The position numbers and the translations under genes are program-made. From an uncultured Gammaproteobacteria bacterium (GTDB lineage Bacteria; Pseudomonadota; Gammaproteobacteria; HK1): a stretch of DNA of 64,000 bases. Position 1 is the stretch's first letter, and every line of letters starts with the position of its first letter. Location: assembly GCA_958295465.1 (NCBI GenBank), contig OY282353.1, positions 930,001-994,000 of the forward strand, in the 5' to 3' direction. This document shows positions 1 through 64,000 of the stretch, one piece after another. The notes beneath the pieces were generated by a model. The model saw nothing but the letters and a program-made list of their open reading frames with translations. It ran no database searches and was not told the DNA's origin.

Positions 1-2345
1 AAGAACCTGTTGTTCGTCGCCTGTGCGAGCAACATCATCGTCGCGTGCTCGGGAAGCCCGCGATCGCGTCCCTGGCGGTAGACGGCGAGCGCATGATCTT
101 CGTGGGCGCTCGCAAGCCACCGGGCATGGCGCGCCCCGGGGTCGAGCCGCACCACGCGGCCGTGCGTCACCCGCTCCGGACGCATCGAGCCGAAGAGCTC
201 GCGCTCCAGCACGCCGCCGAGCGCCTTGGCGGCTTCGGCGGTGACGTTTCCGTGGGCAAGGGCGACGATCTCCCCGCGCTCGAAGAACCGCACCGCGTAC
301 TCGCGCAGATCCTCGAGCTCCACCGTGTCGAGCGCTTCGAGCAGAGCGTCGTCGGACCAGTCCGGGTCGAGCAGCAGCTCGCGCACGTTGCTCATCGCGC
401 GGCGGAACGGCCTGCGCTCATCGACGTTTCGAAGCTGGCGGGCGTACTCCGTCTTCTCCGCCTCGAACCGCCGCGGCGGGAGCGGCAGCGTACGCAGGGT
501 CGATACGATGCGCGCGAGCAGCAGGTCCTGCTTGTCGCTCCAGCCGGAGAGACGGACGGTGATCCCCCGGCGGTGCCGGTACAGCGCATGGGTCTGCCCG
601 GCGAGCGTGGCAGGATAGGCGAACTCGTTGAGCGCATCGTTCGCCATGCGGGTGAGCAGTGCACCCAGTACCGCGTGCCGGGGTGAATCGTTGGCTATCG
701 GAGAGCGCGCCGCGAAGTAGAAATTCGTACGCGGCTGCCCGAATTCGACGTCGGCGTGATGCCACAGATCGAAGCCGGGCCGGCTGACGATCCGGGTCGG
801 CCGCGGCTCGGCCGCCCGCGCGTCGATCAGCGCGAGATCGCCGGGCACGAACGGATTCGGCTCCGGGAGCGCGAGGGTGTCGTCCGGGGCCGGGTCGCGC
901 CAGCGCGCCACGGTCCCGTCCGGGATCGGGCTCAGCCGGTATGGGGTCTCGTGGAACGGCGCGACCGAGTCGGTGGCCGCGCCCTTCGCCACCACGGACA
1001 CGAGCACACGGTCCGGGGTGAGTGCGGCGAGAAACCGCCGCTCCAGCGCGGGGTCGAAGTCGTCGAACCGGTAGGGCGCGGTCAGGACCTCGCGGATCGG
1101 ATACACGTGCAGGGCGGAGGCGAGCGAGACCGCGTGGGAACGGGCGCGGGTCTTCTCGAGAAAGCGGAAACCGATCCGCGCCATGCGGGCGAGCTCCTCG
1201 TGGTAGCGCGGCTCGATGCCCTCCTCGCGGATGAGATCGAGGTACGCGAACACCGAGGCGATGACCTCGCCGCGGTGTGCGAGCCCCGCCTCGGTGGCCC
1301 GGATGGTGATGCCGAAGGTCGCGAAGTCCGGATGTCCCATGCCCGGCCCCGCGCTCAGTCCTTCCGCCCAGCCGCGCGCCTTCAATGCCGAAAGCAGGCT
1401 GCCGCGGCCTTCGTGGCCGAGGAGATGCGAGGCGAGCGCAAGCGGCTTCGCCCGGTAGTGCGGGCGCAGAGGCGGGATCGCGAACGAGAGCGAGATGGTG
1501 CGGATCTCGCGGATCGGCTCGACGTCGAGCCACGCGGGCAGAAGTCCTTCCCGATGGAGCGGCGTGGTGATGCGCGGTGGCTCGTAGTCGCGACGCGGTA
1601 CCGCGGTGAATCGCGTCCGCACCCAGTGTTCCAGCACGTCGAGCGGCTCGCGGCCGACGACGACGAGTTTCATCAGGTGTGACGAGTAACGGCTCTCGTA
1701 GAAGTCGATCAGCTCGTCGCGGACATCGGCGCCGGGGCGGTCCGCGAGCGTCTCCGCGGTGCCGACCAGGAACCGCGAAAGCGGATGACGCGGGTGGAGG
1801 GTCTGCCTCCACGCGGCAAAGCTGCGAAGCCGGTCGCTGCGGCGCCGCGAGACGTACTCCGAGTGCACGACCTGGCGCTCGCGCTCGACGTACTCGTGGT
1901 CGAACCGGGGGGAGATGAAGAACTGGGCGAATCGGTCGAGCGCGCCTTCGAGGTGCGCGGCGTCGACGTCGAAGAAGTAGCTCGTATGGGCGAATGAGGT
2001 GGTGGCGTTGCCGGAGCCGCCGTGCTCGGTGAGAAAGCGGCCGTACTCGCCGGGGTCGGGATACTTCCCGGTGCCGAGAAACAGCATGTGTTCGAGAAAG
2101 TGCGCGAGCCCCGGCCGCTCGTCCGGATCGTTGCCGCTGCCCACCTTGACATCGAGCGCCGCCGCGGCCTGGTCGGCGCCCGGGTCGGAGACGACCAGCG
2201 CCTCGAGCCCGTTGTCGAGCATGACCGCCCGGTAGTCCCGGGTATCGGCGGGGCTGCGTTCGATCTCGACGCCGCGCGCCGGCGCGTGACCGGCCAGCAG
2301 CAGGACGAACACCGCTATGATCGGGCGAAACAACGTGGTTCGCAT
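1..2345 (-). CDS. M16 family zinc protease (pitrilysin/insulinase type), 3' end beyond window
   Basis: The frame is open from the ATG at 2345 through the window edge, at least 781 residues, so the C-terminus is missing. Residues 1-24 look like a Sec signal peptide (RTTLFRPIIAVFVLLLAG), which suggests a periplasmic enzyme. The inverted zinc motif HFLEH is at residues 82-86, and Glu163 lies 77 residues after the second His, the spacing of the third zinc ligand in pitrilysin. Downstream sequence keeps the insulinase middle-domain pattern. Established for the family: metalloendopeptidases of about 950 residues that degrade peptides inside a closed chamber. The gene runs away from the metallophosphoesterase next door. 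A substrate cannot be read from sequence. Confidence in the family is high. Confidence 0.93.
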   Translation of the reverse strand, partial: MRTTLFRPIIAVFVLLLAGHAPARGVEIERSPADTRDYRAVMLDNGLEALVVSDPGADQAAAALDVKVGSGNDPDERPGLAHFLEHMLFLGTGKYPDPGEYGRFLTEHGGSGNATTSFAHTSYFFDVDAAHLEGALDRFAQFFISPRFDHEYVERERQVVHSEYVSRRRSDRLRSFAAWRQTLHPRHPLSRFLVGTAETLADRPGADVRDELIDFYESRYSSHLMKLVVVGREPLDVLEHWVRTRFTAVPRRDYEPPRITTPLHREGLLPAWLDVEPIREIRTISLSFAIPPLRPHYRAKPLALASHLLGHEGRGSLLSALKARGWAEGLSAGPGMGHPDFATFGITIRATEAGLAHRGEVIASVFAYLDLIREEGIEPRYHEELARMARIGFRFLEKTRARSHAVSLASALHVYPIREVLTAPYRFDDFDPALERRFLAALTPDRVLVSVVAKGAATDSVAPFHETPYRLSPIPDGTVARWRDPAPDDTLALPEPNPFVPGDLALIDARAAEPRPTRIVSRPGFDLWHHADVEFGQPRTNFYFAARSPIANDSPRHAVLGALLTRMANDALNEFAYPATLAGQTHALYRHRRGITVRLSGWSDKQDLLLARIVSTLRTLPLPPRRFEAEKTEYARQLRNVDERRPFRRAMSNVRELLLDPDWSDDALLEALDTVELEDLREYAVRFFERGEIVALAHGNVTAEAAKALGGVLERELFGSMRPERVTHGRVVRLDPGARHARWLASAHEDHALAVYRQGRDRGLPEHATMMLLAQATNNRF

Positions 2346-2502
2346 GCTGGAGTCGTAGTTTCGGCTGCGCCGGCAGACCGGATTGGACCCCGGCCCGCCT
2401 CGAATGGTTCGGCGATTCGTCCCTGCCCGCGATCACCGCCCGGCGCATGGACGGGTGGCGGCGGCCAACGCAGACGCCATTTCGTGCCCCGCGGCGGTGC
2501 TC

Positions 2503-3324
2503 TCAATCTATCAGCTTTCCGTGCTCGTCGAAGAATGGGTAGGGTCCGGCGAAATCGCCGATAAAGCTCAGATGGCTGATGAGACCCGTGTCCTCCCGCC
2601 ACTGATGGAGCTGGCAGGCCGCGGGCTCGATGAAGAAGCACGGAGGACTCTTCTCGCGCAGATCGAGCGCGACATTGTGCGACGGACCCGGGGCGATGGT
2701 GGCGGTGACACCATGCCACAGGAGCTGGATTGGCCTGTGTACATGGCCGCACATGACCCTGATCACCTGCGGGTGCGATTCGATCAGCGCGCCCAGCGCT
2801 TCGCCGGCATCGCAGTTCTGGACGTCCATGTGGGCAATGCCGGTCAGGAACGGTGGATGGTGCATGAAGATGGCGGTCGGACGGTCGGGGGCCCGCGTCA
2901 GGGTCTGGTCGAGCCACTGCAGGCGTCGGGCACACACCGTCCCGCCCGGTGCACCCGGAATGGTGGTGTCAAGGCCGATCAGCCGGACCGGATAGTCCTC
3001 CACGACGTATTGCAGAAACTCCCCGTCGCTCGGCAGGTAGTCGTGGTCGGAGAAGGCACGGCGAAGATTCTCGCGATCATCGTGATTTCCGGGGATCACG
3101 TAAACGGGACATTCCAGGGGGGCGATCAGCCGCCGCAACAGACGGTATTCCTCCGGCCTCCCGAAGTCTGCGAGATCGCCGGTCATCAGCACGATGTCGG
3201 GTCTCGGATCCAGTCGGACGAGATGCCCGACACAGCGTGCCAGATTGGCCGCGGTATCCACTTTCCGATAGGCCAGTCTCCCTTCGGACTTGATATGGGT
3301 ATCGGTGATCTGTGCGATCAGCAT
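2503..3324 (-). CDS. Calcineurin-like metallophosphoesterase (CpdA/GpdQ type)
   Basis: This 273-residue cytoplasmic protein carries the dinuclear metal motifs of class III phosphodiesterases: DTH at residues 8-10, GDL near 48-50, GNHD near 79-82, the HHPP block near 154 and GHVH near 194. Length and motif order match CpdA (cAMP phosphodiesterase) and GpdQ (glycerophosphodiesterase). It lies 22 bp downstream of the ABC transporter ATPase on the same strand. Similar phosphodiesterases often accompany importers of phosphodiester or polyol substrates, so it probably hydrolyses a substrate of that transporter rather than cAMP; this is inference. ATG start at 3324. Confidence 0.88.
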   Translation of the reverse strand: MLIAQITDTHIKSEGRLAYRKVDTAANLARCVGHLVRLDPRPDIVLMTGDLADFGRPEEYRLLRRLIAPLECPVYVIPGNHDDRENLRRAFSDHDYLPSDGEFLQYVVEDYPVRLIGLDTTIPGAPGGTVCARRLQWLDQTLTRAPDRPTAIFMHHPPFLTGIAHMDVQNCDAGEALGALIESHPQVIRVMCGHVHRPIQLLWHGVTATIAPGPSHNVALDLREKSPPCFFIEPAACQLHQWREDTGLISHLSFIGDFAGPYPFFDEHGKLID

Positions 3325-3346
3325 GCCGGCATCTCGATGCTTCGTT

Positions 3347-4395
3347 TCACGGTGTCTCCCCGTCCATTGTCATCAGCGTATCCGGCCCGACGATCAATCC
3401 CACGTTCTCGCCTTCTCTGAACTCGTGCCGGTCGGAGGTCTCGACCACCAGCAACGTATCGCCGACGCCCCGGACGATCACCCGGGTGCGGTCGCCAAGG
3501 AAGAAGGCCGTTTCCACGACACCGGTCAGATGCCCGCCATCGGGCTCGGTGATCGTCAGGTTCTCCGGCCGAAACAGTACCTCGATTTCCCCCTCCCCCC
3601 TTTGCTCCAGGGAATCCGGCCGGCGGCGGTCTCGACGACTCCGTTGGAGATGACGCCGTGGACCCGGTTCATGGTGCCGATGAAATCGGCCACGAACCGG
3701 TTCGACGGCTGGAAGTAGATCTGGCGAGGCGTGCCGATCTGGGCAACCTTGCCGTGGCTCATCACCACGATGCGGTCGCCCAGCGCCATGGCTTCCGCCT
3801 GATCGTGGGTGACGTAAATTGCGGTGATGCCGAGCCTGCGCAGCAGGGCGTCGATGTCCACCCTCAAGCGTTCGCGCAGCAGCGCATCGAGCGCCGTAAG
3901 CGGCTCATCGAGAAGCAGCACGCGAGGTTGCACGGCGATGGCTCTCGCCAACGCAACCCGCTGTCGCTGTCCGCCGGAGAGCTGACCGATCTCCCGGTCT
4001 TTCAGCCCCACGATGTCCATCATCTCGAGCATTTCACGAACGCGCCGGGAGCTTTCCGCGCCGGAGACCTTCCTCACCTTCAGCCCGTAGGCGACGTTTT
4101 GCTCGACGTTCATGTTCGGAAACAGGGCATAGGATTGAAACACCATTCCGACGTTGCGCAGCTCGATCGGCACTTGCGTCACGTCTTCCCCGTTGAACAG
4201 CACACGACCGCCGGGGTCGGGACTCTCGAGTCCGGCGATGATTCGCAACGTAGTGGTCTTGCCGCAACCGGAGGGCCCCAGGAAGACCACGGTCTCGCCA
4301 TCTTCGATCTCGAGGCTCAGCGGCAACAGGGCGCGCGTGCCGTCGGCAAAGGTCTTTGCGCATTCGATCAGAGAAACGGCGGTGCCGGTGATCAT
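3347..4395 (-). CDS. ABC importer ATPase (PotA/UgpC type), frameshifted near its C-terminus
   Basis: The start chosen is the ATG at 4395 (MITGTAVSL), which overlaps a TGA in another frame. Walker A (GPSGCGKTT), the Q-loop, the LSGGQRQRV signature, Walker B (VLLLDEPLTALD) and the H-loop (VTHD) are all present, so this energises an inner-membrane importer. After about residue 262 the frame breaks in a G-rich tract at 3589-3600. The TOBE domain (VLFRPENLTI onward) continues in the next frame to a TGA at 3347-3349. The span of 1049 bp becomes 350 codons if one base is added, so a single-base deletion explains everything. It may be a homopolymer sequencing error or a real mutation. The upstream permease is itself damaged. 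Confidence 0.8.
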
Positions 4396-4973
4396 CGAAC
4401 GGCCCGCAATCCGAGACCGTGGATCCGGCCAGCGACCGGGCAGCATTCAACGCGATCCAGGTAATCAGGCCCAGCACGATGCTCAGCGCGGCGGCCATGG
4501 CAATGTTCGCGTTCAGTGTGAACTCGGTATAGATGGTCATCGGTAGAACATCGATGTCGGTCGCCAGGGTGAATGCGGTGCCGAAGGCGCCCATGGCCGT
4601 GGCGAAGCAGATGGCGCCGGATGCGATCAGGGCGGGCTTCAGGCCGGGGAGGATGACATCCTTGACGACGAGCCAGGGAGACGCCCCCAGCGAGCGGGCT
4701 GCCTCCTCCAGAGCCGGATTGAGCTTCTCCGCGGCAGCCATGATGGTGAGGACCACCCTGGGAATCGAAAAGTAGACGTAGCCCATGAACAGCCCGGCCA
4801 TGGAGTAGGCGAACACGAGCTTGTCTCCGGTGAGCGCCAGGGCCAGTTCTCCGATGAGCCCTTGCCTGCCCGCGAGCATGATGACCATGAACCCGACGAC
4901 CACTCCCGGAAACGCCAGCGGGAACGTGATCAGCGAGATCAGGATCTTTCGCCCGAAGAACCGGTTGCGCTTA
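4392..4973 (-). pseudogene. Truncated ABC importer permease (PotC-like second permease)
   Basis: The translated segment contains a clear binding-protein-dependent permease: membrane helices around FPLAFPGVVVGFMVIML and FAYSMAGLFMGYVYF, then the EAA loop (EEAARSLGASPWLVVKDVILPGL) that contacts the ATPase. The N-terminal helices, about 90 residues in intact relatives, are missing, because sequence upstream of 4974 belongs to the LacI-type regulator. At the 3' end the permease frame runs on into the ATPase gene, while a frame change would give a TGA overlapping the ATPase start as ATGA, the usual coupling in such operons. No first permease or solute-binding protein gene is present. This is a deletion remnant and the importer is probably non-functional. 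Confidence 0.72.
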
Positions 4974-6014
4974 CACTGGAGTCCCTGTCGGCGCGGTCGC
5001 CTCTCTGGGCTTGGCCCAGGACTCCCCATGACGCAGCCGATACGGCAGCGTCAGATTCTTCGCCGGTGCGCCTGCATTCAGACGCTCGAGCAGATGTTCG
5101 ACGGCGCGCATTCCCATGTCCTCGGCCGGCTGCACAACGGTCGCCAGACTCGGCGACATGCACTCGCCCACCTCGATACCGTCGAATCCGACTACGGAGA
5201 TGTCGTCCGGTATCCTCAATCCCAGGGCAGCGAATCCCCGAATGCCGGCGATGGCGAGCATGTCCGTGGAGCAGAAGAGTGCTGTCGGCCCGGGGTCGCA
5301 CGACAACAGGAAGCGACAGTGCCGCACGAGATCCCTGCTGTCGAAACCCACCTCGATGACGGGGCTCGGACGCAGCCCGCCGTCCACCAGGGCCTGTTCG
5401 TACCCTGCACGTCGCAGATTCGAGCGATCGGAGGCTTGGGAGTCTCCCGCAATCATGGCTATCCGACGGTGCCCCATCCGTACGAGCCGGCCGACGATGT
5501 CTCGCGCCGCGGCAACGTTGTCGATGGTGACGATCGAATGATCCGCGGTCCGGGCAGGATTGAACACGAGCACGAACGGGACGTGTGAGCGATCCAGGAA
5601 GTCGAGTGCCTGGCTCGTCGATTCGTCCGCCACCGTCAGTACGAGACCCTCGACGCGATTGCACAGAAGCACGTCGATGGCGGCCACCTCCTTATCCGGC
5701 AGGTAGTTCGAGGAGGTCAGCAGGATGCGGTATCCCCCGGCTTCCGCGGCGCGCTCGATTCCCTGGACGGCGTCCGCGAAAATGGGGTTCCGAAGGCTGG
5801 GCATGAGCACGCCAAGGGTGCCGCTACGCGCGGTCTTCAACCCTCGTCCGATGACGTTGGGGCGGAATCCCGTTTCCCGAATCGCTTCTCCCACCGTCTG
5901 TCGGGTCTTTTCGCTGACCGATCCCCGACCGTTCATCACCCGCGATACGGTGGCGACCGACACACCTGCCCGTCTCGCAACTTCCCGGATGGTGGGTGCC
6001 TTGCCCATCTGCAT
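4971..6014 (-). CDS. LacI family transcriptional regulator
   Basis: The protein has 347 residues from the ATG at 6014; a second ATG at 6008 is equally possible. The N-terminal helix-turn-helix and hinge are typical (PTIREVARRAGVSVATVSRV), followed by a periplasmic-binding-protein-like sugar-sensing domain ending normally around LTLPYRLRHG. LacI-type proteins repress sugar uptake or catabolic operons until an effector binds. The gene ends exactly where the truncated permease begins, so it seems fused to the importer locus by deletion. A perfect palindromic operator lies about 100 bp upstream, which suggests autoregulation. The longer open frame back to 6176 crosses the operator and is unlikely to be translated. 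Confidence 0.92.
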   Translation of the reverse strand: MQMGKAPTIREVARRAGVSVATVSRVMNGRGSVSEKTRQTVGEAIRETGFRPNVIGRGLKTARSGTLGVLMPSLRNPIFADAVQGIERAAEAGGYRILLTSSNYLPDKEVAAIDVLLCNRVEGLVLTVADESTSQALDFLDRSHVPFVLVFNPARTADHSIVTIDNVAAARDIVGRLVRMGHRRIAMIAGDSQASDRSNLRRAGYEQALVDGGLRPSPVIEVGFDSRDLVRHCRFLLSCDPGPTALFCSTDMLAIAGIRGFAALGLRIPDDISVVGFDGIEVGECMSPSLATVVQPAEDMGMRAVEHLLERLNAGAPAKNLTLPYRLRHGESWAKPREATAPTGTPV

Positions 6015-6111
6015 CGCCCTCAACCGACGAGTGGGCGGTAACGGCAATTCGAGCTGGCAGGTCCGTCCAACGAGCGTCTCATGGGGCGATCTCGCCTGAA
6101 TGACGCTAAAG

Positions 6112-6125
6112 TGTAAACGTTTACA
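6112..6125. promoter_or_regulatory. LacI-type operator palindrome
   Basis: The 14-bp perfect palindrome TGTAAACGTTTACA has the central CG and symmetric half sites typical of LacI/GalR operators. It lies 98-104 bp upstream of the two possible LacI regulator starts in an AT-richer stretch. Autorepression is the simplest reading. Confidence 0.8.
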
Positions 6126-6306
6126 AAGACAGCAATTCCCAACCTGGCCCGGAGTGCGGCGGCGCTGTGCGTGCACCGCCGCCAGTGTGGCAAGGGGTTC
6201 GTGGATTGGCTCGGAGCCACTGCCGGCAATGCCGGTATCCGCACCGCCTTCGGGTGGTCATCGACGGAAGCGATTCGACCCCCCATGACGAGCCGCCCGC
6301 GTGCGT

Positions 6307-6627
6307 TCAGGCGCTCTCCCGTGCCTTGCCCCCGAGGCACTTCGGAGACTCGGGGGCGGCGGCGGTCCGCGTCCACGCATCCTCGGTGCAGGTGTGCACC
6401 GCCAGCGCGTGCACCCCGCCGCGCAGCTCCTCGTCCACCGCCTTGAACACCATGCGGTGCTGCGCGACCCGCGGCTTGCCGGTGAAGGCGCCGGAGACGA
6501 CCACGACCTTGAAATGGGTTTCGGAGCCGGCCGGCACGTTGTGCTGCCCGCTCTCGTTCACCACCTCGAGATGCATCGGCGCCAGCGCACCGGTGAGCTT
6601 CTCGCGAAGCCGTTGCTCCATGACCAT
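6307..6627 (-). CDS. bolA: BolA family protein
   Basis: This 106-residue protein starts at the ATG at 6627 (MVMEQRLREKL). The BolA class II KH-like fold is recognisable: an N-terminal helix, then HLEVVNES, SETHFKVVVVS, the loop before RVAQHRMVF, and the C-terminal HALAVHTCTEDAW with the conserved His. BolA proteins bind monothiol glutaredoxins and iron-sulfur clusters and affect stress morphology and iron homeostasis. It lies downstream of sohB on the same strand, separated by about 240 bp. The last 15 residues are an unconserved tail. Confidence 0.9.
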   Translation of the reverse strand: MVMEQRLREKLTGALAPMHLEVVNESGQHNVPAGSETHFKVVVVSGAFTGKPRVAQHRMVFKAVDEELRGGVHALAVHTCTEDAWTRTAAAPESPKCLGGKARESA

Positions 6628-6869
6628 CGCAGCCTCCCATCCGTCGCTTCGAGACCCGGCAAGAATACGGGAACGGCCACCTCGCGGGAACCTCGCCGCG
6701 GATGCATCCGGGCCGCAGCCGAGGATTTCAATGGCCTCGGGGTCATCTCCTGCGCACGCGCGCTCGACCGCACCGGCAGCGGCCGATTCGGGAACGGCCG
6801 ATGCCGCCCGCCGAGTCCCGGTGCGGACAAGCTCCGATCGGAGATGTTTACGGGAGGTGTCTTCGACCG

Positions 6870-7904
6870 TCACAGCGACAGGCGCCGATCCCTCGCGCTC
6901 GCCCACAGCGCGGCCTCGGCGCCGCCGGTGAATACGGCCACCGCCTCCGCGAGCCGGGTCGCGAGCCGCTTCCGGGCTTCGAAGCGGACCCCGACGAGAT
7001 CGGCTCGCTCGTTCGCCGCGAGAAGATAGTCGTCGCTGGTCATGAGCTCGTCGCACAGGCCGAGATCCTTTGCCCGGCGCGCGAGCCAGTGCTCGCCGGT
7101 GGCGACCTTCTCGACGTCGAGCCCCGGGCGCTGCTCGACGACGAAGTGCTTGAAGATCGCATGGATCTCCTCGATGTCCTGCCCGAGCTTCTCGCGGTCG
7201 GCGTCGGTGTTCTCACCGAACAACGTGACCGTGCGCTTGTACTCGCCTCCCTTGAACTGCTCGAAGTCGATGCCGTGGCGATCGAGCAGGCGGTGGAAGT
7301 TCGGGATTTGCGCGAGCACCCCGATCGAGCCGAGGATGGCGAACGGCGCGGCGACGATCCGGTCGGCCACGCACGCCATCATGTAGCCGCCGCTCGCGGC
7401 GATCCTGTCCACGCTCACCGTCAGCGGGATGCCGCGTTCGCGCACCCGCATGAGCTGGGAGGCGGCAAAGCCGTGCTCATGCACCATTCCGCCGGCGTTC
7501 TCGAGCCGCACCAGCACCTCGTCCTCGGGCCGGGCGAACGCCAGCACCGCGGTCACCTCCTCGCGCAGCGAGGCCACGGCGCTCGCGCGCATGTCGCCCT
7601 TGAAGTCGAGCACGAACACCCGCGGGCGGTCCGAGCGGCCCTCCTTCTCGCGGGCCTTCGCCTCGCGCTTGCGGGCCTTGGCCGCCGCCTTGCGTTCCCT
7701 GGCGCCGAGGAAACCGCTCTCGAGGGCCTGCTTCATCTCGCGATAGCGTGCCCCCAGATCGCGGACTTCGAGCCGTTCCGGCCCGAAGCCGCCCCGGCGT
7801 CGCGCCGCAAGAGCGGCGACAAGGAGAGCCAGGGCGGCGACGGCCACGACGATGGTGAGGGTCTCGGCGAGAAACAGGCCGTACTGCAACAGATAGTCGA
7901 GCAT
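6870..7904 (-). CDS. sohB: SohB-type inner membrane peptidase (S49 family)
   Basis: At 344 residues this matches SohB length. Residues 1-35 form a signal anchor (LFLAETLTIVVAVAALALLV), followed by a charged Lys/Arg/Glu-rich linker and an S49 protease domain. The nucleophilic Ser is in AASGGYMMA and the general base Lys is probably in GGEYKRTVTLFGE, the Ser-Lys dyad of signal peptide peptidase A relatives. It acts on the periplasmic face of the inner membrane, cleaving residual signal peptides or damaged membrane proteins. ATG start at 7904. Confidence 0.93.
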   Translation of the reverse strand: MLDYLLQYGLFLAETLTIVVAVAALALLVAALAARRRGGFGPERLEVRDLGARYREMKQALESGFLGARERKAAAKARKREAKAREKEGRSDRPRVFVLDFKGDMRASAVASLREEVTAVLAFARPEDEVLVRLENAGGMVHEHGFAASQLMRVRERGIPLTVSVDRIAASGGYMMACVADRIVAAPFAILGSIGVLAQIPNFHRLLDRHGIDFEQFKGGEYKRTVTLFGENTDADREKLGQDIEEIHAIFKHFVVEQRPGLDVEKVATGEHWLARRAKDLGLCDELMTSDDYLLAANERADLVGVRFEARKRLATRLAEAVAVFTGGAEAALWASARDRRLSL

Positions 7905-8202
7905 CGTGCGATCTCCCGTGCCTGATGATCGCCGCGGATCTTGCCACGGCGCCGCCGCTGCCGCTCCGCCCCGGGGACGCCGTCATCGGGACCGCTCCGC
8001 AACCTGGAACGGATGCGGCACTCGCCGCATGCGAGGACGAACCTGCGCGAGCTACCCCTCGAGACGGCCCGCCTTGCGGCACTCGCCGCACGCGGGGCCA
8101 CGCCGGGCGGGGGCAGGCATCCGCTGTTCCTCAATCCACTCGGGAACGACGAACCGGCCGCGCCGAGCCGGGGGCGCGCATCCCCACCCGGCGACGAAGC
8201 AC

Positions 8203-8769
8203 TCAGTGGGCCGGCGCACCGCCGGGCGCGGCAGCCAGACGCAGGCCGGAGAGCGCATCGTCCGCGGTCTCCGCCGAGCGCAGGATCGCGCGCTGGTCCG
8301 GGCCGAGGTAGCCGGCATCGGTCATCTCGTCGAGAAACGCGATCAGCGAATCGTAGTAACCGTCCACGTTGAGCAGCATCGACGGCTTGGCGTGGATGCC
8401 GAGCTGGGTCCACGTCCACATCTCGAACAGCTCGTCCATCGTTCCGATACCGCCGGGAAGCGAGATGAACCCGTCGGAGAGCTTCGCCATCAGCGATTTC
8501 CGCTCCAGCATCCCGCTCACCGCGTGCAGCTCGGTGAGACCTTCGTGGAGGAATTCGCGCCGGAAGAGATCCCGCGGGATCACTCCGACCACGCGGCCTT
8601 CCGCGGCCAGCGCGGCATCCGCCAGCGCCCCCATCATGCCCCGTCCCCCGCCGCCGTAGACGAGGGTGATGCCGCTCGCCGCGATCGCCTTGCCGAGCGC
8701 GCGGGCGGACTCCAGGTACGCCGGCGCGCGACCCGCGCGCGACCCGCAAAATACGCAAATACGCTTCAT
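8203..8769 (-). CDS. LOG family protein (nucleoside 5'-monophosphate phosphoribohydrolase)
   Basis: The 188-residue protein starts at the ATG at 8769 (MKRICVFCGS), a canonical LOG family beginning. The nucleotide-binding glycine loop (VYGGGGRGMMG), the ERK segment and the signature PGGIGTMDE are intact, so the enzyme should be active. The family releases free base from nucleoside 5'-monophosphates, such as cytokinin riboside phosphates in plants; in bacteria it may serve nucleotide clean-up. The longer open frame upstream overlaps the divergent hydrolase gene and is rejected as a start. Confidence 0.92.
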   Translation of the reverse strand: MKRICVFCGSRAGRAPAYLESARALGKAIAASGITLVYGGGGRGMMGALADAALAAEGRVVGVIPRDLFRREFLHEGLTELHAVSGMLERKSLMAKLSDGFISLPGGIGTMDELFEMWTWTQLGIHAKPSMLLNVDGYYDSLIAFLDEMTDAGYLGPDQRAILRSAETADDALSGLRLAAAPGGAPAH

Positions 8770-8965
8770 GCCGGCCAAGTCTCCGTTCAATGCCGCTGGT
8801 GTGTTCCAGCCGTCGGCTCGCACGCTAAGCGCACTGCCTGCCTGAACGCAATGGCGCCCTGCGCGGACGGGCACGAATGCGTACCATCTGCGCGACGCGC
8901 CCGCATCCTGCCGCGCGCCGGCGGCGGACGGGCCGAACTCGCGAAGAAGCAGCGAGGAAGAATCG

Positions 8966-9916
8966 ATGCCGGCGGACATCCGGTTCAACCGCAGCCTCGA
9001 CTTCGAATACGGAGTGCTGGAAACCGTCGCGCCTGACGTGCGGCGCCTGATCGCCCGCAATCCGAGTCCGTTCACGTTCCACGGCACCGGCACCTACGTG
9101 GTGGGGCGCGGGCGGGTCGCGGTCATCGACCCCGGCCCGGCCCTCGAAGAGCACATCGAGGCGCTCGCCGGCGCGCTGCGGGGCGAGACCGTCACCCACG
9201 TGCTCGTCACCCACACGCATCGGGATCATTCGCCCGGCTGCGCGCTGCTGCGTCGCTTCACCTCCGCTCCGACCTGCGGATTCGGGCCGCACGGCTCGGG
9301 GAGGCCAAGGGAGGAGACGGCCGGAACGGGCGAGGAAGTCGAGGAAGGCGCGGACTTCGAGTTCGCGCCCGACGTCACGGTGCGCGACGGGGACGTCATC
9401 GACTGCGACGGTTTCAGCTTCGAATGCGTCCACACCCCCGGCCACACTTCCAACCACATGTGCTACCGGCTGCGCGAGGAGCGGGCGCTGTTCTGCGGCG
9501 ACCACGTGATGGGCTGGTCCACCACCATCGTGTCGCCGCCGGACGGCCATATGGGCGACTACATCGCGAGCCTGGAGCGGCTGCTCGGAGACGGCGACCG
9601 GGTGTACTGGCCCACCCACGGAGCGCCGATCCGCGACCCCGGGCCGTTCGTCGAATCGCTCATCGAGCATCGCCGCCGGCGCGCGCGCGAAGTCGAGGCG
9701 TGCCTGCGCGACGGGCTCGACACCATCCCCGCGATGGTGAAGCGGATGTACCACGACCTGCCGGCCGGGATGCACCCGGCCGCGGCGCGTTCGGTGCTCT
9801 CGACGATCATCCACCTGGTCGAACAGGGGGTGGTGACGTGCGGCGGGCCTCCGTCGGCCGATGCGCGCTACACGCTCGCGGGCGCGTCGGCCATCGCCTC
9901 CGTTCCTGCTGGCTGA
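8966..9916 (+). CDS. MBL-fold metallohydrolase (LACTB2-like)
   Basis: The protein has 316 residues. Metal-binding motifs of the metallo-beta-lactamase superfamily are present: THTHRDH near residues 83-89, the distal His in HTPGHTSNH, the bridging Asp in FCGDHVMGW and the last His in WPTHGAPI. The C-terminal winged-helix-like part (AARSVLSTIIHLVEQG) resembles LACTB2 and related endoribonuclease or thioester hydrolases. A low-complexity stretch rich in Gly and Glu (residues 108-131) separates the first two motifs and is unusual for the family. Start at the ATG at 8966. Confidence 0.88.
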   Translation: MPADIRFNRSLDFEYGVLETVAPDVRRLIARNPSPFTFHGTGTYVVGRGRVAVIDPGPALEEHIEALAGALRGETVTHVLVTHTHRDHSPGCALLRRFTSAPTCGFGPHGSGRPREETAGTGEEVEEGADFEFAPDVTVRDGDVIDCDGFSFECVHTPGHTSNHMCYRLREERALFCGDHVMGWSTTIVSPPDGHMGDYIASLERLLGDGDRVYWPTHGAPIRDPGPFVESLIEHRRRRAREVEACLRDGLDTIPAMVKRMYHDLPAGMHPAAARSVLSTIIHLVEQGVVTCGGPPSADARYTLAGASAIASVPAG

Positions 9917-10116
9917 TGACGGGAGCCATCGCCGCCGAGTCGGACATCTCGATCAGTTCGCCCGATCACACACGGACTCGATGTGGGCGAGCGCGTGCCC
10001 GCACGCCGTGGCGTGATCGGCGTCGGGAGCGGCGCCGGGCCGGGTGCGGCCGAGGTCCGCGAACCACTTCTGCGCGGCATTCAGGCCCGGGATAGAGCCG
10101 GGCCATTGGTCCGAGC

Positions 10117-10512
10117 TCACTCCCTGACTTGTCCGGCGACTCTCGATATCGGGAGGATGCGAACTCGAGTCCTGCTCTCGTCAACGACAACCACCGCACC
10201 GGAAGCCAAGTCAGTGTCGTGCTGCTTCAGGGCCGCGGTGACGACATCTTCCAGAGAATCCGGCTATATATCTTGTGCACGGATCTGAAGTCCGCTCGGT
10301 CCGGTCGCGTGCGTCAGGGCCAGCATCGTGCCGAAGTCCAAATCGTGGGTAAACACGGTATATCCATGTTTCACCGCCCACTCCATGATGGTCCGGTCGC
10401 TGGCGCGTGTATCCCCTACCGCGGACCAATGGATTGCCGGCCACCCGTGGTCGTTCAGAATGGGAACCCAATCGGGCGACAAATTCATGTCGACCAGGAG
10501 GTTGACGCTCAT
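10117..10512 (-). pseudogene. DUF5615 PIN-like toxin with in-frame amber codon
   Basis: From the ATG at 10512 the protein begins MSVNLLVDMNLSPDW, the usual start of DUF5615 (Mut7-C/PIN-like) toxins, with the acidic pair in FTHDLDFG. At 10264-10266 the frame meets TAG. Reading through it gives a normal family C-terminus (SLEDVVTAALKQHDTDL, then GAVVVVDESRTRVRILP) to a TGA at 10117-10119, another 49 codons including the stop. The ATG overlaps the antitoxin stop as ATGA. A nonsense mutation or a single-base sequencing error would explain this; the toxin is predicted inactive or truncated. Confidence 0.72.
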
Positions 10513-10739
10513 GGGCGTGCCAGCGGAACTTCCCGCTCCTCGACCCTCCACGCGGCGTAGGCGAGAGCCTCATCGATATCCTGGCGTTCAAGACAGGGAT
10601 ATGCCTTGAGAATATCGTCAGGAGACCTGCCTGCCGCCAGGAGGCCCACCACGGTTCCGACCGTGACGCGGAGACCCCGGATGCATGCCTTGCCGCCCAT
10701 GACGGCCGGGTCAAGAGTGATCCTGGTCAGCGTTCCCAT
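10509..10739 (-). CDS. DUF433 antitoxin
   Basis: This 76-residue protein (MGTLTRITLDPAVMGGKACIRG at its start) shows the DUF433 pattern: ITLDP, GGKACIRGLRVTVG, then a helical DNA-binding-like segment with DDILKAYPCLERQDIDEALAYAA. DUF433 proteins are the usual partners of DUF5615 toxins, and here the stop codon overlaps the toxin start by four bases. It should neutralise the toxin and repress the operon. Its frame is intact although the toxin is interrupted. Confidence 0.87.
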   Translation of the reverse strand: MGTLTRITLDPAVMGGKACIRGLRVTVGTVVGLLAAGRSPDDILKAYPCLERQDIDEALAYAAWRVEEREVPLARP

Positions 10740-11173
10740 GATTCGTTTCTCCTGCTCAGACTATCGCCGCTCTCGCCGCCACATGCCGGACGGCAACATC
10801 CGCGAGGTTTCGGTTTTAGTCCGTGCTCGACTTGGCCAGATGCAGACGATTCTGTTTCAGCTCGCGCCAGAAGCAATCGGTATTGTTCGTGTCGATTCCG
10901 TAGCGCAACAGCGGGGTTCGGATGATTCTGCCATTCTCCCTCCGGAATTGCGCCGCTCCATCGGCTGTGTAGCCAATACACGTCATACGTGGGATGCCGT
11001 TCCGAATCGTTCGCCGCCGTCGCGGCAAACGGCCTCATCGCCGCGGCGCTCAAGCTGCTCCGACCATCACGCGCCGGACCGTAGCGTCCTCTCGCTCGAC
11101 CCCGCCTGCGAGTTCGCACGCGCTCTCGCCCGCGAGATTGCGCGCTCGCTCCCTCCCCGCACGGGATCGAACT
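10740..11173. other. Stretch without a recognised gene
   Basis: This 434-bp stretch separates the antitoxin from the Nudix gene. It is less GC-rich than its surroundings. On the minus strand, 10816-11028 is open for 70 codons with a plausible composition (GIDTNNTDCFWRELKQN), but no family was recognised and no good ribosome binding site was seen. It may be a decayed gene. Confidence 0.3.
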
Positions 11174-12130
11174 TCAGAGATAACGGATCAGGCGATGCGG
11201 GCCGCGCATCGAGAACACCGGCCGGCCGATGGAACGGGGGTGGACGGAATCCATGATCTCGCCCGCGAACCCGGCCATGAAGCGGGTGACGTCGATGGTC
11301 GGGAGGGACGCCACGTCGGCGAGCGGCACCCAGGAGAGGCGGTCGAGCTCGCCGTCGCCGCCAAGGTCGCCGATGTCGAGGCTGCCATCGTGGCCGTCAC
11401 CGCCGGGGCTGCCGTCACCGAAGCCGTTGCCGCCAGAACCGTTACCGCCCGAGCCGCCGCCACCGAAGCTGTCTCCGCCAGTGCCGTCACTGCCGGGACT
11501 GCCCCCGAAGCTGTCTCCGCCCGAATCGTCACTGCCGAGACCGCCGCTGCCAGGACCACCGCCGAAGCTGTCGCCGCCAGGATCGCCACCGCCGAGGCCA
11601 CCGTCTCCGGCGCCGTCAACGCCGAAGTCATCGCCGTGGAGACCGTCGCGCCCATGCCCGACGAAGGTGAGAAAGAACCGGGCGTGGAAGCGGATGGGAT
11701 GGCGTGCCGGGGTGATCGCCCGCCCGAGGTAGACGAGACGGCCGAGCGCGGGCGCGACGCCACGGCGCCGCATCTCGTCGAAGGTTGCGCCGGGTGCGGG
11801 GCCGACGTCGCCGGGCGCGGCGATCATGACCCCGGTCTCCTCCCAGGTCTCGCGCACCGCCGCGGTCGCCAGGGCGGTCGCGGCGGCGGCGTTCCCCCCG
11901 ACCCCCATGGCCCCGAGATGCGCGAGATCGAGCCGCAACGCGGGCCGCGCCGTCCGATCCGCGCTCTCCACCGCGCCGCCGGGGAACACGAAGCAACCGG
12001 GCAGGAACCGCGCGTCTTCGCGACGCCGGCCCATCAGGCACGCGAGCCCGCGCCGGGCGCGGCGCACCACGATCAGGGTCGCGGCGTCGCGGGGCCGGAC
12101 CGACGGGGGCTGCGATCTCGATTTCGGCAT
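11174..12130 (-). CDS. Nudix hydrolase (NUDT19-like) with Gly/Asp-rich insertion
   Basis: The protein has 318 residues from the ATG at 12130. FPGGAVESAD at 49-58 and the Nudix helix core RETWEETGV at 93-101 form a split Nudix box as in NUDT7/NUDT19 CoA-type hydrolases. Strands continue as IRFHARFFLTFV and resume at ELDRLSWVPLADV (residue 261). Between them, residues about 159-260 are almost only Gly, Asp, Ser and Asn, with GGDSFGG repeated three times. The family normally has only a short loop there, so this is an in-frame insertion. The likely reaction is hydrolysis of a nucleoside-diphosphate-linked compound; the substrate is unknown. Confidence 0.85.
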   Translation of the reverse strand: MPKSRSQPPSVRPRDAATLIVVRRARRGLACLMGRRREDARFLPGCFVFPGGAVESADRTARPALRLDLAHLGAMGVGGNAAAATALATAAVRETWEETGVMIAAPGDVGPAPGATFDEMRRRGVAPALGRLVYLGRAITPARHPIRFHARFFLTFVGHGRDGLHGDDFGVDGAGDGGLGGGDPGGDSFGGGPGSGGLGSDDSGGDSFGGSPGSDGTGGDSFGGGGSGGNGSGGNGFGDGSPGGDGHDGSLDIGDLGGDGELDRLSWVPLADVASLPTIDVTRFMAGFAGEIMDSVHPRSIGRPVFSMRGPHRLIRYL

Positions 12131-12327
12131 GGTGGATACCTCCTCCCCGAAGGGTCAGGGGTCCATGAGATCGGGCCAACTCCAAGCGGGCGTGGGCCGA
12201 GGCGCTGGAGGCCGATTTGCGCCTCCCCGAGTGCACGCGAGCAGCGGAGGACCGCCGTATGGACTTCTACTGCTACACTGCTACCACCCAGTGACGGTAG
12301 CCGATCAAGCAGCGGAGCATCGAAGCA

Positions 12328-12621
12328 ATGAAAGCGCAAGTGCTGGAACTGGCGCGGAGCAGGATCGAAGCCTTCCTCCGCGAGCGGCACGACGGTGCGG
12401 CGTTGGACGTGTTGTCCATGGGCACCGAGGTGGATGGCGACGGGGAAGAGTTTCTCTGGGTGCGGCTGGTGTACGACGGCGAGCCGGGGACGCTCGGCGC
12501 CGATACGACGGTAGGGTTGACCGGCCGCCTGCGTTCCGAACTGGAGGAAGCGGACGTAGAAGCGTTCCCGGTACTGTCGTTCATCGCCCGATCGGACGTG
12601 GACATACCGTACCTGGATTAG
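12328..12621 (+). CDS. Hypothetical protein, partner of HEPN protein
   Basis: This 97-residue protein is not recognised with certainty. It is acidic and appears alpha/beta, with FLWVRLVYDGEPG and EAFPVLSFIARSDVD as likely strands. It lies six bases upstream of a HEPN-domain gene on the same strand, so the two should be cotranscribed. In such pairs the upstream small protein is often an antitoxin or a divergent minimal nucleotidyltransferase, but the GSxxxG motif of active nucleotidyltransferases is absent. A role as antitoxin is inference only. Confidence 0.6.
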   Translation: MKAQVLELARSRIEAFLRERHDGAALDVLSMGTEVDGDGEEFLWVRLVYDGEPGTLGADTTVGLTGRLRSELEEADVEAFPVLSFIARSDVDIPYLD

Positions 12622-12627
12622 AGCCCC

Positions 12628-13104
12628 TTGCGATCCGAACATCTCCTGCAGATCGCCGCCGATCTGGCGGAAGCCAACACGCGCAGGCCGCGGCGGACGG
12701 ATCTCTGCCGTGCCGTCAGTACCGCCTACTATGCCTTGTTCCACTGCTTGGCTCGGGTCTGTGCCGATGCCTTGGCAGGCAAGGTCGGCCCGAACTCGAA
12801 TCAGCGGCCAGCGTGGCGCCGCGTCTACCGTGCTCTGGACCACGGCGAAGCTAAAAAACGTTGCCGGCAGGCAGCGGCGCAGCAGTTTCCGAGGGTAATA
12901 GGGGACTTCGCGGAAACATTCATTTCTCTGCAACGCAGGCGCCATCTCGCGGATTACGACCCGGATTTCCCTTTCAGCAAGTCCGAAGTGATTGAGGACA
13001 TCGAGCAGGTGCAGTCGGTGATCGCCCGCTTTTCCGGTGCGCCGCGCGACCACCTGCGCGCTTTCTCGATTCATGTGCTGATGAAGGCGAGGGTCGATAC
13101 CTGA
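12628..13104 (+). CDS. HEPN domain protein (predicted RNase toxin)
   Basis: The protein has 158 residues from a TTG start at 12628 placed just after the upstream stop. The helical segment AVSTAYYALFHCLARV and the later RRRHLADYDPDFPF are typical of HEPN proteins; the Arg-His cluster resembles the Rx4-6H catalytic region. Known HEPN proteins are often metal-independent RNases acting as toxins, paired with a small antitoxin. The gene ends 17 bp before the ABC exporter. The pairing with the 97-residue protein looks like a toxin-antitoxin unit, not proven. Confidence 0.72.
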   Translation: MRSEHLLQIAADLAEANTRRPRRTDLCRAVSTAYYALFHCLARVCADALAGKVGPNSNQRPAWRRVYRALDHGEAKKRCRQAAAQQFPRVIGDFAETFISLQRRRHLADYDPDFPFSKSEVIEDIEQVQSVIARFSGAPRDHLRAFSIHVLMKARVDT

Positions 13105-13121
13105 ACCGTTGAAAGGCACGG

Positions 13122-15086
13122 ATGTCCGGGTTTGCCCGAAGTGCCGGGCCTTCGCGCGGTGCGCGGAAACGGAGTGCAAATCCGGTGAGACGCCGTCCGA
13201 GATTCCCCGTGGCCGAAGAAGGCGCGACGGGTGGCTGGAAGCCGCTGCGCTCGCTGCTGCCCTATCTCTGGCCGAGCGGGGCGCCGTCGTTGCGGCTGCG
13301 GGTCCTGCTCGCGCTCGCCGCGCTGGTGGCGGCGAAGGTGGCGTCGGTGTACATCCCGGTGTTCTACGGACGGGCCGTGGACGTCCTCTCGCCCGCCATC
13401 GTCGGCGAGAGCGCCGTCCCTGGCGGCGGCGCCGTCGCCGTTGCCGTGCCGCTGGCCCTCATCCTCGCCTACGGCGCGGCGCGAATCCTCTCCCTCGCGT
13501 TCAACGAGGCGCGCGACGCCATCTTCATCAACGTCGCGCAACGGGCGATCCGCACCGTCGCGCTCGAAGTGTTCCGCCACCTCCACGCGCTCTCGATGCG
13601 CTTCCACCTCGGGCGGCAGACGGGGAGGCTGTCGCTCTCGATCGAGCGCGGCACCCGGGCGATCGAGAGCCTGCTGCGCTTCAGCCTGTTCGCGATCTTC
13701 CCCACCGTGATCGAGCTGAGCCTCGTGTTCGTCATCCTGTGGAACGTGCTCGACGCGGTCATCGCGCTCACCACCATCGCGGTGGTGGTCCTCTACATCG
13801 CGTACACCATGACGGTGACCGAGTGGCGGCTGAAATTCCGCCGGGAGATGAACCGGGAAGACGGGCGCGCGAGCACCAAGGCCATCGACAGCCTGCTCAA
13901 CTTCGAGACCGTCAAGTACTTCGGCAACGAGGCGCACGAGGCGAGGCGGCTCGACGAGGCGTTGCGCGGATACGAGCGCGCCGCGGTGATGAACCAGGTC
14001 TCGCTCTCCCTGCTCAACGTCGGCCAGGCCGCGATCATCGCGGGCGGGCTCACCGCGGTCATGCTGCTCTGCGCGCAGGGGATCGTCGCCGGGACGATGA
14101 CCATCGGCGGGTTCGTGATGGCCAACACCTACCTGATGCAGCTCTACCAGCCGCTCAGCTTCTTCGGATTCGTCTACCGCGAGATCAAGCAGGGGCTCAT
14201 CGACATCGAGGAGATGTTCGACCTCCTCGGGGAGTCCGAGGAGATCACCGATCCGCCCGGCGCCCGCGCGCTCGCGGTGGACGGCGGGCGGATCGAGTTC
14301 GACCGCGTCGCGTTCGGTTACGACCCCCGCCGGCCGATCCTCGGTGACGTGAGCTTCGAGGTCCCGGCCGGGCGCACGCTGGCGATCGTCGGCCCCTCCG
14401 GCGCCGGGAAGTCCACGGTCAGCCGGCTGCTGTTCCGCTTCTACGAGGCGGACGGCGGGGCGGTGCGGATCGACGGGCAGGACGTGCGCGAGGTCACCCA
14501 GGCGAGCCTGCGCGCGGCGATCGGCATCGTTCCCCAGGACACGGTGCTGTTCAACGACACCATCTACTACAACATCGCCTACGGGCGGCCGGGCGCGACG
14601 CCGGTCGAGGTCGAGCGCGCGGCGCGGCTCGCCCGCATCCACGATTTCATCGTCTCCACCCCCGACGGGTACCAGACCGTGGTGGGCGAGCGGGGGCTGA
14701 AGCTCTCGGGGGGCGAGAAGCAGCGCGTGGCGATCGCCCGCACGGTGCTGAAGAACCCGCCGATCCTCGTCCTCGACGAGGCGACGTCGGCGCTCGACTC
14801 CGCCACCGAGCGCGAGATCCAGCACAACCTCCGCGAGCTGGCGCGCGGGCGCACGACGCTCAGCATCGCCCACCGCCTCTCGACGATCGTCGATGCGCAC
14901 GAGATCCTCGTCCTCGACGCAGGGCGGGTGGTGGAGCGGGGACGGCACGTCGAGCTGATCGCGCTGGACGGCCGGTACGCCGAGATGTGGCGCCGCCAGC
15001 AGGAGAGCGGCGATGACGGCGTCCCGGCGCCGGAGGCTGCGTCTGCGGCCGAGGCCGCAGCCGGGGGTGAAGCGCAGGCGACGTGA
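13122..15086 (+). CDS. Atm1/HMT1-type ABC exporter (fused membrane and ATPase domains)
   Basis: This 654-residue half transporter has six predicted helices (residues about 45-345), then an ATPase domain with Walker A GPSGAGKST, LSGGEKQRV and Walker B ILVLDEATSALD. The stretch NFETVKYFGNEAHEARR in the membrane domain is the hallmark of Atm1/ABCB7/HMT1 transporters, which export glutathione-linked sulfur or metal compounds. It probably forms a homodimer in the inner membrane. The last 30 residues are Ala/Glu-rich. The first 30 residues are Arg-rich, and a later start is possible. Confidence 0.92.
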   Translation: MSGFARSAGPSRGARKRSANPVRRRPRFPVAEEGATGGWKPLRSLLPYLWPSGAPSLRLRVLLALAALVAAKVASVYIPVFYGRAVDVLSPAIVGESAVPGGGAVAVAVPLALILAYGAARILSLAFNEARDAIFINVAQRAIRTVALEVFRHLHALSMRFHLGRQTGRLSLSIERGTRAIESLLRFSLFAIFPTVIELSLVFVILWNVLDAVIALTTIAVVVLYIAYTMTVTEWRLKFRREMNREDGRASTKAIDSLLNFETVKYFGNEAHEARRLDEALRGYERAAVMNQVSLSLLNVGQAAIIAGGLTAVMLLCAQGIVAGTMTIGGFVMANTYLMQLYQPLSFFGFVYREIKQGLIDIEEMFDLLGESEEITDPPGARALAVDGGRIEFDRVAFGYDPRRPILGDVSFEVPAGRTLAIVGPSGAGKSTVSRLLFRFYEADGGAVRIDGQDVREVTQASLRAAIGIVPQDTVLFNDTIYYNIAYGRPGATPVEVERAARLARIHDFIVSTPDGYQTVVGERGLKLSGGEKQRVAIARTVLKNPPILVLDEATSALDSATEREIQHNLRELARGRTTLSIAHRLSTIVDAHEILVLDAGRVVERGRHVELIALDGRYAEMWRRQQESGDDGVPAPEAASAAEAAAGGEAQAT

Positions 15087-15367
15087 CCGGGCAGGATGAT
15101 TTCATGCCACGGAATGAGTCGCGCACGTGGTGCGGTCGGGCGAATCGGGCCGGGTCACGACCTCGGAGCGGGTCCGCGTCAGTCCTCCGACGCCGGATAC
15201 GAGCCGTCCTCGTCATGCGTTTCCGGCCCCACCAGCGCCGGAGAGAAGACGCACCCGATCCGCATGTCGGTATCCGCGTCGATGCGGTGTCTGTCCCTGC
15301 CCTGCCCGAGGCCGGCGCCGGGAAGGGCCACGGCCCGCCGGCCGGGCCGCGTCACGGCCGGGCCGCG

Positions 15368-15838
15368 TCAATCGAAGTACAGCAGCCGCACGATCTCGGC
15401 CACGCAAGCCGGCTTGTCGCCGGCGTCGAGCTCGGCGGTGAACCGCTCGACGACCTGCAGCGCGCCGTTGCGCCCGGTCGCATCGACGAGCGCGAATCGC
15501 CCGCGCAGGCGGGCTCCGGCCCGGACCGGGCTCGGGAACCTGACCCGGTTCACGCCGTAGTTGATGGTGCGGGTGACCCCGGGGAACGGCGGCGTGTTCC
15601 TGCCGTCGTGGCCGCGCAGACTCGGATACAGCGAGAGCACCAGGTACCCGTGCGCGATGGTCGCGCCGAACGGCGACTCCACCCGTGCACGTTCCGGCTC
15701 CACGTGGATCCACTGGTGGTCCCCGGTGGCGTCCGCGAACCGGTCGATCCGCTCCTGGGTCATCGTGACCCACGGACTCACGTGAAACTCGGTACCGATC
15801 TTCGGCGCAAGCTCGGCAAGCACGGCTTCCAGGTTCAT
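15368..15838 (-). CDS. MaoC-like (R)-specific enoyl hydratase
   Basis: At 156 residues this is a single hot-dog-fold MaoC protein. The hydratase motif is visible: FADATGDHQWIHVEPERA near residues 34-51, with the catalytic Asp and His, and FGATIAHGYLVLSL after it. The start ATG at 15838 overlaps the stop of the upstream ComA-like synthase as ATGA. Hydration or dehydration of an enoyl-CoA is the family reaction; what links it to the sulfolactate synthase family neighbour is not known. Confidence 0.9.
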   Translation of the reverse strand: MNLEAVLAELAPKIGTEFHVSPWVTMTQERIDRFADATGDHQWIHVEPERARVESPFGATIAHGYLVLSLYPSLRGHDGRNTPPFPGVTRTINYGVNRVRFPSPVRAGARLRGRFALVDATGRNGALQVVERFTAELDAGDKPACVAEIVRLLYFD

Positions 15839-16653
15839 GGTGTGGCTCCGTGGCTCCATGCCTCCCGGTGCATCGGTCCCGGGACGCTCAGGCCGCAACG
15901 CAGGGCCTCGGTCTCCCAGACATCGGCAGGCAGCACGTTGGCGAGGTTCACGTCGGGACCGAACGTGCGCACCAGAAACACCTTGAGCTGGTAGTTGTCG
16001 GTGTGGTGGGTGCCCGGCACCCAGTATCCGCTCAGCTCGAAGATCACGCGCTCCGTGTCGAGTCCCGCGCGCAAGCCGTCGGTGAGCGCCCGGTTCGGCG
16101 CACCGTCGCGCAGCAGCTCCGCCCCTTCCACGAGCACGACACCGGCGCCCGCCTCGAAACATGTGTTCGCCTGCGCGATCAGCGTCTCCGCCCCCGAGTC
16201 CTCGCTCTTGGAGCCGACCTCGCCGTGGACTTCGAGGCCGCATTCGACGGCGGTGGCGATGATCGTGCGCCGCTCGTCGTCGCCGAGCGCCACCACGTTG
16301 TCGGAGACCTCGATCGCGTGGATCCCGAGCCGGACCGCCTCGCGGCAGAACGGCCGCACCCCGTCCATGCCCTGGGTGGCGAAGACGTACTCCAGGAACT
16401 GTCCGCCGAGGAAGGGCCGGACCGCATGCGATGCGTAGAGGTCGAGCTTGCGGCGGAGATAGTCTTCCTCGTAGAGCCTCGCGGTGCCGACCACGAGCTT
16501 CGCCAGGTCCACCACCGGGGCCACCAGCCCCAGCCAGTCCGCCTGCTGCCCGAGCGGCAGGCCCCAGTCCATCATCATGGTCAGGCCCTGGCGCCGCGGC
16601 TTGGCGGTGGTGCGCCCGGCGGGCAGCGGGATGTGGGAGAAGGGGCTGGCCAT
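15835..16653 (-). CDS. Phosphosulfolactate synthase family protein (ComA)
   Basis: The 272-residue protein starts at the ATG at 16653 (MASPFSHIPLPAG). It matches the ComA family: KPRRQGLTMMMDWGLPL, VDLAKLVVGT, the barrel strand HAIEVSDNVVAL, GLEVHGEVGSKSEDS and VVLVEGAELLRDG. ComA adds sulfite to phosphoenolpyruvate, the first step to coenzyme M in methanogens; bacterial members may make sulfolactate. No ComB or ComC homologue is nearby, so the product is uncertain. It is coupled to the MaoC-like gene. Confidence 0.85.
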   Translation of the reverse strand: MASPFSHIPLPAGRTTAKPRRQGLTMMMDWGLPLGQQADWLGLVAPVVDLAKLVVGTARLYEEDYLRRKLDLYASHAVRPFLGGQFLEYVFATQGMDGVRPFCREAVRLGIHAIEVSDNVVALGDDERRTIIATAVECGLEVHGEVGSKSEDSGAETLIAQANTCFEAGAGVVLVEGAELLRDGAPNRALTDGLRAGLDTERVIFELSGYWVPGTHHTDNYQLKVFLVRTFGPDVNLANVLPADVWETEALRCGLSVPGPMHREAWSHGATP

Positions 16654-16943
16654 CGGCGGTCCTCGTTCTCGCGGGTCGGGAACCGGGAGCGCAGTGTACC
16701 GGAACCGGTGATTCCCGCTCCGCCCCGGAACGTGGGCCACGGCCTGATTGACGATGGTAGCTTCCGGAAGCTATTTTCGATGGATGCGCGCCGGGCGAAG
16801 GCTCGGCAGGCCGGCAGCCGGGAAGCCGGAACGTGACCGCCCGTGTATGCGCGCCACCCGCGGGTCCACCGGAACCGGACGCACTACGAAGCGCCCGCCC
16901 GATTCGGGATACTACGCGCCCTCTCACGCCACACCGACGACCC

Positions 16944-17387
16944 GTGAACACCCCGACGCGACGTACCGGAAAGCAGGCCGCACTGGAGGCGATGGTCGAG
17001 GAGCTGCATATCGGGCGGGTCCGGCGCCACGTCCTGCTGTGCAGCGATCAGACCAAGCCCAAGTGCTGTCCCAAGACGCTGGGGCTGAAATCGTGGGATT
17101 TTCTCAAGGCGCGGCTCGCCGAGCTGCGGCTCGTGGACGCCGGCGGCGTGTATCGCAGCAAGGTGAACTGCCTGAGGGTGTGCGTGCACGGCCCGATCGC
17201 GGTCGTCTATCCCGACGGGACCTGGTACCACTCGTGCACGCCGGAAGTGCTGGAGCGCATCGTCCAGGAGCACCTGATCGGCGGCCGGCCGGTGGAGGAG
17301 TACGTCTTCGCCGAACGCCCGCTGCCGGCCCCCGGGGCCCCGGCCACGTCGCCGGGACGACACAAGCTCGAGATACCGATGGAGTGA
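16944..17387 (+). CDS. Thioredoxin-like [2Fe-2S] ferredoxin
   Basis: The protein has 147 residues from the GTG at 16944; the ATG at 16992 is an alternative. The core [18 protein letters not shown], then [19 protein letters not shown] and the final [14 protein letters not shown] give the spaced Cys residues of thioredoxin-fold 2Fe-2S ferredoxins. It is an electron carrier of unknown partner. Three bases separate it from the hydratase gene downstream, so the two are likely cotranscribed. The Pro-rich 3' end is not conserved. Confidence 0.85.
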
Positions 17388-17390
17388 ACG

Positions 17391-18179
17391 ATGGATTCGG
17401 AACAGGCGAGAGATGCGGCTGGAATCTTCCTGGGGTGCCGGGTCACCGGCCTGGCCATGAGGGATACGCTGCCGGACAGGTGCCTGCCTCGGTCCCTGGC
17501 CGACGGCTACGCGGTGCAGCGCGCGATGGCCGACATGAGCAAAGACACGGTCGTCGGCTGGAAGATCGCGGCCACCAGCGAGGCGGGCCAGCGCCATATC
17601 CGCGTCAGGACCCCCATTGCAGGCAGGCTGTTCGAAAGCCGCGTGCACCGGAGCCCCGCCGAGATGGCGCTCGGGAAGAATCGCATGGCGGTCGCGGAAG
17701 CGGAGTTCGCGTTCGTGATGAGCAGCGATCTGCCGGCCCGGGAAGACGCCTGGCCGGTGGACGAAGTGCTCGCGGCGGTCGCCACCCTGCATCCGGCCAT
17801 CGAGCTCCCGGATTCCCGGTTCACGGAGTACACCCGCACGGGTAGCTGGCAGCTCGCGGCGGACAACGCCTGCGCCCACGAGTTCGTCCTCGGTCCCGCC
17901 ACCGATGCGGACTGGCGCGCGATCGATCTCGCCGCCCACCCCGTCACGCTGTGGATAGACGGCCAGGAGGCGACCACCGGCACGGGCGCCGACGCCCTCG
18001 GCGACCCCCGTGCGGCGCTCGCGTGGCTCGCGAACAACCACGCGGTGCAGGGCGCGGCGTTGCGGGCCGGAGACGTCGTCACCACCGGGGTCTGCGGCAG
18101 GCCGAGCCGTATCGCCGCGGGCAACCACGTCGTCGCGGACTTCGGGGCGCTCGGGACCGCGGAGGTGACGTTGACCTGA
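17391..18179 (+). CDS. 2-keto-4-pentenoate hydratase / FAH family enzyme
   Basis: This 262-residue protein resembles MhpD-type 2-hydroxypenta-2,4-dienoate hydratases: GWKIAATSEAGQ, the metal ligands in AEAEFAFVM, VATLHPAIELPDSRF, ADNACAHEFVLG and DVVTTGVCGRP. It probably hydrates a 2-oxo-4-enoate in degradation of aromatic or sugar-acid compounds. No meta-cleavage operon surrounds it, so the pathway cannot be assigned. ATG start at 17391, directly behind the ferredoxin gene. Confidence 0.87.
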   Translation: MDSEQARDAAGIFLGCRVTGLAMRDTLPDRCLPRSLADGYAVQRAMADMSKDTVVGWKIAATSEAGQRHIRVRTPIAGRLFESRVHRSPAEMALGKNRMAVAEAEFAFVMSSDLPAREDAWPVDEVLAAVATLHPAIELPDSRFTEYTRTGSWQLAADNACAHEFVLGPATDADWRAIDLAAHPVTLWIDGQEATTGTGADALGDPRAALAWLANNHAVQGAALRAGDVVTTGVCGRPSRIAAGNHVVADFGALGTAEVTLT

Positions 18180-18326
18180 TCTTCGCCGCGAGATCCGCGG
18201 GCAGCGCGGCTGCCCCGGAGATTCGCACGAGTCGAGCGGGATCATGAATTTGGCAGATCGACTGCGGATATAATCGATCCGCTCGGCATCGATTCGATTG
18301 CCGCGTCGATACGGGATCGGAACTCG

Positions 18327-20327
18327 ATGAGCGACAACGCCCTTCAAGCGGCCACGAAGCCGATCGAGGAGCTCGACTCCGTGGTCGTGCGCTTCGCCGG
18401 CGATTCCGGCGACGGCATGCAGCTCGCCGGCACGCAGCTCACCAATACCTCCGCGCTGGCCGGCAACGACGTGGCGACGTTCCCGGACTTCCCGGCCGAG
18501 ATCCGCGCCCCGAAGGGGACGCTGGCCGGGGTGTCGGGTTTCCAGGTCCACTTCGCCTCGCGCGACATCTACACGCCGGGGGACCTCGTCGACGTCCTCG
18601 TCGCGATGAACCCCGCCGCGCTCTCGGAGAACCTTCGCTTCCTCCAGCCCCACGGCACCCTCATCGTCGACGAGGACGCCTTCGACGCCAGGGGCCTGAA
18701 GCTCGCCCGCGTCGAATCCAACCCCCTCGAAGACGGCAGCCTCGACGAGTACCAGGTCATCCGCGTCCCCCTCACCTCGCTCACCCGCGAGGCGGTGGAG
18801 GGCGCCGGCGTCGGGCGCAAGCTCGCGACGCGCTGCCGCAACTTCTTCGCGATGGGGCTGATCTACTGGCTCTACGGGCGCGATCTCGAGCCGACCCTGC
18901 GCTGGGTCCGCCACCGGTTCCGCGACCGGCCCGAGGTGCGCGATGCGGACGTCGAGGCGTTGCGCACCGGCTGGAACTTCGGCGAGACGACCGAGGCGCT
19001 GGCCCGGAGCTACCGTGTGCCCCCGGCCGCGCTCGAACCGGGCGAGTACCGGAACATCACCGGCAACCAGGCGCTGGCCTGCGGCCTGATCGCGGCGGCC
19101 GAGCTGTCGGGCAAGCAGCTTTTCTACGGCTCCTACCCCATCACCCCGGCCAGCGACATCCTCCACGAGCTGGCGCGGCACAAGCGCTTCGGCGTGCGCA
19201 CGTTCCAGGCCGAGGACGAGATCGCCGCCGTGACCTCCGCGATCGGCGCCGCATACGGCGGCGCGATGGCGGTGACCGCGTCGAGCGGCCCCGGCATCGC
19301 GCTCAAGACCGAGGCGATGGGGCTCGCGGTCATGTTCGAGTTGCCGCTGCTGGTGCTGAGCGTCCAGCGCGGGGGACCGAGCACCGGGCTGCCGACCAAG
19401 CCCGAGCAATCGGATCTGCTCCAGGTGATGTTCGGCCGAAGCGGCGAGGCCCCGCTCCCGGTGCTCGCGGCGAGCGGCCCGACGGACTGCTTCGACGTCG
19501 TCCTCGAAGCGTGGCGGATCGCCACCCGCCTCATGACCCCGGTGGTGGTGCTCTCGGACGCATTCGTCGCGAACGGCGCGGAGCCGTGGCGGCTGCCCGA
19601 CGTCGCGGGCCTCGAGCCCATCGAAGTGTCCCATCCGGGCGCAAGCGGCGGGCAGCCGGCCCTCCCTCCCTCCCTCCCTCGCGCAAGCGGGGGGAAAGCA
19701 GGGGGCGCCGCTTCCTCCGCGGGGACGGGCTTCCGGCCCTACGCCCGCGACGAATGGCTGGCCCGCCCGTGGGCGCTGCCCGGCACACCCGGCCTGATGC
19801 ATCGGATAGGCAGCCTGGAGAAGCAGGACGGCACCGGCAACGTGAGCTACGACCCGGACAACCACGAGCACATGGTGAAGCTCCGGGCGCAGAAGGTCGC
19901 GAACGCGGTCAACCTCATCCCGGATCTGGAGGTCACCGGCCCGGAGAGCGGGAAGCTGCTCGTGCTTTCGTGGGGCGGAACCCTCGGGGTGTGCCGGGAG
20001 GCGGTGGAGCGGGTGCGCGCCGCCGGCGGCGGCGCGCACGGGAACGGCACCGGCGGCGCGCACGGGAACGGCACCGGCGGCGCGCACGGGAACGGCACCG
20101 GCGCGGTCGCGCACGCGCATCTCCGCCACCTGAACCCCCTGCCCGCGAACACCGGCGCGGTGCTCGCGCGCTACGAGCGCGTGCTGGTGCCGGAGCTCAA
20201 CCTCGGCCAGCTCGCGCTGCTTCTGCGCGCCCGCTATCTGGTGGACGTGGTGTCGCTGGGCAAGGTGCGCGGGCGTCCGTTCTGGGTCAAGGACGTGACC
20301 GGCGTCATCGAGGAGATGCTTGCGTGA
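18327..20327 (+). CDS. korA: 2-oxoglutarate:ferredoxin oxidoreductase, alpha subunit (gamma-alpha fusion)
   Basis: The 666-residue protein has an N-terminal gamma domain (VVRFAGDSGDGMQLAG, then FPDFPAEIRAPKGTLAGVSG) and an alpha domain beginning at GNQALACGLIAAAELSGK with YPITPASDILHELA, AEDEIAAV and TASSGPGIALKTEA. With KorB it decarboxylates 2-oxoglutarate to succinyl-CoA and reduces ferredoxin. Two unconserved inserts are seen: a Pro/Gly/Ala-rich stretch around 19638-19735 and a perfect three-copy repeat of GGAHGNGT at 20028-20099. ATG at 18327. Confidence 0.93.
   Translation: MSDNALQAATKPIEELDSVVVRFAGDSGDGMQLAGTQLTNTSALAGNDVATFPDFPAEIRAPKGTLAGVSGFQVHFASRDIYTPGDLVDVLVAMNPAALSENLRFLQPHGTLIVDEDAFDARGLKLARVESNPLEDGSLDEYQVIRVPLTSLTREAVEGAGVGRKLATRCRNFFAMGLIYWLYGRDLEPTLRWVRHRFRDRPEVRDADVEALRTGWNFGETTEALARSYRVPPAALEPGEYRNITGNQALACGLIAAAELSGKQLFYGSYPITPASDILHELARHKRFGVRTFQAEDEIAAVTSAIGAAYGGAMAVTASSGPGIALKTEAMGLAVMFELPLLVLSVQRGGPSTGLPTKPEQSDLLQVMFGRSGEAPLPVLAASGPTDCFDVVLEAWRIATRLMTPVVVLSDAFVANGAEPWRLPDVAGLEPIEVSHPGASGGQPALPPSLPRASGGKAGGAASSAGTGFRPYARDEWLARPWALPGTPGLMHRIGSLEKQDGTGNVSYDPDNHEHMVKLRAQKVANAVNLIPDLEVTGPESGKLLVLSWGGTLGVCREAVERVRAAGGGAHGNGTGGAHGNGTGGAHGNGTGAVAHAHLRHLNPLPANTGAVLARYERVLVPELNLGQLALLLRARYLVDVVSLGKVRGRPFWVKDVTGVIEEMLA
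20028..20099. repeat. 24-bp tandem repeat, three perfect copies, inside korA
   Basis: Three identical 24-bp units, beginning GGCGGCGCGCACGGGAACGG, encode GGAHGNGT three times in a loop between conserved blocks of KorA. The unit length is a multiple of three, so copy number can change without breaking the frame. Confidence 0.95.
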
Positions 20328-20339
20328 GAGAAATCTGTT

Positions 20340-20475
20340 CCTCGTACGTCTGCGGCGCTGGTCGGGACGCCCGCCAAGCCTCGCGCGGGGTGCATTGCCT
20401 TGTGGCGGACCTTCGGCGGCGGACCTCCCCGGTCCGCACTTGGAGGCGAGACGCCCGCGCTCCCAGGTTCAGGAG
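20340..20475. repeat. Intergenic GC-rich repeat between korA and korB
   Basis: This spacer holds internal repeats: CGGGACGCCCGCC near 20366, GGCGGACCTTC and GGCGGACCTCC near 20403-20430, and GGCGAGACGCCCGCG followed by CTCCCAGG near 20448-20473. The last unit resembles repeat units inside the methyltransferase gene at 63487-63720. The korB ribosome binding site AGGAGA follows immediately at about 20470-20475. Confidence 0.6.
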
Positions 20476-20481
20476 AATGCA

Positions 20482-21498
20482 GTGAACGCAAAGGCCCGAA
20501 AGCCCACCGCCGGCGATTTCGCCAGCGACCAGGAGATCCGCTGGTGCCCGGGCTGCGGCGATTTCTCGATCCTCGCGCAGATGAAGAAGGTGCTGCCGGA
20601 GATCGGCGTCGCACCCGAGAACCTGGTGTTCGTCTCCGGCATCGGCTGCTCCAGCCGCTTCCCGTACTACCTGAACACCTACGGCGTGCACGGCATCCAC
20701 GGCCGCGCGCCGGCCATCGCGACGGGCCTGAAGACGGTGCGCCCGGATTTGCAGGTGTGGGTGGTCACCGGCGACGGCGACGCGCTCAGCATCGGCGGCA
20801 ACCACCTGATGCACGCGATGCGGCGCAACGTGGACATCAAGATCCTCCTGTTCAACAACCGCATCTACGGGCTGACCAAGGGCCAGTACTCGCCCACCTC
20901 GCTGCCCGGGCACGTCACCCGCAGCACCCCCTACGGCTCGGTGGACGCCCCGCTGCATCCGCTGTCGATCGCGCTCGGCAGCGAGGCGACGTTCGTGGCG
21001 CGCTCGGTGGATACGCATACGAAGCACCTCGGCGCGGTCCTGCGCCGGGCGGCGGCGCACCGCGGCGCCGCCCTCGTCGAGATCTACCAGAACTGCAACG
21101 TCTACAACGACGGCGCGTTCGAGTACGCAAAGGACGTGAAGCTGCGCTCCGACACCCTGGTGGAGCTGGAGCACGGGCAGCCGATCGTGTTCGGGGCGAA
21201 GCGCGACAAGGGAATTCGGTTGAACGGCCTCGCGCCCGAGGTCGTCCCGCTCGGCAACGGAACGGACGCTTCGGACCTGCTGGTGCACGACGAGACCGCC
21301 GCCGAGCCGACCCTGGCCACGGTGCTGGCACGGATGCGCCACCCGGCGCTCCCCGAGGCGATCGGGGTGCTCCGCGCGGTCGAGCGCCCGACCTTCGACG
21401 CGCTCGTCAACGAGCAGGTGGAAGCGGCGCGCGCCCGGGAGGGAAAGGGCGAGCTGGCCGATTTGCTCCGAGCCGGAGATACCTGGACCGTCGGCTGA
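20482..21498 (+). CDS. korB: 2-oxoglutarate:ferredoxin oxidoreductase, beta subunit
   Basis: This 338-residue protein starts at a GTG at 20482, chosen because AGGAGA lies a few bases upstream and because conservation begins there (KPTAGDFASDQEIRWCPGCG). The Cys residues of WCPGCGDF and GIGCSSRFPYY and the thiamine diphosphate motif GDGDALSIGGNH followed by LLFNNRIYGLTKGQ are intact. With KorA it forms the oxygen-sensitive 2-oxoglutarate ferredoxin oxidoreductase. A longer frame upstream to 20320 covers the repeat region and is not conserved. Confidence 0.94.
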   Translation: MNAKARKPTAGDFASDQEIRWCPGCGDFSILAQMKKVLPEIGVAPENLVFVSGIGCSSRFPYYLNTYGVHGIHGRAPAIATGLKTVRPDLQVWVVTGDGDALSIGGNHLMHAMRRNVDIKILLFNNRIYGLTKGQYSPTSLPGHVTRSTPYGSVDAPLHPLSIALGSEATFVARSVDTHTKHLGAVLRRAAAHRGAALVEIYQNCNVYNDGAFEYAKDVKLRSDTLVELEHGQPIVFGAKRDKGIRLNGLAPEVVPLGNGTDASDLLVHDETAAEPTLATVLARMRHPALPEAIGVLRAVERPTFDALVNEQVEAARAREGKGELADLLRAGDTWTVG

Positions 21499-21664
21499 GC
21501 CGCGGCGTGGAATCGGCGGATCGCGTTGTTCCCGTCATGAGTCACCCGGCGATACACGAGCCCTTTCCGGTCGATGACGCGAAGCGGGGATTGCGAACCG
21601 GGCCGCGCCCCGAGCGCGCAGATCGCCAGCGCCCGAACCACCCCCTGAGCCGACCGCGAGCCCG

Positions 21665-22489
21665 GTGAGCAACCAATCGGCCCGCATCGACGACGCCATC
21701 GTCGAGAGGTTCCGGCGCGACGGAGTCGCCCATCTCGATGGTGCGTTCACCGAGTGGGTCGAGGTGCTCCGCGCCGGCGTCGAGCGCAACATGCGCTCGC
21801 CCGGACCCTACACGAAGGAGTACGAGCCGGAAGGCTCGAAGGGTTACTTCTTCGGCGACTACTGCAACTGGGCGCGCATCCCCGAATACCGGGACTTCGT
21901 GCTCCACTCCCCCGCGGCGGCGATGGCCGCCCGACTCATGGAGTCGCGCACCGCGCGATTCTTCCACGAGCACGTGCTGGTGAAGGAGCCGGAGACCGAA
22001 TCGCGTACCCCCTGGCACCACGATCTCCCCTACTACTGCATCGACGGCACCCGGACCGTGAGCTTCTGGACGGCGCTCGACCCCGTGCCGCGCCCGGTAT
22101 GCCTGGAGCTGGTCGTGGGCTCCCACCGCTGGGGGAAGTCGTTCCTGCCGAAGAAGTTCGCCGGTATCGACTACGAGCGCGAGGGCGAGGCGCTGGATAC
22201 GATGCCGGACATGGACGCGCGCCGCGGCGAATTCGAGATCGCCTCGTTCGACATGGCGCCGGGCGACGCCATCGCCTTCCACTTCCTCACCGTGCACGGC
22301 GCACCCGGGAACGCCTCGAAGTCGGCGCGGCGCCGGGCCTTCGCCCACCGCTGGGTCGGCGACGACGTCCGCTTCAAGCTCCGCGGCGGCGAGGTCTCGC
22401 CGCCCTTCCCCGAGGCGCACCGGCGGCTGCGCGACGGGGATCTTCTCGAAGGGCCGGAGTTCCCGTTGGTGTGGGCAGGGGGCGGGTGA
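21665..22489 (+). CDS. Phytanoyl-CoA dioxygenase (PhyH) family protein
   Basis: The 274-residue protein has a GTG start at 21665. It is a Fe(II)/2-oxoglutarate dioxygenase: the HxD iron ligands are in TPWHHDLPYYC and the distal His in FLTVHGAPGN, with the 2-oxoglutarate-binding Arg nearby (SARRRAFAHRW). PhyH enzymes hydroxylate diverse small molecules. The substrate is unknown. Its position just after korAB may be fortuitous, although both depend on 2-oxoglutarate. Confidence 0.9.
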   Translation: MSNQSARIDDAIVERFRRDGVAHLDGAFTEWVEVLRAGVERNMRSPGPYTKEYEPEGSKGYFFGDYCNWARIPEYRDFVLHSPAAAMAARLMESRTARFFHEHVLVKEPETESRTPWHHDLPYYCIDGTRTVSFWTALDPVPRPVCLELVVGSHRWGKSFLPKKFAGIDYEREGEALDTMPDMDARRGEFEIASFDMAPGDAIAFHFLTVHGAPGNASKSARRRAFAHRWVGDDVRFKLRGGEVSPPFPEAHRRLRDGDLLEGPEFPLVWAGGG

Positions 22490-22648
22490 GCCGGGGGACG
22501 GCAACGGCAATATCGGCTGGTGCATCCTTGTCGAGGACGGCAAGCGCCTGCGCTTCTTGACGGCGGAAGACATCGCCGCCCACACCAAAGAATTCCGGCC
22601 CGGCGAACGTCGTACTGGTGAACGCCGTATCACGACGGATGATGTCGT
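22490..22648. other. Spacer with a coding-like fragment
   Basis: One frame across 22497-22600 reads NGNIGWCILVEDGKRLRF followed by LTAEDIAAHTKEF, which looks like real protein. It has no start codon and overlaps the dioxygenase end. No family was recognised. It may be a gene remnant; the sigma factor promoter should also lie here. Confidence 0.35.
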
Positions 22649-23194
22649 ATGGGTGAGAACACGGACGGTACGCTGGCTCGCCGGGCTGCCGCGGGGGACC
22701 GGGATGCGTTCGCCGCGCTGATCGAGCGTCACTACGATCGGGTCTACCGGATCGGTGCCCGTGTGCTCGGCGACGCCGAAGAGGCGGCGGATCTGGCGCA
22801 GGACGTCTGTGTCGGTCTGCCCGCCAAGCTCCCGTCCTATCGCGGTGAGAGCCGGTTCACCACCTGGCTCTACCGAGTAGTGGTCAACGCCGCGCGCGAT
22901 GCGTTGCGCCGCAAGGCCGCCCGACAGCGCAGCGAGCGGAGCTATTCCGAGGCCGATGCACTGGAGCGCGCCGGGAACGCCGCTCGCGAGTGCGAGTCAT
23001 TCTGGCTGCAACAAGTCTTGGGCCAGTTGTCGGAAGAGCTGCGGACTACGGTGGCCCTCGTGCTCGAAGAGGGCTTGCGGCACGCGGAGGCGGGCGAAGT
23101 GCTTGGCGTGTCGGAGGCAACCGTGTCCTGGCGGATGCACGAGGTACGGAAGCGGCTGCGTGCCTTGGCCGCCAATGAGGAGGGAGTGCCGTGA
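22649..23194 (+). CDS. ECF-type RNA polymerase sigma factor
   Basis: At 181 residues it has region 2 (LIERHYDRVYRIGARVLGDA, then DLAQDVCVGL and the SRFTTWLYRVVVNAARDALRR segment) and region 4 with a helix-turn-helix (HAEAGEVLGVSEATVSWRMH). The region 2.2 element reads AQDVCVGL instead of the common AQDVFLRV. Its stop overlaps the start of the VWA protein, so the two are translationally coupled. That protein has anti-sigma-like topology and probably controls this factor. ATG start at 22649. Confidence 0.92.
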   Translation: MGENTDGTLARRAAAGDRDAFAALIERHYDRVYRIGARVLGDAEEAADLAQDVCVGLPAKLPSYRGESRFTTWLYRVVVNAARDALRRKAARQRSERSYSEADALERAGNAARECESFWLQQVLGQLSEELRTTVALVLEEGLRHAEAGEVLGVSEATVSWRMHEVRKRLRALAANEEGVP

Positions 23195-25569
23195 CTGACG
23201 ATCTCGCGAGGCTGGAATCGGCGCTTCGCGCCACCCCGCCACGGCCGCCGGCGGCGGCACGCGAGCGGGCGATCCTTGCGGCGAAGGAGGCTTTCGATCG
23301 CCGCCACCAAGGAACGCGCGGTGGGGCGCGTCACAAAGGACAGGTGCCGAAACGCGGCACGTCCTGGATATGGAGACTTGTCATGCAAATGTCGCGCCCC
23401 TCTCTCGCGTTCGCCGGCAGTGCCGCTGTCGTGGTCGTCGCAGGGGTCGTTTCCTATCAGATCCTGGTGACACCTCAACCGCTGCAGCCGGCGGGGTCGG
23501 TGGAGATTGAGCGGCGTCTCCCAGCCGGAGACCTCGCAAGTATCGACCGGACGAACACCGCCGACGAGCTTGCCGATGATGCCGCACTGCCGCAGCCGGC
23601 GGGGTTGGCGGAGATTGAGCGGCGTCTCCCAGCCGGAGACCCCGCAAGTATCGACCGGACGAACACCGCCGACGAGCTTGCCGATGCCGCCGCACTGCCG
23701 CAGCCGGCGGGGTTGGCGGAGATTGAGCGGCGTCTCCCAGCCGGAGACCCCGCAAGTATCGACCGGACGAACACCGCCGACGAGCTTGCCGATGATGCCG
23801 CACTGCCGCAGCCGGTGAGGTTGGCGGAGATTGAGCGGCGTCTCCCAGCCGGAGGCCCCGCAAGTATCGACCGGACGAACACCGCCGACGAGCTTGCCGA
23901 TGATGCCGCACTGCCGCAGCCGGTGAGGTTGGCGGAGATTGAGCGGCGTCTCCCAGCCGGAGGCCCCGCAAGTATCGACCGGACGAACACCGTCGACGAG
24001 CTTGTCGATGATGCCGCACTGCTGCAGCTAGCGGAGTTGGTGGAGGGTCTCACAGCCGGAGTCCCCGCAACCGCAAGTATCCGCGGGGAGAGCACCGTCA
24101 GGGTAGTCGAGTCTGATGCGAGCCATTACCGCGGGCAGGGACGCAATCGCTTCACCGATTTCGATTCCAACCCCGTGAAGGTGGCCGCCGAGGAGCCGGT
24201 ATCGACCTTCTCGATCGACGTCGACACTGCCTCCTACGGTTTCATGCGCGCTTCGCTGAACGAAGGCATGTTGCCGGAGAAAGACGCGGTGCGCATCGAG
24301 GAGCTGATCAACTACTTCCCCTATGACTACGCGCCGCCCGAGGCCCCGGACACGCCGTTCGCCGCCCATGTCTCCGTGATGCCGGCACCCTGGAACGACG
24401 CGGCCCGGCTGATGCATATCGGCATCAAGGGCTATGTACCGGATCGCCGCGCTGCACCGCGCGCGAACCTGGTGTTCCTGATTGACACCTCGGGCTCCAT
24501 GGACGCGCCGAACAAGCTGCCACTGCTGATCAACTCGCTCAAGCTTCTGCTGGACGCGCTGACACCTGAGGATCGGGTAGCGATCGTGACTTACGCCGGC
24601 TCGGCAGGCGTGGTCCTCGCACCGACCCAAGTGGCCGAGCGGGCCAGGATCCGGGCGAGCCTCGAACGTCTCCGCGCTCGCGGATCGACGGCTGGCGCCG
24701 AAGGGATCCGCGAAGCCTACCGGCTGGCCGAGCAGCACCTGGTCGAGGACGGCATCAATCGAGTCATCCTCGCCACCGACGGGGATTTCAACGTCGGCAT
24801 CACCGAACCAGAGGAATTGGAACGTTACATCACACGCCAACGCGCGAGCGGAGTGTTTCTCTCGGTGCTCGGCTTCGGCATGGGCAACTACAACGATGCG
24901 CTGATGCAGCGCCTGGCCCAGAACGGTAATGGCAACGCCGCCTATATCGACAGCCTGTCGGAGGCGCGCAAGGTGCTGGTCGAGGAAGCCACCTCGACCC
25001 TGTTCCCTATCGCCAAGGACGTCAAGATCCAGGTGGAGTTCAATCCCGCGGCGATCAGCGAGTATCGTCTGATCGGCTACGAAACCAGGATGCTCGCACG
25101 CGAGGATTTTCGCAATGACAAGGTTGATGCGGGTGAGATCGGCGCCGGCCACACGGTGACTGCCATCTATGAGGTGACACCGGTGGGCTTGGGGGCCGAG
25201 CGCATTGCGCCGCTTCGCTATCGTCGCGAGGGGACGGAACCGGACACCGTCTTCGATGGCGAATTCGCCTTTCTCAAGATTCGCTACAAGCTGCCCGGCT
25301 CCGACACCAGCACCCTGATCACACGGCCGGTAAACGCTGCAGACGCATTCGAGAGCGTCGACTCCGCTCCGCGGGAGGCGCGTTTCGCCGCGGCGGTCGC
25401 CGCATTCGGGGAGCTCCTGCGCGGCGGGCGCTACACCGGCGACTACGGCTATGGTGACGTGATTGCGCTCGCGCACGGCGGGCGCGGCGAGGACCCCTTC
25501 GGCTACCGGGCCGAGTTCATCGGCCTCGTTCGTCTGGCCCAGTCCGTGGCCGCCATGGAACCATGGTGA
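23191..25569 (+). CDS. Membrane-anchored VWA domain protein (YfbK-like) with five tandem repeats
   Basis: This 792-residue protein starts at the GTG at 23191, overlapping the sigma factor stop. A cytoplasmic Arg-rich N-terminus of about 70 residues is followed by one membrane helix (FAGSAAVVVVAGVVSYQIL), then five repeats of a 36-residue unit. Next come a YfbK N-terminal domain (EPVSTFSIDVDTASYGFMR), a VWA domain with an intact MIDAS (DTSGSMD near residue 432) and the DUF3520 C-terminus. The topology resembles an anti-sigma factor with an outside sensor. Control of the sigma factor is inference from coupling. The repeat block is not part of the normal family. Confidence 0.88.
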   Translation: MTDDLARLESALRATPPRPPAAARERAILAAKEAFDRRHQGTRGGARHKGQVPKRGTSWIWRLVMQMSRPSLAFAGSAAVVVVAGVVSYQILVTPQPLQPAGSVEIERRLPAGDLASIDRTNTADELADDAALPQPAGLAEIERRLPAGDPASIDRTNTADELADAAALPQPAGLAEIERRLPAGDPASIDRTNTADELADDAALPQPVRLAEIERRLPAGGPASIDRTNTADELADDAALPQPVRLAEIERRLPAGGPASIDRTNTVDELVDDAALLQLAELVEGLTAGVPATASIRGESTVRVVESDASHYRGQGRNRFTDFDSNPVKVAAEEPVSTFSIDVDTASYGFMRASLNEGMLPEKDAVRIEELINYFPYDYAPPEAPDTPFAAHVSVMPAPWNDAARLMHIGIKGYVPDRRAAPRANLVFLIDTSGSMDAPNKLPLLINSLKLLLDALTPEDRVAIVTYAGSAGVVLAPTQVAERARIRASLERLRARGSTAGAEGIREAYRLAEQHLVEDGINRVILATDGDFNVGITEPEELERYITRQRASGVFLSVLGFGMGNYNDALMQRLAQNGNGNAAYIDSLSEARKVLVEEATSTLFPIAKDVKIQVEFNPAAISEYRLIGYETRMLAREDFRNDKVDAGEIGAGHTVTAIYEVTPVGLGAERIAPLRYRREGTEPDTVFDGEFAFLKIRYKLPGSDTSTLITRPVNAADAFESVDSAPREARFAAAVAAFGELLRGGRYTGDYGYGDVIALAHGGRGEDPFGYRAEFIGLVRLAQSVAAMEPW
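23467..24006. repeat. 108-bp tandem repeat, five copies, inside the VWA gene
   Basis: The landmark GAGATTGAGCGGCGTCTC recurs at 23503, 23611, 23719, 23827 and 23935, exactly 108 bp apart. Copies differ at few positions, and the last one is the most diverged. Each encodes 36 residues including EIERRLPAGDPASIDRTNTA. The spacing keeps the frame, so unit gain or loss would change only stalk length. Confidence 0.96.
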
Positions 25570-25701
25570 TCCGGAAGCGTGCGACGTCCCGGACCGCTGG
25601 CGACTTGCCGCTTCATCCGCCGCCAGCGCACGGCATCGCCACCCACCCGGCGCCTGCGAGATACACTCGGGACCGGCGCAATCGACGAAGGGAGCCGTTC
25701 C

Positions 25702-26877
25702 ATGCCCATGTCCCTGGAGCACCTCAAGGTGCTGGACCTCACCATCCACCTCTCCGGTCCGTACTGCGCGATGATCCTCGCCGACCACGGCGCCGACGTG
25801 GTCAAGGTCGAGCGCCCGGAGGGCGGGGACGACATGCGCAGGACGCCGCCGTTCACGGGGGGCGAGAGCGCGCCGTTCATGCTGTGGAACCGGAACAAGC
25901 GCTCGGTCGCGCTGGACCTGAAATCCGCCGGGGACCTCGCGACGTTCAAGGCGATGGCCGCAGTCGCGGACGTCGTGGTCGAGAGCTTCAAGCCGGGCAC
26001 CGCGGAGCGGCTGGGGATCGGCTACGAAACCCTGTCCGCGCTCAATCCCCGGCTGGTCTACTGCTCGATCTCGGGGTTCGGCCGGACCGGTCCGTACGCT
26101 TCGCGGCGCGGCTTCGACCTCATTGCTTCGGGCATGTCCGGACTGATGAGCATCAACGGGCCGGCCGAAGGGCCTCCGTTCCGCATCCCGATCCCGATCA
26201 CCGACCTCGGCGCGGGACTCAACGGCGCCATCGGCATCCTCGCCGCGCTGGCCGCTCGCGAGCGCACCGGACTCGGCCAGCACGTCGATACCTCGTTGTT
26301 CGAGTCCGGGCTCTCGCTGGGCGTCTACGAGGCGGCCGGAGTCTTCGCCACCGGCGAGGTCCCCGAGCGGCTCGGGCAGGGGCACCGGGGCAGCGCCCCG
26401 TACCAGCTCTTTCCCACCTCCGACGGCTACATGAACATCGGCTGTGCGAACGACCGATTCTGGGAGCTGACCTGCGAGGTGCTCGGCTGCCCGCATCTCA
26501 CCGGGGATCCGCGCTTCGCGACCAAGCCGGATCGGGTCAGGAACATCGCCGCGCTGGTCGAGGCGCTGACCCCGTACTTCGAACGCGAAACCACCGCGCA
26601 CTGGTGCGGGAAGCTCGAAGCGGCGGGAGTCCCGGCGGGGCCGGTGATGAACCACGTCGAAGCGCTCTCGGACCCCCACTGCCTCGCCCGCGGCATGGTG
26701 CAGGAGGTCGAGCATCCGGCGGCGGGGCGCATGAAGACGCTGGGGATCCCGATCAAGCTCTCGGAGACCGGGGGCGCGGTGCGACGGCCCGCTCCGATGC
26801 TCGGCGAGCATACCGGCGAGGTGATCGCGGAATGGCTCGGGACCGGCGGCGAGGTCCGGGCCGCGTCGTCGGGATGA
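25702..26877 (+). CDS. CaiB/BaiF class III CoA-transferase
   Basis: The protein has 391 residues from the ATG at 25702, with a GGGAG element upstream. It begins MSLEHLKVLDLTIHLSGPYC and contains DHGADVVKVERP, KRSVALDLKS, the catalytic Asp in the GFDLIASGMSGLM block, and GLGQHVDTSLFES. Class III enzymes move CoA between carboxylic acids through an Asp-linked anhydride. Substrates cannot be assigned. The gene is not in a clear operon; about 130 bp separates it from the VWA gene. Confidence 0.92.
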   Translation: MPMSLEHLKVLDLTIHLSGPYCAMILADHGADVVKVERPEGGDDMRRTPPFTGGESAPFMLWNRNKRSVALDLKSAGDLATFKAMAAVADVVVESFKPGTAERLGIGYETLSALNPRLVYCSISGFGRTGPYASRRGFDLIASGMSGLMSINGPAEGPPFRIPIPITDLGAGLNGAIGILAALAARERTGLGQHVDTSLFESGLSLGVYEAAGVFATGEVPERLGQGHRGSAPYQLFPTSDGYMNIGCANDRFWELTCEVLGCPHLTGDPRFATKPDRVRNIAALVEALTPYFERETTAHWCGKLEAAGVPAGPVMNHVEALSDPHCLARGMVQEVEHPAAGRMKTLGIPIKLSETGGAVRRPAPMLGEHTGEVIAEWLGTGGEVRAASSG

Positions 26878-27106
26878 GCGGCAGGACGGCTTCCAGGCGG
26901 CGGTACACGGTCTCGCCCTCCGAGGCCGGTTGCTCCGAACCGGTGATCGCGGCGCTCGAGTCGGCCAAGGTCATCGCCTGATCGATGCCCGTCACGCCGG
27001 CCGGGGAACCGGCCGGCGCCGGCCCGGCTACCCCGGGGCGGGAACGCATCGCGACCGCGGCCGGCGAGGTCGCCGCATCGGGGCGCGGCCCGATTGCGAC
27101 GGGCGG

Positions 27107-27844
27107 TCAGAACCTCTCGCACCAGGGCCGGACGTCGATCTCCAGCGTCCAGGCGGAGCGGTCCTGGCAATGGAGCGCGTAGAAGGTTTCCGCGATCGCA
27201 TCCGTATCGAGCATGCCACCTTCGGGAAGGCTCGCGACCAGGTCCGGGAACCGCTCGTGGATGGCGGGCATGTCGATCACGCCGTCGACGATCACATGGC
27301 AGACGTGAATGCCGCGAGGTCCGAGCGAACGCGCCATGGACTGCGCGATCGACCGCAGCCCGGCCTTGGCGGCGGCGAACGCGGTGAATTCGGCGCCTCC
27401 CCGGGTGGCGGAGGTGGCGCCGGTGAAGATGATCGTTCCCCTGCCGTGCTCGACCATCTGCTTCGCCGCCGCCTGGCCGACCACGAACCCGGCGCGGCAG
27501 CCCAGCCGCCAGACCTTCTCGAACATGGCGGGCTCGATCTCCAGGAACGGCTGCCGGTGCTGTGCGCCGGCGTTGAAGACGACGACGTCCAGGCGTCCGA
27601 GCGCCGCGGCATCGTCGAACAGCGTCCGGATCTGGTCTTCGGAGCGAAGATCCGCCGGTCTGGCCACCGCCTCTCCACCTTCGGCGGCGATCTCGCCGGC
27701 GATGCGTTGCAGCTTCCCTTCCTTGCGGGCCACCAGAACCACCAGGTGCCCGGCCCTTGCGAACCTGCGCGCCACCGCCTTGCCGAGACCGTCTCCGACC
27801 CCGGCGACGAGGGCGAGCGGCCGAGGGCTCACGTGGCCGATCAC
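27107..27844 (-). CDS. Short-chain dehydrogenase/reductase with Phe at the catalytic Tyr position
   Basis: The 245-residue protein starts at the GTG at 27844, overlapping the desaturase stop as GTGA. The Rossmann motif (ALVAGVGDGLGKAVARRF) and NAG (VVFNAGAQHR) are present. The YxxxK motif reads FAAAK, so the catalytic Tyr is replaced by Phe while Lys remains. Other SDRs with this substitution exist and their activity is uncertain. Coupling with a fatty acid desaturase suggests a role in lipid metabolism. Confidence 0.87.
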   Translation of the reverse strand: MIGHVSPRPLALVAGVGDGLGKAVARRFARAGHLVVLVARKEGKLQRIAGEIAAEGGEAVARPADLRSEDQIRTLFDDAAALGRLDVVVFNAGAQHRQPFLEIEPAMFEKVWRLGCRAGFVVGQAAAKQMVEHGRGTIIFTGATSATRGGAEFTAFAAAKAGLRSIAQSMARSLGPRGIHVCHVIVDGVIDMPAIHERFPDLVASLPEGGMLDTDAIAETFYALHCQDRSAWTLEIDVRPWCERF

Positions 27845-28836
27845 GACCCTTGTCGATCCATTCCGGATTCGGTTTCCCGAATCCCGTGAAGCCGCTGCCA
27901 CGCCATTGCGCGAAGGTGGGTGCGCACGAAATCCCCGTATCCTTGGCGGGTCTCCGCCACATGGTCGCGGAGCACCGCATCGAGCGCCGCGAGGCGGAAG
28001 AACGGCGTCTGGGGCAGCGCATGGTGGGCGGTGTGATATGCCATGTTCCAGGCCAGCAGCCGCAACGGTGCGGTCGTGAATACGGTACGGGTGTTCTCCA
28101 GCATGTCCGGGACCTGCGCACAGCCGACGTGCTCCGACATCCGGATGATGCGCATGAACGGCTCGCCCGCGAGCCTTGGCAGCAGCCAGAGCTGCGCCGC
28201 GAGCCACGACTCGAGGCGGACGGACGCTACCGCGAGCGCCAGGTAGACGCACCAGAAGATCCACGACTGGTGCTGCACCTTTCGGTGCAGGGCGGGCGGG
28301 ACGTTGCGCCGCTCGGAGGGGTGGAGGCGGCCGAACGGGTGGCGGAGAAGCACCGACAGGACGCCTTGAAAGTAGGGGATGGCGCTCGCGTAGTACCAGA
28401 AGCCCCATCGATGCTCGCCCATCGGGATCATCTGGGGGTCGCGGCCGGCGTCCTGGGTGTACTTGTGATGCGCGGTGTGCTCGTAGCGAAACACGGCGGG
28501 AGGCAGCATCAGCACGAGCCCGGTGACCCAGCCCGTGGCGACGTTCAACCGTCGGCTGCGGAAGGCGGTGTAGTGGGCGGACTCGTGAAACGGGGCGAAC
28601 AGATGCACGATGACGATGCCGTGCACCACGGTCGCAGGCACCGCCCAGACAGTGCCGAGCACGCGCCATAGCATCCATCCGGTCGCAATGGCGAGTACGG
28701 CGTGCGCTGTCGCGAACCGGAGGCCCGGCCTGTCCCCGCGCTCCACGAATCCGGGGAGGCGGCGGCTGCCGATGATCCGGCGGACGACGGTGGAAGGCCG
28801 AACCACCACGTCGCCGGCGTCCACCGCGTTGTTCAT
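27841..28836 (-). CDS. Membrane fatty acid desaturase
   Basis: This 331-residue membrane protein carries the three His boxes of the desaturase superfamily: HESAH near residue 84, HTAHHKYTQD near residue 119 and HTAHHALPQTPF near residue 268. Hydrophobic helices precede and separate the boxes (AHAVLAIATGWMLW, TGWVTGLVLMLPP). It would introduce a double bond or hydroxyl group into a lipid in the inner membrane using a di-iron site. The next gene, an SDR, is translationally coupled. ATG at 28836. Confidence 0.9.
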   Translation of the reverse strand: MNNAVDAGDVVVRPSTVVRRIIGSRRLPGFVERGDRPGLRFATAHAVLAIATGWMLWRVLGTVWAVPATVVHGIVIVHLFAPFHESAHYTAFRSRRLNVATGWVTGLVLMLPPAVFRYEHTAHHKYTQDAGRDPQMIPMGEHRWGFWYYASAIPYFQGVLSVLLRHPFGRLHPSERRNVPPALHRKVQHQSWIFWCVYLALAVASVRLESWLAAQLWLLPRLAGEPFMRIIRMSEHVGCAQVPDMLENTRTVFTTAPLRLLAWNMAYHTAHHALPQTPFFRLAALDAVLRDHVAETRQGYGDFVRTHLRAMAWQRLHGIRETESGMDRQGS

Positions 28837-29013
28837 CGGTTGCTCATCGCCGGCGCATCCAGTCTGAACTTTCTTCCACCAGGGCAGTGTGGGACGGGGC
28901 GATTCCGGATGTCAACGCGCGACTCTCCTTGCCTGCGTGGCGGCACTTCGCGTGGTCCGTATGCGGCGTTGGACCCCGGTCCAGTTCCCGTTCCCTGCCC
29001 CGTGCCGCCGGCG

Positions 29014-29997
29014 TCAGACGATCCGGTTGACGAGCACACCCTCCCCTCGCTGAAGACGGCGAACGTTGTCGATGAGGACGTCCACCACGTTGTCCTCGTA
29101 CTTTCGGGTCTCACCGGCGGTGTGGGGCGTGATCAGCACGTTCTCCGGATCCCATAGTGCGGAGTCGGGAGCCAGCGGCTCCTCCCAGGTGGTGTCGATG
29201 CCGGCGCCGGCGATCGCGCCGCGTTCGAGGGCGTCGACCAGGTCCGGCTCGTTGACACAACGCCCGCGGGCGACGTTGATGAGGTAGGCGCCGCGCTTCA
29301 TCCGCGCCAGCGCCGCCGCGTCGATCAGGTGCTCCGTTTGCGGCGTCAGCGGGCACGTGAGCGCGACGACGTCCGCCTCGGCGAGTGATTCGGGAAACCG
29401 TTCCGGGGGACGCACCTCATCGGCGGAGCCGTCGTGGCTCGCGGTGTCGCGCTTGATCCCGACGACCCTCATCTCGAACGCACGGGCGAGCCGGGCCAGC
29501 CGCGAGCCGATGGCGCCGAGCCCGCAGATCACCATCGTCTTGCCGGCAAGCTCCTCCTCGCGCCGCCCGAGGTCGGAGATCATCCCTCGCCAGACGCGCT
29601 CGCGCTGCCGGTCGCGTCCGGTATGGACGTGGCGCACGAGCGCGAGCAGCAGGGCCATCGCGTGGTCGCTCACCGCGTTGCGGTTGACGCCGCTGCCGTT
29701 GGCGAGCCGCACCCCGCGGGCTCGCAGCGCATCAAGATCGAACTGGTCGTAGCCCGCCGCGCACACCTGGATGAAGCGGAGGTTCGCGGCGCGCTCCAGC
29801 ATCGCGTCCGACCAGAAGCCGGACATCACCAGGACGTGTCCCTCGGAGATGCGGGCGAGGGTGTCCTCGCGGCTCCAGGTCTGGAAGTGTTCGATCCCGG
29901 TCCGGCGCAGTGCGAACCGTTCGGCGAGCCGGTACGCGACGTGGGCGAAATGGATGACGAGGGCATCGTCGTCCGGCAGGCGGGGGGCATCGGGCAT
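29014..29997 (-). CDS. D-2-hydroxyacid dehydrogenase (NAD-dependent)
   Basis: The 327-residue protein starts at the ATG at 29997. The NAD-binding domain has VICGLGAIGSRLARLARAF and the catalytic signature MKRGAYLINVARGRCVNE with Arg in NVARG. The Glu follows in EPLAPDSALW and the His in ITPHTAGE. It should interconvert a 2-hydroxyacid and a 2-oxoacid. It diverges from the RuBisCO-like/cupin gene across a 66-bp shared promoter region, so the two may serve one pathway, perhaps sugar-acid catabolism. Confidence 0.9.
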   Translation of the reverse strand: MPDAPRLPDDDALVIHFAHVAYRLAERFALRRTGIEHFQTWSREDTLARISEGHVLVMSGFWSDAMLERAANLRFIQVCAAGYDQFDLDALRARGVRLANGSGVNRNAVSDHAMALLLALVRHVHTGRDRQRERVWRGMISDLGRREEELAGKTMVICGLGAIGSRLARLARAFEMRVVGIKRDTASHDGSADEVRPPERFPESLAEADVVALTCPLTPQTEHLIDAAALARMKRGAYLINVARGRCVNEPDLVDALERGAIAGAGIDTTWEEPLAPDSALWDPENVLITPHTAGETRKYEDNVVDVLIDNVRRLQRGEGVLVNRIV

Positions 29998-30063
29998 CAG
30001 GGTTCTCCCGGGGTCGCCGTCGTCGGGCGTAACATGGTATCCCCTCCGAGCATCGAGCATCCC
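29998..30063. promoter_or_regulatory. Divergent promoter region
   Basis: The 66-bp gap between two outward-facing starts must hold the signals for both the hydroxyacid dehydrogenase and the RuBisCO-like gene. No clear -35/-10 pair or operator palindrome was identified. Confidence 0.4.
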
Positions 30064-31650
30064 ATGACCGAGCCGACCCGGACCACCGGCGATCGAATCG
30101 TCGCCACCTACGAGCTTCACGACCCCGGACGCTCCCCGGAAGCCCTCGCCGCCGCGATCGCCCTGGAGCAGACGGTGGAGGTGCCGCAAGCGCTGGCGGA
30201 AGCCGCCGGCCTTCCCCCCGGCGTCGTGGGCGAGATCGAGCGGATCGATCGCGGCGCGGCGGGCGCCGCACGAGCGGTCCTGAGCTACGACCCCGCGGTG
30301 GTGGAGGCGGGCGGCGTACCGGCGCTCGTCAACCTCGTGTTCGGCAACGTCTCGATGATGCCCGGCGTGCGGCTGGTGGATCTCGCCTTCCCCGACCGCG
30401 TGCTCGCGACCTTCGACGGACCGCGTCACGGGGTGGCCGGCGTACGGGCGCTCACCGGCGTGTACGGCCGTCCGCTGCTCGCCACCGCACTCAAGCCGCG
30501 GGGCGTCCCGGTCGCCCGGCTGGTGGAGATGGCGGGCGCCTTCGCGCGCGGCGGCGGCGACGTCCTCAAGGACGACCAGAACCTCATCGACGGGTTCGAG
30601 GCGTTCAAGGACCGCGTGAAGCGATGCGCCGATGCGGTGGACGATGCGAACCAGCGCACCGGACGGCGCTGCCTGTACCTCCCCCACGTCACCGGTCCCT
30701 TGCCGTCGCTCGCCCGCCGGTTCGAGTACGTGGCGCGGCTCGGGCTCCCGGGCGTGCTCGCCTGCCCCTTCATCGCGGGGCTCGGCACCGCCCGCTCGCT
30801 CGCGCGCGATCACGACCTGGTGCTCATGGCGCACCCCGCCTTCTCCGGAGGCCACTTCGTCTCGCGGCGGGAGGGTATCGAGCACGGACTGTTGTTCGGG
30901 ACCCTGCTTCGCATCGCCGGGGCGGACGTCGCGGTCTTCCCCAACACCGGGGGCCGGTTCGAGTTCGGCCGGAAGGATTGTGCGAGCATCGCGGCGCGGC
31001 TTCGCGCGCCGCTGGGCCGGCTGCCGCCCGCCTGGCCGTGCCCGGCCGGCGGGATGGGCTTCGGGCAGCTTCCCGGGATGTGCGCCGACTACGGCCCCGA
31101 CGCGGTGCTGCTGATCGGCGGCGCGCTCATCGGGCATGGCGAAGACCTCGAAGCGAGCACCCGCTCGTTCCTCGACGTCGTCCGCGCCAACTCGGCGGAA
31201 CGCCTGGAGCCGCCCCGGCCCCTTCCCGGGCCACCCGCCGATGCCCGCGCGCCGCGGGTGCTGGCCCACCGGCCGGGGTTCGAATGGAACGGCCGGCCGA
31301 GCTCCGCCTACAAGGACGCGCGCGATCTCGCGGAGGGCCTGGCCTTCAAGGGGGTGCGCAGGGTCGAGCTCGTCGGACGGTTCGGCGAGCCCACCCGCAC
31401 GGATCTGCGCTACTTCGAGATCGAGCCGGGCGGATACTCGAGCCTGGAGAAGCACTTGCACACCCACATCGTGATCGGCGCCCGCGGCCGCGGCGTGCTC
31501 GTCCTCGGAAACCGCCGGGAGACGCTGGCGCCGATGGACGTCGCCTGCATCGGGCCGCTGGAGGCCCACCAGTTGCGCAACGAATCGTCCGAGCCGTTCG
31601 GGTTCTTCTGTATCGTCGACCATGACCGGGACCGGCCCGTGGCGCCGTGA
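30064..31650 (+). CDS. RuBisCO-like protein (form IV) fused to a C-terminal cupin
   Basis: The protein has 528 residues from the ATG at 30064. Residues 1-390 are a RuBisCO large-subunit fold: VFGNVSMMPGVRLVDL, LLATALKPRGV with Lys144 at the position of RuBisCO Lys175, and GGGDVLKDDQN at 163-173, where Lys169 and Asp171 align with Lys201 and Asp203 but Glu204 is replaced by Gln172. The C-terminal part keeps MAHPAFSGG and GGALIGHG. Residues about 430-520 form a cupin: HLHTH at 464-468 and PLEAHQLRN at 498-506. RuBisCO-like proteins act in methylthioribulose and apionate-type pathways, and a separate cupin works next to one in the methylthioadenosine-isoprenoid shunt. The fused order here suggests two consecutive steps. 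The substrate is unknown. Confidence 0.87.
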   Translation: MTEPTRTTGDRIVATYELHDPGRSPEALAAAIALEQTVEVPQALAEAAGLPPGVVGEIERIDRGAAGAARAVLSYDPAVVEAGGVPALVNLVFGNVSMMPGVRLVDLAFPDRVLATFDGPRHGVAGVRALTGVYGRPLLATALKPRGVPVARLVEMAGAFARGGGDVLKDDQNLIDGFEAFKDRVKRCADAVDDANQRTGRRCLYLPHVTGPLPSLARRFEYVARLGLPGVLACPFIAGLGTARSLARDHDLVLMAHPAFSGGHFVSRREGIEHGLLFGTLLRIAGADVAVFPNTGGRFEFGRKDCASIAARLRAPLGRLPPAWPCPAGGMGFGQLPGMCADYGPDAVLLIGGALIGHGEDLEASTRSFLDVVRANSAERLEPPRPLPGPPADARAPRVLAHRPGFEWNGRPSSAYKDARDLAEGLAFKGVRRVELVGRFGEPTRTDLRYFEIEPGGYSSLEKHLHTHIVIGARGRGVLVLGNRRETLAPMDVACIGPLEAHQLRNESSEPFGFFCIVDHDRDRPVAP

Positions 31651-31763
31651 ATGCCGCCTCGTCGCCGGCTCACTCCATGAAATCGGGTCAGCTCCAAACC
31701 AACGGGGCGGAGGACACTTATCGGACTGTCCAATAATCGGGGTCCACTTCTGCCGGCTCGTCC

Positions 31764-31961
31764 CTATTTCCGCACGAACCCGAACCAGACATACAAGGCG
31801 ATCAGGACGATCGCGATCACGGCGGCAACGCTTCCATACACCACGTCCACCTGAAGCCCGAGGAACAGGGCGCCGCTGAGCGCCAGGTACAGACCGGCAA
31901 CGACGACGATATGCGCCGCGATCTTCAGCAGCTTTTGGGAGATCGGATGCAACGCGGTCAA
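31764..31961 (-). CDS. Small membrane protein, two predicted helices
   Basis: The product has 65 residues with two hydrophobic helices (IAAHIVVVAGLYLALSGALF and VYGSVAAVIAIVLIALYVWF) and a positively charged end (GFVRK). No family is recognised. It stands alone between the RuBisCO-like gene and a repeat region. The ATG start at 31961 gives a normal small membrane protein, so it is probably real. Confidence 0.6.
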   Translation of the reverse strand: MTALHPISQKLLKIAAHIVVVAGLYLALSGALFLGLQVDVVYGSVAAVIAIVLIALYVWFGFVRK

Positions 31962-32006
31962 ACTCCGGGATTCACCGAAGCACCGGGCTCCGATCCCGGT
32001 CGGCGA

Positions 32007-32270
32007 TGCATGTCAGCGGGAACCCCCACGGCGCGGGCGATGCCTCCGGGGGCGGGGCCGATCCCGGGCCCGCGCCCTCCACCGTTCCGCCGGACGGCGC
32101 GGGCGATGCCTCCGGGGGCGAGGCCGATCCCGGGCCCGCATCCTCCACCGCGCCGCCGGACGGCGCGGGCAATGCCTCCGGGGGCGAGGCCGATCCCTGG
32201 CCCGCGCCCTCCACCGCGCCGCCGGACAGCGCGGGTGATGCCTCCGGAAGCGGGGCCGACCAGGCTTCCC
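32007..32270. repeat. 66-bp tandem repeat, four copies
   Basis: The landmark GATGCCTCCGG recurs with 66-bp spacing (units anchored at 32037, 32103, 32169 and 32235; the third reads AATGCC). It is open in several frames on both strands. Forward, it would encode a 22-residue unit such as GAGDASGGEADPGP within a 117-residue frame from 32006. No clear gene start or family supports translation. Confidence 0.85.
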
Positions 32271-32309
32271 CCACGGTGAATGCCGGCCGGAACATGCCCG
32301 CCGCGCCTC

Positions 32310-33077
32310 TCAGTTGCTCCCCGTCACGGCGCGGAGGGCCGGGCCGATCTCCCGGTTGAGCACGAGGTCCGCCAGCGCGTCGAGCTCCGTCGGCTCGCGG
32401 TTGAGGATCACCAGGGTCGCGCCTAGCCGCTTCGCCCGGACCGGGAACCCCGCCGCGGGATGGACGACCAGCGAGGAGCCGATCGCTAGAAACAGGTCGC
32501 ACTCAACGGTTGCGGCTTCGGCACGCCGCATGGCCGCCTCCGGCATCGCCTGCCCGAACGAGACGGTCGCGGTCTTCACGTGCCCGCCGCACCGGTCGCA
32601 GACCGGCAGCGCGCCGTCGCGCTCGAACGCATCGAGGATGGGATCGAGCGGGTACGGGGCCTCGCATTCGATGCACTTCGCGTACGTCGAGTTCCCGTGC
32701 AGCTCGACGACCCGCTCGGGGGGCACCCCGGAGCGCTGGTGCAACCCGTCGATGTTCTGCGTGATCACGGTGGTCACGATGCCGCGGTGGACGAGCGAGG
32801 CGACGGCCCGGTGGCCGTGGTTCGGCTCCGCGTGCGCCATCGTGCGGTGGCTCTCGGCCCGCTGGCTCCACGCCTCGCGCCGCGCCGGTTCCGACGCGAC
32901 GAAGTCGCGGAAATCGACCGGCCGGCGCCGTGACCAGATGCCGCCGGGACTGCGGAAGTCGGGGATCCCGGACTCGGTGCTGATACCCGCGCCGGTGAAC
33001 ACGACGGCGCGCCGGGCGCCTTCGATGAGGGCGCGCAGCCGTTCGAGGTCCGGGTCGCCGGCGATGGGAGCGTTCAA
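32310..33077 (-). CDS. Sirtuin (NAD-dependent protein deacylase)
   Basis: The 255-residue protein has a TTG start at 33077 that overlaps the stop of the thioesterase gene as TTGA. All sirtuin motifs are visible: GAGISTESGIPDFRSPGG, TQNIDGLH, the catalytic His in VVELHGN, two CxxC zinc pairs (CIEC and CDRC), and FLAIGSSLVVHPAAG. It removes acyl groups from lysines using NAD. No second TIR or other domain is attached, so a metabolic role is more likely than a defence one. Confidence 0.91.
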   Translation of the reverse strand: MNAPIAGDPDLERLRALIEGARRAVVFTGAGISTESGIPDFRSPGGIWSRRRPVDFRDFVASEPARREAWSQRAESHRTMAHAEPNHGHRAVASLVHRGIVTTVITQNIDGLHQRSGVPPERVVELHGNSTYAKCIECEAPYPLDPILDAFERDGALPVCDRCGGHVKTATVSFGQAMPEAAMRRAEAATVECDLFLAIGSSLVVHPAAGFPVRAKRLGATLVILNREPTELDALADLVLNREIGPALRAVTGSN

Positions 33078-33487
33078 CGTCGCCTCCCGCCTCGGCCGCG
33101 TGTCGGCAGGTGTGCCGAGAGGCATTCCGGGACCGGGACGATCGTGCGGCCGGCAAGGTCCATGATCACGCTGGTGCACCGTCCGTCGATGGCGATGCGC
33201 CCGTCCGGCTTGATGATCTCGTGGGCCAGGGTGAAGCTCTTCGTTCCCATCGAGACCGGGCGGGTCGTGATCCTGAGCGTTTCTCCCAGGAAGCATTCCG
33301 CACGGTAGTGGTAGTCGATGTTGACGACGACGGTGCCGAACCGTTCCCCGTCGCCCTCATACAGCCCGCGGTCTCGATACCACCGCCCCCTCGCCCGCTC
33401 CAGGTAGCGCACCGCCTCGACGTGGTTGAGGTGCCCGAGCTCGTCGCAGTGGGCCTCCGTGACCGTGATGAGCGTCGTGCCGTCCAT
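33074..33487 (-). CDS. Acyl-CoA thioesterase (4HBT/YbgC-like)
   Basis: The protein has 137 residues from the ATG at 33487. The hot-dog-fold thioesterase pattern is clear: EAHCDELGHLNHVEAVRYLERARGRW with the catalytic acidic residue in CDELGHLNH, then VNIDYHYRAECFLGETL. It hydrolyses acyl-CoA of unknown chain. Its stop overlaps the sirtuin start, suggesting coordinated handling of acyl groups. The Arg-rich tail is unconserved. Confidence 0.88.
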   Translation of the reverse strand: MDGTTLITVTEAHCDELGHLNHVEAVRYLERARGRWYRDRGLYEGDGERFGTVVVNIDYHYRAECFLGETLRITTRPVSMGTKSFTLAHEIIKPDGRIAIDGRCTSVIMDLAGRTIVPVPECLSAHLPTRGRGGRRR

Positions 33488-33541
33488 GACGATGCCGCAT
33501 CCACCCCGATCGGCCGATTCCACCGCGGAACGCGTGGGGGC

Positions 33542-34900
33542 TCACCGCGCGACGATGCCGCCGTACTTCGCGACGAAGCGCCCCCACGCCGCATCCGCCG
33601 CCGCACCGGCGTCGTCGATCAGCGCCCGCGCGTCCGCCGTCTTCAGCTCGAAGTCCTCGACGAGGACGTTGCCGTCGACCATCACCAGCTCCACGTCCTT
33701 CGAATGCGCGTGGTACACGAGGTTCTGCACCGGATCGAGGGTCGGGGTCAGGCCGAAGCGGCGGTAGTCGAGCATCTGGAGATCGGCGCGCTTGCCGGGC
33801 TCGATGGAGCCGATCTCGGCCCCCATCCCCAGCGCCTCCGCGCCGCCCATCGTCGCGAGCCGCAGGACCTCGGGGCATTGCATGACCGTCGCGCTGCCGG
33901 TCTTGATCCGGGCCATGGTCACGCACGCCCGCAGCACCTCGAAGTGATCCGCGAACATGTTGTCGATGCCGAGGGAGACCGGGATGCCGCGGGACCGGTA
34001 CTCGACCACCGGCGCGATGTGCCCGCGCACCGCGTTCATCAGCGGGCAGTGCGCGACGGCGGCCTTCGACGCGGCGAGCACGTCCACGTCCGGGTCGGCG
34101 ACGACGTAGCAGTGCGCACAGACCGTGTCCGCGGCGAGCATCCCCGAATCGCGCGCGTACTCGAACGAGCTCCGGCCGCGCAGGCGTTGCATCACCTCCA
34201 CCTCGTACTCGCCCCACCCGAGGTGGATGCTGGTGCGCAAGCCCATCCGGTCCGCGGTCTCGCGGCTCGCGCGCAGCAGCTCCGGGGAGGAGGAGATGGT
34301 CATGTTCGGGGTCATCATCACCCGGATGCGTCCGTCCGCCCTGCCGTGCCAGCGCTCCGCGAAGTCCACCGCCTGGCGAAGCTGGGCCTCCCGCAGCGCT
34401 TCGTCGTAGCGGTACTCGTCCTTGGCCATCGCATCGACGTCGACGTCGAAGGTCATCACGCCCATGAAGCTGCGCACCCCGAGCGATTCGACGAAGGGAG
34501 CGAAGACGTCGGCCTCCTCCTCCATCTCCAGCGTGGTGGTCACCCCGCTCTTCAGAAGCTCCGCGTAGGTGAGCGACCCGACCGCGAGGCGCTCCTCGCG
34601 GCTCGCGACCGTGGCCATCGGGAAGTACTGGCCGGTCACGCAGCCGAGCCCCATGTCCTCGGCGCGTCCACGGAAGAAGGTATAGCCGACGTGGTTGTGG
34701 GTGCTGACGAAGCCGGGCAGCACGACCTTGCCGCGGCCGTCGATGACGCGCCCGGCGCCGGCCGCGTGCGCCGCCTCGACCCCGGCGCTCGGACCCACCG
34801 CGGCGATACGCCCGTTCTCGACGTAGACCGCGCCGCCCTCGATCACGCGGTCCGCGGCGTCCACCGTCAGCACGGTGGCGTTCCTGATGAGCAGGCTCAT
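33542..34900 (-). CDS. Amidohydrolase (TrzN/AtzA-like deaminase family)
   Basis: This 452-residue enzyme has the amidohydrolase barrel ligands: the HxH-like element in STHNHVGYTFFRG, the His in TSIHLGWGE, the CAHCY His and the Asp in SLGIDNMFADH. N- and C-terminal beta sandwich parts are present (LLIRNATVLTVDAAD and GKRADLQMLDYRRFG). The subgroup deaminates or dechlorinates aromatic N-heterocycles and similar compounds. The true substrate cannot be read. ATG start at 34900. Confidence 0.9.
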   Translation of the reverse strand: MSLLIRNATVLTVDAADRVIEGGAVYVENGRIAAVGPSAGVEAAHAAGAGRVIDGRGKVVLPGFVSTHNHVGYTFFRGRAEDMGLGCVTGQYFPMATVASREERLAVGSLTYAELLKSGVTTTLEMEEEADVFAPFVESLGVRSFMGVMTFDVDVDAMAKDEYRYDEALREAQLRQAVDFAERWHGRADGRIRVMMTPNMTISSSPELLRASRETADRMGLRTSIHLGWGEYEVEVMQRLRGRSSFEYARDSGMLAADTVCAHCYVVADPDVDVLAASKAAVAHCPLMNAVRGHIAPVVEYRSRGIPVSLGIDNMFADHFEVLRACVTMARIKTGSATVMQCPEVLRLATMGGAEALGMGAEIGSIEPGKRADLQMLDYRRFGLTPTLDPVQNLVYHAHSKDVELVMVDGNVLVEDFELKTADARALIDDAGAAADAAWGRFVAKYGGIVAR

Positions 34901-35057
34901 GGCGTCTTCCCGGCAGTCGTCGCGGGCGCCAAGCGTACACCGGCCCGCGCGCGGATGCTTCGGGTTGCGGCGGACCTCCGGGCAGTGGTCCGGATCGGGG
35001 CTGGTGGGAAATGCGGGTTATCATGCGCGGACACCCGCCGCCCATGGAGATCGGGAC

Positions 35058-35270
35058 ATGTTCGAATTGCTGCGATCGAGCACGCTGCGCCAGCTTCTCG
35101 CGCGACAGGCGCCGGCGCTCGCCCTCTCGCTCATCGTCGCCGAGCTGTTCTACAAGTTCGGCAGCTTCACGCTGGAATGCCTCGGCTTTCTCGCCACGTG
35201 GTTCGTGCTGGACGCGATGTTCGCGCAGATCGGCCGCGTCCTCTCCAAGCCGGCCGAGGGCAAGACCTGA
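35058..35270 (+). CDS. Small hydrophobic conserved-type protein
   Basis: This 70-residue product starts at an ATG preceded by a GGAGA element. It has one or two membrane segments (ALALSLIVAELFYKF and ECLGFLATWFVLDAMF). The sequence feels conserved but its function is unknown to me. It is transcribed divergently from the amidohydrolase and stands ahead of the large VPS10-like gene. Confidence 0.65.
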   Translation: MFELLRSSTLRQLLARQAPALALSLIVAELFYKFGSFTLECLGFLATWFVLDAMFAQIGRVLSKPAEGKT

Positions 35271-35496
35271 GCGCGATCCGGACCATTCGGATCATCCGGA
35301 CCGGATCGCCCCCGGCTCGAATCCGGCCCGGGTCCGATCCAGCTAGAAACCAGGCGAGCCGAATGGAACACCATCCTGCTTGAATCCGGCCGGAATCCGA
35401 CCCGCGATCGTCCCCGGCGCTCGCGCCGCGGCCGGTTCCGGACCGGATCGCCCCCAGCCGCATCTCCGCCTTCCGCCCTCCGCCAGGAAACACACG

Positions 35497-39369
<3,873 letters not shown>

Positions 39370-39421
39370 AGGTGTCCGGACACCCCCGTCGAGCCCGTGC
39401 GACACCACAGGAGCCAGCGGC

Positions 39422-40354
39422 ATGATTTCGAGCAAGGCCCCGGAGAAGAAGACCATCGAAGTGCTCGGCCGGCGCATGGCCTACGTCGAGACGGGCGAGG
39501 GCGACCCGGTCGTGTTTCAGCACGGCAATCCGACCTCCTCGTACCTGTGGCGCAACGTCATGCCTCACGTGGCCCCCTTCGCCCGCTGCATCGCCATCGA
39601 CCTCATCGGCATGGGCGATTCGGAGAAGCTGGACGATTCCGGGCCCGAGCGCTACCGCTTCGTCGAGCATCGTGCATTCCTCGACGCGGCGCTGGCCGCG
39701 CTGGGCGTGGAGTCGAACGTCACCTGGGTGGTCCACGACTGGGGGTCCGCCCTCGGTTTCGACTGGGCGAACCGGCATCGCGACGCGACGCGGGGCATCG
39801 CCTACATGGAAGCGATCGTCCGCCCGCTGACGTGGACGGAGTGGCCGGACAAGGCGCGGCGGGTCTTCCAGGGGTTCCGTTCCGAGGCGGGCGAGCGGAT
39901 GGTGCTCGCGGACAACGTATTCGTCGAGCGGGTCCTGCCCGGCTCGATCCTGCGCGAGCTGGCCGAAGACGAGATGGCCGTCTACCGGGCGCCGTACCTC
40001 GAGCCGGGCGAGTCGCGACGCCCGACCTTGACGTGGCCGCGGGAGATTCCGATCGAAGGCACGCCGTCGGACGTGACCGAGATCGTCCGAAGCTATGCGG
40101 AATGGATGAGCGGGAACGATCTGCCCAAGCTGTTCGTCAACGCCGAGCCCGGGGCGATCCTGACCGGCGCCCAACGCGAATTCTGCCGCCGGTGGAAGAA
40201 CCAGGAGGAAGTGACCGTACCGGGCGCCCACTTCATCCAGGAGGATTCCCCGCACGAGATCGGGCAGGCGGTTGCCGCCTTCGTGCAGCGGATCGCCGAA
40301 CCGCACGCCGCTCCAAATTCGCTGCCCACGGACCTTGCCGCCGCTTCGCAGTAA
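39422..40354 (+). CDS. Haloalkane dehalogenase (LinB-like, HLD-II); tail altered by IS66 insertion
   Basis: This 310-residue alpha/beta hydrolase strongly resembles LinB: halide-binding Asn in QHGNPTSSYLWRN, nucleophile Asp followed by Trp in VVHDWGSALGFDW, acidic Glu in YMEAIVRPL, and catalytic His in VPGAHFIQEDSP. It should convert halogenated alkanes to alcohols. The IS66 element begins at 40351 and its first bases supply the stop TAA at 40352-40354. The pre-insertion gene would have ended with SRR and a TGA at 42898-42900, so only three residues were lost and the enzyme is probably active. Confidence 0.93.
   Translation: MISSKAPEKKTIEVLGRRMAYVETGEGDPVVFQHGNPTSSYLWRNVMPHVAPFARCIAIDLIGMGDSEKLDDSGPERYRFVEHRAFLDAALAALGVESNVTWVVHDWGSALGFDWANRHRDATRGIAYMEAIVRPLTWTEWPDKARRVFQGFRSEAGERMVLADNVFVERVLPGSILRELAEDEMAVYRAPYLEPGESRRPTLTWPREIPIEGTPSDVTEIVRSYAEWMSGNDLPKLFVNAEPGAILTGAQREFCRRWKNQEEVTVPGAHFIQEDSPHEIGQAVAAFVQRIAEPHAAPNSLPTDLAAASQ
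40343..40350. repeat. Left 8-bp target site duplication of IS66 element
   Basis: GCTTCGCA directly precedes the left terminal inverted repeat, and the identical octamer follows the right end at 42880-42887. Eight bases is the duplication length known for IS66. Confidence 0.95.
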
Positions 40355-40371
40355 GCGCCCCGGGAACGGCG

Positions 40372-42018
40372 CTATTGACGCGGATTGATAAGGGGGCCTT
40401 GGAGCGGGTGTCGAGTGAGGGTATCGGAGTCGAGCCGGGTGGGCAGCAGGGCTTCGACCTCGGCGAGTGATTGCGCCTTGGGCAGTTCGGTGAACACGTG
40501 GCGCAGGTAGGCGTAGGGTTCGAGTGCGTTGGCCTTGGCGGTTTCGATCAGCGAGTAGAGCCGGGCGCTGGCGTTGGCGCCGGGCACGGTATCGGCGAAG
40601 AGCCAGTTGCGTCTTCCGAGGCAGAACGGGCGGATGGCGTTCTCGACGGGGTTGGTGTCGATGCCGTAGCGGCCGTCGTCACAGAAGCGCACCAGCGCGT
40701 TCCACTGGTTGTCGAGGTAGCGCATGGCCTTGCCCAGGGGGCCGGAGGGCAGCACCTTGGGCAGGGTGTCGTCGAGCCAGGCGCGCAGGGCGTTGAGCAC
40801 CGGGACGCTCTCGGCCTGCCGGGCGCGGTGGCGCTGGTCGGGAGGGGTGTCGCGGATGCGGCGCTCGATGGCGTAGAGGGTGCGGATGCGGTGCAGCACG
40901 CTCAGGGCACGGCGCGCCTTCGCGGGTGGGGCCGGAGGCAGCTTGTTCGGATTCAGGCCGAGGCTTTTGAGGGTGTCGGTGAACCCGCGCCGGGCATGGG
41001 CCCAGCACGCCAGGTGCACCAGCCCCTGCTCGCGCACCGCCGGGGCATAGCCGCTGTAGCCGTCGGTGTGCAGCGCGCCGGTGAACCCTGCAAGCAAGCG
41101 TTTGGGGACGTCGCCGGCGCGGGTGGGGTCGTAGTCGAACAGCACGATGGGCGGTTCGGGGCCGGCGCTCATCTGCGCCCAGAGTTGGGACTTCGATTGC
41201 GCGCCCTTGCCGGGTTCTTTGAGCACCTGCACGGTGGTCTCGTCCATCAGCAGGTAGGGGCGGTCGAGCAATTCATCGCGCAGCAGGTTGATGAGAGGGA
41301 CCACGAGTGCGCCGGCGCGCACCATCCACGTCGCCAGCGTGGTGCGCGAGAGGTCGACCCCGAGACGCTTCAGTTGCTGGTGCTGGCGATACAGCGGCAG
41401 CGCATCGGCGTACTTCGCGGTGGCCACGTGGGCGAGCAACCCGGGGCTGGCGAGGCTCCTGGGCAGCGGCTGTGCGGGCATCGGGGCGGTGCGCAGATGC
41501 CCCTCGCAGTGCGGGCAGCGATACTTGCCACGGACATGGCGCAGCACCCGCACCTGGGCGGGGATGATGTCGAGCTGCTCGCTGACCACCTCGCCGAAGC
41601 GTTCCAGCTCGACCCCGTGATGCGGGCAGGTCCGCTCGTCGTGCGCCAACGGATGCTCGATGTCGATACGCGGTAGGGCGTCAGGCAACGGGGCGCGCTT
41701 CGGTGTGGCGCGCCGATGGGCGGCGACCTCGGTGCCCGGGGCGCTCTCGGGCTCCTGCGCCGCGCTGGCCTCGGCCTCGTTGAACAACCCGAGCTGCCCG
41801 TCGGGGAGCTTCTCCGAGGACGGTGCGAAGCGCCGGGCCAGCAGCAGGCGCACCTGCGCTTCCAGGTGCTCGATCCTCGCATCGCGCTGTGCGATGGCCG
41901 CGTCGCGCTCGGTGAGTGCGGATTCGTAGCGACGCACCAGCGTGTGCAGCGAGCCGATGTCGTGGGGCAGCGCTTGCCCGAGGTTCGACACCGGGGCGGT
42001 GACCGGGAGCGTGTTCAT
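40372..42018 (-). CDS. tnpC: IS66 transposase TnpC
   Basis: The start chosen is the ATG at 42018 (MNTLPVTAPV), giving 548 residues. An N-terminal coiled coil (LVRRYESALTERDAAIAQRDA) is followed by the zinc-finger-like CPHHGVELERFG and CPHCEGHLR segments, then the catalytic core (LLMDETTVQVL, LHTDGYSGYAP) and the C-terminal IS66 domain (NPVENAIRPFCLGRRNWLF) with the final Glu region. All parts are intact, so transposition ability is likely. Confidence 0.94.
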   Translation of the reverse strand: MNTLPVTAPVSNLGQALPHDIGSLHTLVRRYESALTERDAAIAQRDARIEHLEAQVRLLLARRFAPSSEKLPDGQLGLFNEAEASAAQEPESAPGTEVAAHRRATPKRAPLPDALPRIDIEHPLAHDERTCPHHGVELERFGEVVSEQLDIIPAQVRVLRHVRGKYRCPHCEGHLRTAPMPAQPLPRSLASPGLLAHVATAKYADALPLYRQHQQLKRLGVDLSRTTLATWMVRAGALVVPLINLLRDELLDRPYLLMDETTVQVLKEPGKGAQSKSQLWAQMSAGPEPPIVLFDYDPTRAGDVPKRLLAGFTGALHTDGYSGYAPAVREQGLVHLACWAHARRGFTDTLKSLGLNPNKLPPAPPAKARRALSVLHRIRTLYAIERRIRDTPPDQRHRARQAESVPVLNALRAWLDDTLPKVLPSGPLGKAMRYLDNQWNALVRFCDDGRYGIDTNPVENAIRPFCLGRRNWLFADTVPGANASARLYSLIETAKANALEPYAYLRHVFTELPKAQSLAEVEALLPTRLDSDTLTRHPLQGPLINPRQ

Positions 42019-42094
42019 GAACCATAGAATAATGACTCGCGACACGTCGCGTGATCAGATGTTCTTATGGTGCGATCAGTGCACCTTATGACCG

Positions 42095-42451
42095 TCAGTA
42101 CATTGAGGCGTAGTGCAAGTGCTGATGCGGGCGCATGCGCCACAGGTCGTAGCCGTCGAGCAGGAAGTTCAGTTGTGCCCCGCTGAGGCTGACCACCGCG
42201 TCGGCGCGGCGCGGCCAGGCGAAGCGCGCACGTTCCAGGCGCTTTTGCCACAGCACGAATCCGCACCGCTCCCAATACAGAATCCGGCACTGGGTGCGCC
42301 GGCGATTGGTGAACACGAACAACTGGGTCGAGAACGGGTCCATCGCCAAGGTGTCCTGCACCAGCGCGGCGAGTCCTGTCATCTGCTTCCTGAAGTCGAC
42401 CGGCTCGACGCACAGCCACACGTCGATGCCCTCGTTCGGCGGACGAATCAT
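42095..42451 (-). CDS. tnpB: IS66 Orf2 protein TnpB
   Basis: The 118-residue product from the ATG at 42451 shows the TnpB pattern: VWLCVEPVDFRKQMTGL, LFVFTNRRRTQCRILYWERCGF, and LDGYDLWRMRPHQHL. TnpB is needed with TnpA and TnpC for IS66 transposition, although its exact role is unclear. The ATG overlaps the tnpA stop as ATGA. Confidence 0.93.
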   Translation of the reverse strand: MIRPPNEGIDVWLCVEPVDFRKQMTGLAALVQDTLAMDPFSTQLFVFTNRRRTQCRILYWERCGFVLWQKRLERARFAWPRRADAVVSLSGAQLNFLLDGYDLWRMRPHQHLHYASMY

Positions 42452-42792
42452 GACAGCCGGCTCGCGCAATCGAGCACCGTGGCGCAGGCCGCGTTCTCGG
42501 CGTGGGCGGGGACCTCGACGACGACGCCGTTGGGCAGATGCACCCGAAACGCGGCGCTGCCCGTGGACAGGTGCACCGGCACGAAGGTGGGCGCCGCCGG
42601 GGCCGGCTCGGTAAGCACACCACGGCGCTTGAGCGTCGAGTGCGCGTTGTACAGTGCGCTGACCGACAGCCCGTGCTCCTGTGCATAGGCTTTCAGCGTC
42701 TGTCGTTGTTCACGACAGGCGCGCAGATGGTCGAGCCAGAATCGGTCGCGCGCCTTGGGACGCGCCCTTGAGTGGGCTCTCGCCTGAGCCAT
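42448..42792 (-). CDS. tnpA: IS66 Orf1 protein TnpA
   Basis: From the ATG at 42792 (MAQARAHSRARPKARDRFW) it has 114 residues with an N-terminal DNA-binding helix-turn-helix (LKAYAQEHGLSVSALYNAHSTLKRRG) and the conserved tail FRVHLPNGVVVEVP. It is the first gene of the IS66 operon. The open frame extends to 42843 but the chosen start fits family length better. Confidence 0.9.
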   Translation of the reverse strand: MAQARAHSRARPKARDRFWLDHLRACREQRQTLKAYAQEHGLSVSALYNAHSTLKRRGVLTEPAPAAPTFVPVHLSTGSAAFRVHLPNGVVVEVPAHAENAACATVLDCASRLS

Positions 42793-42879
42793 CACTGTCA
42801 CCCTCCCACAGGACATTGGAGGGTGCACCGTGGCACGAGCCACACAGCTATGGAATTACGTACTTCTCCGGGCGCTTAC

Positions 42880-42887
42880 GCTTCGCA
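42880..42887. repeat. Right 8-bp target site duplication of IS66 element
   Basis: GCTTCGCA, identical to the octamer before the element. The original dehalogenase reading frame resumes here and stops at 42898-42900. Confidence 0.95.
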
Positions 42888-43087
42888 GAGCCGGCGTTGA
42901 ACGATCGGATACCCCCTCTGGTGGAAATGGAGGCATACTGCTTCAACCAACTGCATGAGGCGGCCATCCGCGGCCTGACTTGAGCAAATCACCCTCCGGG
43001 ATTCCCGGGGCGGTTCACTGCACAAGATTTCGAGCGCCAAGGGATTACGCCGGCCCGACCGCGGCGCCGACGCACGCCATGCCCGAT

Positions 43088-44353
43088 TCACCATCCCACG
43101 ACGGTCGCCAGTCCGTGGTTCTCGATTTGGCGGCGGATCACTTCGGTGAAGACACCATACTCGTGGCCGAGCTCGTCCACTTGCTCCGGCTCCACCAGAG
43201 TGCTCCCCAACCGTCGACGCAGGGACTCCGCCGGCGCAAGCAGCTCCGCTGCGAACGCCCGGGACCGGGCTTGGCGGTCCGTCGCCAGCGAGCTGAGAAT
43301 CACGGGGCCGGGTCCGGACCTGTCCAGGTAATCGCCCAGAGCACGTGCTTGCAGGAACCGTCTTCCTGATTCGCCCCGCGGCGTCACCACGCACGTCGGC
43401 GCATCCGCCGCCACCAGCCCTTGAATGCGTGTCGAAGGCGCTGGCCTCTCGTGGGAACGAAGCGCCAGCGAGCCGTTCCGGGCGAAGTCGAATCGGCCGC
43501 TGTCGCCGGTGCCGAGCTCGCGGTGAACCGAACGCGCCAGAGCGTAGCCTCGCCTCCAGGGCTCCACCGCCGACGGCGGCGGCAGCGCTCGCCGGACATC
43601 CGCCCAGCCGCTGCTCGCCGTCTCCTCAAGATCTTCGAACGCCTGGGACAGCCAGTGGCCCACCTCCGGCAGGCAGTCCGCGCTTGCCGTGGCAGCCAGC
43701 GCGTCGTCGCGTATGGAAGGCTCGGTGTGTTCCCAGAAGGTCACGATTGCGGCGGCCAGAGCATCCGGGACATCGAAGGGATCGATACCGAGCAGCGCGG
43801 CCGCGCGGCTGAATTCCCGTTCGTCGGGGTCGAGCGCATTGACCGCCGCCCATTCGCGATCAAGGGTTTCCAGGGGCAGGCCGTGGCCCCGGAGCCTTTC
43901 GAGCACGGCGTCGACAAGATCGCGGAACTGCGCTTCCAACTCCTCCCGCTCGACGCTCGCTTCCCCTTCACCGACGAATTCGATCCGGGCGTGCGCCGGT
44001 TCGTGTCGCCGCCACCGGAGGCGTATCCGCTCCGGTGCGGGCACCATGGTCAGGCTCGGGAGAACGAAACCGTCGCCGGCAAACGCCAAGTTGTGCCTGC
44101 ACTCGAAACCGGGGTTCTGCTCCCCCGTGTTCTCGACCTCGTGGAAGAGGTGCCACCAGTTGCCGACCAGCCACTCCGCAACGTGGACCAGGGGGACGAC
44201 GACGTGGTCCCTCCAGGAGCGGCTCGAACGATCGAGCACGAAGGTGATGGGCGCGCTGCCCACCTCGATGGAAAGCGCGGCCATGGTGTGGCAGGAGAGG
44301 CGATCCGGCGACGGCGGGGCGTCGACCCAATCGAAGCGAAAACGGACGCTCAT
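43088..44353 (-). CDS. ImmA/IrrE-like protein
   Basis: The protein has 421 residues from the ATG at 44353, overlapping the previous stop as ATGA. The C-terminal portion (QARSRAFAAELLAPAESLRRR, then VDELGHEYGVFTEVIRRQIENHGL) matches the ending of M78/ImmA-IrrE metallopeptidase-like proteins. A clear HExxH zinc motif was not found, so it may be catalytically dead or highly diverged. The N-terminal half (MSVRFRFDWVDAPPSPDRLS) is not recognised. It is third in a likely operon with an uncharacterised protein and a HEPN fragment, which suggests a toxin-antitoxin or defence module. Confidence 0.65.
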   Translation of the reverse strand: MSVRFRFDWVDAPPSPDRLSCHTMAALSIEVGSAPITFVLDRSSRSWRDHVVVPLVHVAEWLVGNWWHLFHEVENTGEQNPGFECRHNLAFAGDGFVLPSLTMVPAPERIRLRWRRHEPAHARIEFVGEGEASVEREELEAQFRDLVDAVLERLRGHGLPLETLDREWAAVNALDPDEREFSRAAALLGIDPFDVPDALAAAIVTFWEHTEPSIRDDALAATASADCLPEVGHWLSQAFEDLEETASSGWADVRRALPPPSAVEPWRRGYALARSVHRELGTGDSGRFDFARNGSLALRSHERPAPSTRIQGLVAADAPTCVVTPRGESGRRFLQARALGDYLDRSGPGPVILSSLATDRQARSRAFAAELLAPAESLRRRLGSTLVEPEQVDELGHEYGVFTEVIRRQIENHGLATVVGW

Positions 44354-44745
44354 GACAGCCCCCTCACCCGTTGCGCCGGGCTGAGTGGATATCCATGGTA
44401 CTCTCCCGACCCCGGTGAGCCCTGCCGGGCTTCGAACACCATGTCTCCTTCGCGATACCAGACATAGCGCGGATAGCCGCCGTCCCAGACCCCGACCTGC
44501 CCTGCCCTCACTGCATCCCGGAGCCAACCCTCGACGAGCTCCCGGCAATCGGCCAAGTCGCGCGGGCACATGCTGGCATCGGGCCGCCGACGGTAGGACG
44601 TTCCGGCGAAACTGGGCCGATCCTTGTGGTACGGGCTGCCGACGTACCGGCAGGATTCGGCGACCTCTGCCAGGTCAATGCCATGCGGCGGCGCGACGAT
44701 CCTGCGCGCCTTCGGGTTGTCACGCTGGAAACGCGGTTTTCGCAT
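44350..44745 (-). CDS. Uncharacterised protein in HEPN/ImmA-like operon
   Basis: This 131-residue protein (MRKPRFQRDNPKARRI at its start) is not assigned to a family. It is rich in Arg, Pro and Tyr, with SPYHKDRPSFAG, a CPRDLADC pair of Cys and a distinctive SGEYHGYPL near the end. Its start overlaps the HEPN gene by 26 bp and its stop overlaps the ImmA-like start by four bases, so the three are translationally coupled. The conserved look of the C-terminus suggests a genuine small partner protein. Confidence 0.6.
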   Translation of the reverse strand: MRKPRFQRDNPKARRIVAPPHGIDLAEVAESCRYVGSPYHKDRPSFAGTSYRRRPDASMCPRDLADCRELVEGWLRDAVRAGQVGVWDGGYPRYVWYREGDMVFEARQGSPGSGEYHGYPLSPAQRVRGLS

Positions 44746-44953
44746 GATCGCGGTACCGATTCAGAATCTCTCGACAAATACCCTCCGCCTGCTTGCGGTC
44801 CCCATCATCTACCGACTCCGCTCGATTGTGGGCAAGCGGATTCCTCACTTTGGCGAGGATGTTGAATTTCAAGGCCCAGCTTTGCTTGTCTTTTCCAAGT
44901 AGAGGTTCGCCAAGGTTTGCCCAATCGGCGGACATTATCTTGTACAGATCCAT
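44720..44953 (-). CDS. HEPN (Swt1-like) domain fragment
   Basis: The 77-residue product contains FNILAKVRNPLAHNRAESV, whose RNPLAH matches the Rx4H motif of Swt1-like HEPN domains. Upstream an in-frame TAA lies 12 codons before the ATG at 44953, so the normally longer N-terminal part is missing. It is probably the surviving tail of a larger gene whose 5' half was lost in the decayed region beyond 44953. If translated, it could still be a small HEPN RNase. The region is AT-richer than its surroundings. Confidence 0.6.
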   Translation of the reverse strand: MDLYKIMSADWANLGEPLLGKDKQSWALKFNILAKVRNPLAHNRAESVDDGDRKQAEGICREILNRYRDHAKTAFPA

Positions 44954-46057
<1,104 letters not shown>

Positions 46058-46209
46058 ATTGAGAAGGGAATGGTTCTCCGGCTTGTCCATCCGGGCACTC
46101 GACGCCCGCCCGGCGTCGGACTCACCCGCCCAATGGGCGCTCGACGGCCCCTCGAGAAAGCGGGGATGCGGGGTCGCTCCGGCGCTCCCGGCGTGTATTG
46201 GGAGAGACG

Positions 46210-47364
46210 ATGGGAATCGGAAGCGCATGTGCGGGAAACAGGCCGGGTCGCCACGTGACGCTCGAACACTTCGTCATCACGCGATTCTGCCTGCGCGACC
46301 GCTGGCTGCACCGGCGCACGGGCCTTACGGCTTTCCGCACCATGGACCCGCTGACGCCCCGCACCGTCGACCTGCGTCTGAGCCTGCTGGAGACCACCTG
46401 CCTGCCCGCGCTGCGGTCGCAGACGAATCGGGACTTCACCTGGATCCTGCTCATCGACCGTGACCTGGGCCGGGCGGCCCGGCAAAGGCTGCGGGATATG
46501 ACGCACGGCATGGATCGCGTCCGGTTCGTCGAATACCGCGCGGATGCGCCGCAGCCACTGGAGCGCCTCGGCTGGCTGGCGCCGCTCTGGCAAAGCCGCC
46601 CGGACTACGTCGTCACGACGCTCAACGATGATGACGACGCGCTGCCCCGGCGCTGGATCGAAGTGGTTCAGTCCCATGCCCGCCACCTCGCCGCCCAGGA
46701 TCGGCTGCCGCCGTTCCAGCTCGCCGGGGCCAGGCGGATCGTCCAGTGGGACATGATCTTCACGCCCGGCGCACCCTTCGGATGGGCCGGTCCGTGGCGC
46801 GGGCTGGCGTCCGTGGCGTCGTGCGGGTTTTCGCTGCTGTGCCGCTGGCCGGCGTTCGACTTCAGCGTTTTCGGCCTGAGCCATATGTATGCGGAGACGT
46901 ACGGCGACTTCCTGACGCCGTCTCCGTCCGAGCACGTGCGCCTGGTCCGGCAGTGGCTCGTGCAGGCGGCACGGGATGCGCGGGTCGGCCGCATCCCGAT
47001 GGGACGCGACGCCTTCTTCGACGCCAGCCACGACGCCGGCGCGGTGGTGATAGCGAACCACGGCGGCAACTTCGAGCCGTGGCGGCTGAACCGGGGGCCC
47101 TGGCCGGGGGAGAACGAGGGACCTGCCCTTGAGAGAGGCTTCCGGCCGGCGGATGCGGCCACGTTCCCGGACGTCGAGATCGACTGGCAGGCGGCCGAAC
47201 GCCACCACCGGCACTTTCGTCCCTGGCGCGTTCGGTCCAGACTGCTGGAGCACAGGCTGCACGAAGGCCGGAGGACCGCGGTGCGGCGATTGCGCGAATT
47301 GACGAACGGCATTCGTTCGCGGCTCTCCCTCGGTGCGCCGGGGCCTGAAAACGACGATAAGTAA
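46210..47364 (+). CDS. Putative rhamnosyltransferase-type glycosyltransferase
   Basis: The start chosen is the ATG at 46210, behind GGGAGAG; a GTG at 46255 is an alternative. The 384-residue protein shows the pattern of the putative rhamnosyl transferase family: FVITRFCLRD, LLETTCLPALRSQTNRDFTWILLID and a DDDDALP acidic cluster after VVTTLN that should bind a metal-nucleotide sugar. It lies at the left edge of the peptide cluster and could glycosylate the product or a surface polysaccharide. Confidence 0.78.
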   Translation: MGIGSACAGNRPGRHVTLEHFVITRFCLRDRWLHRRTGLTAFRTMDPLTPRTVDLRLSLLETTCLPALRSQTNRDFTWILLIDRDLGRAARQRLRDMTHGMDRVRFVEYRADAPQPLERLGWLAPLWQSRPDYVVTTLNDDDDALPRRWIEVVQSHARHLAAQDRLPPFQLAGARRIVQWDMIFTPGAPFGWAGPWRGLASVASCGFSLLCRWPAFDFSVFGLSHMYAETYGDFLTPSPSEHVRLVRQWLVQAARDARVGRIPMGRDAFFDASHDAGAVVIANHGGNFEPWRLNRGPWPGENEGPALERGFRPADAATFPDVEIDWQAAERHHRHFRPWRVRSRLLEHRLHEGRRTAVRRLRELTNGIRSRLSLGAPGPENDDK

Positions 47365-47372
47365 GAGACCGC

Positions 47373-47537
47373 GTGGCGTCGGGGAAGCCGGTCTGCCCGG
47401 CCACGGCCGCCACCGAACGCTTCAACGCTTCGTGCCGGGTACGCTCGTCCTGGCGGGTTCCTTCCTGCGACACCATCCCGGGGGCGACGGGGAGATCGTC
47501 GTCATCCACGACGCCCTGTCCGGAGGTGCGCATTGAA
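47373..47537 (+). pseudogene. Fragment of a second GT8-like glycosyltransferase
   Basis: Translations in adjacent frames resemble the start of the intact-type gene at 48310: CPATAATERF in one, then RFVPGTLVLAGSFLRHHPGG and DGEIVVIHDAL in another. It ends after about 55 codons. This is a truncated, frameshifted paralogue, so the glycosyltransferase was duplicated in this cluster and one copy decayed. Confidence 0.7.
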
Positions 47538-47969
47538 CTTGCTGGTACAGCCGCCGGACAGTTGGCGGTGGAGAGTTGACAAATCGAAATTCGATGGTAG
47601 ATCTGCTTTCCCGGACGGTTGGTTCACCCCGGACGGTACATCCTGGCTCCAATGCGCGATGATTACCCCCCTGCCCCGCAGCGGGAGGCAAGCCGGATCG
47701 GGTCGTCACGACGCGCGTGCCGCGCGTACTACCTTGCCCTGAAGCTCCGTTCGATACCCGGTGACGCCGGAGCCCCTCCGAGGACGTGCGCGGCGCGGGG
47801 GTGATGCGCCTTCGGAACGGCGCTTCCTCCTCCGTGGCCGCCAGGCAAAGCTGCGATGCCGCCCGCGTCGTGAGACGCGCCGCTTCCGGGAAAGAGACGG
47901 CCCCTCATGTCCATCACCGTCCACACCCTGGTTCCGGTTCTGCCGGATCACCTTCCCGTGTTCTGATTC
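47538..47969. other. Non-coding stretch before the peptide precursor
   Basis: No convincing gene is seen in these 430 bp. An AT-richer patch (GACAAATCGAAATTCGATGG, about 47577-47596), containing the small palindrome ATCGAAATTCGAT, could hold a promoter. The precursor gene promoter should lie here. Confidence 0.4.
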
Positions 47970-47975
47970 AGGAGG
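47970..47975 (+). promoter_or_regulatory. Strong ribosome binding site of the precursor gene
   Basis: AGGAGG, a perfect anti-Shine-Dalgarno match, ends eight bases before the ATG at 47984. This decides the start within a longer open frame and supports real translation of the small peptide. Confidence 0.9.
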
Positions 47976-47983
47976 CAAGCGCC

Positions 47984-48169
47984 ATGACCACCCCGGCAAC
48001 GAAGCTGGAAAACGAAGAGGCCGACGACCGGACGAAGCTGGCCGTCACACCCCGGAAACCCTGGAAAAAGCCTGTCGTCAAGCGGATATTCGAAGGCCTT
48101 GGAATGACGGCAAGCGGCGGGGCGAGAGGTCCCGGCGGGGAGTCGTCCACATATACACATGTCTCTTGA
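47984..48169 (+). CDS. Putative RiPP precursor peptide (lasso-like)
   Basis: The product has 61 residues: a charged leader (MTTPATKLENEEADDRTKLA), then KPWKKPVVKRIFEGLGMTAS and a Gly-rich C-terminus GGARGPGGESSTYTHVS. WKKPVV resembles the YxxPxL element of lasso leaders, and Thr42 precedes the presumed cleavage zone. If the core starts at Gly45, Glu53 is at position 9, a permitted acceptor for a lasso ring, leaving the tail SSTYTHVS. The terminal Ser is what HPr-like kinases phosphorylate in paeninodin. The cyclase and kinase genes are within 5 kb. The RiPP role is inference; Thr42 is at -3 rather than the usual -2. Confidence 0.7.
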   Translation: MTTPATKLENEEADDRTKLAVTPRKPWKKPVVKRIFEGLGMTASGGARGPGGESSTYTHVS

Positions 48170-48309
48170 TCGAAATTCGGCCAGGAGTCCTGCGCCGTGG
48201 AAAACGTTGCGGCAACCGGCGGACAGGAGCCGGGGGAAGGGATACCGACGGCATTTCGCCTCCGTGAGCGGACCCGGATGCGGCGGCGCGGATTCCCGGC
48301 CGCTTGAAC

Positions 48310-49259
48310 ATGCCTCCGCCAACGTCGCGGGTCTGTCTGGTGACCGCCACCACCGAACGCTTCGTGCCCGGCACACTTGTCACACTCGGCTCCTTCCAGA
48401 GACACCACCCGGATTTCAACGGCGATGTCGTCGTCGTCCATGAGGCGCTGCCGGAGGCGCATCGGCGGCGCCTTGCCGAGGCGTGTCCCCGCTTGCGCTT
48501 CGAGCCGGTCTCTGCCGAGCTGGGCGAGCGCCTCGCCGCGTTGAGCGCCGCATGCCCGGACTTCACACCCAGGCTGAGCCAGTTCTACTCCCTTGAAGCC
48601 TTCCGGCTGAGCGGATACCGCAAGGTTCTCTTCTACGACAGCGACGTGCTTTTTCAAGCGCCGGTGGGCGAGCTGTTCGGCTCGGCCGGGGCATTGCTGT
48701 GTTGCGGCGACGACGTGTTCCTGCGTGGCTGGCGCCGGGACGCCGGCACCTTCGCACCTTCGCACCGTTGCGGCCGGGGCAACGGCCCGGCGCGGCAGGA
48801 ACGCTGGACCGCACCTTCGGCGCCGGCTTTCTGCTGATTGACGCGGCGCTCGTGGAAGAGGGCTGCTACGACTCCCTGCTCGCCCTGGTATCTCCGGAGA
48901 CCTGGCGCGGCACGACGACGACGCACACGGATCAGATCGTCCTGAACCGGTGCTTCGCGGGGCGCCAGACACTGGTCGGCTGGACGTACGATTTCGCCCT
49001 GCCGATGGCCGAATCCATTCGGCTGCGCGACGGCGTCTGCGCCGCAACGGCCAAAGTGCTGCACTTCGCCGGCCCGATCAAACCCTGGATGCCGGACGCC
49101 CTGTTGCGCTGGACGTCGGGCGACCCGAGATTCAAGCCGATACAGGCATTCAAGACCTGGTGGAACGTCTATGTCGATTGCCTTGCCGCCGCGCACGTGC
49201 AAAGCGCCCGGGCGAGGCTCCGCCATCGGCAAGGATGCGTGCCGCCGGCGGGGTCGTGA
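48310..49259 (+). pseudogene. GT8-like glycosyltransferase broken by an 8-bp tandem duplication
   Basis: The first frame from 48310 (MPPPTSRVCLVTATTERF) contains the DxD-type motif VLFYDSDVLFQAP and ends at 48837 in nonsense. The second frame continues correctly (FGAGFLLIDAALVEEG, TTTHTDQIVLNRCFAG, VLHFAGPIKPW) to a TGA at 49257-49259. The break is the duplicated octamer CACCTTCG at 48747-48762. Removing one copy restores a single 313-residue frame. Such enzymes transfer a hexose from a nucleotide sugar. The change could be reversible slippage or a recent mutation. Confidence 0.87.
48747..48762. repeat. 8-bp perfect tandem duplication causing a frameshift
   Basis: CACCTTCGCACCTTCG: two copies of an octamer. 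One copy keeps the glycosyltransferase in frame (GTFAPLRPGQRPGAAGTLD); two copies shift it. Confidence 0.95.
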
Positions 49260-50113
49260 ACCGCATCCCGGGGGCGAACCGCGACCTCGCCCGGCTGATC
49301 GCCACACACTTGTTCGTGATTTGCCCGAACAATAGCGGATCGTCGTTCCTCGCCGCGGCGCTTCATACCTGCCGGGCGGTCTGGCGTTTGCCGCAGGAAG
49401 GCCACTGGGTACAGGGCTTTCGGGGCCCCGTGCCCTGGCGGTTGCGGCGACCCGGCGGCCCGCCTCCGGACCTGTTGTGGGCATCCCGCCGGGAATGGAT
49501 CAATCAGTTCACGGACCCGAGCCGTCACGACTGGCCCATCACGCGCAAGGCATGGTACTTCCACGCCCGCGCCCGCGACCCGAACGCTTCGGTGTTCGTC
49601 GCCCGATCGACACCGCACCTGCTGCAGGTGGAACAGTTGCAGCACCACTTCCCGAACGCCAGGTTCGTGTTCATGGTGCGCAATCCCTACGCGGTTTGCG
49701 AGGGGATCTGCCGGCGCTACCGAACACGGCGCGTCCACGCGTACGAGAGTGGTTTCGTTCGGACCGGACGGAGCCTGGAGGCAACCGCCGCACGGCATGT
49801 CGCCGCCTGCCTGGCGTGGCAGCGGCGAAACGTCGAGCGGTACCGGGACAGCGGTGTTTTCTTCACCTACGAGGCGATGTGCGCCGCCCCGGTGGAAACG
49901 GCACGACGGATCCACGGCCTCGTTCCGGCGCTCGACGATCTGAACCTGCGCCAGCGGCTCGTGGCGAAGGACTATCGCGAAATGCTCACCGACATGAACG
50001 AGCGTCAGTTGGCGAACCTCGGTGGCGAGCAGATCACGACGTTCAACCGCGTGTTCCGGGATCACCGGGAGCTTCTGCGCCACTTCGGTTACGACGTCAT
50101 CGATCGGGGGTAG
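49256..50113 (+). CDS. Sulfotransferase-like protein
   Basis: The start chosen is the GTG at 49256, which overlaps the glycosyltransferase stop; an ATG at 49232 is possible. The 285-residue protein has a P-loop-like PAPS-binding start (LFVICPNNSGSSFLAAAL) and the second phosphate-binding block FVFMVRNPYAVCEGICRRY, as in sulfotransferase family proteins. It likely moves sulfate from PAPS to a hydroxyl, for instance on the peptide tail (Ser, Thr or Tyr) or on a sugar. It is coupled with the glycosyltransferase. Confidence 0.75.
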   Translation: MNRIPGANRDLARLIATHLFVICPNNSGSSFLAAALHTCRAVWRLPQEGHWVQGFRGPVPWRLRRPGGPPPDLLWASRREWINQFTDPSRHDWPITRKAWYFHARARDPNASVFVARSTPHLLQVEQLQHHFPNARFVFMVRNPYAVCEGICRRYRTRRVHAYESGFVRTGRSLEATAARHVAACLAWQRRNVERYRDSGVFFTYEAMCAAPVETARRIHGLVPALDDLNLRQRLVAKDYREMLTDMNERQLANLGGEQITTFNRVFRDHRELLRHFGYDVIDRG

Positions 50114-50142
50114 CCCTGCGCCGGCATCGGTTTGCGCCGCCG

Positions 50143-51981
50143 TCAGAAGTCCAGCAACAGCAACGCGGCACGAATCGGTGCGATTTGCGGCCTGGCGCGG
50201 AAACGCTCCGTGTCCAGGCGTTCCAGGAGTCGGGGCATGTCGATGTAGCAGGCCCTCGACGGCGGCTCCATGCGAGTTTCCAGCTTTCGCCGCACCACCG
50301 GCAGTGCGCCGGCGAAGGCGGCGGCCATCGGCTCGAATCGGGCCGGGTCGGCCTTGCCGGGATTCCAGCAAACTTCCGCCGGCAGCATCGGATCCAGTGC
50401 GCGGCGCACCAGCCACCGGCTCCACCTGCCGTGCCGGAACTGCTCCGGCGGCAGGCTGAGCGCGAATTCCAGCAACCGGCGATCCAGCAGCGGATAGCGG
50501 TACTCGATGCCGTGGCGCACGCCGCCCGCGGCCCAACCCTCGATCCGTTCCGCCAGATGGCCGGCTTGCAGCAGCCATAGCTGCGTGCGCCGCACCCCCA
50601 CGAAACGGGGAACGGGCTCCGGCAGGGGTTTTACCCGCCGCGCGAATGCCGGGTCGATCAGCCAGCGCCGATGCAGCAACTCCTCTCCCCGCAGCAGCCG
50701 GCGGAGGTTGCCGGGAAGGCGCGGATGCACCAGCGGCAGAACGACGCCCGCCAGGAACTTCAATGGATTGGCGCCGCCCTCGCGGCTCGACGCCAGCAAC
50801 CTCCCCAAGCGTCCGCTCAGCAGCAAGTGCGCGTTTCGGCCGCGGCCATCGAAGGACACGCCTTCGTCCCCGCCCCAGCCCGAAAGCAGCACCTCGACGC
50901 CTCGCTCCGCGGCACAGCGCTGCACGACTTCTTCATTCAGATGGACGTGTACACCGGGATAGGCGACGTCGCGCGACAGCACGGCAACCATGTCTTCAAC
51001 GCTCGGCGAACGGTGGAATACCGTGAGCTTTTCCTGTTCGCACACCGCGTCGACGAGGTCGTACTCCGACGTGCCGGCCGTCCCTGGCGACGTCTCGTCG
51101 CGCCCCGGCAACCAACTGAAGGCAAGCGGCGGTGGGCGGCCCTGCCGGCGCAGCTCACGCGCCGCAAGCACCGCGACGCCGGACGAATCCAGGCCTCCGC
51201 TCAGGTGGACGCCGGCCGTGCCGGCCGCCGGCAGCCGCGCCTTCACCGCCTGCGAACAGATGTGCAGGAACTGCTCCCCGTAACCGGCGTCCGTAGCGGA
51301 CGCCGCTCTTGGCGTTCGCTCCGGACGCCAGTACCGCCGCAGCCTTGCGGTGCAACGGGAGCCGTGGCCCACGGTGAGCGTATGGCCCGGTGGCAGCTTG
51401 CGCACCGCCTTGAAGAACGTGCGGGTGGCGGTCGTCGGACTGACGCGCGTCAGATAGGCCGCCACCGTGGCCTCGTCGAGCCCGTCGCCGACGAACGGCA
51501 CGGCAAGGACGGCTTCCACGGCGCTGGCGAAGACGAAGCGTTCCGGTGTCACGGCGTAGTAGAACGGTCTCGCGCCGACATGATCCCGGGCGCAGACGAG
51601 AACGCGCTGCTTCGCGTCCCATATGGCGAAAGCGTAGTCGCCGAGCAAGTGGTCGGGACAATCCCCATCCCAGCGCCGGTAGGCCCGCAGGATGAGGTCG
51701 TCTTCGACGAGACCGGCACGTTCGGCATGGGGAATGCCGAGTGCGCCGCAAAGCTCCTCCCGGTTGTCCAGACGGGAATCCGCGGCCACGGCGAGGCCCG
51801 CACCGGCATCCGTGCAGATCGCCCTTGCGCGGCCTGCGCCTGACGGGCGCCGAACGCCGAGACCTGCGCCCGTGCCTCGCCACTCGGCACCATCCGCTCC
51901 GTAGGCGTCGAGTGCATCCATTGCAGCGGCCAGCGAGTCGCCGGCGCCGTCAGGAGAGAGGATTCCGCAGATCGCGCCCAT
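50143..51981 (-). CDS. Asparagine-synthetase-like protein (lasso cyclase type)
   Basis: At 612 residues it has an N-terminal glutaminase-like domain beginning MGAICGILSPDG. Position 2 is Gly, not the catalytic Cys, so ammonia production from glutamine is unlikely, as in lasso cyclases. The synthetase domain has the PP-loop SGGLDSS at 261-267 and VLLSGWGGDEGVSFDGRG, a form typical of asparagine synthetase homologues in RiPP clusters. It would adenylate an Asp or Glu side chain (Glu53 of the precursor) and form a macrolactam. It diverges from the kinase gene. Confidence 0.85.
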   Translation of the reverse strand: MGAICGILSPDGAGDSLAAAMDALDAYGADGAEWRGTGAGLGVRRPSGAGRARAICTDAGAGLAVAADSRLDNREELCGALGIPHAERAGLVEDDLILRAYRRWDGDCPDHLLGDYAFAIWDAKQRVLVCARDHVGARPFYYAVTPERFVFASAVEAVLAVPFVGDGLDEATVAAYLTRVSPTTATRTFFKAVRKLPPGHTLTVGHGSRCTARLRRYWRPERTPRAASATDAGYGEQFLHICSQAVKARLPAAGTAGVHLSGGLDSSGVAVLAARELRRQGRPPPLAFSWLPGRDETSPGTAGTSEYDLVDAVCEQEKLTVFHRSPSVEDMVAVLSRDVAYPGVHVHLNEEVVQRCAAERGVEVLLSGWGGDEGVSFDGRGRNAHLLLSGRLGRLLASSREGGANPLKFLAGVVLPLVHPRLPGNLRRLLRGEELLHRRWLIDPAFARRVKPLPEPVPRFVGVRRTQLWLLQAGHLAERIEGWAAGGVRHGIEYRYPLLDRRLLEFALSLPPEQFRHGRWSRWLVRRALDPMLPAEVCWNPGKADPARFEPMAAAFAGALPVVRRKLETRMEPPSRACYIDMPRLLERLDTERFRARPQIAPIRAALLLLDF

Positions 51982-52064
51982 TCAGCAGCCGGATCGCCAG
52001 TTTGCCCGTGTCATGCGAACGCCGGGGTATCATGGCACGGGCAGTACGGACCCGAAGCGGAATC
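51982..52064. promoter_or_regulatory. Divergent promoter region between cyclase and kinase genes
   Basis: These 83 bp separate two outward-facing starts, so both promoters should lie here. No specific boxes were identified with confidence. Confidence 0.4.
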
Positions 52065-52967
52065 ATGATGCGAGCGCAGCGCGACTACACCGCCTTCGGC
52101 CTGCATGTGCGTTCACCCATCGCCCTGCCGTTTCGGCCGTCTTCCACGACATGCAGCGAGCCGGACGTGGTCGTTCGCCTCGGCGCAACGCCGGCGTCGC
52201 TGCCGGCGCCGGTCGTCAAACGCGGGGTCTGGGAGGCGGCGTCCGGCGCGTTCTTGCTGACGATCGACGACGTGGCTCGCTATCACGTCACCCACGGCTG
52301 CCGCATTCTCATCGAGCCGTGGTGCGACGACCATCACGACATCGGCGTATTCCTCGTCGGCTCGGTATTCGCCGCGCTGCTGCAGCAGCGCGGCGTGGTT
52401 CCCCTGCACGCCAGCGCCATTGCCACCGGCGCTGGCGCCGTACTGCTCGCCGGGCGTTCCGGTGTCGGCAAGTCGTCCCTGCTGGCCGCCTTGATCAAGC
52501 GCGGCCATACCATGCTGGCGGACGACGTAACCGGCGTGATCGTCGATCAGGGCCGCCCTGTCGCCTTGCCTGCCTTTCCCGACATCCGGCTGTGGGCGGA
52601 TGCGCTGGACGCGCTCGATTGGCGGCCGCAGGCGGGGAAGCGGGTACGGGAGAGCGTCGAAAAGTTCATCCTGCCGGCAGAGCGATTCCGCAGCGAGCCG
52701 CTCGACATCCGGGCGTACTTCGCATTGCGGACCGGAAACGGGTTCGCCGTCGAGAAGGCATCCTCCCGAGCGGCGATGGATCTGCTGTTCGCGCACACTT
52801 ACCGCAAGCACTTCCTGCGAGGACTGGGCCGGCAGGAAACACATTTCAGCACCGTCGATCGGATCGCAAAGCACATACCGGTCTTCCGCATGACGCGGCC
52901 CGCATACCCGTCTTTGCTCGACGGATTGGCGGATCGAATCGAGACGTGCCTGGCGACGCCTCCCTGA
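52065..52967 (+). CDS. HPr-kinase-like peptide kinase
   Basis: The protein has 300 residues from the ATG at 52065. The central HprK-like ATPase has LHASAIATG (His115), the P-loop GRSGVGKSS at 130-138 and the acidic LADDVTGV at 151-158. The N-terminal half lacks the HPr kinase regulatory domain. Homologues in lasso clusters (paeninodin type) phosphorylate the C-terminal Ser of the precursor; the precursor at 47984 ends in Ser. The kinase diverges from the cyclase gene. Direct action on this peptide is inference. Confidence 0.82.
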   Translation: MMRAQRDYTAFGLHVRSPIALPFRPSSTTCSEPDVVVRLGATPASLPAPVVKRGVWEAASGAFLLTIDDVARYHVTHGCRILIEPWCDDHHDIGVFLVGSVFAALLQQRGVVPLHASAIATGAGAVLLAGRSGVGKSSLLAALIKRGHTMLADDVTGVIVDQGRPVALPAFPDIRLWADALDALDWRPQAGKRVRESVEKFILPAERFRSEPLDIRAYFALRTGNGFAVEKASSRAAMDLLFAHTYRKHFLRGLGRQETHFSTVDRIAKHIPVFRMTRPAYPSLLDGLADRIETCLATPP

Positions 52968-52993
52968 CTGCGCGACATTGGCGGCAAGCTCTC

Positions 52994-53860
52994 CTACAAA
53001 CACTCTTCCGCTTCCGCCAGATAGCCGAGCCGTTCCATCATCGGCCCGTGCCCGGCAACCAGCTTCCGTACTTGTCCGGGCTGCAGGTACGCGCGCCACG
53101 AGCCAGCCATGCCGGCGCGAAAGAAGCACGGCGCCGTTCTCGATTTCTCCCGGAATCCCGACCGGGCTTCCTGAAAGCGCAGGCGTTCGAAGGCCGAGTG
53201 GTCAATGGCTCGTGCCAGACGTGCGTGGTCGAAGTCCAGTCCGGCAAAGCGGACGAACGCGCCGAACGCGGCCTCCGGGGCGGCGATCATGTCCTCGTAG
53301 CGCATCACGTGAACGGTCAGATGCCGCTGGTTCAGCCAGCTCGATACGTGATCGCTCCACGTCCCGAGCGGCTGCGGCAAGAAGAGACGGATGCCTCGGG
53401 ATCCGTCTCCTTCGGCCGCCGTCGGGTCGTTCATCCAGTCGATGGTGTCGTCCAGAGGCTGTTGCCGATGGTGCGCATAGGAAACCGCCACATCGAGGGG
53501 ATTGCGCACGACGTAGACCACGCCCGCGGTTGCCGTCCGCGGGAAGATCGACCTGCCGCCGGCGAGGGCATACGCGTCGTGAACCTTGAGGTATGCCGGC
53601 GACGGCATCTCCTCCGCCAGCAGCTCGTGAAACAACGTCCGGTAGGCGCACAGCTCGCCCGGCGTGAGGTTCGAGGAATCCAGGCCGGTGAATTCGTCGA
53701 AGAAGTCGCGGAGGACCGGGGAGGGGCCGCCGAAGAGACCGTTGATGGATGCAGGAACGGCGCTCCCGCCTTCGTTCGTGGACCGCAGGTAGTTGGTGAG
53801 AAATGCCCGCAGCCAGGTGTTGCCGGACTTGGGGTAGGATGCGAGCCAGAAGATCGACAC
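52994..53860 (-). CDS. Sulfotransferase
   Basis: This 288-residue protein has the classic PAPS-binding loop at its start (IFWLASYPKSGNTWLRAFL), the 3'-phosphate block (VVYVVRNPLDVAVSYAHH) and the C-terminal FRAGMAGSWRAYLQPGQ that resembles the GxxGxWK region of sulfotransferases. It would sulfate a hydroxyl of a small molecule or peptide. Its end faces the kinase gene end with a 26-bp gap. It is a second, more canonical sulfotransferase in the peptide cluster. Confidence 0.88.
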   Translation of the reverse strand: MSIFWLASYPKSGNTWLRAFLTNYLRSTNEGGSAVPASINGLFGGPSPVLRDFFDEFTGLDSSNLTPGELCAYRTLFHELLAEEMPSPAYLKVHDAYALAGGRSIFPRTATAGVVYVVRNPLDVAVSYAHHRQQPLDDTIDWMNDPTAAEGDGSRGIRLFLPQPLGTWSDHVSSWLNQRHLTVHVMRYEDMIAAPEAAFGAFVRFAGLDFDHARLARAIDHSAFERLRFQEARSGFREKSRTAPCFFRAGMAGSWRAYLQPGQVRKLVAGHGPMMERLGYLAEAEECL

Positions 53861-54032
53861 CGTCGGGGACTCGTTCAGCGGCTGCGCAACGCGCCTCTGT
53901 GAGCGGCGACCGCTGGCGCGGTCGCTGCCCGGCCAGCGCCACGGACGGGCGAGGAACAGTCTTGTTCCATGCGAGCCGGCGCAAAGGGCAGGCGCCGGCC
54001 GTCCGGCCCAGGTCTCGACACCGACGCCGGAC

Positions 54033-55177
<1,145 letters not shown>

Positions 55178-55181
<4 letters not shown>

Positions 55182-55969
55182 CGGATCACCGTCCCCGCGC
55201 CGTCGAGGGCGGTGCGGATCGGATGCTCCACCCGGCCGTCGCCGATGACGACCTCGGCCGCCCCCGCCTCGAAGAGCCTGCGAAGCGCCAGCATCTTGCG
55301 CTTCATGCGTCCCTCCACCTGCGCCTCGCGCCGTTCGAGCTCCGCCCGCGACATCGTGGCGACGACGCTCTCCGGGTCGCCGGCGTCGTCGAGGAAGCCC
55401 GGCGCCTCGATGAGCTGGACGATGCGCTCGGCGCCGAGCGCGGCCTGGAGCACGTTCACGATGTCGTCGTTCTCCGAGTTGATGGCGAACCCGTTCTCGT
55501 CGGCGATGGGGATGGTGAGCACCGGGGTGTATCCGCCGTCGAGGAGGGTGCGGAGCAACACCGCGTTCACCGCCCGCGGCTTGCCCGAGAGATCGCGCCG
55601 GATCAGCGTCTTCCCGCCTTCCCGGACCCGGATCCCCCGGTTGCGCTCCCCCTCCACCATGCGCCCGTCGATGCCGGACAGCCCGATCGCGTTGACCCCG
55701 CGGCGCTGGCACAGCTCGACGAAGCGCTTCGAGCGCAGCCCCGAGTACGCCATCATGATCACGTCGAGCGCGGTCTCGTCGGAAAACACGCTCGTATAGC
55801 CCGACACCGAGGTCAGGGTGCGGCGGGGCGAGCCGAGGCGCGCGGCGAGATCGTCGCGCACCGCGTTGGCCCCGAGCACGACGACGCAAGGGATTTCGAT
55901 TGAAGCGAGATCGCCGGCGACCCCGGCGAGGTTCACCGCCTCGCCGCCACCGACCTTCACGATGTACAT
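55178..55969 (-). CDS. [LysW]-aminoadipate/glutamate kinase (LysZ-like amino acid kinase)
   Basis: This 263-residue amino acid kinase starts MYIVKVGGGEAVNLAGV. The stretch RRGVNAIGLSGIDGRMVEGER, followed by RRDLSGKPRAVN, resembles LysZ more than bacterial ArgB, which normally has a longer N-terminus. PIADENGFAINSENDD and the final EVVIGDGRVEHP fit the family. It phosphorylates the carboxylate of a carrier-bound amino acid. LysW and LysX are not in the window. The pair is coupled with the aminotransferase. Confidence 0.83.
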
Positions 55970-56359
55970 CGGATCAAGGTTCCGGGTACGGCGGAGAGGC
56001 CGCGGGGACTCCGGTCATTCGGATGGAATCCACGACGATGAGTTCGGGTTGACCCAGGCTGCACACCTGCTTTCCGCGAGTCGTGCCTGAAGGCCACGAT
56101 ACGCTTGATTGTCCACATTCGGATCGATCTCCGGATCGGCCCGGCAATTCCCGCTAACGCGGTTCGTCGTTGCGCATGGCGGGCCGGAGCCGTCGCGGTC
56201 GCAGGTCATGCAACCGGGAGGCAGGTGCCACCCTCACGTCGTCGCGCGATGTCTCCCAACGGCTACCTGTCCACTGAAGCTCCTCCCCGTCGCACACCCG
56301 GACCACGGCGAGGGCCGTCACGACGTGTCATGGACCATCGGCGGATGGCTCACGGTGGT
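55970..56359. other. Stretch without a recognised gene
   Basis: These 390 bp separate the LysZ-like gene from the helicase end. A 64-codon minus frame (56015-56209) containing NVDNQAYRGLQARLAESRC is protein-like but unassigned. Nothing else convincing was found. Confidence 0.35.
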
Positions 56360-59062
56360 TCAACGCCCCTGCCACCCGCGGGTCAGGCTTCTGCGTCTGG
56401 CGTCGTCGTCGAGGACGCGGGCGCATGATTCCCAGTCCACCGGGCGGACCTCGCGGTATCGCAGCGCGAAGGGATGTTCCTCCGGCACGGCGTCGATGGT
56501 CTGCTTCGCGGCCTCGATCTCACCGAGCGCCACCCTGACCCAGACGTCTTCGAGGGTGTCCGGCAACTGGCCGAAGAGCCGGGAGATGTTCTCCAGGCGT
56601 TCCGAGAGGAGCCGGCGTACCCGGTCCTCCACCGAGTTCGCGTAGCGCATGTTGTAGACGTCCACTTCGGAACGGGGCTGCCCGATGCGCTGGATCCGGC
56701 CCTTGCGCTGTTCGAGGCGGGAGGGGTTCCAGGGCAGGTCCAGGTTGATGAGGGTGCCGAGACGTTGCAGGTTCAGCCCTTCCGATGCCGCGTCCGTGCC
56801 GAGCAGCAGCCGCAGATCGCCCCGGCGCACGCCGTCCTTCAGGGCGTCGCGGTGCCGGGGCTCGAAGGCGCCGCCGCGCATCACGCCCGAACGGCCCGCT
56901 CCCGCGTAGATGCCGATGGCCTCGTCAGGAAGCTCGCGCGTGAGCTGGCCGGCCAGCCACCACGCCGAGTCGTAGTACTGGCTGAAGACGATGCAGCCAT
57001 GCTCCAGCCAGCCCTCGTCCATGAGCAGGCGCACGACGGCGGCGTACTTCGGATCCTGATCCCGGTTCACCTCCATCGCTTGCGCGAGCCCTGACAGCAC
57101 CCGGCGTTCCTCGCCCGTCAGGGTGCGAAGCCGATCGTCCGCTTCCTCCCGGTCGTCGTCCTCGCCGTATTCGTCGCCGGAGTCCTCCCAACCGTCGAGG
57201 ATCCTGGCGACCGTCAGACGCCCCGCCTCCATGGTGCTGCCCATGCGGCGGAGCAGCATGGTGCGGAAAAACCCCGTGTTCGCGCGCCGGGCGAGCAACC
57301 GGCAGAACGTCTCCGCCTGGGCGTAGGCGTCTTCCAGGAAGGGCGGCAGCACGATCGCGTCCTCGTCCGACTCGCCGTGCAACCGCACCACCACCGGGGT
57401 CAGGAACGGCTCGCCCGTCTCGGGGTCGATGGTGTTTTCGAGATACTCGCGCGTGCGCAGGACGATGGTGCGGATGTAGGGATTGTGACCCTCGACGAAG
57501 CGGGTGAATCCGCCCTCGATCCGCTGCCGGTCGGGCGGACGCAGCGCATCGACCGCATTCCCCGGCGCGTACGCGGCCTCGTCCGGCAGCGAGAGCGAGC
57601 GGCGCAGGATCTCGAAATCCCTCCCTTCGGAGCGGGGCGGGAAGGGGTTGCGCAGCCAGTCCCAGCGCTCGTGGAAATCTGCGGGCGGGGCCGCGTTGCC
57701 GAGCAGCAGGTCGAGGGAGGCCTTGGCGTTGCGCCAGCGGCTGCCGGGTGCGCCGAGCACCGCGTGTGAGCCACCGGCGAGGGCATCGAGCAGATCGTAG
57801 GCCTCGACGGGATGGAGCTGGACCGGGGTGGCGGTCGCGAGCAGCAGGCTCTTCGTGCGGGGCGAGATCTCCCGGAGGAACTTCAGGAGGTTGTTGGGCT
57901 GGGCGGTCGCGAAGGCCCGGCTCCCGGGGGAGAGGTTTCGGCGCCGCGCCCGGTGCGCCTCGTCGAGGATCACGCACTCGTAGCGCATCTCGGTCAACCG
58001 CGCGGCGGCCTCGGTGTTGCCGATGATCAATCCCGTGGAGACGATCCCGACCCGGCGCGGGCAGCGCCGGATCGATTCGGCTCCCGCGCCCGGATGCTCG
58101 ATCCCGTGCTCGTCCATCCACCGGCCGCCGTCCCAGATCGCCGACGGCAGCCCGAGCAGGGTGTCGAGCTCGTCCTGCCACTGCCGGAGAAGGGGTTTCG
58201 GCGCGAGGACGAGCACCGGCCCGTCGCCGGACAGGGCCATGAGCTGCGCCGCCATCGCCAGTTGCAGCGTCTTCCCGAGCCCGACCTGATCGGCCAGCAC
58301 GAAGCGCGCGCCATGCGGGCCGCGATGCGCATCGAAGGCGAGCTTGACGAAGTGCTTCTGGTGCTCCCACAGCCCGACCTCCTTGCGGTAGACCGGCGCC
58401 TCCACGACGACGGATGCGGGGTCCGGGTCCGGCGCTTCCCGCCAGCGGGCGACGTCCCCAATCAGCTCGCGGCGCGACAGCCGGTCGAGGTCCCGGACGA
58501 CGAAATCCGCGAGCCGGACCGCGAAGGGCGACGACCAGAGCGCGTCGAACTCCTCCTGCACCCACGCAACGGCTTCCGGCGAATCGTCCTCCCAGACGAG
58601 CTCGTAGTTGAGGCGAAACGCCGCCCCGGTCTCGTTCGCGCTGCCGAGGAAGGAGGTCTGCCCGCCGTCTCCTCGCGTAATGACGCCCGCCTTGCCGTGG
58701 ATCAGGCCGAAGACGTCATCGGGCAATACGCGGATCTCGACCTTCCCGGAACGCAGGAAGTCGTAGAGCCGCCGGAAGCGCGGCCGGGCGCCGTCACCGA
58801 GGTCTTCGGGGCGGGAGTCGCACCACTCGCGGCGCATGGCGACCTGGGCGGCCTTGGCGACCTCGACATCGGCGCGGGACAGCCCGGAGTTGCAGACGAT
58901 CCGGACCTTGCCTTCGACGCTTTCCAGTGCCTCGCCCGCCACTTCGAGGATCGAGGAGGAGAAGTAGCCGGCGATGCGGTCGTAGCTCCTCGCGCCGGCA
59001 AGCCGCGGGGTCAGGAAGCCGGTATCGAGCGGCTGGCGGCGAGAGGAATATCGCTTGAACAT
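56360..59062 (-). CDS. PLD-domain SNF2-type helicase (defence-associated)
   Basis: This 900-residue protein has an N-terminal phospholipase D-like domain (residues about 1-190; HGKAGVI, then FLGSANETGAAF). A SNF2 ATPase follows, with LADQVGLGKT as motif I and VILDEAHRARR as motif II, and then a C-terminal helicase domain (FSQYYDSAWWLA, GTDAASEGLNLQ, LEQRKGRIQRIGQ). PLD/SNF2 helicases accompany DUF1156 methyltransferases in predicted anti-phage loci. It would act on foreign DNA. In this locus the methyltransferase lies upstream on the same strand, separated by three AT-richer genes. Confidence 0.88.
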   Translation of the reverse strand: MFKRYSSRRQPLDTGFLTPRLAGARSYDRIAGYFSSSILEVAGEALESVEGKVRIVCNSGLSRADVEVAKAAQVAMRREWCDSRPEDLGDGARPRFRRLYDFLRSGKVEIRVLPDDVFGLIHGKAGVITRGDGGQTSFLGSANETGAAFRLNYELVWEDDSPEAVAWVQEEFDALWSSPFAVRLADFVVRDLDRLSRRELIGDVARWREAPDPDPASVVVEAPVYRKEVGLWEHQKHFVKLAFDAHRGPHGARFVLADQVGLGKTLQLAMAAQLMALSGDGPVLVLAPKPLLRQWQDELDTLLGLPSAIWDGGRWMDEHGIEHPGAGAESIRRCPRRVGIVSTGLIIGNTEAAARLTEMRYECVILDEAHRARRRNLSPGSRAFATAQPNNLLKFLREISPRTKSLLLATATPVQLHPVEAYDLLDALAGGSHAVLGAPGSRWRNAKASLDLLLGNAAPPADFHERWDWLRNPFPPRSEGRDFEILRRSLSLPDEAAYAPGNAVDALRPPDRQRIEGGFTRFVEGHNPYIRTIVLRTREYLENTIDPETGEPFLTPVVVRLHGESDEDAIVLPPFLEDAYAQAETFCRLLARRANTGFFRTMLLRRMGSTMEAGRLTVARILDGWEDSGDEYGEDDDREEADDRLRTLTGEERRVLSGLAQAMEVNRDQDPKYAAVVRLLMDEGWLEHGCIVFSQYYDSAWWLAGQLTRELPDEAIGIYAGAGRSGVMRGGAFEPRHRDALKDGVRRGDLRLLLGTDAASEGLNLQRLGTLINLDLPWNPSRLEQRKGRIQRIGQPRSEVDVYNMRYANSVEDRVRRLLSERLENISRLFGQLPDTLEDVWVRVALGEIEAAKQTIDAVPEEHPFALRYREVRPVDWESCARVLDDDARRRSLTRGWQGR

Positions 59063-59115
59063 GGGGGCTATGCGTTTGCACAGCGTGATGTGGTTCTGGG
59101 CTTATCGGGAGATTG

Positions 59116-59778
59116 TCACTTTCCAATGGTGTCACGGTGCGTCTTGAATATGGAATCTACCAAGCGCCCGCAACCAGATGTCAGTCTCGCCAATACCTTC
59201 AGTTGATCCTGACACGACACGCTCGGCGACTCCTTCGGATAGTTGATCCTATGGGAGACCTCTCCCCACAACTCTTCCATCAGGGACCGAACTTGAAGCT
59301 CACAGGTGATTTTCTTCCTCTGGTTCGCCATTATGTCGTAGTGTACCGTCGTGTACATGGAGCTTCTCTGCACCGCCTCGACACCAACCCGGCGAAACAG
59401 ATCTTCATACTCCATGTCCCAACAATGAGCCTTCGTCTCCAATAGCTCACATTTCTGTTCATCCAGAATATCTGACACGAGTGGATGTATGGACGACAAC
59501 TGGTCCATGTGCAAATGAATGATTCGGAGGCCCGCAAAGTCCGTAACCCTGCCCACGAGATCCTGGCTCCCTTCATTCGTGAGGATCTTTTCCAACTTCG
59601 CCCGTAAACTCCATTCATCTTTGATTCTATATTTTATGAAATGTATAAATTTGCTGAGTTCAGGGTTGTTCTCGAAGTAGGCCATCAGTGATTGGGCAAA
59701 CGACTCGAACTGATGTCGGTTGTCCGTAAAATACCCGGTTGCTTCATCGATGCGGCGATGGTCGGCTTCGGACAACAT
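59116..59778 (-). CDS. RelA/SpoT-domain alarmone synthetase
   Basis: The 220-residue protein contains the synthetase signatures in order: RIKDEWS at 51-57 (RxK and Ser of the ATP site), DFAGLR at 80-85 with the Mg-binding Asp, YTTVH at 142-146 with the base-stacking Tyr, and ELQVRS at 160-165 with the second acidic ligand. No HD hydrolase or regulatory domain is present, so it resembles small alarmone synthetases and toxSAS toxins. The ATG overlaps the ParA stop by one base (TGATG). It may make a growth-stopping alarmone on infection. The catalytic set looks intact; the product is not known. Confidence 0.86.
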   Translation of the reverse strand: MLSEADHRRIDEATGYFTDNRHQFESFAQSLMAYFENNPELSKFIHFIKYRIKDEWSLRAKLEKILTNEGSQDLVGRVTDFAGLRIIHLHMDQLSSIHPLVSDILDEQKCELLETKAHCWDMEYEDLFRRVGVEAVQRSSMYTTVHYDIMANQRKKITCELQVRSLMEELWGEVSHRINYPKESPSVSCQDQLKVLARLTSGCGRLVDSIFKTHRDTIGK

Positions 59779-60776
59779 CAGGAACTTCCTCGATCATCAG
59801 TCGCACGCACGATGTATTTGGCAATTTGAAAGAACGATTTCTCTGCAATTTTTTTCAGGCGGGCGCGACCGCTTGGAGCCGAGCAATTCCAAATGGGTAC
59901 ACCCTGACGTTGCGCTGCCTGGACAATCGACGCAAGATCCTGAACTTTGCCGATCACCGGATCTACCGAACGAGGTGGCGCTAATTTCCTGTCGATCTTG
60001 CGCAACACCGATGAAATGTCCTTGTGCACGCGGCTCTTGATTGTCTTATGGTAGGAATCGGCCTCCCTCGTCATGGCTCGACCGTAAACCTTGAATCGCT
60101 GAGGGATGTAACCGAGGAACTCCGGTCTGCCATTCAGTGCCATCGCGTCATCGGGCGCGATGGCGTCAATGGTCTCTGCGTCGATAATCCACTTCTTGAC
60201 CGTTTGGCCAAGTGTAGCCAGTGCCCTGGTGGAAAACAGGTCACAGGCCACCGGTACTATGAAAAAATCGGAGTCCAACAGGAGTACCCGATTGAGTGGA
60301 CCTATATTGGGTCCCGTATCGTAGAATACGAAATCAAAATCACGTTGGCTGGCCAAACTGGAAATCAGATAGCTGATTGATGAAGTAGCTCGCAATGCAC
60401 CCATACGCCTCTTGAATCCATCGGCCCAGGCATCTCCCAGAAACTCCTCGAACTCGGAGAGCCTTATATCACCCGGCAGTAGAGCAACATCTTCGATCTC
60501 CGTCAGCTTTACCAGACGAGCGGGGCCTATACCGTCGATTACGGGCTTGACCGCGCTCCAGATGGTTCTGCCGTTTCCATCGTTGGAATGATCCAGGAGG
60601 TCATCGACGACGTCGTCAGAGAGGAGATACGAGGTAAGGTTGCATTGGGGATCGCTATCGATCAAGAGGACGGATTTTCCCAAAGATGAAAGGGCAAACG
60701 CAATGTTTACCGCAAGCGTGGTTTTTCCGACACCACCCTTGTGGTTGTAGATCGTGATGCGGACGGGATTACTCAT
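59778..60776 (-). CDS. ParA/MinD-family ATPase
   Basis: The start at the ATG at 60776 (MSNPVRITIYNHKGGVGKTT) gives 332 residues with the deviant Walker A KGGVGKTT, the A' region LLIDSDPQCNLTSYLL and FDFVFYDTGPNIGPLN. It is a plasmid-partition-type P-loop ATPase. It is coupled to the alarmone synthetase downstream and follows a small protein by 16 bp. No parB or centromere repeats were seen, so partition is unlikely and a regulatory or sensing role in a defence cassette is more plausible (inference). Confidence 0.88.
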   Translation of the reverse strand: MSNPVRITIYNHKGGVGKTTLAVNIAFALSSLGKSVLLIDSDPQCNLTSYLLSDDVVDDLLDHSNDGNGRTIWSAVKPVIDGIGPARLVKLTEIEDVALLPGDIRLSEFEEFLGDAWADGFKRRMGALRATSSISYLISSLASQRDFDFVFYDTGPNIGPLNRVLLLDSDFFIVPVACDLFSTRALATLGQTVKKWIIDAETIDAIAPDDAMALNGRPEFLGYIPQRFKVYGRAMTREADSYHKTIKSRVHKDISSVLRKIDRKLAPPRSVDPVIGKVQDLASIVQAAQRQGVPIWNCSAPSGRARLKKIAEKSFFQIAKYIVRATDDRGSS

Positions 60777-60792
60777 TCGGATTGACCTGCTC

Positions 60793-61377
60793 TTAGCCGT
60801 GATCGCCTTCTGCGCGGTTCGTGCTGGTCTTCCTGCGGGATCGCTTCGACGTTTGCGGCCTAACCTTCTTTGCGGCATCACGATCAGGCAAGGTTTCTAC
60901 GTACTTCTCCCCTGGTGCGGACAATTGCTTCATGCCCTTCTTTGTCGCATCTACAAGATATCCGGCCCTATCGGCGTCTCTGATGGCCTGGGAAGGGTTG
61001 GACAGCTTGATCTGAGCGGCTTCCGTATTCAGCATGTTTATATCAATAGTCTTGAAGTGGGGAGTATCTCTGTAGTGGGTCAGGTAGTATGCAAGGCAAG
61101 CAACACGTTCGACGTTGGTGTTCGGTCGCTTTTGGAGCAGGAATTCCTTGGGCGTCTCATCTGAACTCGAGAACTGCGGTTCTCGAGGCACATTTGCGGG
61201 AACTCGACTATCCACATTCCTGGCAATTTTGGGGTACGAGTCCTCAAAGCCAAAGAAGGTCCCGACGGTTCGATACACCCTCAGCCGACTGTGTTGGTCG
61301 AACGGAAGGAGATCCTGGATTACCTTGTCAACGACAGCGTAGATGCTCTGGTCGTTGATCTGATCTTGCTCTGTCAT
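60793..61377 (-). CDS. Small putative DNA-binding protein of the ParA/RelA cassette
   Basis: This 194-residue protein starts at the ATG at 61377 (MTEQDQINDQSIYAVVDKVI). The segment ACLAYYLTHYRDTPHFKTIDINMLNTEAAQIKLSN, continuing to AIRDADRAGYLV, looks like a winged-helix or similar adaptor fold; the basic C-terminus (TSKRSRRKTSTNR) could contact nucleic acid. No named family is certain. It lies first in the three-gene cassette and its codon use is AT-richer than the flanking genes. Confidence 0.6.
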   Translation of the reverse strand: MTEQDQINDQSIYAVVDKVIQDLLPFDQHSRLRVYRTVGTFFGFEDSYPKIARNVDSRVPANVPREPQFSSSDETPKEFLLQKRPNTNVERVACLAYYLTHYRDTPHFKTIDINMLNTEAAQIKLSNPSQAIRDADRAGYLVDATKKGMKQLSAPGEKYVETLPDRDAAKKVRPQTSKRSRRKTSTNRAEGDHG

Positions 61378-61539
61378 GGCCGTCCCTCCAAGCAACGGGA
61401 GTGATTGGAACACACATGGAGAGTGTGCGCCAATTCAGTCGGTTGCGCAATCGAGCTCGACGGTCCCAAGTGTACGCCTTTGACACAGCGATCCCATTGG
61501 AAGTCATCAGGCTACGGTGCGGGTGGGATGTCGACGACT

Positions 61540-64000
61540 TCAGACATGATCGTTCTCCACGGCGCCGGCGACGAGGCGGGAGGCGGCGGCGTCCTCGCGC
61601 CAGTGGTCGACGTCGATGGCGGCGAGGTAACGGAGGATGGCGGCCAGCGCCTCGCGTTGCCGCCAGTAGTCGGGCAGCTCGGCGCGCAGCCACGTGAGGC
61701 TGTCGGCCACCTCGCCGCTCTCTGCCGCTTGCCGGACGGCGTAGAGGGCGTGGCGGACGAGGCTGCGCCCGAACGCCGATTCCCCCAGGTCGCGGCGCCC
61801 GAACTCCGAAGCAGTCTTCAGGCGGGTCCGGTTCGCCTTGCCGGTGTGGAGGAGGTCGCGGTAGTCGCGGACGCCGAAGCCGCGGGCGAATTCCTGGTAG
61901 ACGCCGGAGCGGAAGTCGCCGTGGCGTTCGACGTCGAGCCCCTTGACGTAGAGCTTTTCATCGGGAGCGAGCTGGCGCCACAGGTGATTCGTCAGGTCCG
62001 CGGGGACGAGGAAGTCGCTTGCCGTGCGGACGGCGTTTTCGATGATGTTCTCGATGGGATTGGATTCGTCGCGGCGCCGTTCGCGGGACAATTCATGAGA
62101 TACGTCGAGGTCCTCGATCGAGGCATATTGCGTCAGCACCCGTAGTGCCGCCGCGTAGGCGGCAAGCTGGTAGTCCGCGTCGGAGAAGTTCGGGTCCTCG
62201 CGGTCGTCGAGTTCGAGCATGGATGCAAGCTGGCGTTCCACTTCGGCTTCCACTTCCGGGACCACTTCATCCAGAAACGCCATTTCCTCCACGGTCTGCT
62301 TGCGCAGCACCATCAGCACGGTTCCCTGAACGTAGTTGCCTTCCTTGAGCGCGGATTCGGTTTCCGTCGAGATGGTCCACGCGGCGGTCACCCGCAGGCC
62401 GGCGGCCCAGAGAATGAGGGCGAGATCGGCCCAGACCGATGCGTCCTGGTGGGTGAACATGACGACCTGGAGACCGTTGTCGGGCATGTGGCCCGCGAGA
62501 TTCCTGTAGCAGTCCACCATGCTGCGCCGGAAGTCGGCATCCGCACCTCTGACAGCGAAGGCGCGCTTGCTGTCAGTGTGCCAATCCGGGAAAAGAACGT
62601 GCATCGGCTTTTCATACCACGCCAAAAAGAACTCCGAAAGTTCATGATAATTTACCGCATCGGCATATGGTGGATCTGTCGTCCACAAGTCAGCTTCCCA
62701 TAGATTCTCCCGAGCATCGCCAGGGCAAACGTAGGTCTTATCATGGACTGTTGACGATTTTGGGACATACTGGACAATAGTTCCCATACGAGGCCACGGA
62801 CGAGTGATGTAAACCCAGAGAGTGTTCAGAGCTTGGTTGGCAAATGTATCCGCTCCCTTTTCATTTGCTGCATTATCAACCCATCGTGTGAGACGACTGT
62901 TGAAATTCAGACATCGAGCGAGGACGAGCAATAGGGCTCGTTTCTGATTCTCGCTGAACATATGGCTTTCGTTCAGTGAATGCGTGAATGTCCCTGCAAG
63001 TAACAGTTGTCGAGCATTGAACAGATGATGCCAGTGCGTCCAGCCGCGCTCCCGCATAAGCCGCGTGGTCTCGTCTCCGGGCGTGATCATCCGGCTCGGG
63101 AGGTAGCCGAGCGCCTGCCATTTCGGGAAGCGCTCCCGAAGCAAGGCGAGTGCCCGCGCTTCCCGCTCCAGGTCGGTGTCATCGACGGATCGGTACAGCG
63201 CTCCCGGGAGCGATTTCGCAAGCGCCTCGACACGATCGTTTCTCTGATCTGCCGTCTCCCTCGATTTCCTGAGCCGTTGTGCCGCCGCCGTCAACTCACG
63301 CTTCGGGCAATCCGCGCTCTTTTTTGCCTCGAACTCGCGGTGCGCCTCTTCGACCGCGCGATCTTCGGCCAGCCAGTCGCGCCCACGCAGTGCCGCGACT
63401 TCGCGTTGCTCGTCGGCTTCGAGCCGTTCAACCAGAGCCGTGATCGCGCAGTCGAGGTCGACCCAGTCCGGCACGGGCGGCGGCGGGGCGCCTGGGAGTG
63501 CGAGCGTCCCTTCCGCATGAACGTCCCGCCGGGCAATCTCCGGTATCACAGACGTTCCGCCCACAAGAGCCTTCCGCCGCGGCCCTCCTGGAATCGCGGA
63601 CGTCCCGCCCGCATGGACGTCCCGCCGGGCAACTTCCGACATGGCGGACGCTCCATCCACCGGAGGCTTCCGCCGTAGCCCCTCTGGGAGCGGCGTGTCC
63701 TGATCGGACACGGGGGTCCCGCCCGCATCATCTTCAAGCCGGCAGGCCGCCCGCGACCGCTGCTCCATCCACAGCAGCGCGGCCAGGGACGGCAGGCGCC
63801 AGCGCACGCAGTACAGCCGTTCCTGGAACACGTCGTCCGGCCGGGGTACGAGGTCGTCGTTCTCCCATTGCCGCAGCCCGTGGCCCCGCCCGCCGTCCCC
63901 GCGCCGGTCGCCGCGGATGGCGGTCATCGGGGTGGAGGCGTTGCAATCGAGGTTGGGACATTCCAGCCGTGACTGCTTCACCGTACCGGCGTCGCGGGCG
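61540..64000 (-). CDS. DUF1156-type DNA adenine methyltransferase, 5' end beyond window
   Basis: The frame is open to the window edge, so the N-terminus is missing; at least 820 residues are present. The catalytic DPPY motif is in WTTDPPYADAVNYHELSEF, with the following conserved FFLAWY. The C-terminal half (SHMFSENQKRALLLVLARCL, SRLTRWVDN) fits the anti-phage-associated DUF1156 methyltransferases. These pair with PLD/SNF2 helicases and HerA/DUF499 ATPases. A repeat of 32 residues is inserted near the start of the visible part (63487-63720). It should protect host DNA by N6-adenine methylation. Confidence 0.87.
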   Translation of the reverse strand, partial: ARDAGTVKQSRLECPNLDCNASTPMTAIRGDRRGDGGRGHGLRQWENDDLVPRPDDVFQERLYCVRWRLPSLAALLWMEQRSRAACRLEDDAGGTPVSDQDTPLPEGLRRKPPVDGASAMSEVARRDVHAGGTSAIPGGPRRKALVGGTSVIPEIARRDVHAEGTLALPGAPPPPVPDWVDLDCAITALVERLEADEQREVAALRGRDWLAEDRAVEEAHREFEAKKSADCPKRELTAAAQRLRKSRETADQRNDRVEALAKSLPGALYRSVDDTDLEREARALALLRERFPKWQALGYLPSRMITPGDETTRLMRERGWTHWHHLFNARQLLLAGTFTHSLNESHMFSENQKRALLLVLARCLNFNSRLTRWVDNAANEKGADTFANQALNTLWVYITRPWPRMGTIVQYVPKSSTVHDKTYVCPGDARENLWEADLWTTDPPYADAVNYHELSEFFLAWYEKPMHVLFPDWHTDSKRAFAVRGADADFRRSMVDCYRNLAGHMPDNGLQVVMFTHQDASVWADLALILWAAGLRVTAAWTISTETESALKEGNYVQGTVLMVLRKQTVEEMAFLDEVVPEVEAEVERQLASMLELDDREDPNFSDADYQLAAYAAALRVLTQYASIEDLDVSHELSRERRRDESNPIENIIENAVRTASDFLVPADLTNHLWRQLAPDEKLYVKGLDVERHGDFRSGVYQEFARGFGVRDYRDLLHTGKANRTRLKTASEFGRRDLGESAFGRSLVRHALYAVRQAAESGEVADSLTWLRAELPDYWRQREALAAILRYLAAIDVDHWREDAAASRLVAGAVENDHV
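63487..63720. repeat. 96-bp-period repeat inside the methyltransferase gene
   Basis: On the minus strand, units encode RRDVHAGGTSAIPGGPRR and relatives; GCATGRACGTCCCGCCGGGCA recurs at 63515 and 63611, 96 bp apart, with two further degenerate units. The GGCGGGACG(C/T)CCGCG core followed by CTCCCAGG resembles the intergenic repeat near 20448. The insertion keeps the frame. Confidence 0.85.

Follow-up and report, generated by a model that had tools for sequence, protein, structure and literature searches.

The closest described counterparts of the gene reported here are two separate proteins of the methylthioadenosine (MTA)-isoprenoid shunt. In R. palustris, the DeepYkr RuBisCO-like protein (RLP) RLP1 acts in the same pathway as a cupin; deletion of the cupin lowers the release of methanethiol from MTA, 1-methylthioxylulose-5-phosphate (MTXu-5P) builds up without it, and both steps are supported in vivo by strains deleted for rlp1 or for the cupin (PMC5893883). 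Glutathione is the thiol of the split enzyme known so far (PMC5893883). RLP and cupin enzymes have also been suggested as the source of DXP in five species possessing both, the origin of DXP in bacteria whose MEP pathway is complete except for Dxs being an open question (PMC10663253).

A single frame for two domains

The window analysed here is a stretch of 64,000 nucleotides from an uncultured gammaproteobacterium (GCA_958295465.1, contig OY282353.1, positions 930,001 to 994,000). Its initial annotation had described a RuBisCO-like domain and a cupin in a single 528-residue frame, with coordinates that proved exact and a domain content on which Pfam, PDB and AlphaFold2 (AF2) agree. The frame runs from an ATG at 30064 to a stop at 31648-31650 without internal stops, and the gene is present in one copy in the 5.68 Mb single-contig genome. 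The features are as follows.

29014-29997, - strand: D-2-hydroxyacid dehydrogenase
30064..31650, + strand: fused gene, 528 aa, DeepYkr-type RuBisCO-like domain plus methylsulfurylase-type cupin (single frame; Pfam, NCBIfam and PDB matches; AF2 model)
30085..31188, + strand: RuBisCO-like domain, residues ~8-375, predicted 5-methylthioribulose-1-phosphate 1,3-isomerase (3qfw match, VIA-align, tree)
30493..30495, + strand: K144, equivalent of RuBisCO K175 (alignment with RuBisCO loci L019/L020; invariant)
30568..30579, + strand: K169-D170-D171-Q172, equivalents of K201, D203 and E204; E204 is Q here and H in most homologues
30955..30957, + strand: R298 in GGRF, at the position of loop-6 K334 (alignment with RuBisCO)
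31189..31275, + strand: Pro-rich interdomain linker, residues ~376-404 (length varies in the alignment; lowered pLDDT)
31276..31647, + strand: cupin domain, residues ~405-528, predicted MTXu-5P methylsulfurylase (homology to Rru_A2000 (3jzv), 3kgz and 3ibm)
31453..31467, + strand: H464, H466 and H468, HxHxH, predicted metal ligands (invariant in 60 fused, 14 split and 3 reference cupins)
31567..31572, + strand: H502-Q503, cupin motif 2 (invariant)
31609..31611, + strand: C516, predicted nucleophile taking the methylthio group (sole Cys conserved across all 77 cupins compared)

Pfam places RuBisCO_large at residues 124-366 (E 5.9e-20) and Cupin_2 at residues 450-517 (E 2.7e-7), each exceeding its gathering score. 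In the AF2 model (mean pLDDT 91.8) both domains are well folded, and the confidence drops only near the linker and the N-terminus. Near relatives (97, 85 and 81% identical) have the same fusion, as do dozens of distant genomes, which excludes an assembly join or frameshift. The initial annotation had regarded such a join, or the lack of any other genome with the fusion, as fatal to its reading; both were examined and neither holds. An artefact joining two genes, in favour of which nothing was found, has a practically negligible probability given the single open frame and the recurrence of the architecture in near and distant independent assemblies, complete genomes included.

The RuBisCO-like half

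In a PDB sequence search the N-terminal half is closest to the RLP 3qfw of R. palustris (residues 8-373, E 9.4e-62), on which it also superposes best in the fold comparison (VIA-align Z 44.9, 1.9 A over 347 residues), the identity of the two being about 35%. 3qfw is presumably RLP1, since the PDB has one further RLP of R. palustris, 2qyg, under the name RLP2. A phylogeny of the RLP domain, a check that had been proposed together with the first reading of the frame, unites the fused RLP and 3qfw in the DeepYkr clade (SH-aLRT 97) and leaves the MtnW references and the RuBisCO loci outside; judged by its sequence, the RuBisCO-like half is a member of that clade.

When mapped on the RuBisCO loci L019 and L020, the RLP half keeps E60, N123, K175, K201, D203 and H294, and is changed at E204 (to H or Q) and K334 (to R). 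The catalytic pattern of 3qfw, which has H at E204, is identical to that of the fused RLP, while the MtnW pattern differs. Among the fused proteins the E204 position is occupied by H in 35, Q in 22 and N in one, and the change from H to Q was therefore rejected as a hallmark of the fusion.

Both the MtnW and the OiaX models match the RuBisCO-like domain, as would be expected of an oxo-isoapionate or MtnW-type (diketo-methylthiopentyl-P enolase) enzyme acting in sugar catabolism or classical methionine salvage, but such an assignment is extremely improbable. The MtnW models reach 210.7 bits against a cut-off of 409 and 159.9 against 513.6, the tree and the catalytic pattern separate the fused RLP from the MtnW references, and mtnD is mostly absent from the fusion genomes; as for the oxo-isoapionate-type substrates put forward in the initial annotation, the OiaX match is partial, at 71.3 versus 700 bits, and does not support them.

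The cupin half

The C-terminal half matches the cupins 3ibm, 3jzv and 3kgz in the PDB search (E down to 2.1e-30), its homology to Rru_A2000 (3jzv) having an E of 9.6e-19. The fold search of the model returned RuBisCO-fold chains only, and since that domain fills the list, the cupin assignment rests on sequence. W408, E462, H464, H466, H468, H502, Q503 and C516 are identical in 74 fused or split cupins and in three solved relatives, including Rru_A2000. The domain had been described as a complete cupin with both metal motifs: the cupin itself and motif 2 stand, whereas the classical motif 1, G(X)5HXH(X)3,4E(X)6G, is without its Glu. From its conservation, C516 is predicted to be the catalytic Cys that takes the methylthio group; a mechanism with Cys attack on the methylthio sulfur was reportedly given by Warlick et al. 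in 2012.

Spread and history of the fusion

In a panel of 94 relatives, most of them from the window's class, 11 genomes carry the full-length fusion; nine of them belong to the window's family and the remaining two to one further family each. The wider search for other fusions, likewise envisaged at the outset, covered 84,980 species genomes and returned at least 558 relatives. The best 80 of these comprise 57 single-frame fusions, 13 pairs of adjacent RLP and cupin genes, nine RLPs without a nearby cupin and one locus (L075) truncated by the end of its contig, these proportions being biased because the 80 were picked by similarity to the fused query. Fused members come from about 11 phyla (Pseudomonadota, Acidobacteriota, Planctomycetota, Nitrospirota, Fibrobacterota, Thermodesulfobacteriota, Sumerlaeota, Hydrogenedentota, Firestoneibacteriota, FCPU426 and KSB1). 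No paper describing the fusion was found in the open-access literature; an earlier mention is possible and the novelty is provisional.

All fused rows and ten lone rows form one group in the RLP tree (SH-aLRT 92), inside the DeepYkr clade (SH-aLRT 97) and beside the adjacent-gene forms and 3qfw; several of the lone RLPs have long branches and an unsure placement. In the cupin tree, 60 fused cupins lie on one side of a branch (SH-aLRT 97, from only 135 columns). The trees favour, as the simplest reading, a single fusion of neighbouring genes, after which the cupin was lost in some cases. A precursor of the sort from which such a fusion could arise is exemplified by the pair L015, where the RLP gene (1423-2622) and the cupin gene (2619-3077) overlap by 4 bases. 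Split homologues with adjacent genes include Meiothermus and Halorhodospira, genera that have been proposed as shunt candidates (PMC4958253). A plasmid of Terrarubrum flagellatum (NZ_CP091853.1) carries separate RLP and cupin genes (L131, 4995-7542) followed by cysE, encoding serine O-acetyltransferase, so that the pair can accompany sulfur genes on a replicon of mobile size.

The cupin-less RLPs L080, L082, L086, L078, L097 and L012 lie within the fused clade, and their genomes encode the family cupin separately elsewhere; in two further genomes with a lone RLP (G138 and G139, loci L090 and L091), none of the separate family cupins was seen. Cupins may, as is generally known, serve as sensory or structural domains, and one half of the fused protein could thus be catalytically dead or regulatory, leaving the other to work alone. 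The catalytic residues of both halves are, however, invariant throughout the fused set, and the separate same-family cupins that accompany several lone RLPs of the clade also argue against this arrangement, which appears highly unlikely.

Methionine-salvage genes and neighbourhood

The window's own genome encodes MtnA (E 2.1e-134) and has a match to the MTAP model of 274.9 bits, at its cut-off. The mtnA gene was found in 63 of 64 panel genomes, including all 40 with the fusion, and the sole exception (G001, of the same genus as the window's genome) has neither the fusion nor mtnA. In the relatives panel it is present in 11/11 fusion genomes versus 41/83 others (Fisher p 0.0009, a value that overstates independence because nine of the 11 represent one family). 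MTAP-family matches were obtained in 63 of the 64 genomes, many of them no stronger than related purine phosphorylases would give. Only one of the 40 fusion genomes (G096) has a convincing ARD (mtnD), and among the mtnA-bearing relatives it is present in 0/14 with a DeepYkr RLP versus 14/38 without (Fisher p 0.011). Possession of mtnA and of an MTA-phosphorylase-type homologue, mostly without mtnD, is consistent with the shunt. The initial annotation had already pointed to this pathway, a reading borne out by the gene content and by the placement of each half in one family with its R. rubrum or R. palustris counterpart.

An all-against-all comparison of frames at 80 loci brought out no widespread recurrent neighbour family, apart from the gene itself and frames that seem to be antisense or to reflect local synteny. 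Only in L021, the 97%-identical relative, do the dehydrogenase, SIR2, thioesterase and amidohydrolase of the window adjoin the fusion. The D-2-hydroxyacid dehydrogenase had been thought a possible member of the pathway, but it is not beside the fusion in the 81-85% relatives, and the suggestion was dropped. The amidohydrolase (33542-34900, - strand), about 2 kb from the fusion and keeping its place near it only in the 97% relative, has 5'-deoxyadenosine deaminase as its best model (287.5 bits, below the cut-off of 522).

Two repeat-bearing proteins are encoded elsewhere in the window. The large protein at 23191-25569 (+ strand) has several near-identical units of about 35 residues (LPQPAGLAEIERRLPAGDPASIDRTNTADELADDAA) near its N-terminus, preceding what by eye is an apparent von Willebrand type A domain, and the long repeat-rich protein at 35500-39366 (+ strand) has low-complexity repeats of the AAGKAAGPGSADS type and matches the F510_1955 glycosylhydrolase model below its cut-off.

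Proposed function of the fused protein

With the single frame, both family memberships, the conservation of residues, the spread of the fusion and the co-occurrence with mtnA established, the fused protein is very probably a bifunctional 5-methylthioribulose-1-phosphate isomerase/MTXu-5P methylsulfurylase of the MTA-isoprenoid shunt; its chemistry, substrates, reducing thiol and any channelling we infer. MTA from polyamine synthesis would undergo phosphorolysis by MtnP and isomerisation by MtnA, both separately encoded, to give 5-methylthioribulose-1-phosphate. The RuBisCO-like half would then enolise this substrate with the aid of a lysine-bound metal and shift its carbonyl, yielding MTXu-5P together with the ribulose epimer. 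C516 of the cupin half would attack the methylthio sulfur and DXP would depart as a metal-stabilised enolate, after which a thiol would free methanethiol to be rebuilt into methionine, DXP entering isoprenoid synthesis. The covalent link may serve to hand on the intermediate and to pull the first step forward. Counted against this role are the metal-ligand position E204, which is Q here and H in R. palustris, and the position of the fused gene, which is not near mtnP or mtnA in the window's genome. No measured activity of any fused protein was found in the open-access literature.

The variation between Q and H at the E204 position inside the fused clade, the lack of fixed neighbour genes and an identity to 3qfw of just about 35% would also suit the same two-step chemistry on a different 5-substituted ribulose-1-phosphate, such as another thioether sugar phosphate, in place of the MTA product. 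This is unlikely, as mtnA accompanies the fusion in every one of the 40 genomes searched, the catalytic pattern is of the 3qfw type and the conserved Cys suits C-S cleavage.

A possible DXP source in genomes without Dxs

Assuming the bifunctional shunt enzyme, its product bears on isoprenoid synthesis in part of the fusion genomes. Nine of the 40 (G060, G094, G095, G096, G097, G103, G106, G110 and G113), of which G060 is a single-contig genome, have no Dxs match above the cut-off; all nine retain Dxr and none has HMG-CoA reductase, and the fusion is therefore a candidate for supplying their DXP. The window's own genome has Dxs. It is conceivable, if rather doubtful, that in genomes which have the fusion, MtnA and Dxr but lack both Dxs and HMG-CoA reductase, DXP comes chiefly or entirely from the fused enzyme, isoprenoids thereby depending on MTA recycling; the supply of MTA may be too small for all isoprenoid synthesis. 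The absence of Dxs was rejected as a signature of the fusion, as it concerns 2/15 genomes with a DeepYkr RLP versus about 18/79 without in the class panel. RLP-less relatives also without Dxs by the TIGR00204 model include G029, G036, G057, G061, G063, G066 and G069, among others.

Comparison with known systems

The fusion is real, widespread and probably bifunctional, joining two known consecutive enzymes, and as a natural fusion it provides independent evidence for the successive action of the DeepYkr RLP and the cupin. It widens the range of the shunt from the some 25 species of Proteobacteria, Firmicutes and Meiothermus for which it has been listed (PMC5893883) to about eleven phyla, mostly uncultured, and supplies candidates for the origin of DXP in Dxs-less bacteria, the question raised earlier (PMC10663253). 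It also offers a testable single-polypeptide route from 5-methylthioribulose-1-phosphate to DXP, with a possible use in terpenoid engineering.

With the DeepYkr RLPs Rru_A1998 of R. rubrum and RPA2169 of R. palustris (5-methylthioribulose-1-phosphate 1,3-isomerase; structure 3qfw), the N-terminal half shares its fold, clade and catalytic pattern, but it is cupin-fused, has Q and not H at E204 and shares only about 35% identity with 3qfw. The cupin half is homologous to the MTXu-5P methylsulfurylase family of R. rubrum Rru_A2000 (3jzv), 3kgz and 3ibm, with invariant His and Cys; Rru_A2000 is a separate protein, whereas the cupin described here is a C-terminal domain in a distinct fused clade (SH-aLRT 97). 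The RuBisCO-like enolase MtnW of Bacillus and Geobacillus (2zvi, 2oek) has the RuBisCO fold and MTA salvage in common with it, yet catalyses another reaction and has other residues at the E60, N123, E204 and K334 positions. Tetrahymena MtnBD is likewise a natural fusion of two methionine-salvage enzymes, although there a dehydratase is joined to a dioxygenase in the oxygen-dependent pathway (PMC3698126).

Follow-up and report, generated by a model that had tools for sequence, protein, structure and literature searches.

In described lasso rings the macrolactam is closed on an Asp or Glu at core position 7-9, and lasso leaders carry a Thr at the penultimate position. A lasso cyclase combined with an HprK-like kinase (His-Lys-Asp-Asp) and with precursors ending in Ser typifies the paeninodin-type clusters (PadeK, ThcoK, SyanK), which encode their own B1, B2 and D; kinase-bearing lasso clusters are already known from Proteobacteria, e.g. 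from Sphingobium (PMC8498205, PMC9266682). In the pseudomycoidin system (phosphoglycosylated product) a nucleotidyltransferase is found alongside the kinase, and the Firmicutes have been noted for a B2/NTP_transf_5 fusion and reviewed for putative sulfotransferase and nucleotidyltransferase genes in their kinase-bearing lasso clusters (PMC8498205). Multi-precursor clusters (e.g. caulosegnins) process several precursors with common enzymes (PMC13352647), and the citrulassin pathway needs an enzyme (PAD) that is encoded elsewhere in the genome (PMC9266682). The linear polyphosphorylated peptides (LPP) have no macrolactam cyclase, and pair a SipW-like signal peptidase with a kinase and an RRE.

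Here we analysed a stretch of 64,000 nucleotides (contig OY282353.1; hereafter the window) from an uncultured gammaproteobacterium, whose candidate lasso locus (47970-53860) resembles the paeninodin type in its cyclase, kinase and Ser-terminated precursor. In contrast to that type, most cassettes lack B1, B2 and D, which the genome has only singly, while sulfotransferases, GT8 enzymes, 2OG oxygenases and a conserved E-x3-Y tail are added. As for pseudomycoidin, an NTP_transf_5 enzyme occurs with the B2 machinery, but here as one fused enzyme in the genome, located in a hub far from most precursors. Where caulosegnin-type systems use one cyclase for all precursors of one cluster, many scattered cyclases with their own spacer classes appear to share a peptidase; and where the remote enzyme of the citrulassins is an optional tailoring one, here it would be the essential leader peptidase, mostly together with the RRE protein and the exporter. 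Unlike LPP loci, the window has a full-length cyclase, and no peptidase family recurs near the satellite cassettes. We consider it probable that the window locus is such a satellite of a dispersed lasso-peptide system, maturing by the steps proposed below.

Precursor, cyclase and kinase of the window locus

As the first-pass annotation had described, a perfect AGGAGG ribosome-binding site (47970-47975, forward strand; read directly from the sequence) stands 8 nt upstream of a 61-aa peptide gene (47984-48169, forward strand; ATG at 47984, stop ending at 48169), which family alignments and positional statistics identify as the precursor. Its leader contains the RRE box KPWKKPVV, then the spacer KRIFEGLGM and then TA-SGGARGPGGESSTYTHVS; the WKKPVV stretch fits the published RRE-binding motif [YW]xxPx[LVIAFY] (PMC13381572). 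The core start reads T-A-S-G, for which the Thr-2 rule gives S1, and the predicted ring acid, Glu53, is at core position 10 when counted from S1, beyond the 7-9 known from described rings, and at 9 only from the next Gly (G1). Tyr57 is placed at Glu+4, and the C-terminal end is THVS, whose Ser is the predicted kinase site.

The lasso-type macrolactam cyclase (C; 50143-51981, reverse strand, 612 aa) combines Asn_synthase (102.5 bits) and GATase_7 domains, keeps the PP-loop SGGLDSS intact and starts with MGAICG, which puts its class-II Cys at position 5 instead of 2, in agreement with the earlier description of an asparagine-synthetase homologue devoid of Cys2. Its best NCBIfam match is the lasso cyclase model NF033535 (322.6 bits, E 6e-96, below the strict cut-off of 525), followed by a second-best match at 163 bits, NF033535 thus scoring about twice any alternative (eps_aminotran_1 among the weaker ones). 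The profile searches suggested earlier for cyclase and precursor have yielded a lasso match, albeit below cut-off, for the former, whereas no NCBIfam or Pfam model matches the latter. A sequence search of the PDB led only to a hydroxyamidotransferase, asparagine synthetase B and classical HprK, with no structure of a lasso cyclase or lasso kinase near enough in sequence, and plasmid records held ordinary asparagine synthetases only.

The HprK-like kinase (K; 52065-52967, forward strand), likewise present as first reported, carries H115, K136, D153 and D154, which correspond to the H, K, D and D reported as essential for lasso kinases acting on a C-terminal Ser (PMC9266682). Taken together, the NF033535 match, the RRE box, the positioned Glu and the C-terminal Ser support the initial proposal that the locus encodes a lasso-type RiPP together with a kinase like that of paeninodin.

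The precursor family and its ring

The precursor belongs to a set of ~20 paralogues within the window genome, with common RRE box and ending, and has dozens of relatives in other genomes (other phyla included), the majority of which lie close to a related cyclase; judged by these numbers, its occurrence is far more than chance would give. The 61-aa gene, whose conservation had been named as a check, is thus conserved as a family in related genomes. In most members the core start reads T-x-[SGT]G; the family signature further comprises the RRE box (WxKPx[IV]), a Glu, the E-x3-Y spacing and a C-terminal Ser. Within it, the W and P of the RRE box are invariant (31 aligned precursors), Ser is the C-terminal residue in 56 of 66 distinct precursors, Thr takes the presumed penultimate leader position in 35 of 57 (by pattern anchor), and E-x3-Y falls within the last 14 residues in 37 of 66 (5.8 expected by shuffling, maximum 17). 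Of 52 cores, 29 have the Glu at position 9 (P ~5e-19), and 30 have any acid at positions 7-9. Codon changes in the leaders are mostly at third positions (160, 178 and 320 for the three positions in turn).

The best-surviving alternative concerns the ring itself: the cyclase would close it, but the product would be a macrolactam that is not threaded, or a relative of the lasso peptides with a larger ring. The ring acid follows the core start by 9-11 residues and is itself followed by only ~8; in the VDGEV leader class Glu is 9, 10 or 11 residues from the [SGT]G start at a nearly constant distance to the end, and the window Glu is itself at 10 by the Thr-2 rule. On the other hand, Glu at 9 predominates overall, the cyclase, the RRE and B2 are all of lasso type, and a cleavage shifted by one or two residues may restore rings of 9, so that we regard a product of this kind as unlikely, though deserving of some weight.

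Predicted decorating enzymes, dispersed cassettes and a single B2 hub

Both sulfotransferases of the first-pass annotation are present: a Sulfotransfer_3 enzyme (49235-50113, forward strand; Pfam, 52 bits), 61% identical to a paralogue at another satellite, and a Sulfotransfer_1 enzyme (52994-53860, reverse strand; Pfam, with the motifs YPKSGNT and RNPLDV). They recur in cultured sphingomonads, within compact clusters, and (judged only by similarity of sequence) in Bacteroidales loci, which supports, as an inference, their membership in the cassette. The sphingomonad clusters (Citromicrobium NP26 L084, Sphingorhabdus soli L080, Pontixanthobacter L079/L081) agree with the window locus in precursor signature and cyclase branch and likewise have the kinase, Sulfotransfer_1 and GT8, with Sulfotransfer_3 in three of the four loci; unlike the window locus, they hold B1 and B2 within the same 20 kb, together with the exporter in Citromicrobium and Sphingorhabdus. 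The tail Tyr as the site of sulfation is only a guess, as the sphingomonad clusters have both the Tyr and the sulfotransferase, and no lineage therefore separates the two. The combination of modifications had been put forward as unfamiliar among lasso peptides, which agrees with the literature searched in that no description of a sulfated one was found there, but has to be set against the Firmicutes clusters with putative sulfotransferases (PMC8498205).

The GT8 glycosyltransferase gene (48304-49259, forward strand) was rightly recognised, although it is split over two frames (48304-48837 and 48699-49259, the break being between 48753 and 48786), with Pfam Glyco_transf_8 in both halves and tblastn with intact paralogues pointing to one frameshifted gene; it is thus interrupted in the assembly, and the glycosylation formerly suggested as possible is, for this GT8, doubtful because of the frameshift. 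Upstream are a fragmentary remnant of a second GT8 gene (47417-47527, forward strand) and a PF11316-type glycosyltransferase (46255-47364, forward strand), which is of uncertain cassette membership and has a close paralogue in the hub locus (phmmer E 2e-196). As the GT8 gene is broken and the flank contains IS66 and gene fragments (including a duplicated dehalogenase fragment), the window satellite may be decaying.

Profile searches detected no B1, B2 or exporter in the window cassette, so that the lasso cluster proposed at first is not self-sufficient. According to searches of the genomes' sequence, the window genome harbors 11 close cyclases, three PqqD proteins (none of them near the window) and one B2, on whose number two profiles (Transglut_core3 and NF033537) agree. 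The B2 is situated in a complete hub ~2.3 Mb from the window locus, where NTP_transf_5 and B2 domains form one protein, with a cyclase, a precursor and an ABC transporter beside it. A comparable pattern is seen in six of seven relatives, which have 3-9 cyclases and 5-26 precursors for one B2. This dispersed arrangement of many cyclases and one B2 is a larger feature, absent from the first-pass annotation, and the window locus seems to be one of about a dozen scattered cassettes, each with its own cyclase and decorating enzymes. Cyclase orthologue groups recur across genomes, and leader spacers follow them: spacer identity is 0.61 within and 0.17 between cyclase groups (Mantel r 0.60, 0/1000), as compared to 0.69 and 0.59 for the RRE box and 0.29 and 0.22 for the ring. 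With the spacer (from RRE box to core) tracking the cyclase and the RRE box near-universal, the cyclases would be private and the peptidase common.

The satellites could also be relics, i.e. duplicated pieces of one real cluster that became unproductive since B1, B2 and the exporter were not copied. The frameshifted GT8, the GT8 fragment, IS66 and the dehalogenase fragment around the window locus speak for decay, as do the split or partial cyclases of some genomes; however, each of the 11 close cyclases of the window genome has an open frame of nearly full length, different genomes preserve both the cyclase groups and the spacers that match them, and third codon positions take most leader changes, which leaves this explanation with a small probability.

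We find slightly less likely still that no supply in trans takes place, either because another, unrecognised peptidase removes the satellite leaders, or because the cyclase needs no B2 cleavage. Pseudomycoidin is, by the title of Zyubko et al. (cited in PMC9266682), formed without leader and leader peptidase, and the related LPP peptides make use of a signal-peptidase-like enzyme (PMC13381572). Against this, the RRE box is kept in all precursors, B2 is present in every genome with these cyclases, and clustering of the genes within 9 kb of ~40 cyclases returned no recurrent, unannotated protease-like family common to the satellites; beyond known parts it gave nothing but a DUF-like 92-aa protein, two families of AAA-like ATPases, genes resembling those of mobile elements and the PF11316 glycosyltransferase.

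An amidotransferase for exopolysaccharide or O-antigen, beside an incidental small ORF, would be a further reading of the asparagine-synthetase homologue (in line with the nearby glycosyltransferases and sulfotransferases and the eps_aminotran_1 match). It is highly improbable given the twofold NF033535 score, and is rejected, since in different genomes and phyla these cyclases come with precursor genes that co-vary with them; the refuting condition named earlier, cyclase homologues consistently in polysaccharide loci without small precursor genes, is contradicted by the cyclase relatives, which adjoin such genes in most loci read.

Proposed maturation and its implications

For the dispersed lasso system that we favor, we infer every chemical step, as well as threading, supply in trans and export, as follows. 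An RRE protein (B1/PqqD) encoded elsewhere would bind the precursor via its WKKPVV box, while the local kinase would phosphorylate the C-terminal Ser on the still linear precursor and the sulfotransferases would sulfate a hydroxyl, most plausibly that of the conserved tail Tyr. Leader removal, near T-A|S or A-S|G, would next fall to the hub B2 (NTP_transf_5 fusion, beside the ABC exporter). The N-terminus so exposed would be linked to Glu53 by the local cyclase, which is matched to the leader spacer, and the product may leave the cell through the hub exporter.

More tentatively, and with somewhat less than even confidence, we propose a genome-wide combinatorial lasso system in a lineage of uncultured Gammaproteobacteria, in which one B2 and one hub exporter serve up to ~25 precursors, each directed by a private spacer to its own cyclase. 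The products would carry a Ser phosphate and a sulfate (probably on the tail Tyr), some being hydroxylated or glycosylated, and no lasso peptide with a sulfate would precede them; the cultured sphingomonads with compact clusters make the sulfotransferase question testable.

Mining strategies that accept only clusters with B1 and B2 close by would overlook most such cassettes. If the proposal is accurate, lasso biosynthesis is not tied to one self-sufficient cluster, and a universal peptidase box together with a private cyclase box would constitute a natural rule for running parallel lasso pathways without cross-talk. Such a two-box leader rule would be directly usable for libraries, and the genome itself would represent an unusually modular natural peptide library.

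Gene content of the window locus

The genome that carries the window (G000) is a single contig of 5.68 Mb (estimated completeness 97.9%, contamination 2.25%) and is placed in one genus with G002; the window spans its bases 930001-994000. All the items listed for this locus by the first-pass annotation were found there: a 61-aa precursor (47984-48169), a GT8 glycosyltransferase gene (48304-49259), two sulfotransferases (Sulfotransfer_3, 49235-50113; Sulfotransfer_1, 52994-53860), an asparagine-synthetase homologue taken as the cyclase (50143-51981) and an HprK-like kinase (52065-52967). Since the GT8 gene is frameshifted, glycosylation by the locus, as assembled, is unlikely; the frameshift is possibly a sequencing error in the MAG.

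The top model for the window cyclase is the NCBIfam lasso cyclase NF033535 (322.6 bits, runner-up 162.9). The score lies below the model's strict cut-off of 525, but as cyclases from compact clusters with their own PqqD-type RRE protein (B1) and leader peptidase (B2) fall short as well (262 and 242 bits), the deficit is not peculiar to the window locus. Its nearest relatives (60-65% identity) belong to other uncultured Pseudomonadales/Gammaproteobacteria. The kinase retains the three invariant residues of lasso kinases (His, Lys, Asp) as well as their second Asp (residues per PMC9266682). Known lasso kinases modify the precursor at its C-terminal Ser while it is linear (PMC8498205, PMC9266682).

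The flank of the cassette is disturbed (IS66 transposase, partial second haloalkane dehalogenase copy, GT8 fragment). Within the region 39422-46100 a haloalkane dehalogenase gene adjoins the IS66 element (40372-42792), and the truncated second copy lies at about 45760-46060. The PF11316 glycosyltransferase at 46255-47364 is a close paralogue of the copy (L032 18773-19963) in the hub, i.e. the complete locus of G000 that carries its single B2, and at both loci the PF11316 gene precedes a stretch of GT8, fragmentary in the window, a pattern which suggests that a segment may have been exchanged between the hub and this satellite (a dispersed cassette without B2). Next to the cassette, the minus strand (54033-55969) encodes a LysJ/ArgD-like transaminase and a kinase above the [LysW]-aminoadipate kinase cut-off, a pair predicted to represent a lysine/arginine route uncommon in a gammaproteobacterium.

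Precursor family and its association with the cyclases

Searching the 61-aa peptide against its own genome recovered weak but real paralogues, mostly near other asparagine-synthetase homologues. A profile built from 12 paralogues matched 23 sites in G000 and, beyond it, 8 in G002 and 5 in G005, and a profile of 31 precursors matched 25 places in G000 and 1-26 in each of twelve other genomes; as the weakest matches may be chance, we consider about 20 a safe precursor count for G000. In the family consensus, an often Pro-rich N-terminal part precedes the box K-[KR]-P-W-x-K-P-x-[IV]-R, which matches the reported RRE-binding motif of lasso leaders, [YW]xxPx[LVIAFY] (PMC13381572). A spacer of some 8-19 residues leads from the box to T-x-[SGT]-G, this is separated from an E by 6-9 residues, three more residues lie between the E and a Y, and the peptide ends in P-x-S or P-S. 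Of 52 distinct cores, 29 have Glu at position 9 (background 8%, P about 5e-19, a value that overstates independence, the precursor sequences being kin), E-x3-Y falls within the last 14 residues of 37 out of 66 sequences (vs 5.8 by shuffling; maximum 17 in 2000 shuffles), and 56 of the 66 end in Ser. Applied to the window precursor, the Thr-2 rule would set the core start at S1 and the Glu at position 10, and a start one residue later (taken by the first-pass annotation) would give G1 with Glu at 9. Among precursors of the VDGEV class (L031, L051-L053, L055, L056) the Glu lies 9, 10 or 11 residues past the [SGT]G start but at an almost constant distance from the C-terminus; either the ring size or else the cleavage site varies.

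The maximum-likelihood tree of 60 cyclases contains well-supported groups in which each genome is represented about once, and cyclases of one group adjoin precursors of identical spacer (e.g. RIIPLHRMAR, RTVDGE, ITTEGNVFE). Across 43 precursor-cyclase pairs, the spacer followed the cyclase, with an identity of 0.61 within vs 0.17 between cyclase groups (Mantel r 0.60); RRE box identity was nearly equal (0.69 vs 0.59), and ring residues were variable throughout (0.29 within, 0.22 between). The spacer signal owes something to shared descent of neighbouring genes; the ring, encoded by the same gene, is without such a signal. Furthermore, leader codon changes (160, 178 and 320 by codon position) are dominated by third positions, a bias lacking in tail codons.

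Tailoring genes and other RiPP-like loci

The cassettes include sulfotransferases and GT8, joined at several satellites by 2OG-Fe(II) oxygenases. The compact cluster of Citromicrobium NP26 comprises (Pfam-confirmed) NTP_transf_5, B2, PqqD, cyclase, Asp/Asn hydroxylase, kinase, Sulfotransfer_1, Sulfotransfer_2 and GT8, as well as a Sulfotransfer_3 relative (sequence similarity) and another, sub-threshold Sulfotransfer_2. Bacteroidales loci pair a lasso cyclase with the same kinase and Sulfotransfer_1 genes (sequence similarity), and putative sulfotransferase genes are mentioned for Firmicutes lasso clusters (PMC8498205). A passage of a 2026 review (PMC13352647) lists phosphorylation, acetylation, prenylation, chlorination and Ser glycosylation as lasso modifications, and neither that review, searched for 'sulf', nor the other papers covered described a sulfated lasso peptide.

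A second, divergent lasso-like group of G000 (L041, G000:C1:2199001-2219000; leaders DERKAWTEPRLMRLG) has two tandem cyclases only distantly similar to that of the window (E about 1e-40), three HprK-like genes or parts, Sulfotransfer_1, 2OG oxygenases and PqqD, and is without B2. Close to a lasso satellite, L035 12154-12429 (G000:C1:4242154-4242429) encodes an NHLP-type (nitrile-hydratase leader) RiPP precursor above the TIGR03793 cut-off. A coiled-coil-like protein of 84-126 aa (MTASTFDTLSAARELEAAGIE..., ATKADLA repeats) is dispersed in these genomes (L032, L036, L037, L039, L046 and others) and recurs in 11 of the loci covered by a clustering of all genes within 9 kb of about 40 cyclases.

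Proposed sharing of one leader peptidase by many cyclases

G000 harbors 11 close cyclases, 3 PqqD/B1 genes and one B2, which forms the C-terminal part of a fusion protein whose N-terminal domain is NTP_transf_5. At the hub, the B2 gene adjoins an ABC transporter; a cyclase and a precursor lie less than 10 kb away, with a PqqD gene some 17 kb off. The precursor/cyclase/B1/B2 counts in relatives were 26/9/5/1 (G038), 9/7/3/1 (G039), 19/6/2/1 (G040), 8/3/2/1 (G041), 5/6/5/1 (G042), 5/4/3/1 (G043) and 2/2/2/2 (G044), where cyclase matches of G039, G042 and G044 include fragments and B2 counts exclude three weak, sub-threshold transglutaminase matches from Pfam. G045 and four sphingomonads have one cyclase and one B2 each, except G049 (two B2 matches). 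Within the gammaproteobacterial loci read, B2 was absent within 10 kb of most cyclases.

We propose that a shared B1 would bind the RRE box of the precursor, that the local kinase would phosphorylate the C-terminal Ser, that the sulfotransferases might, at a guess, sulfate it (most plausibly at the tail Tyr), and that the single remote B2, to which cutting is assigned since no other leader peptidase was found, would remove the leader; the local cyclase would then very probably close the ring onto Glu53, and the product may be threaded. Taken together, the finding is real, and a lasso pathway is its best interpretation. All the parts are of known kinds, and the novelty resides in the arrangement, in which many cyclases and precursors per genome are combined with one common leader peptidase and with a tailoring set rich in sulfotransferases.
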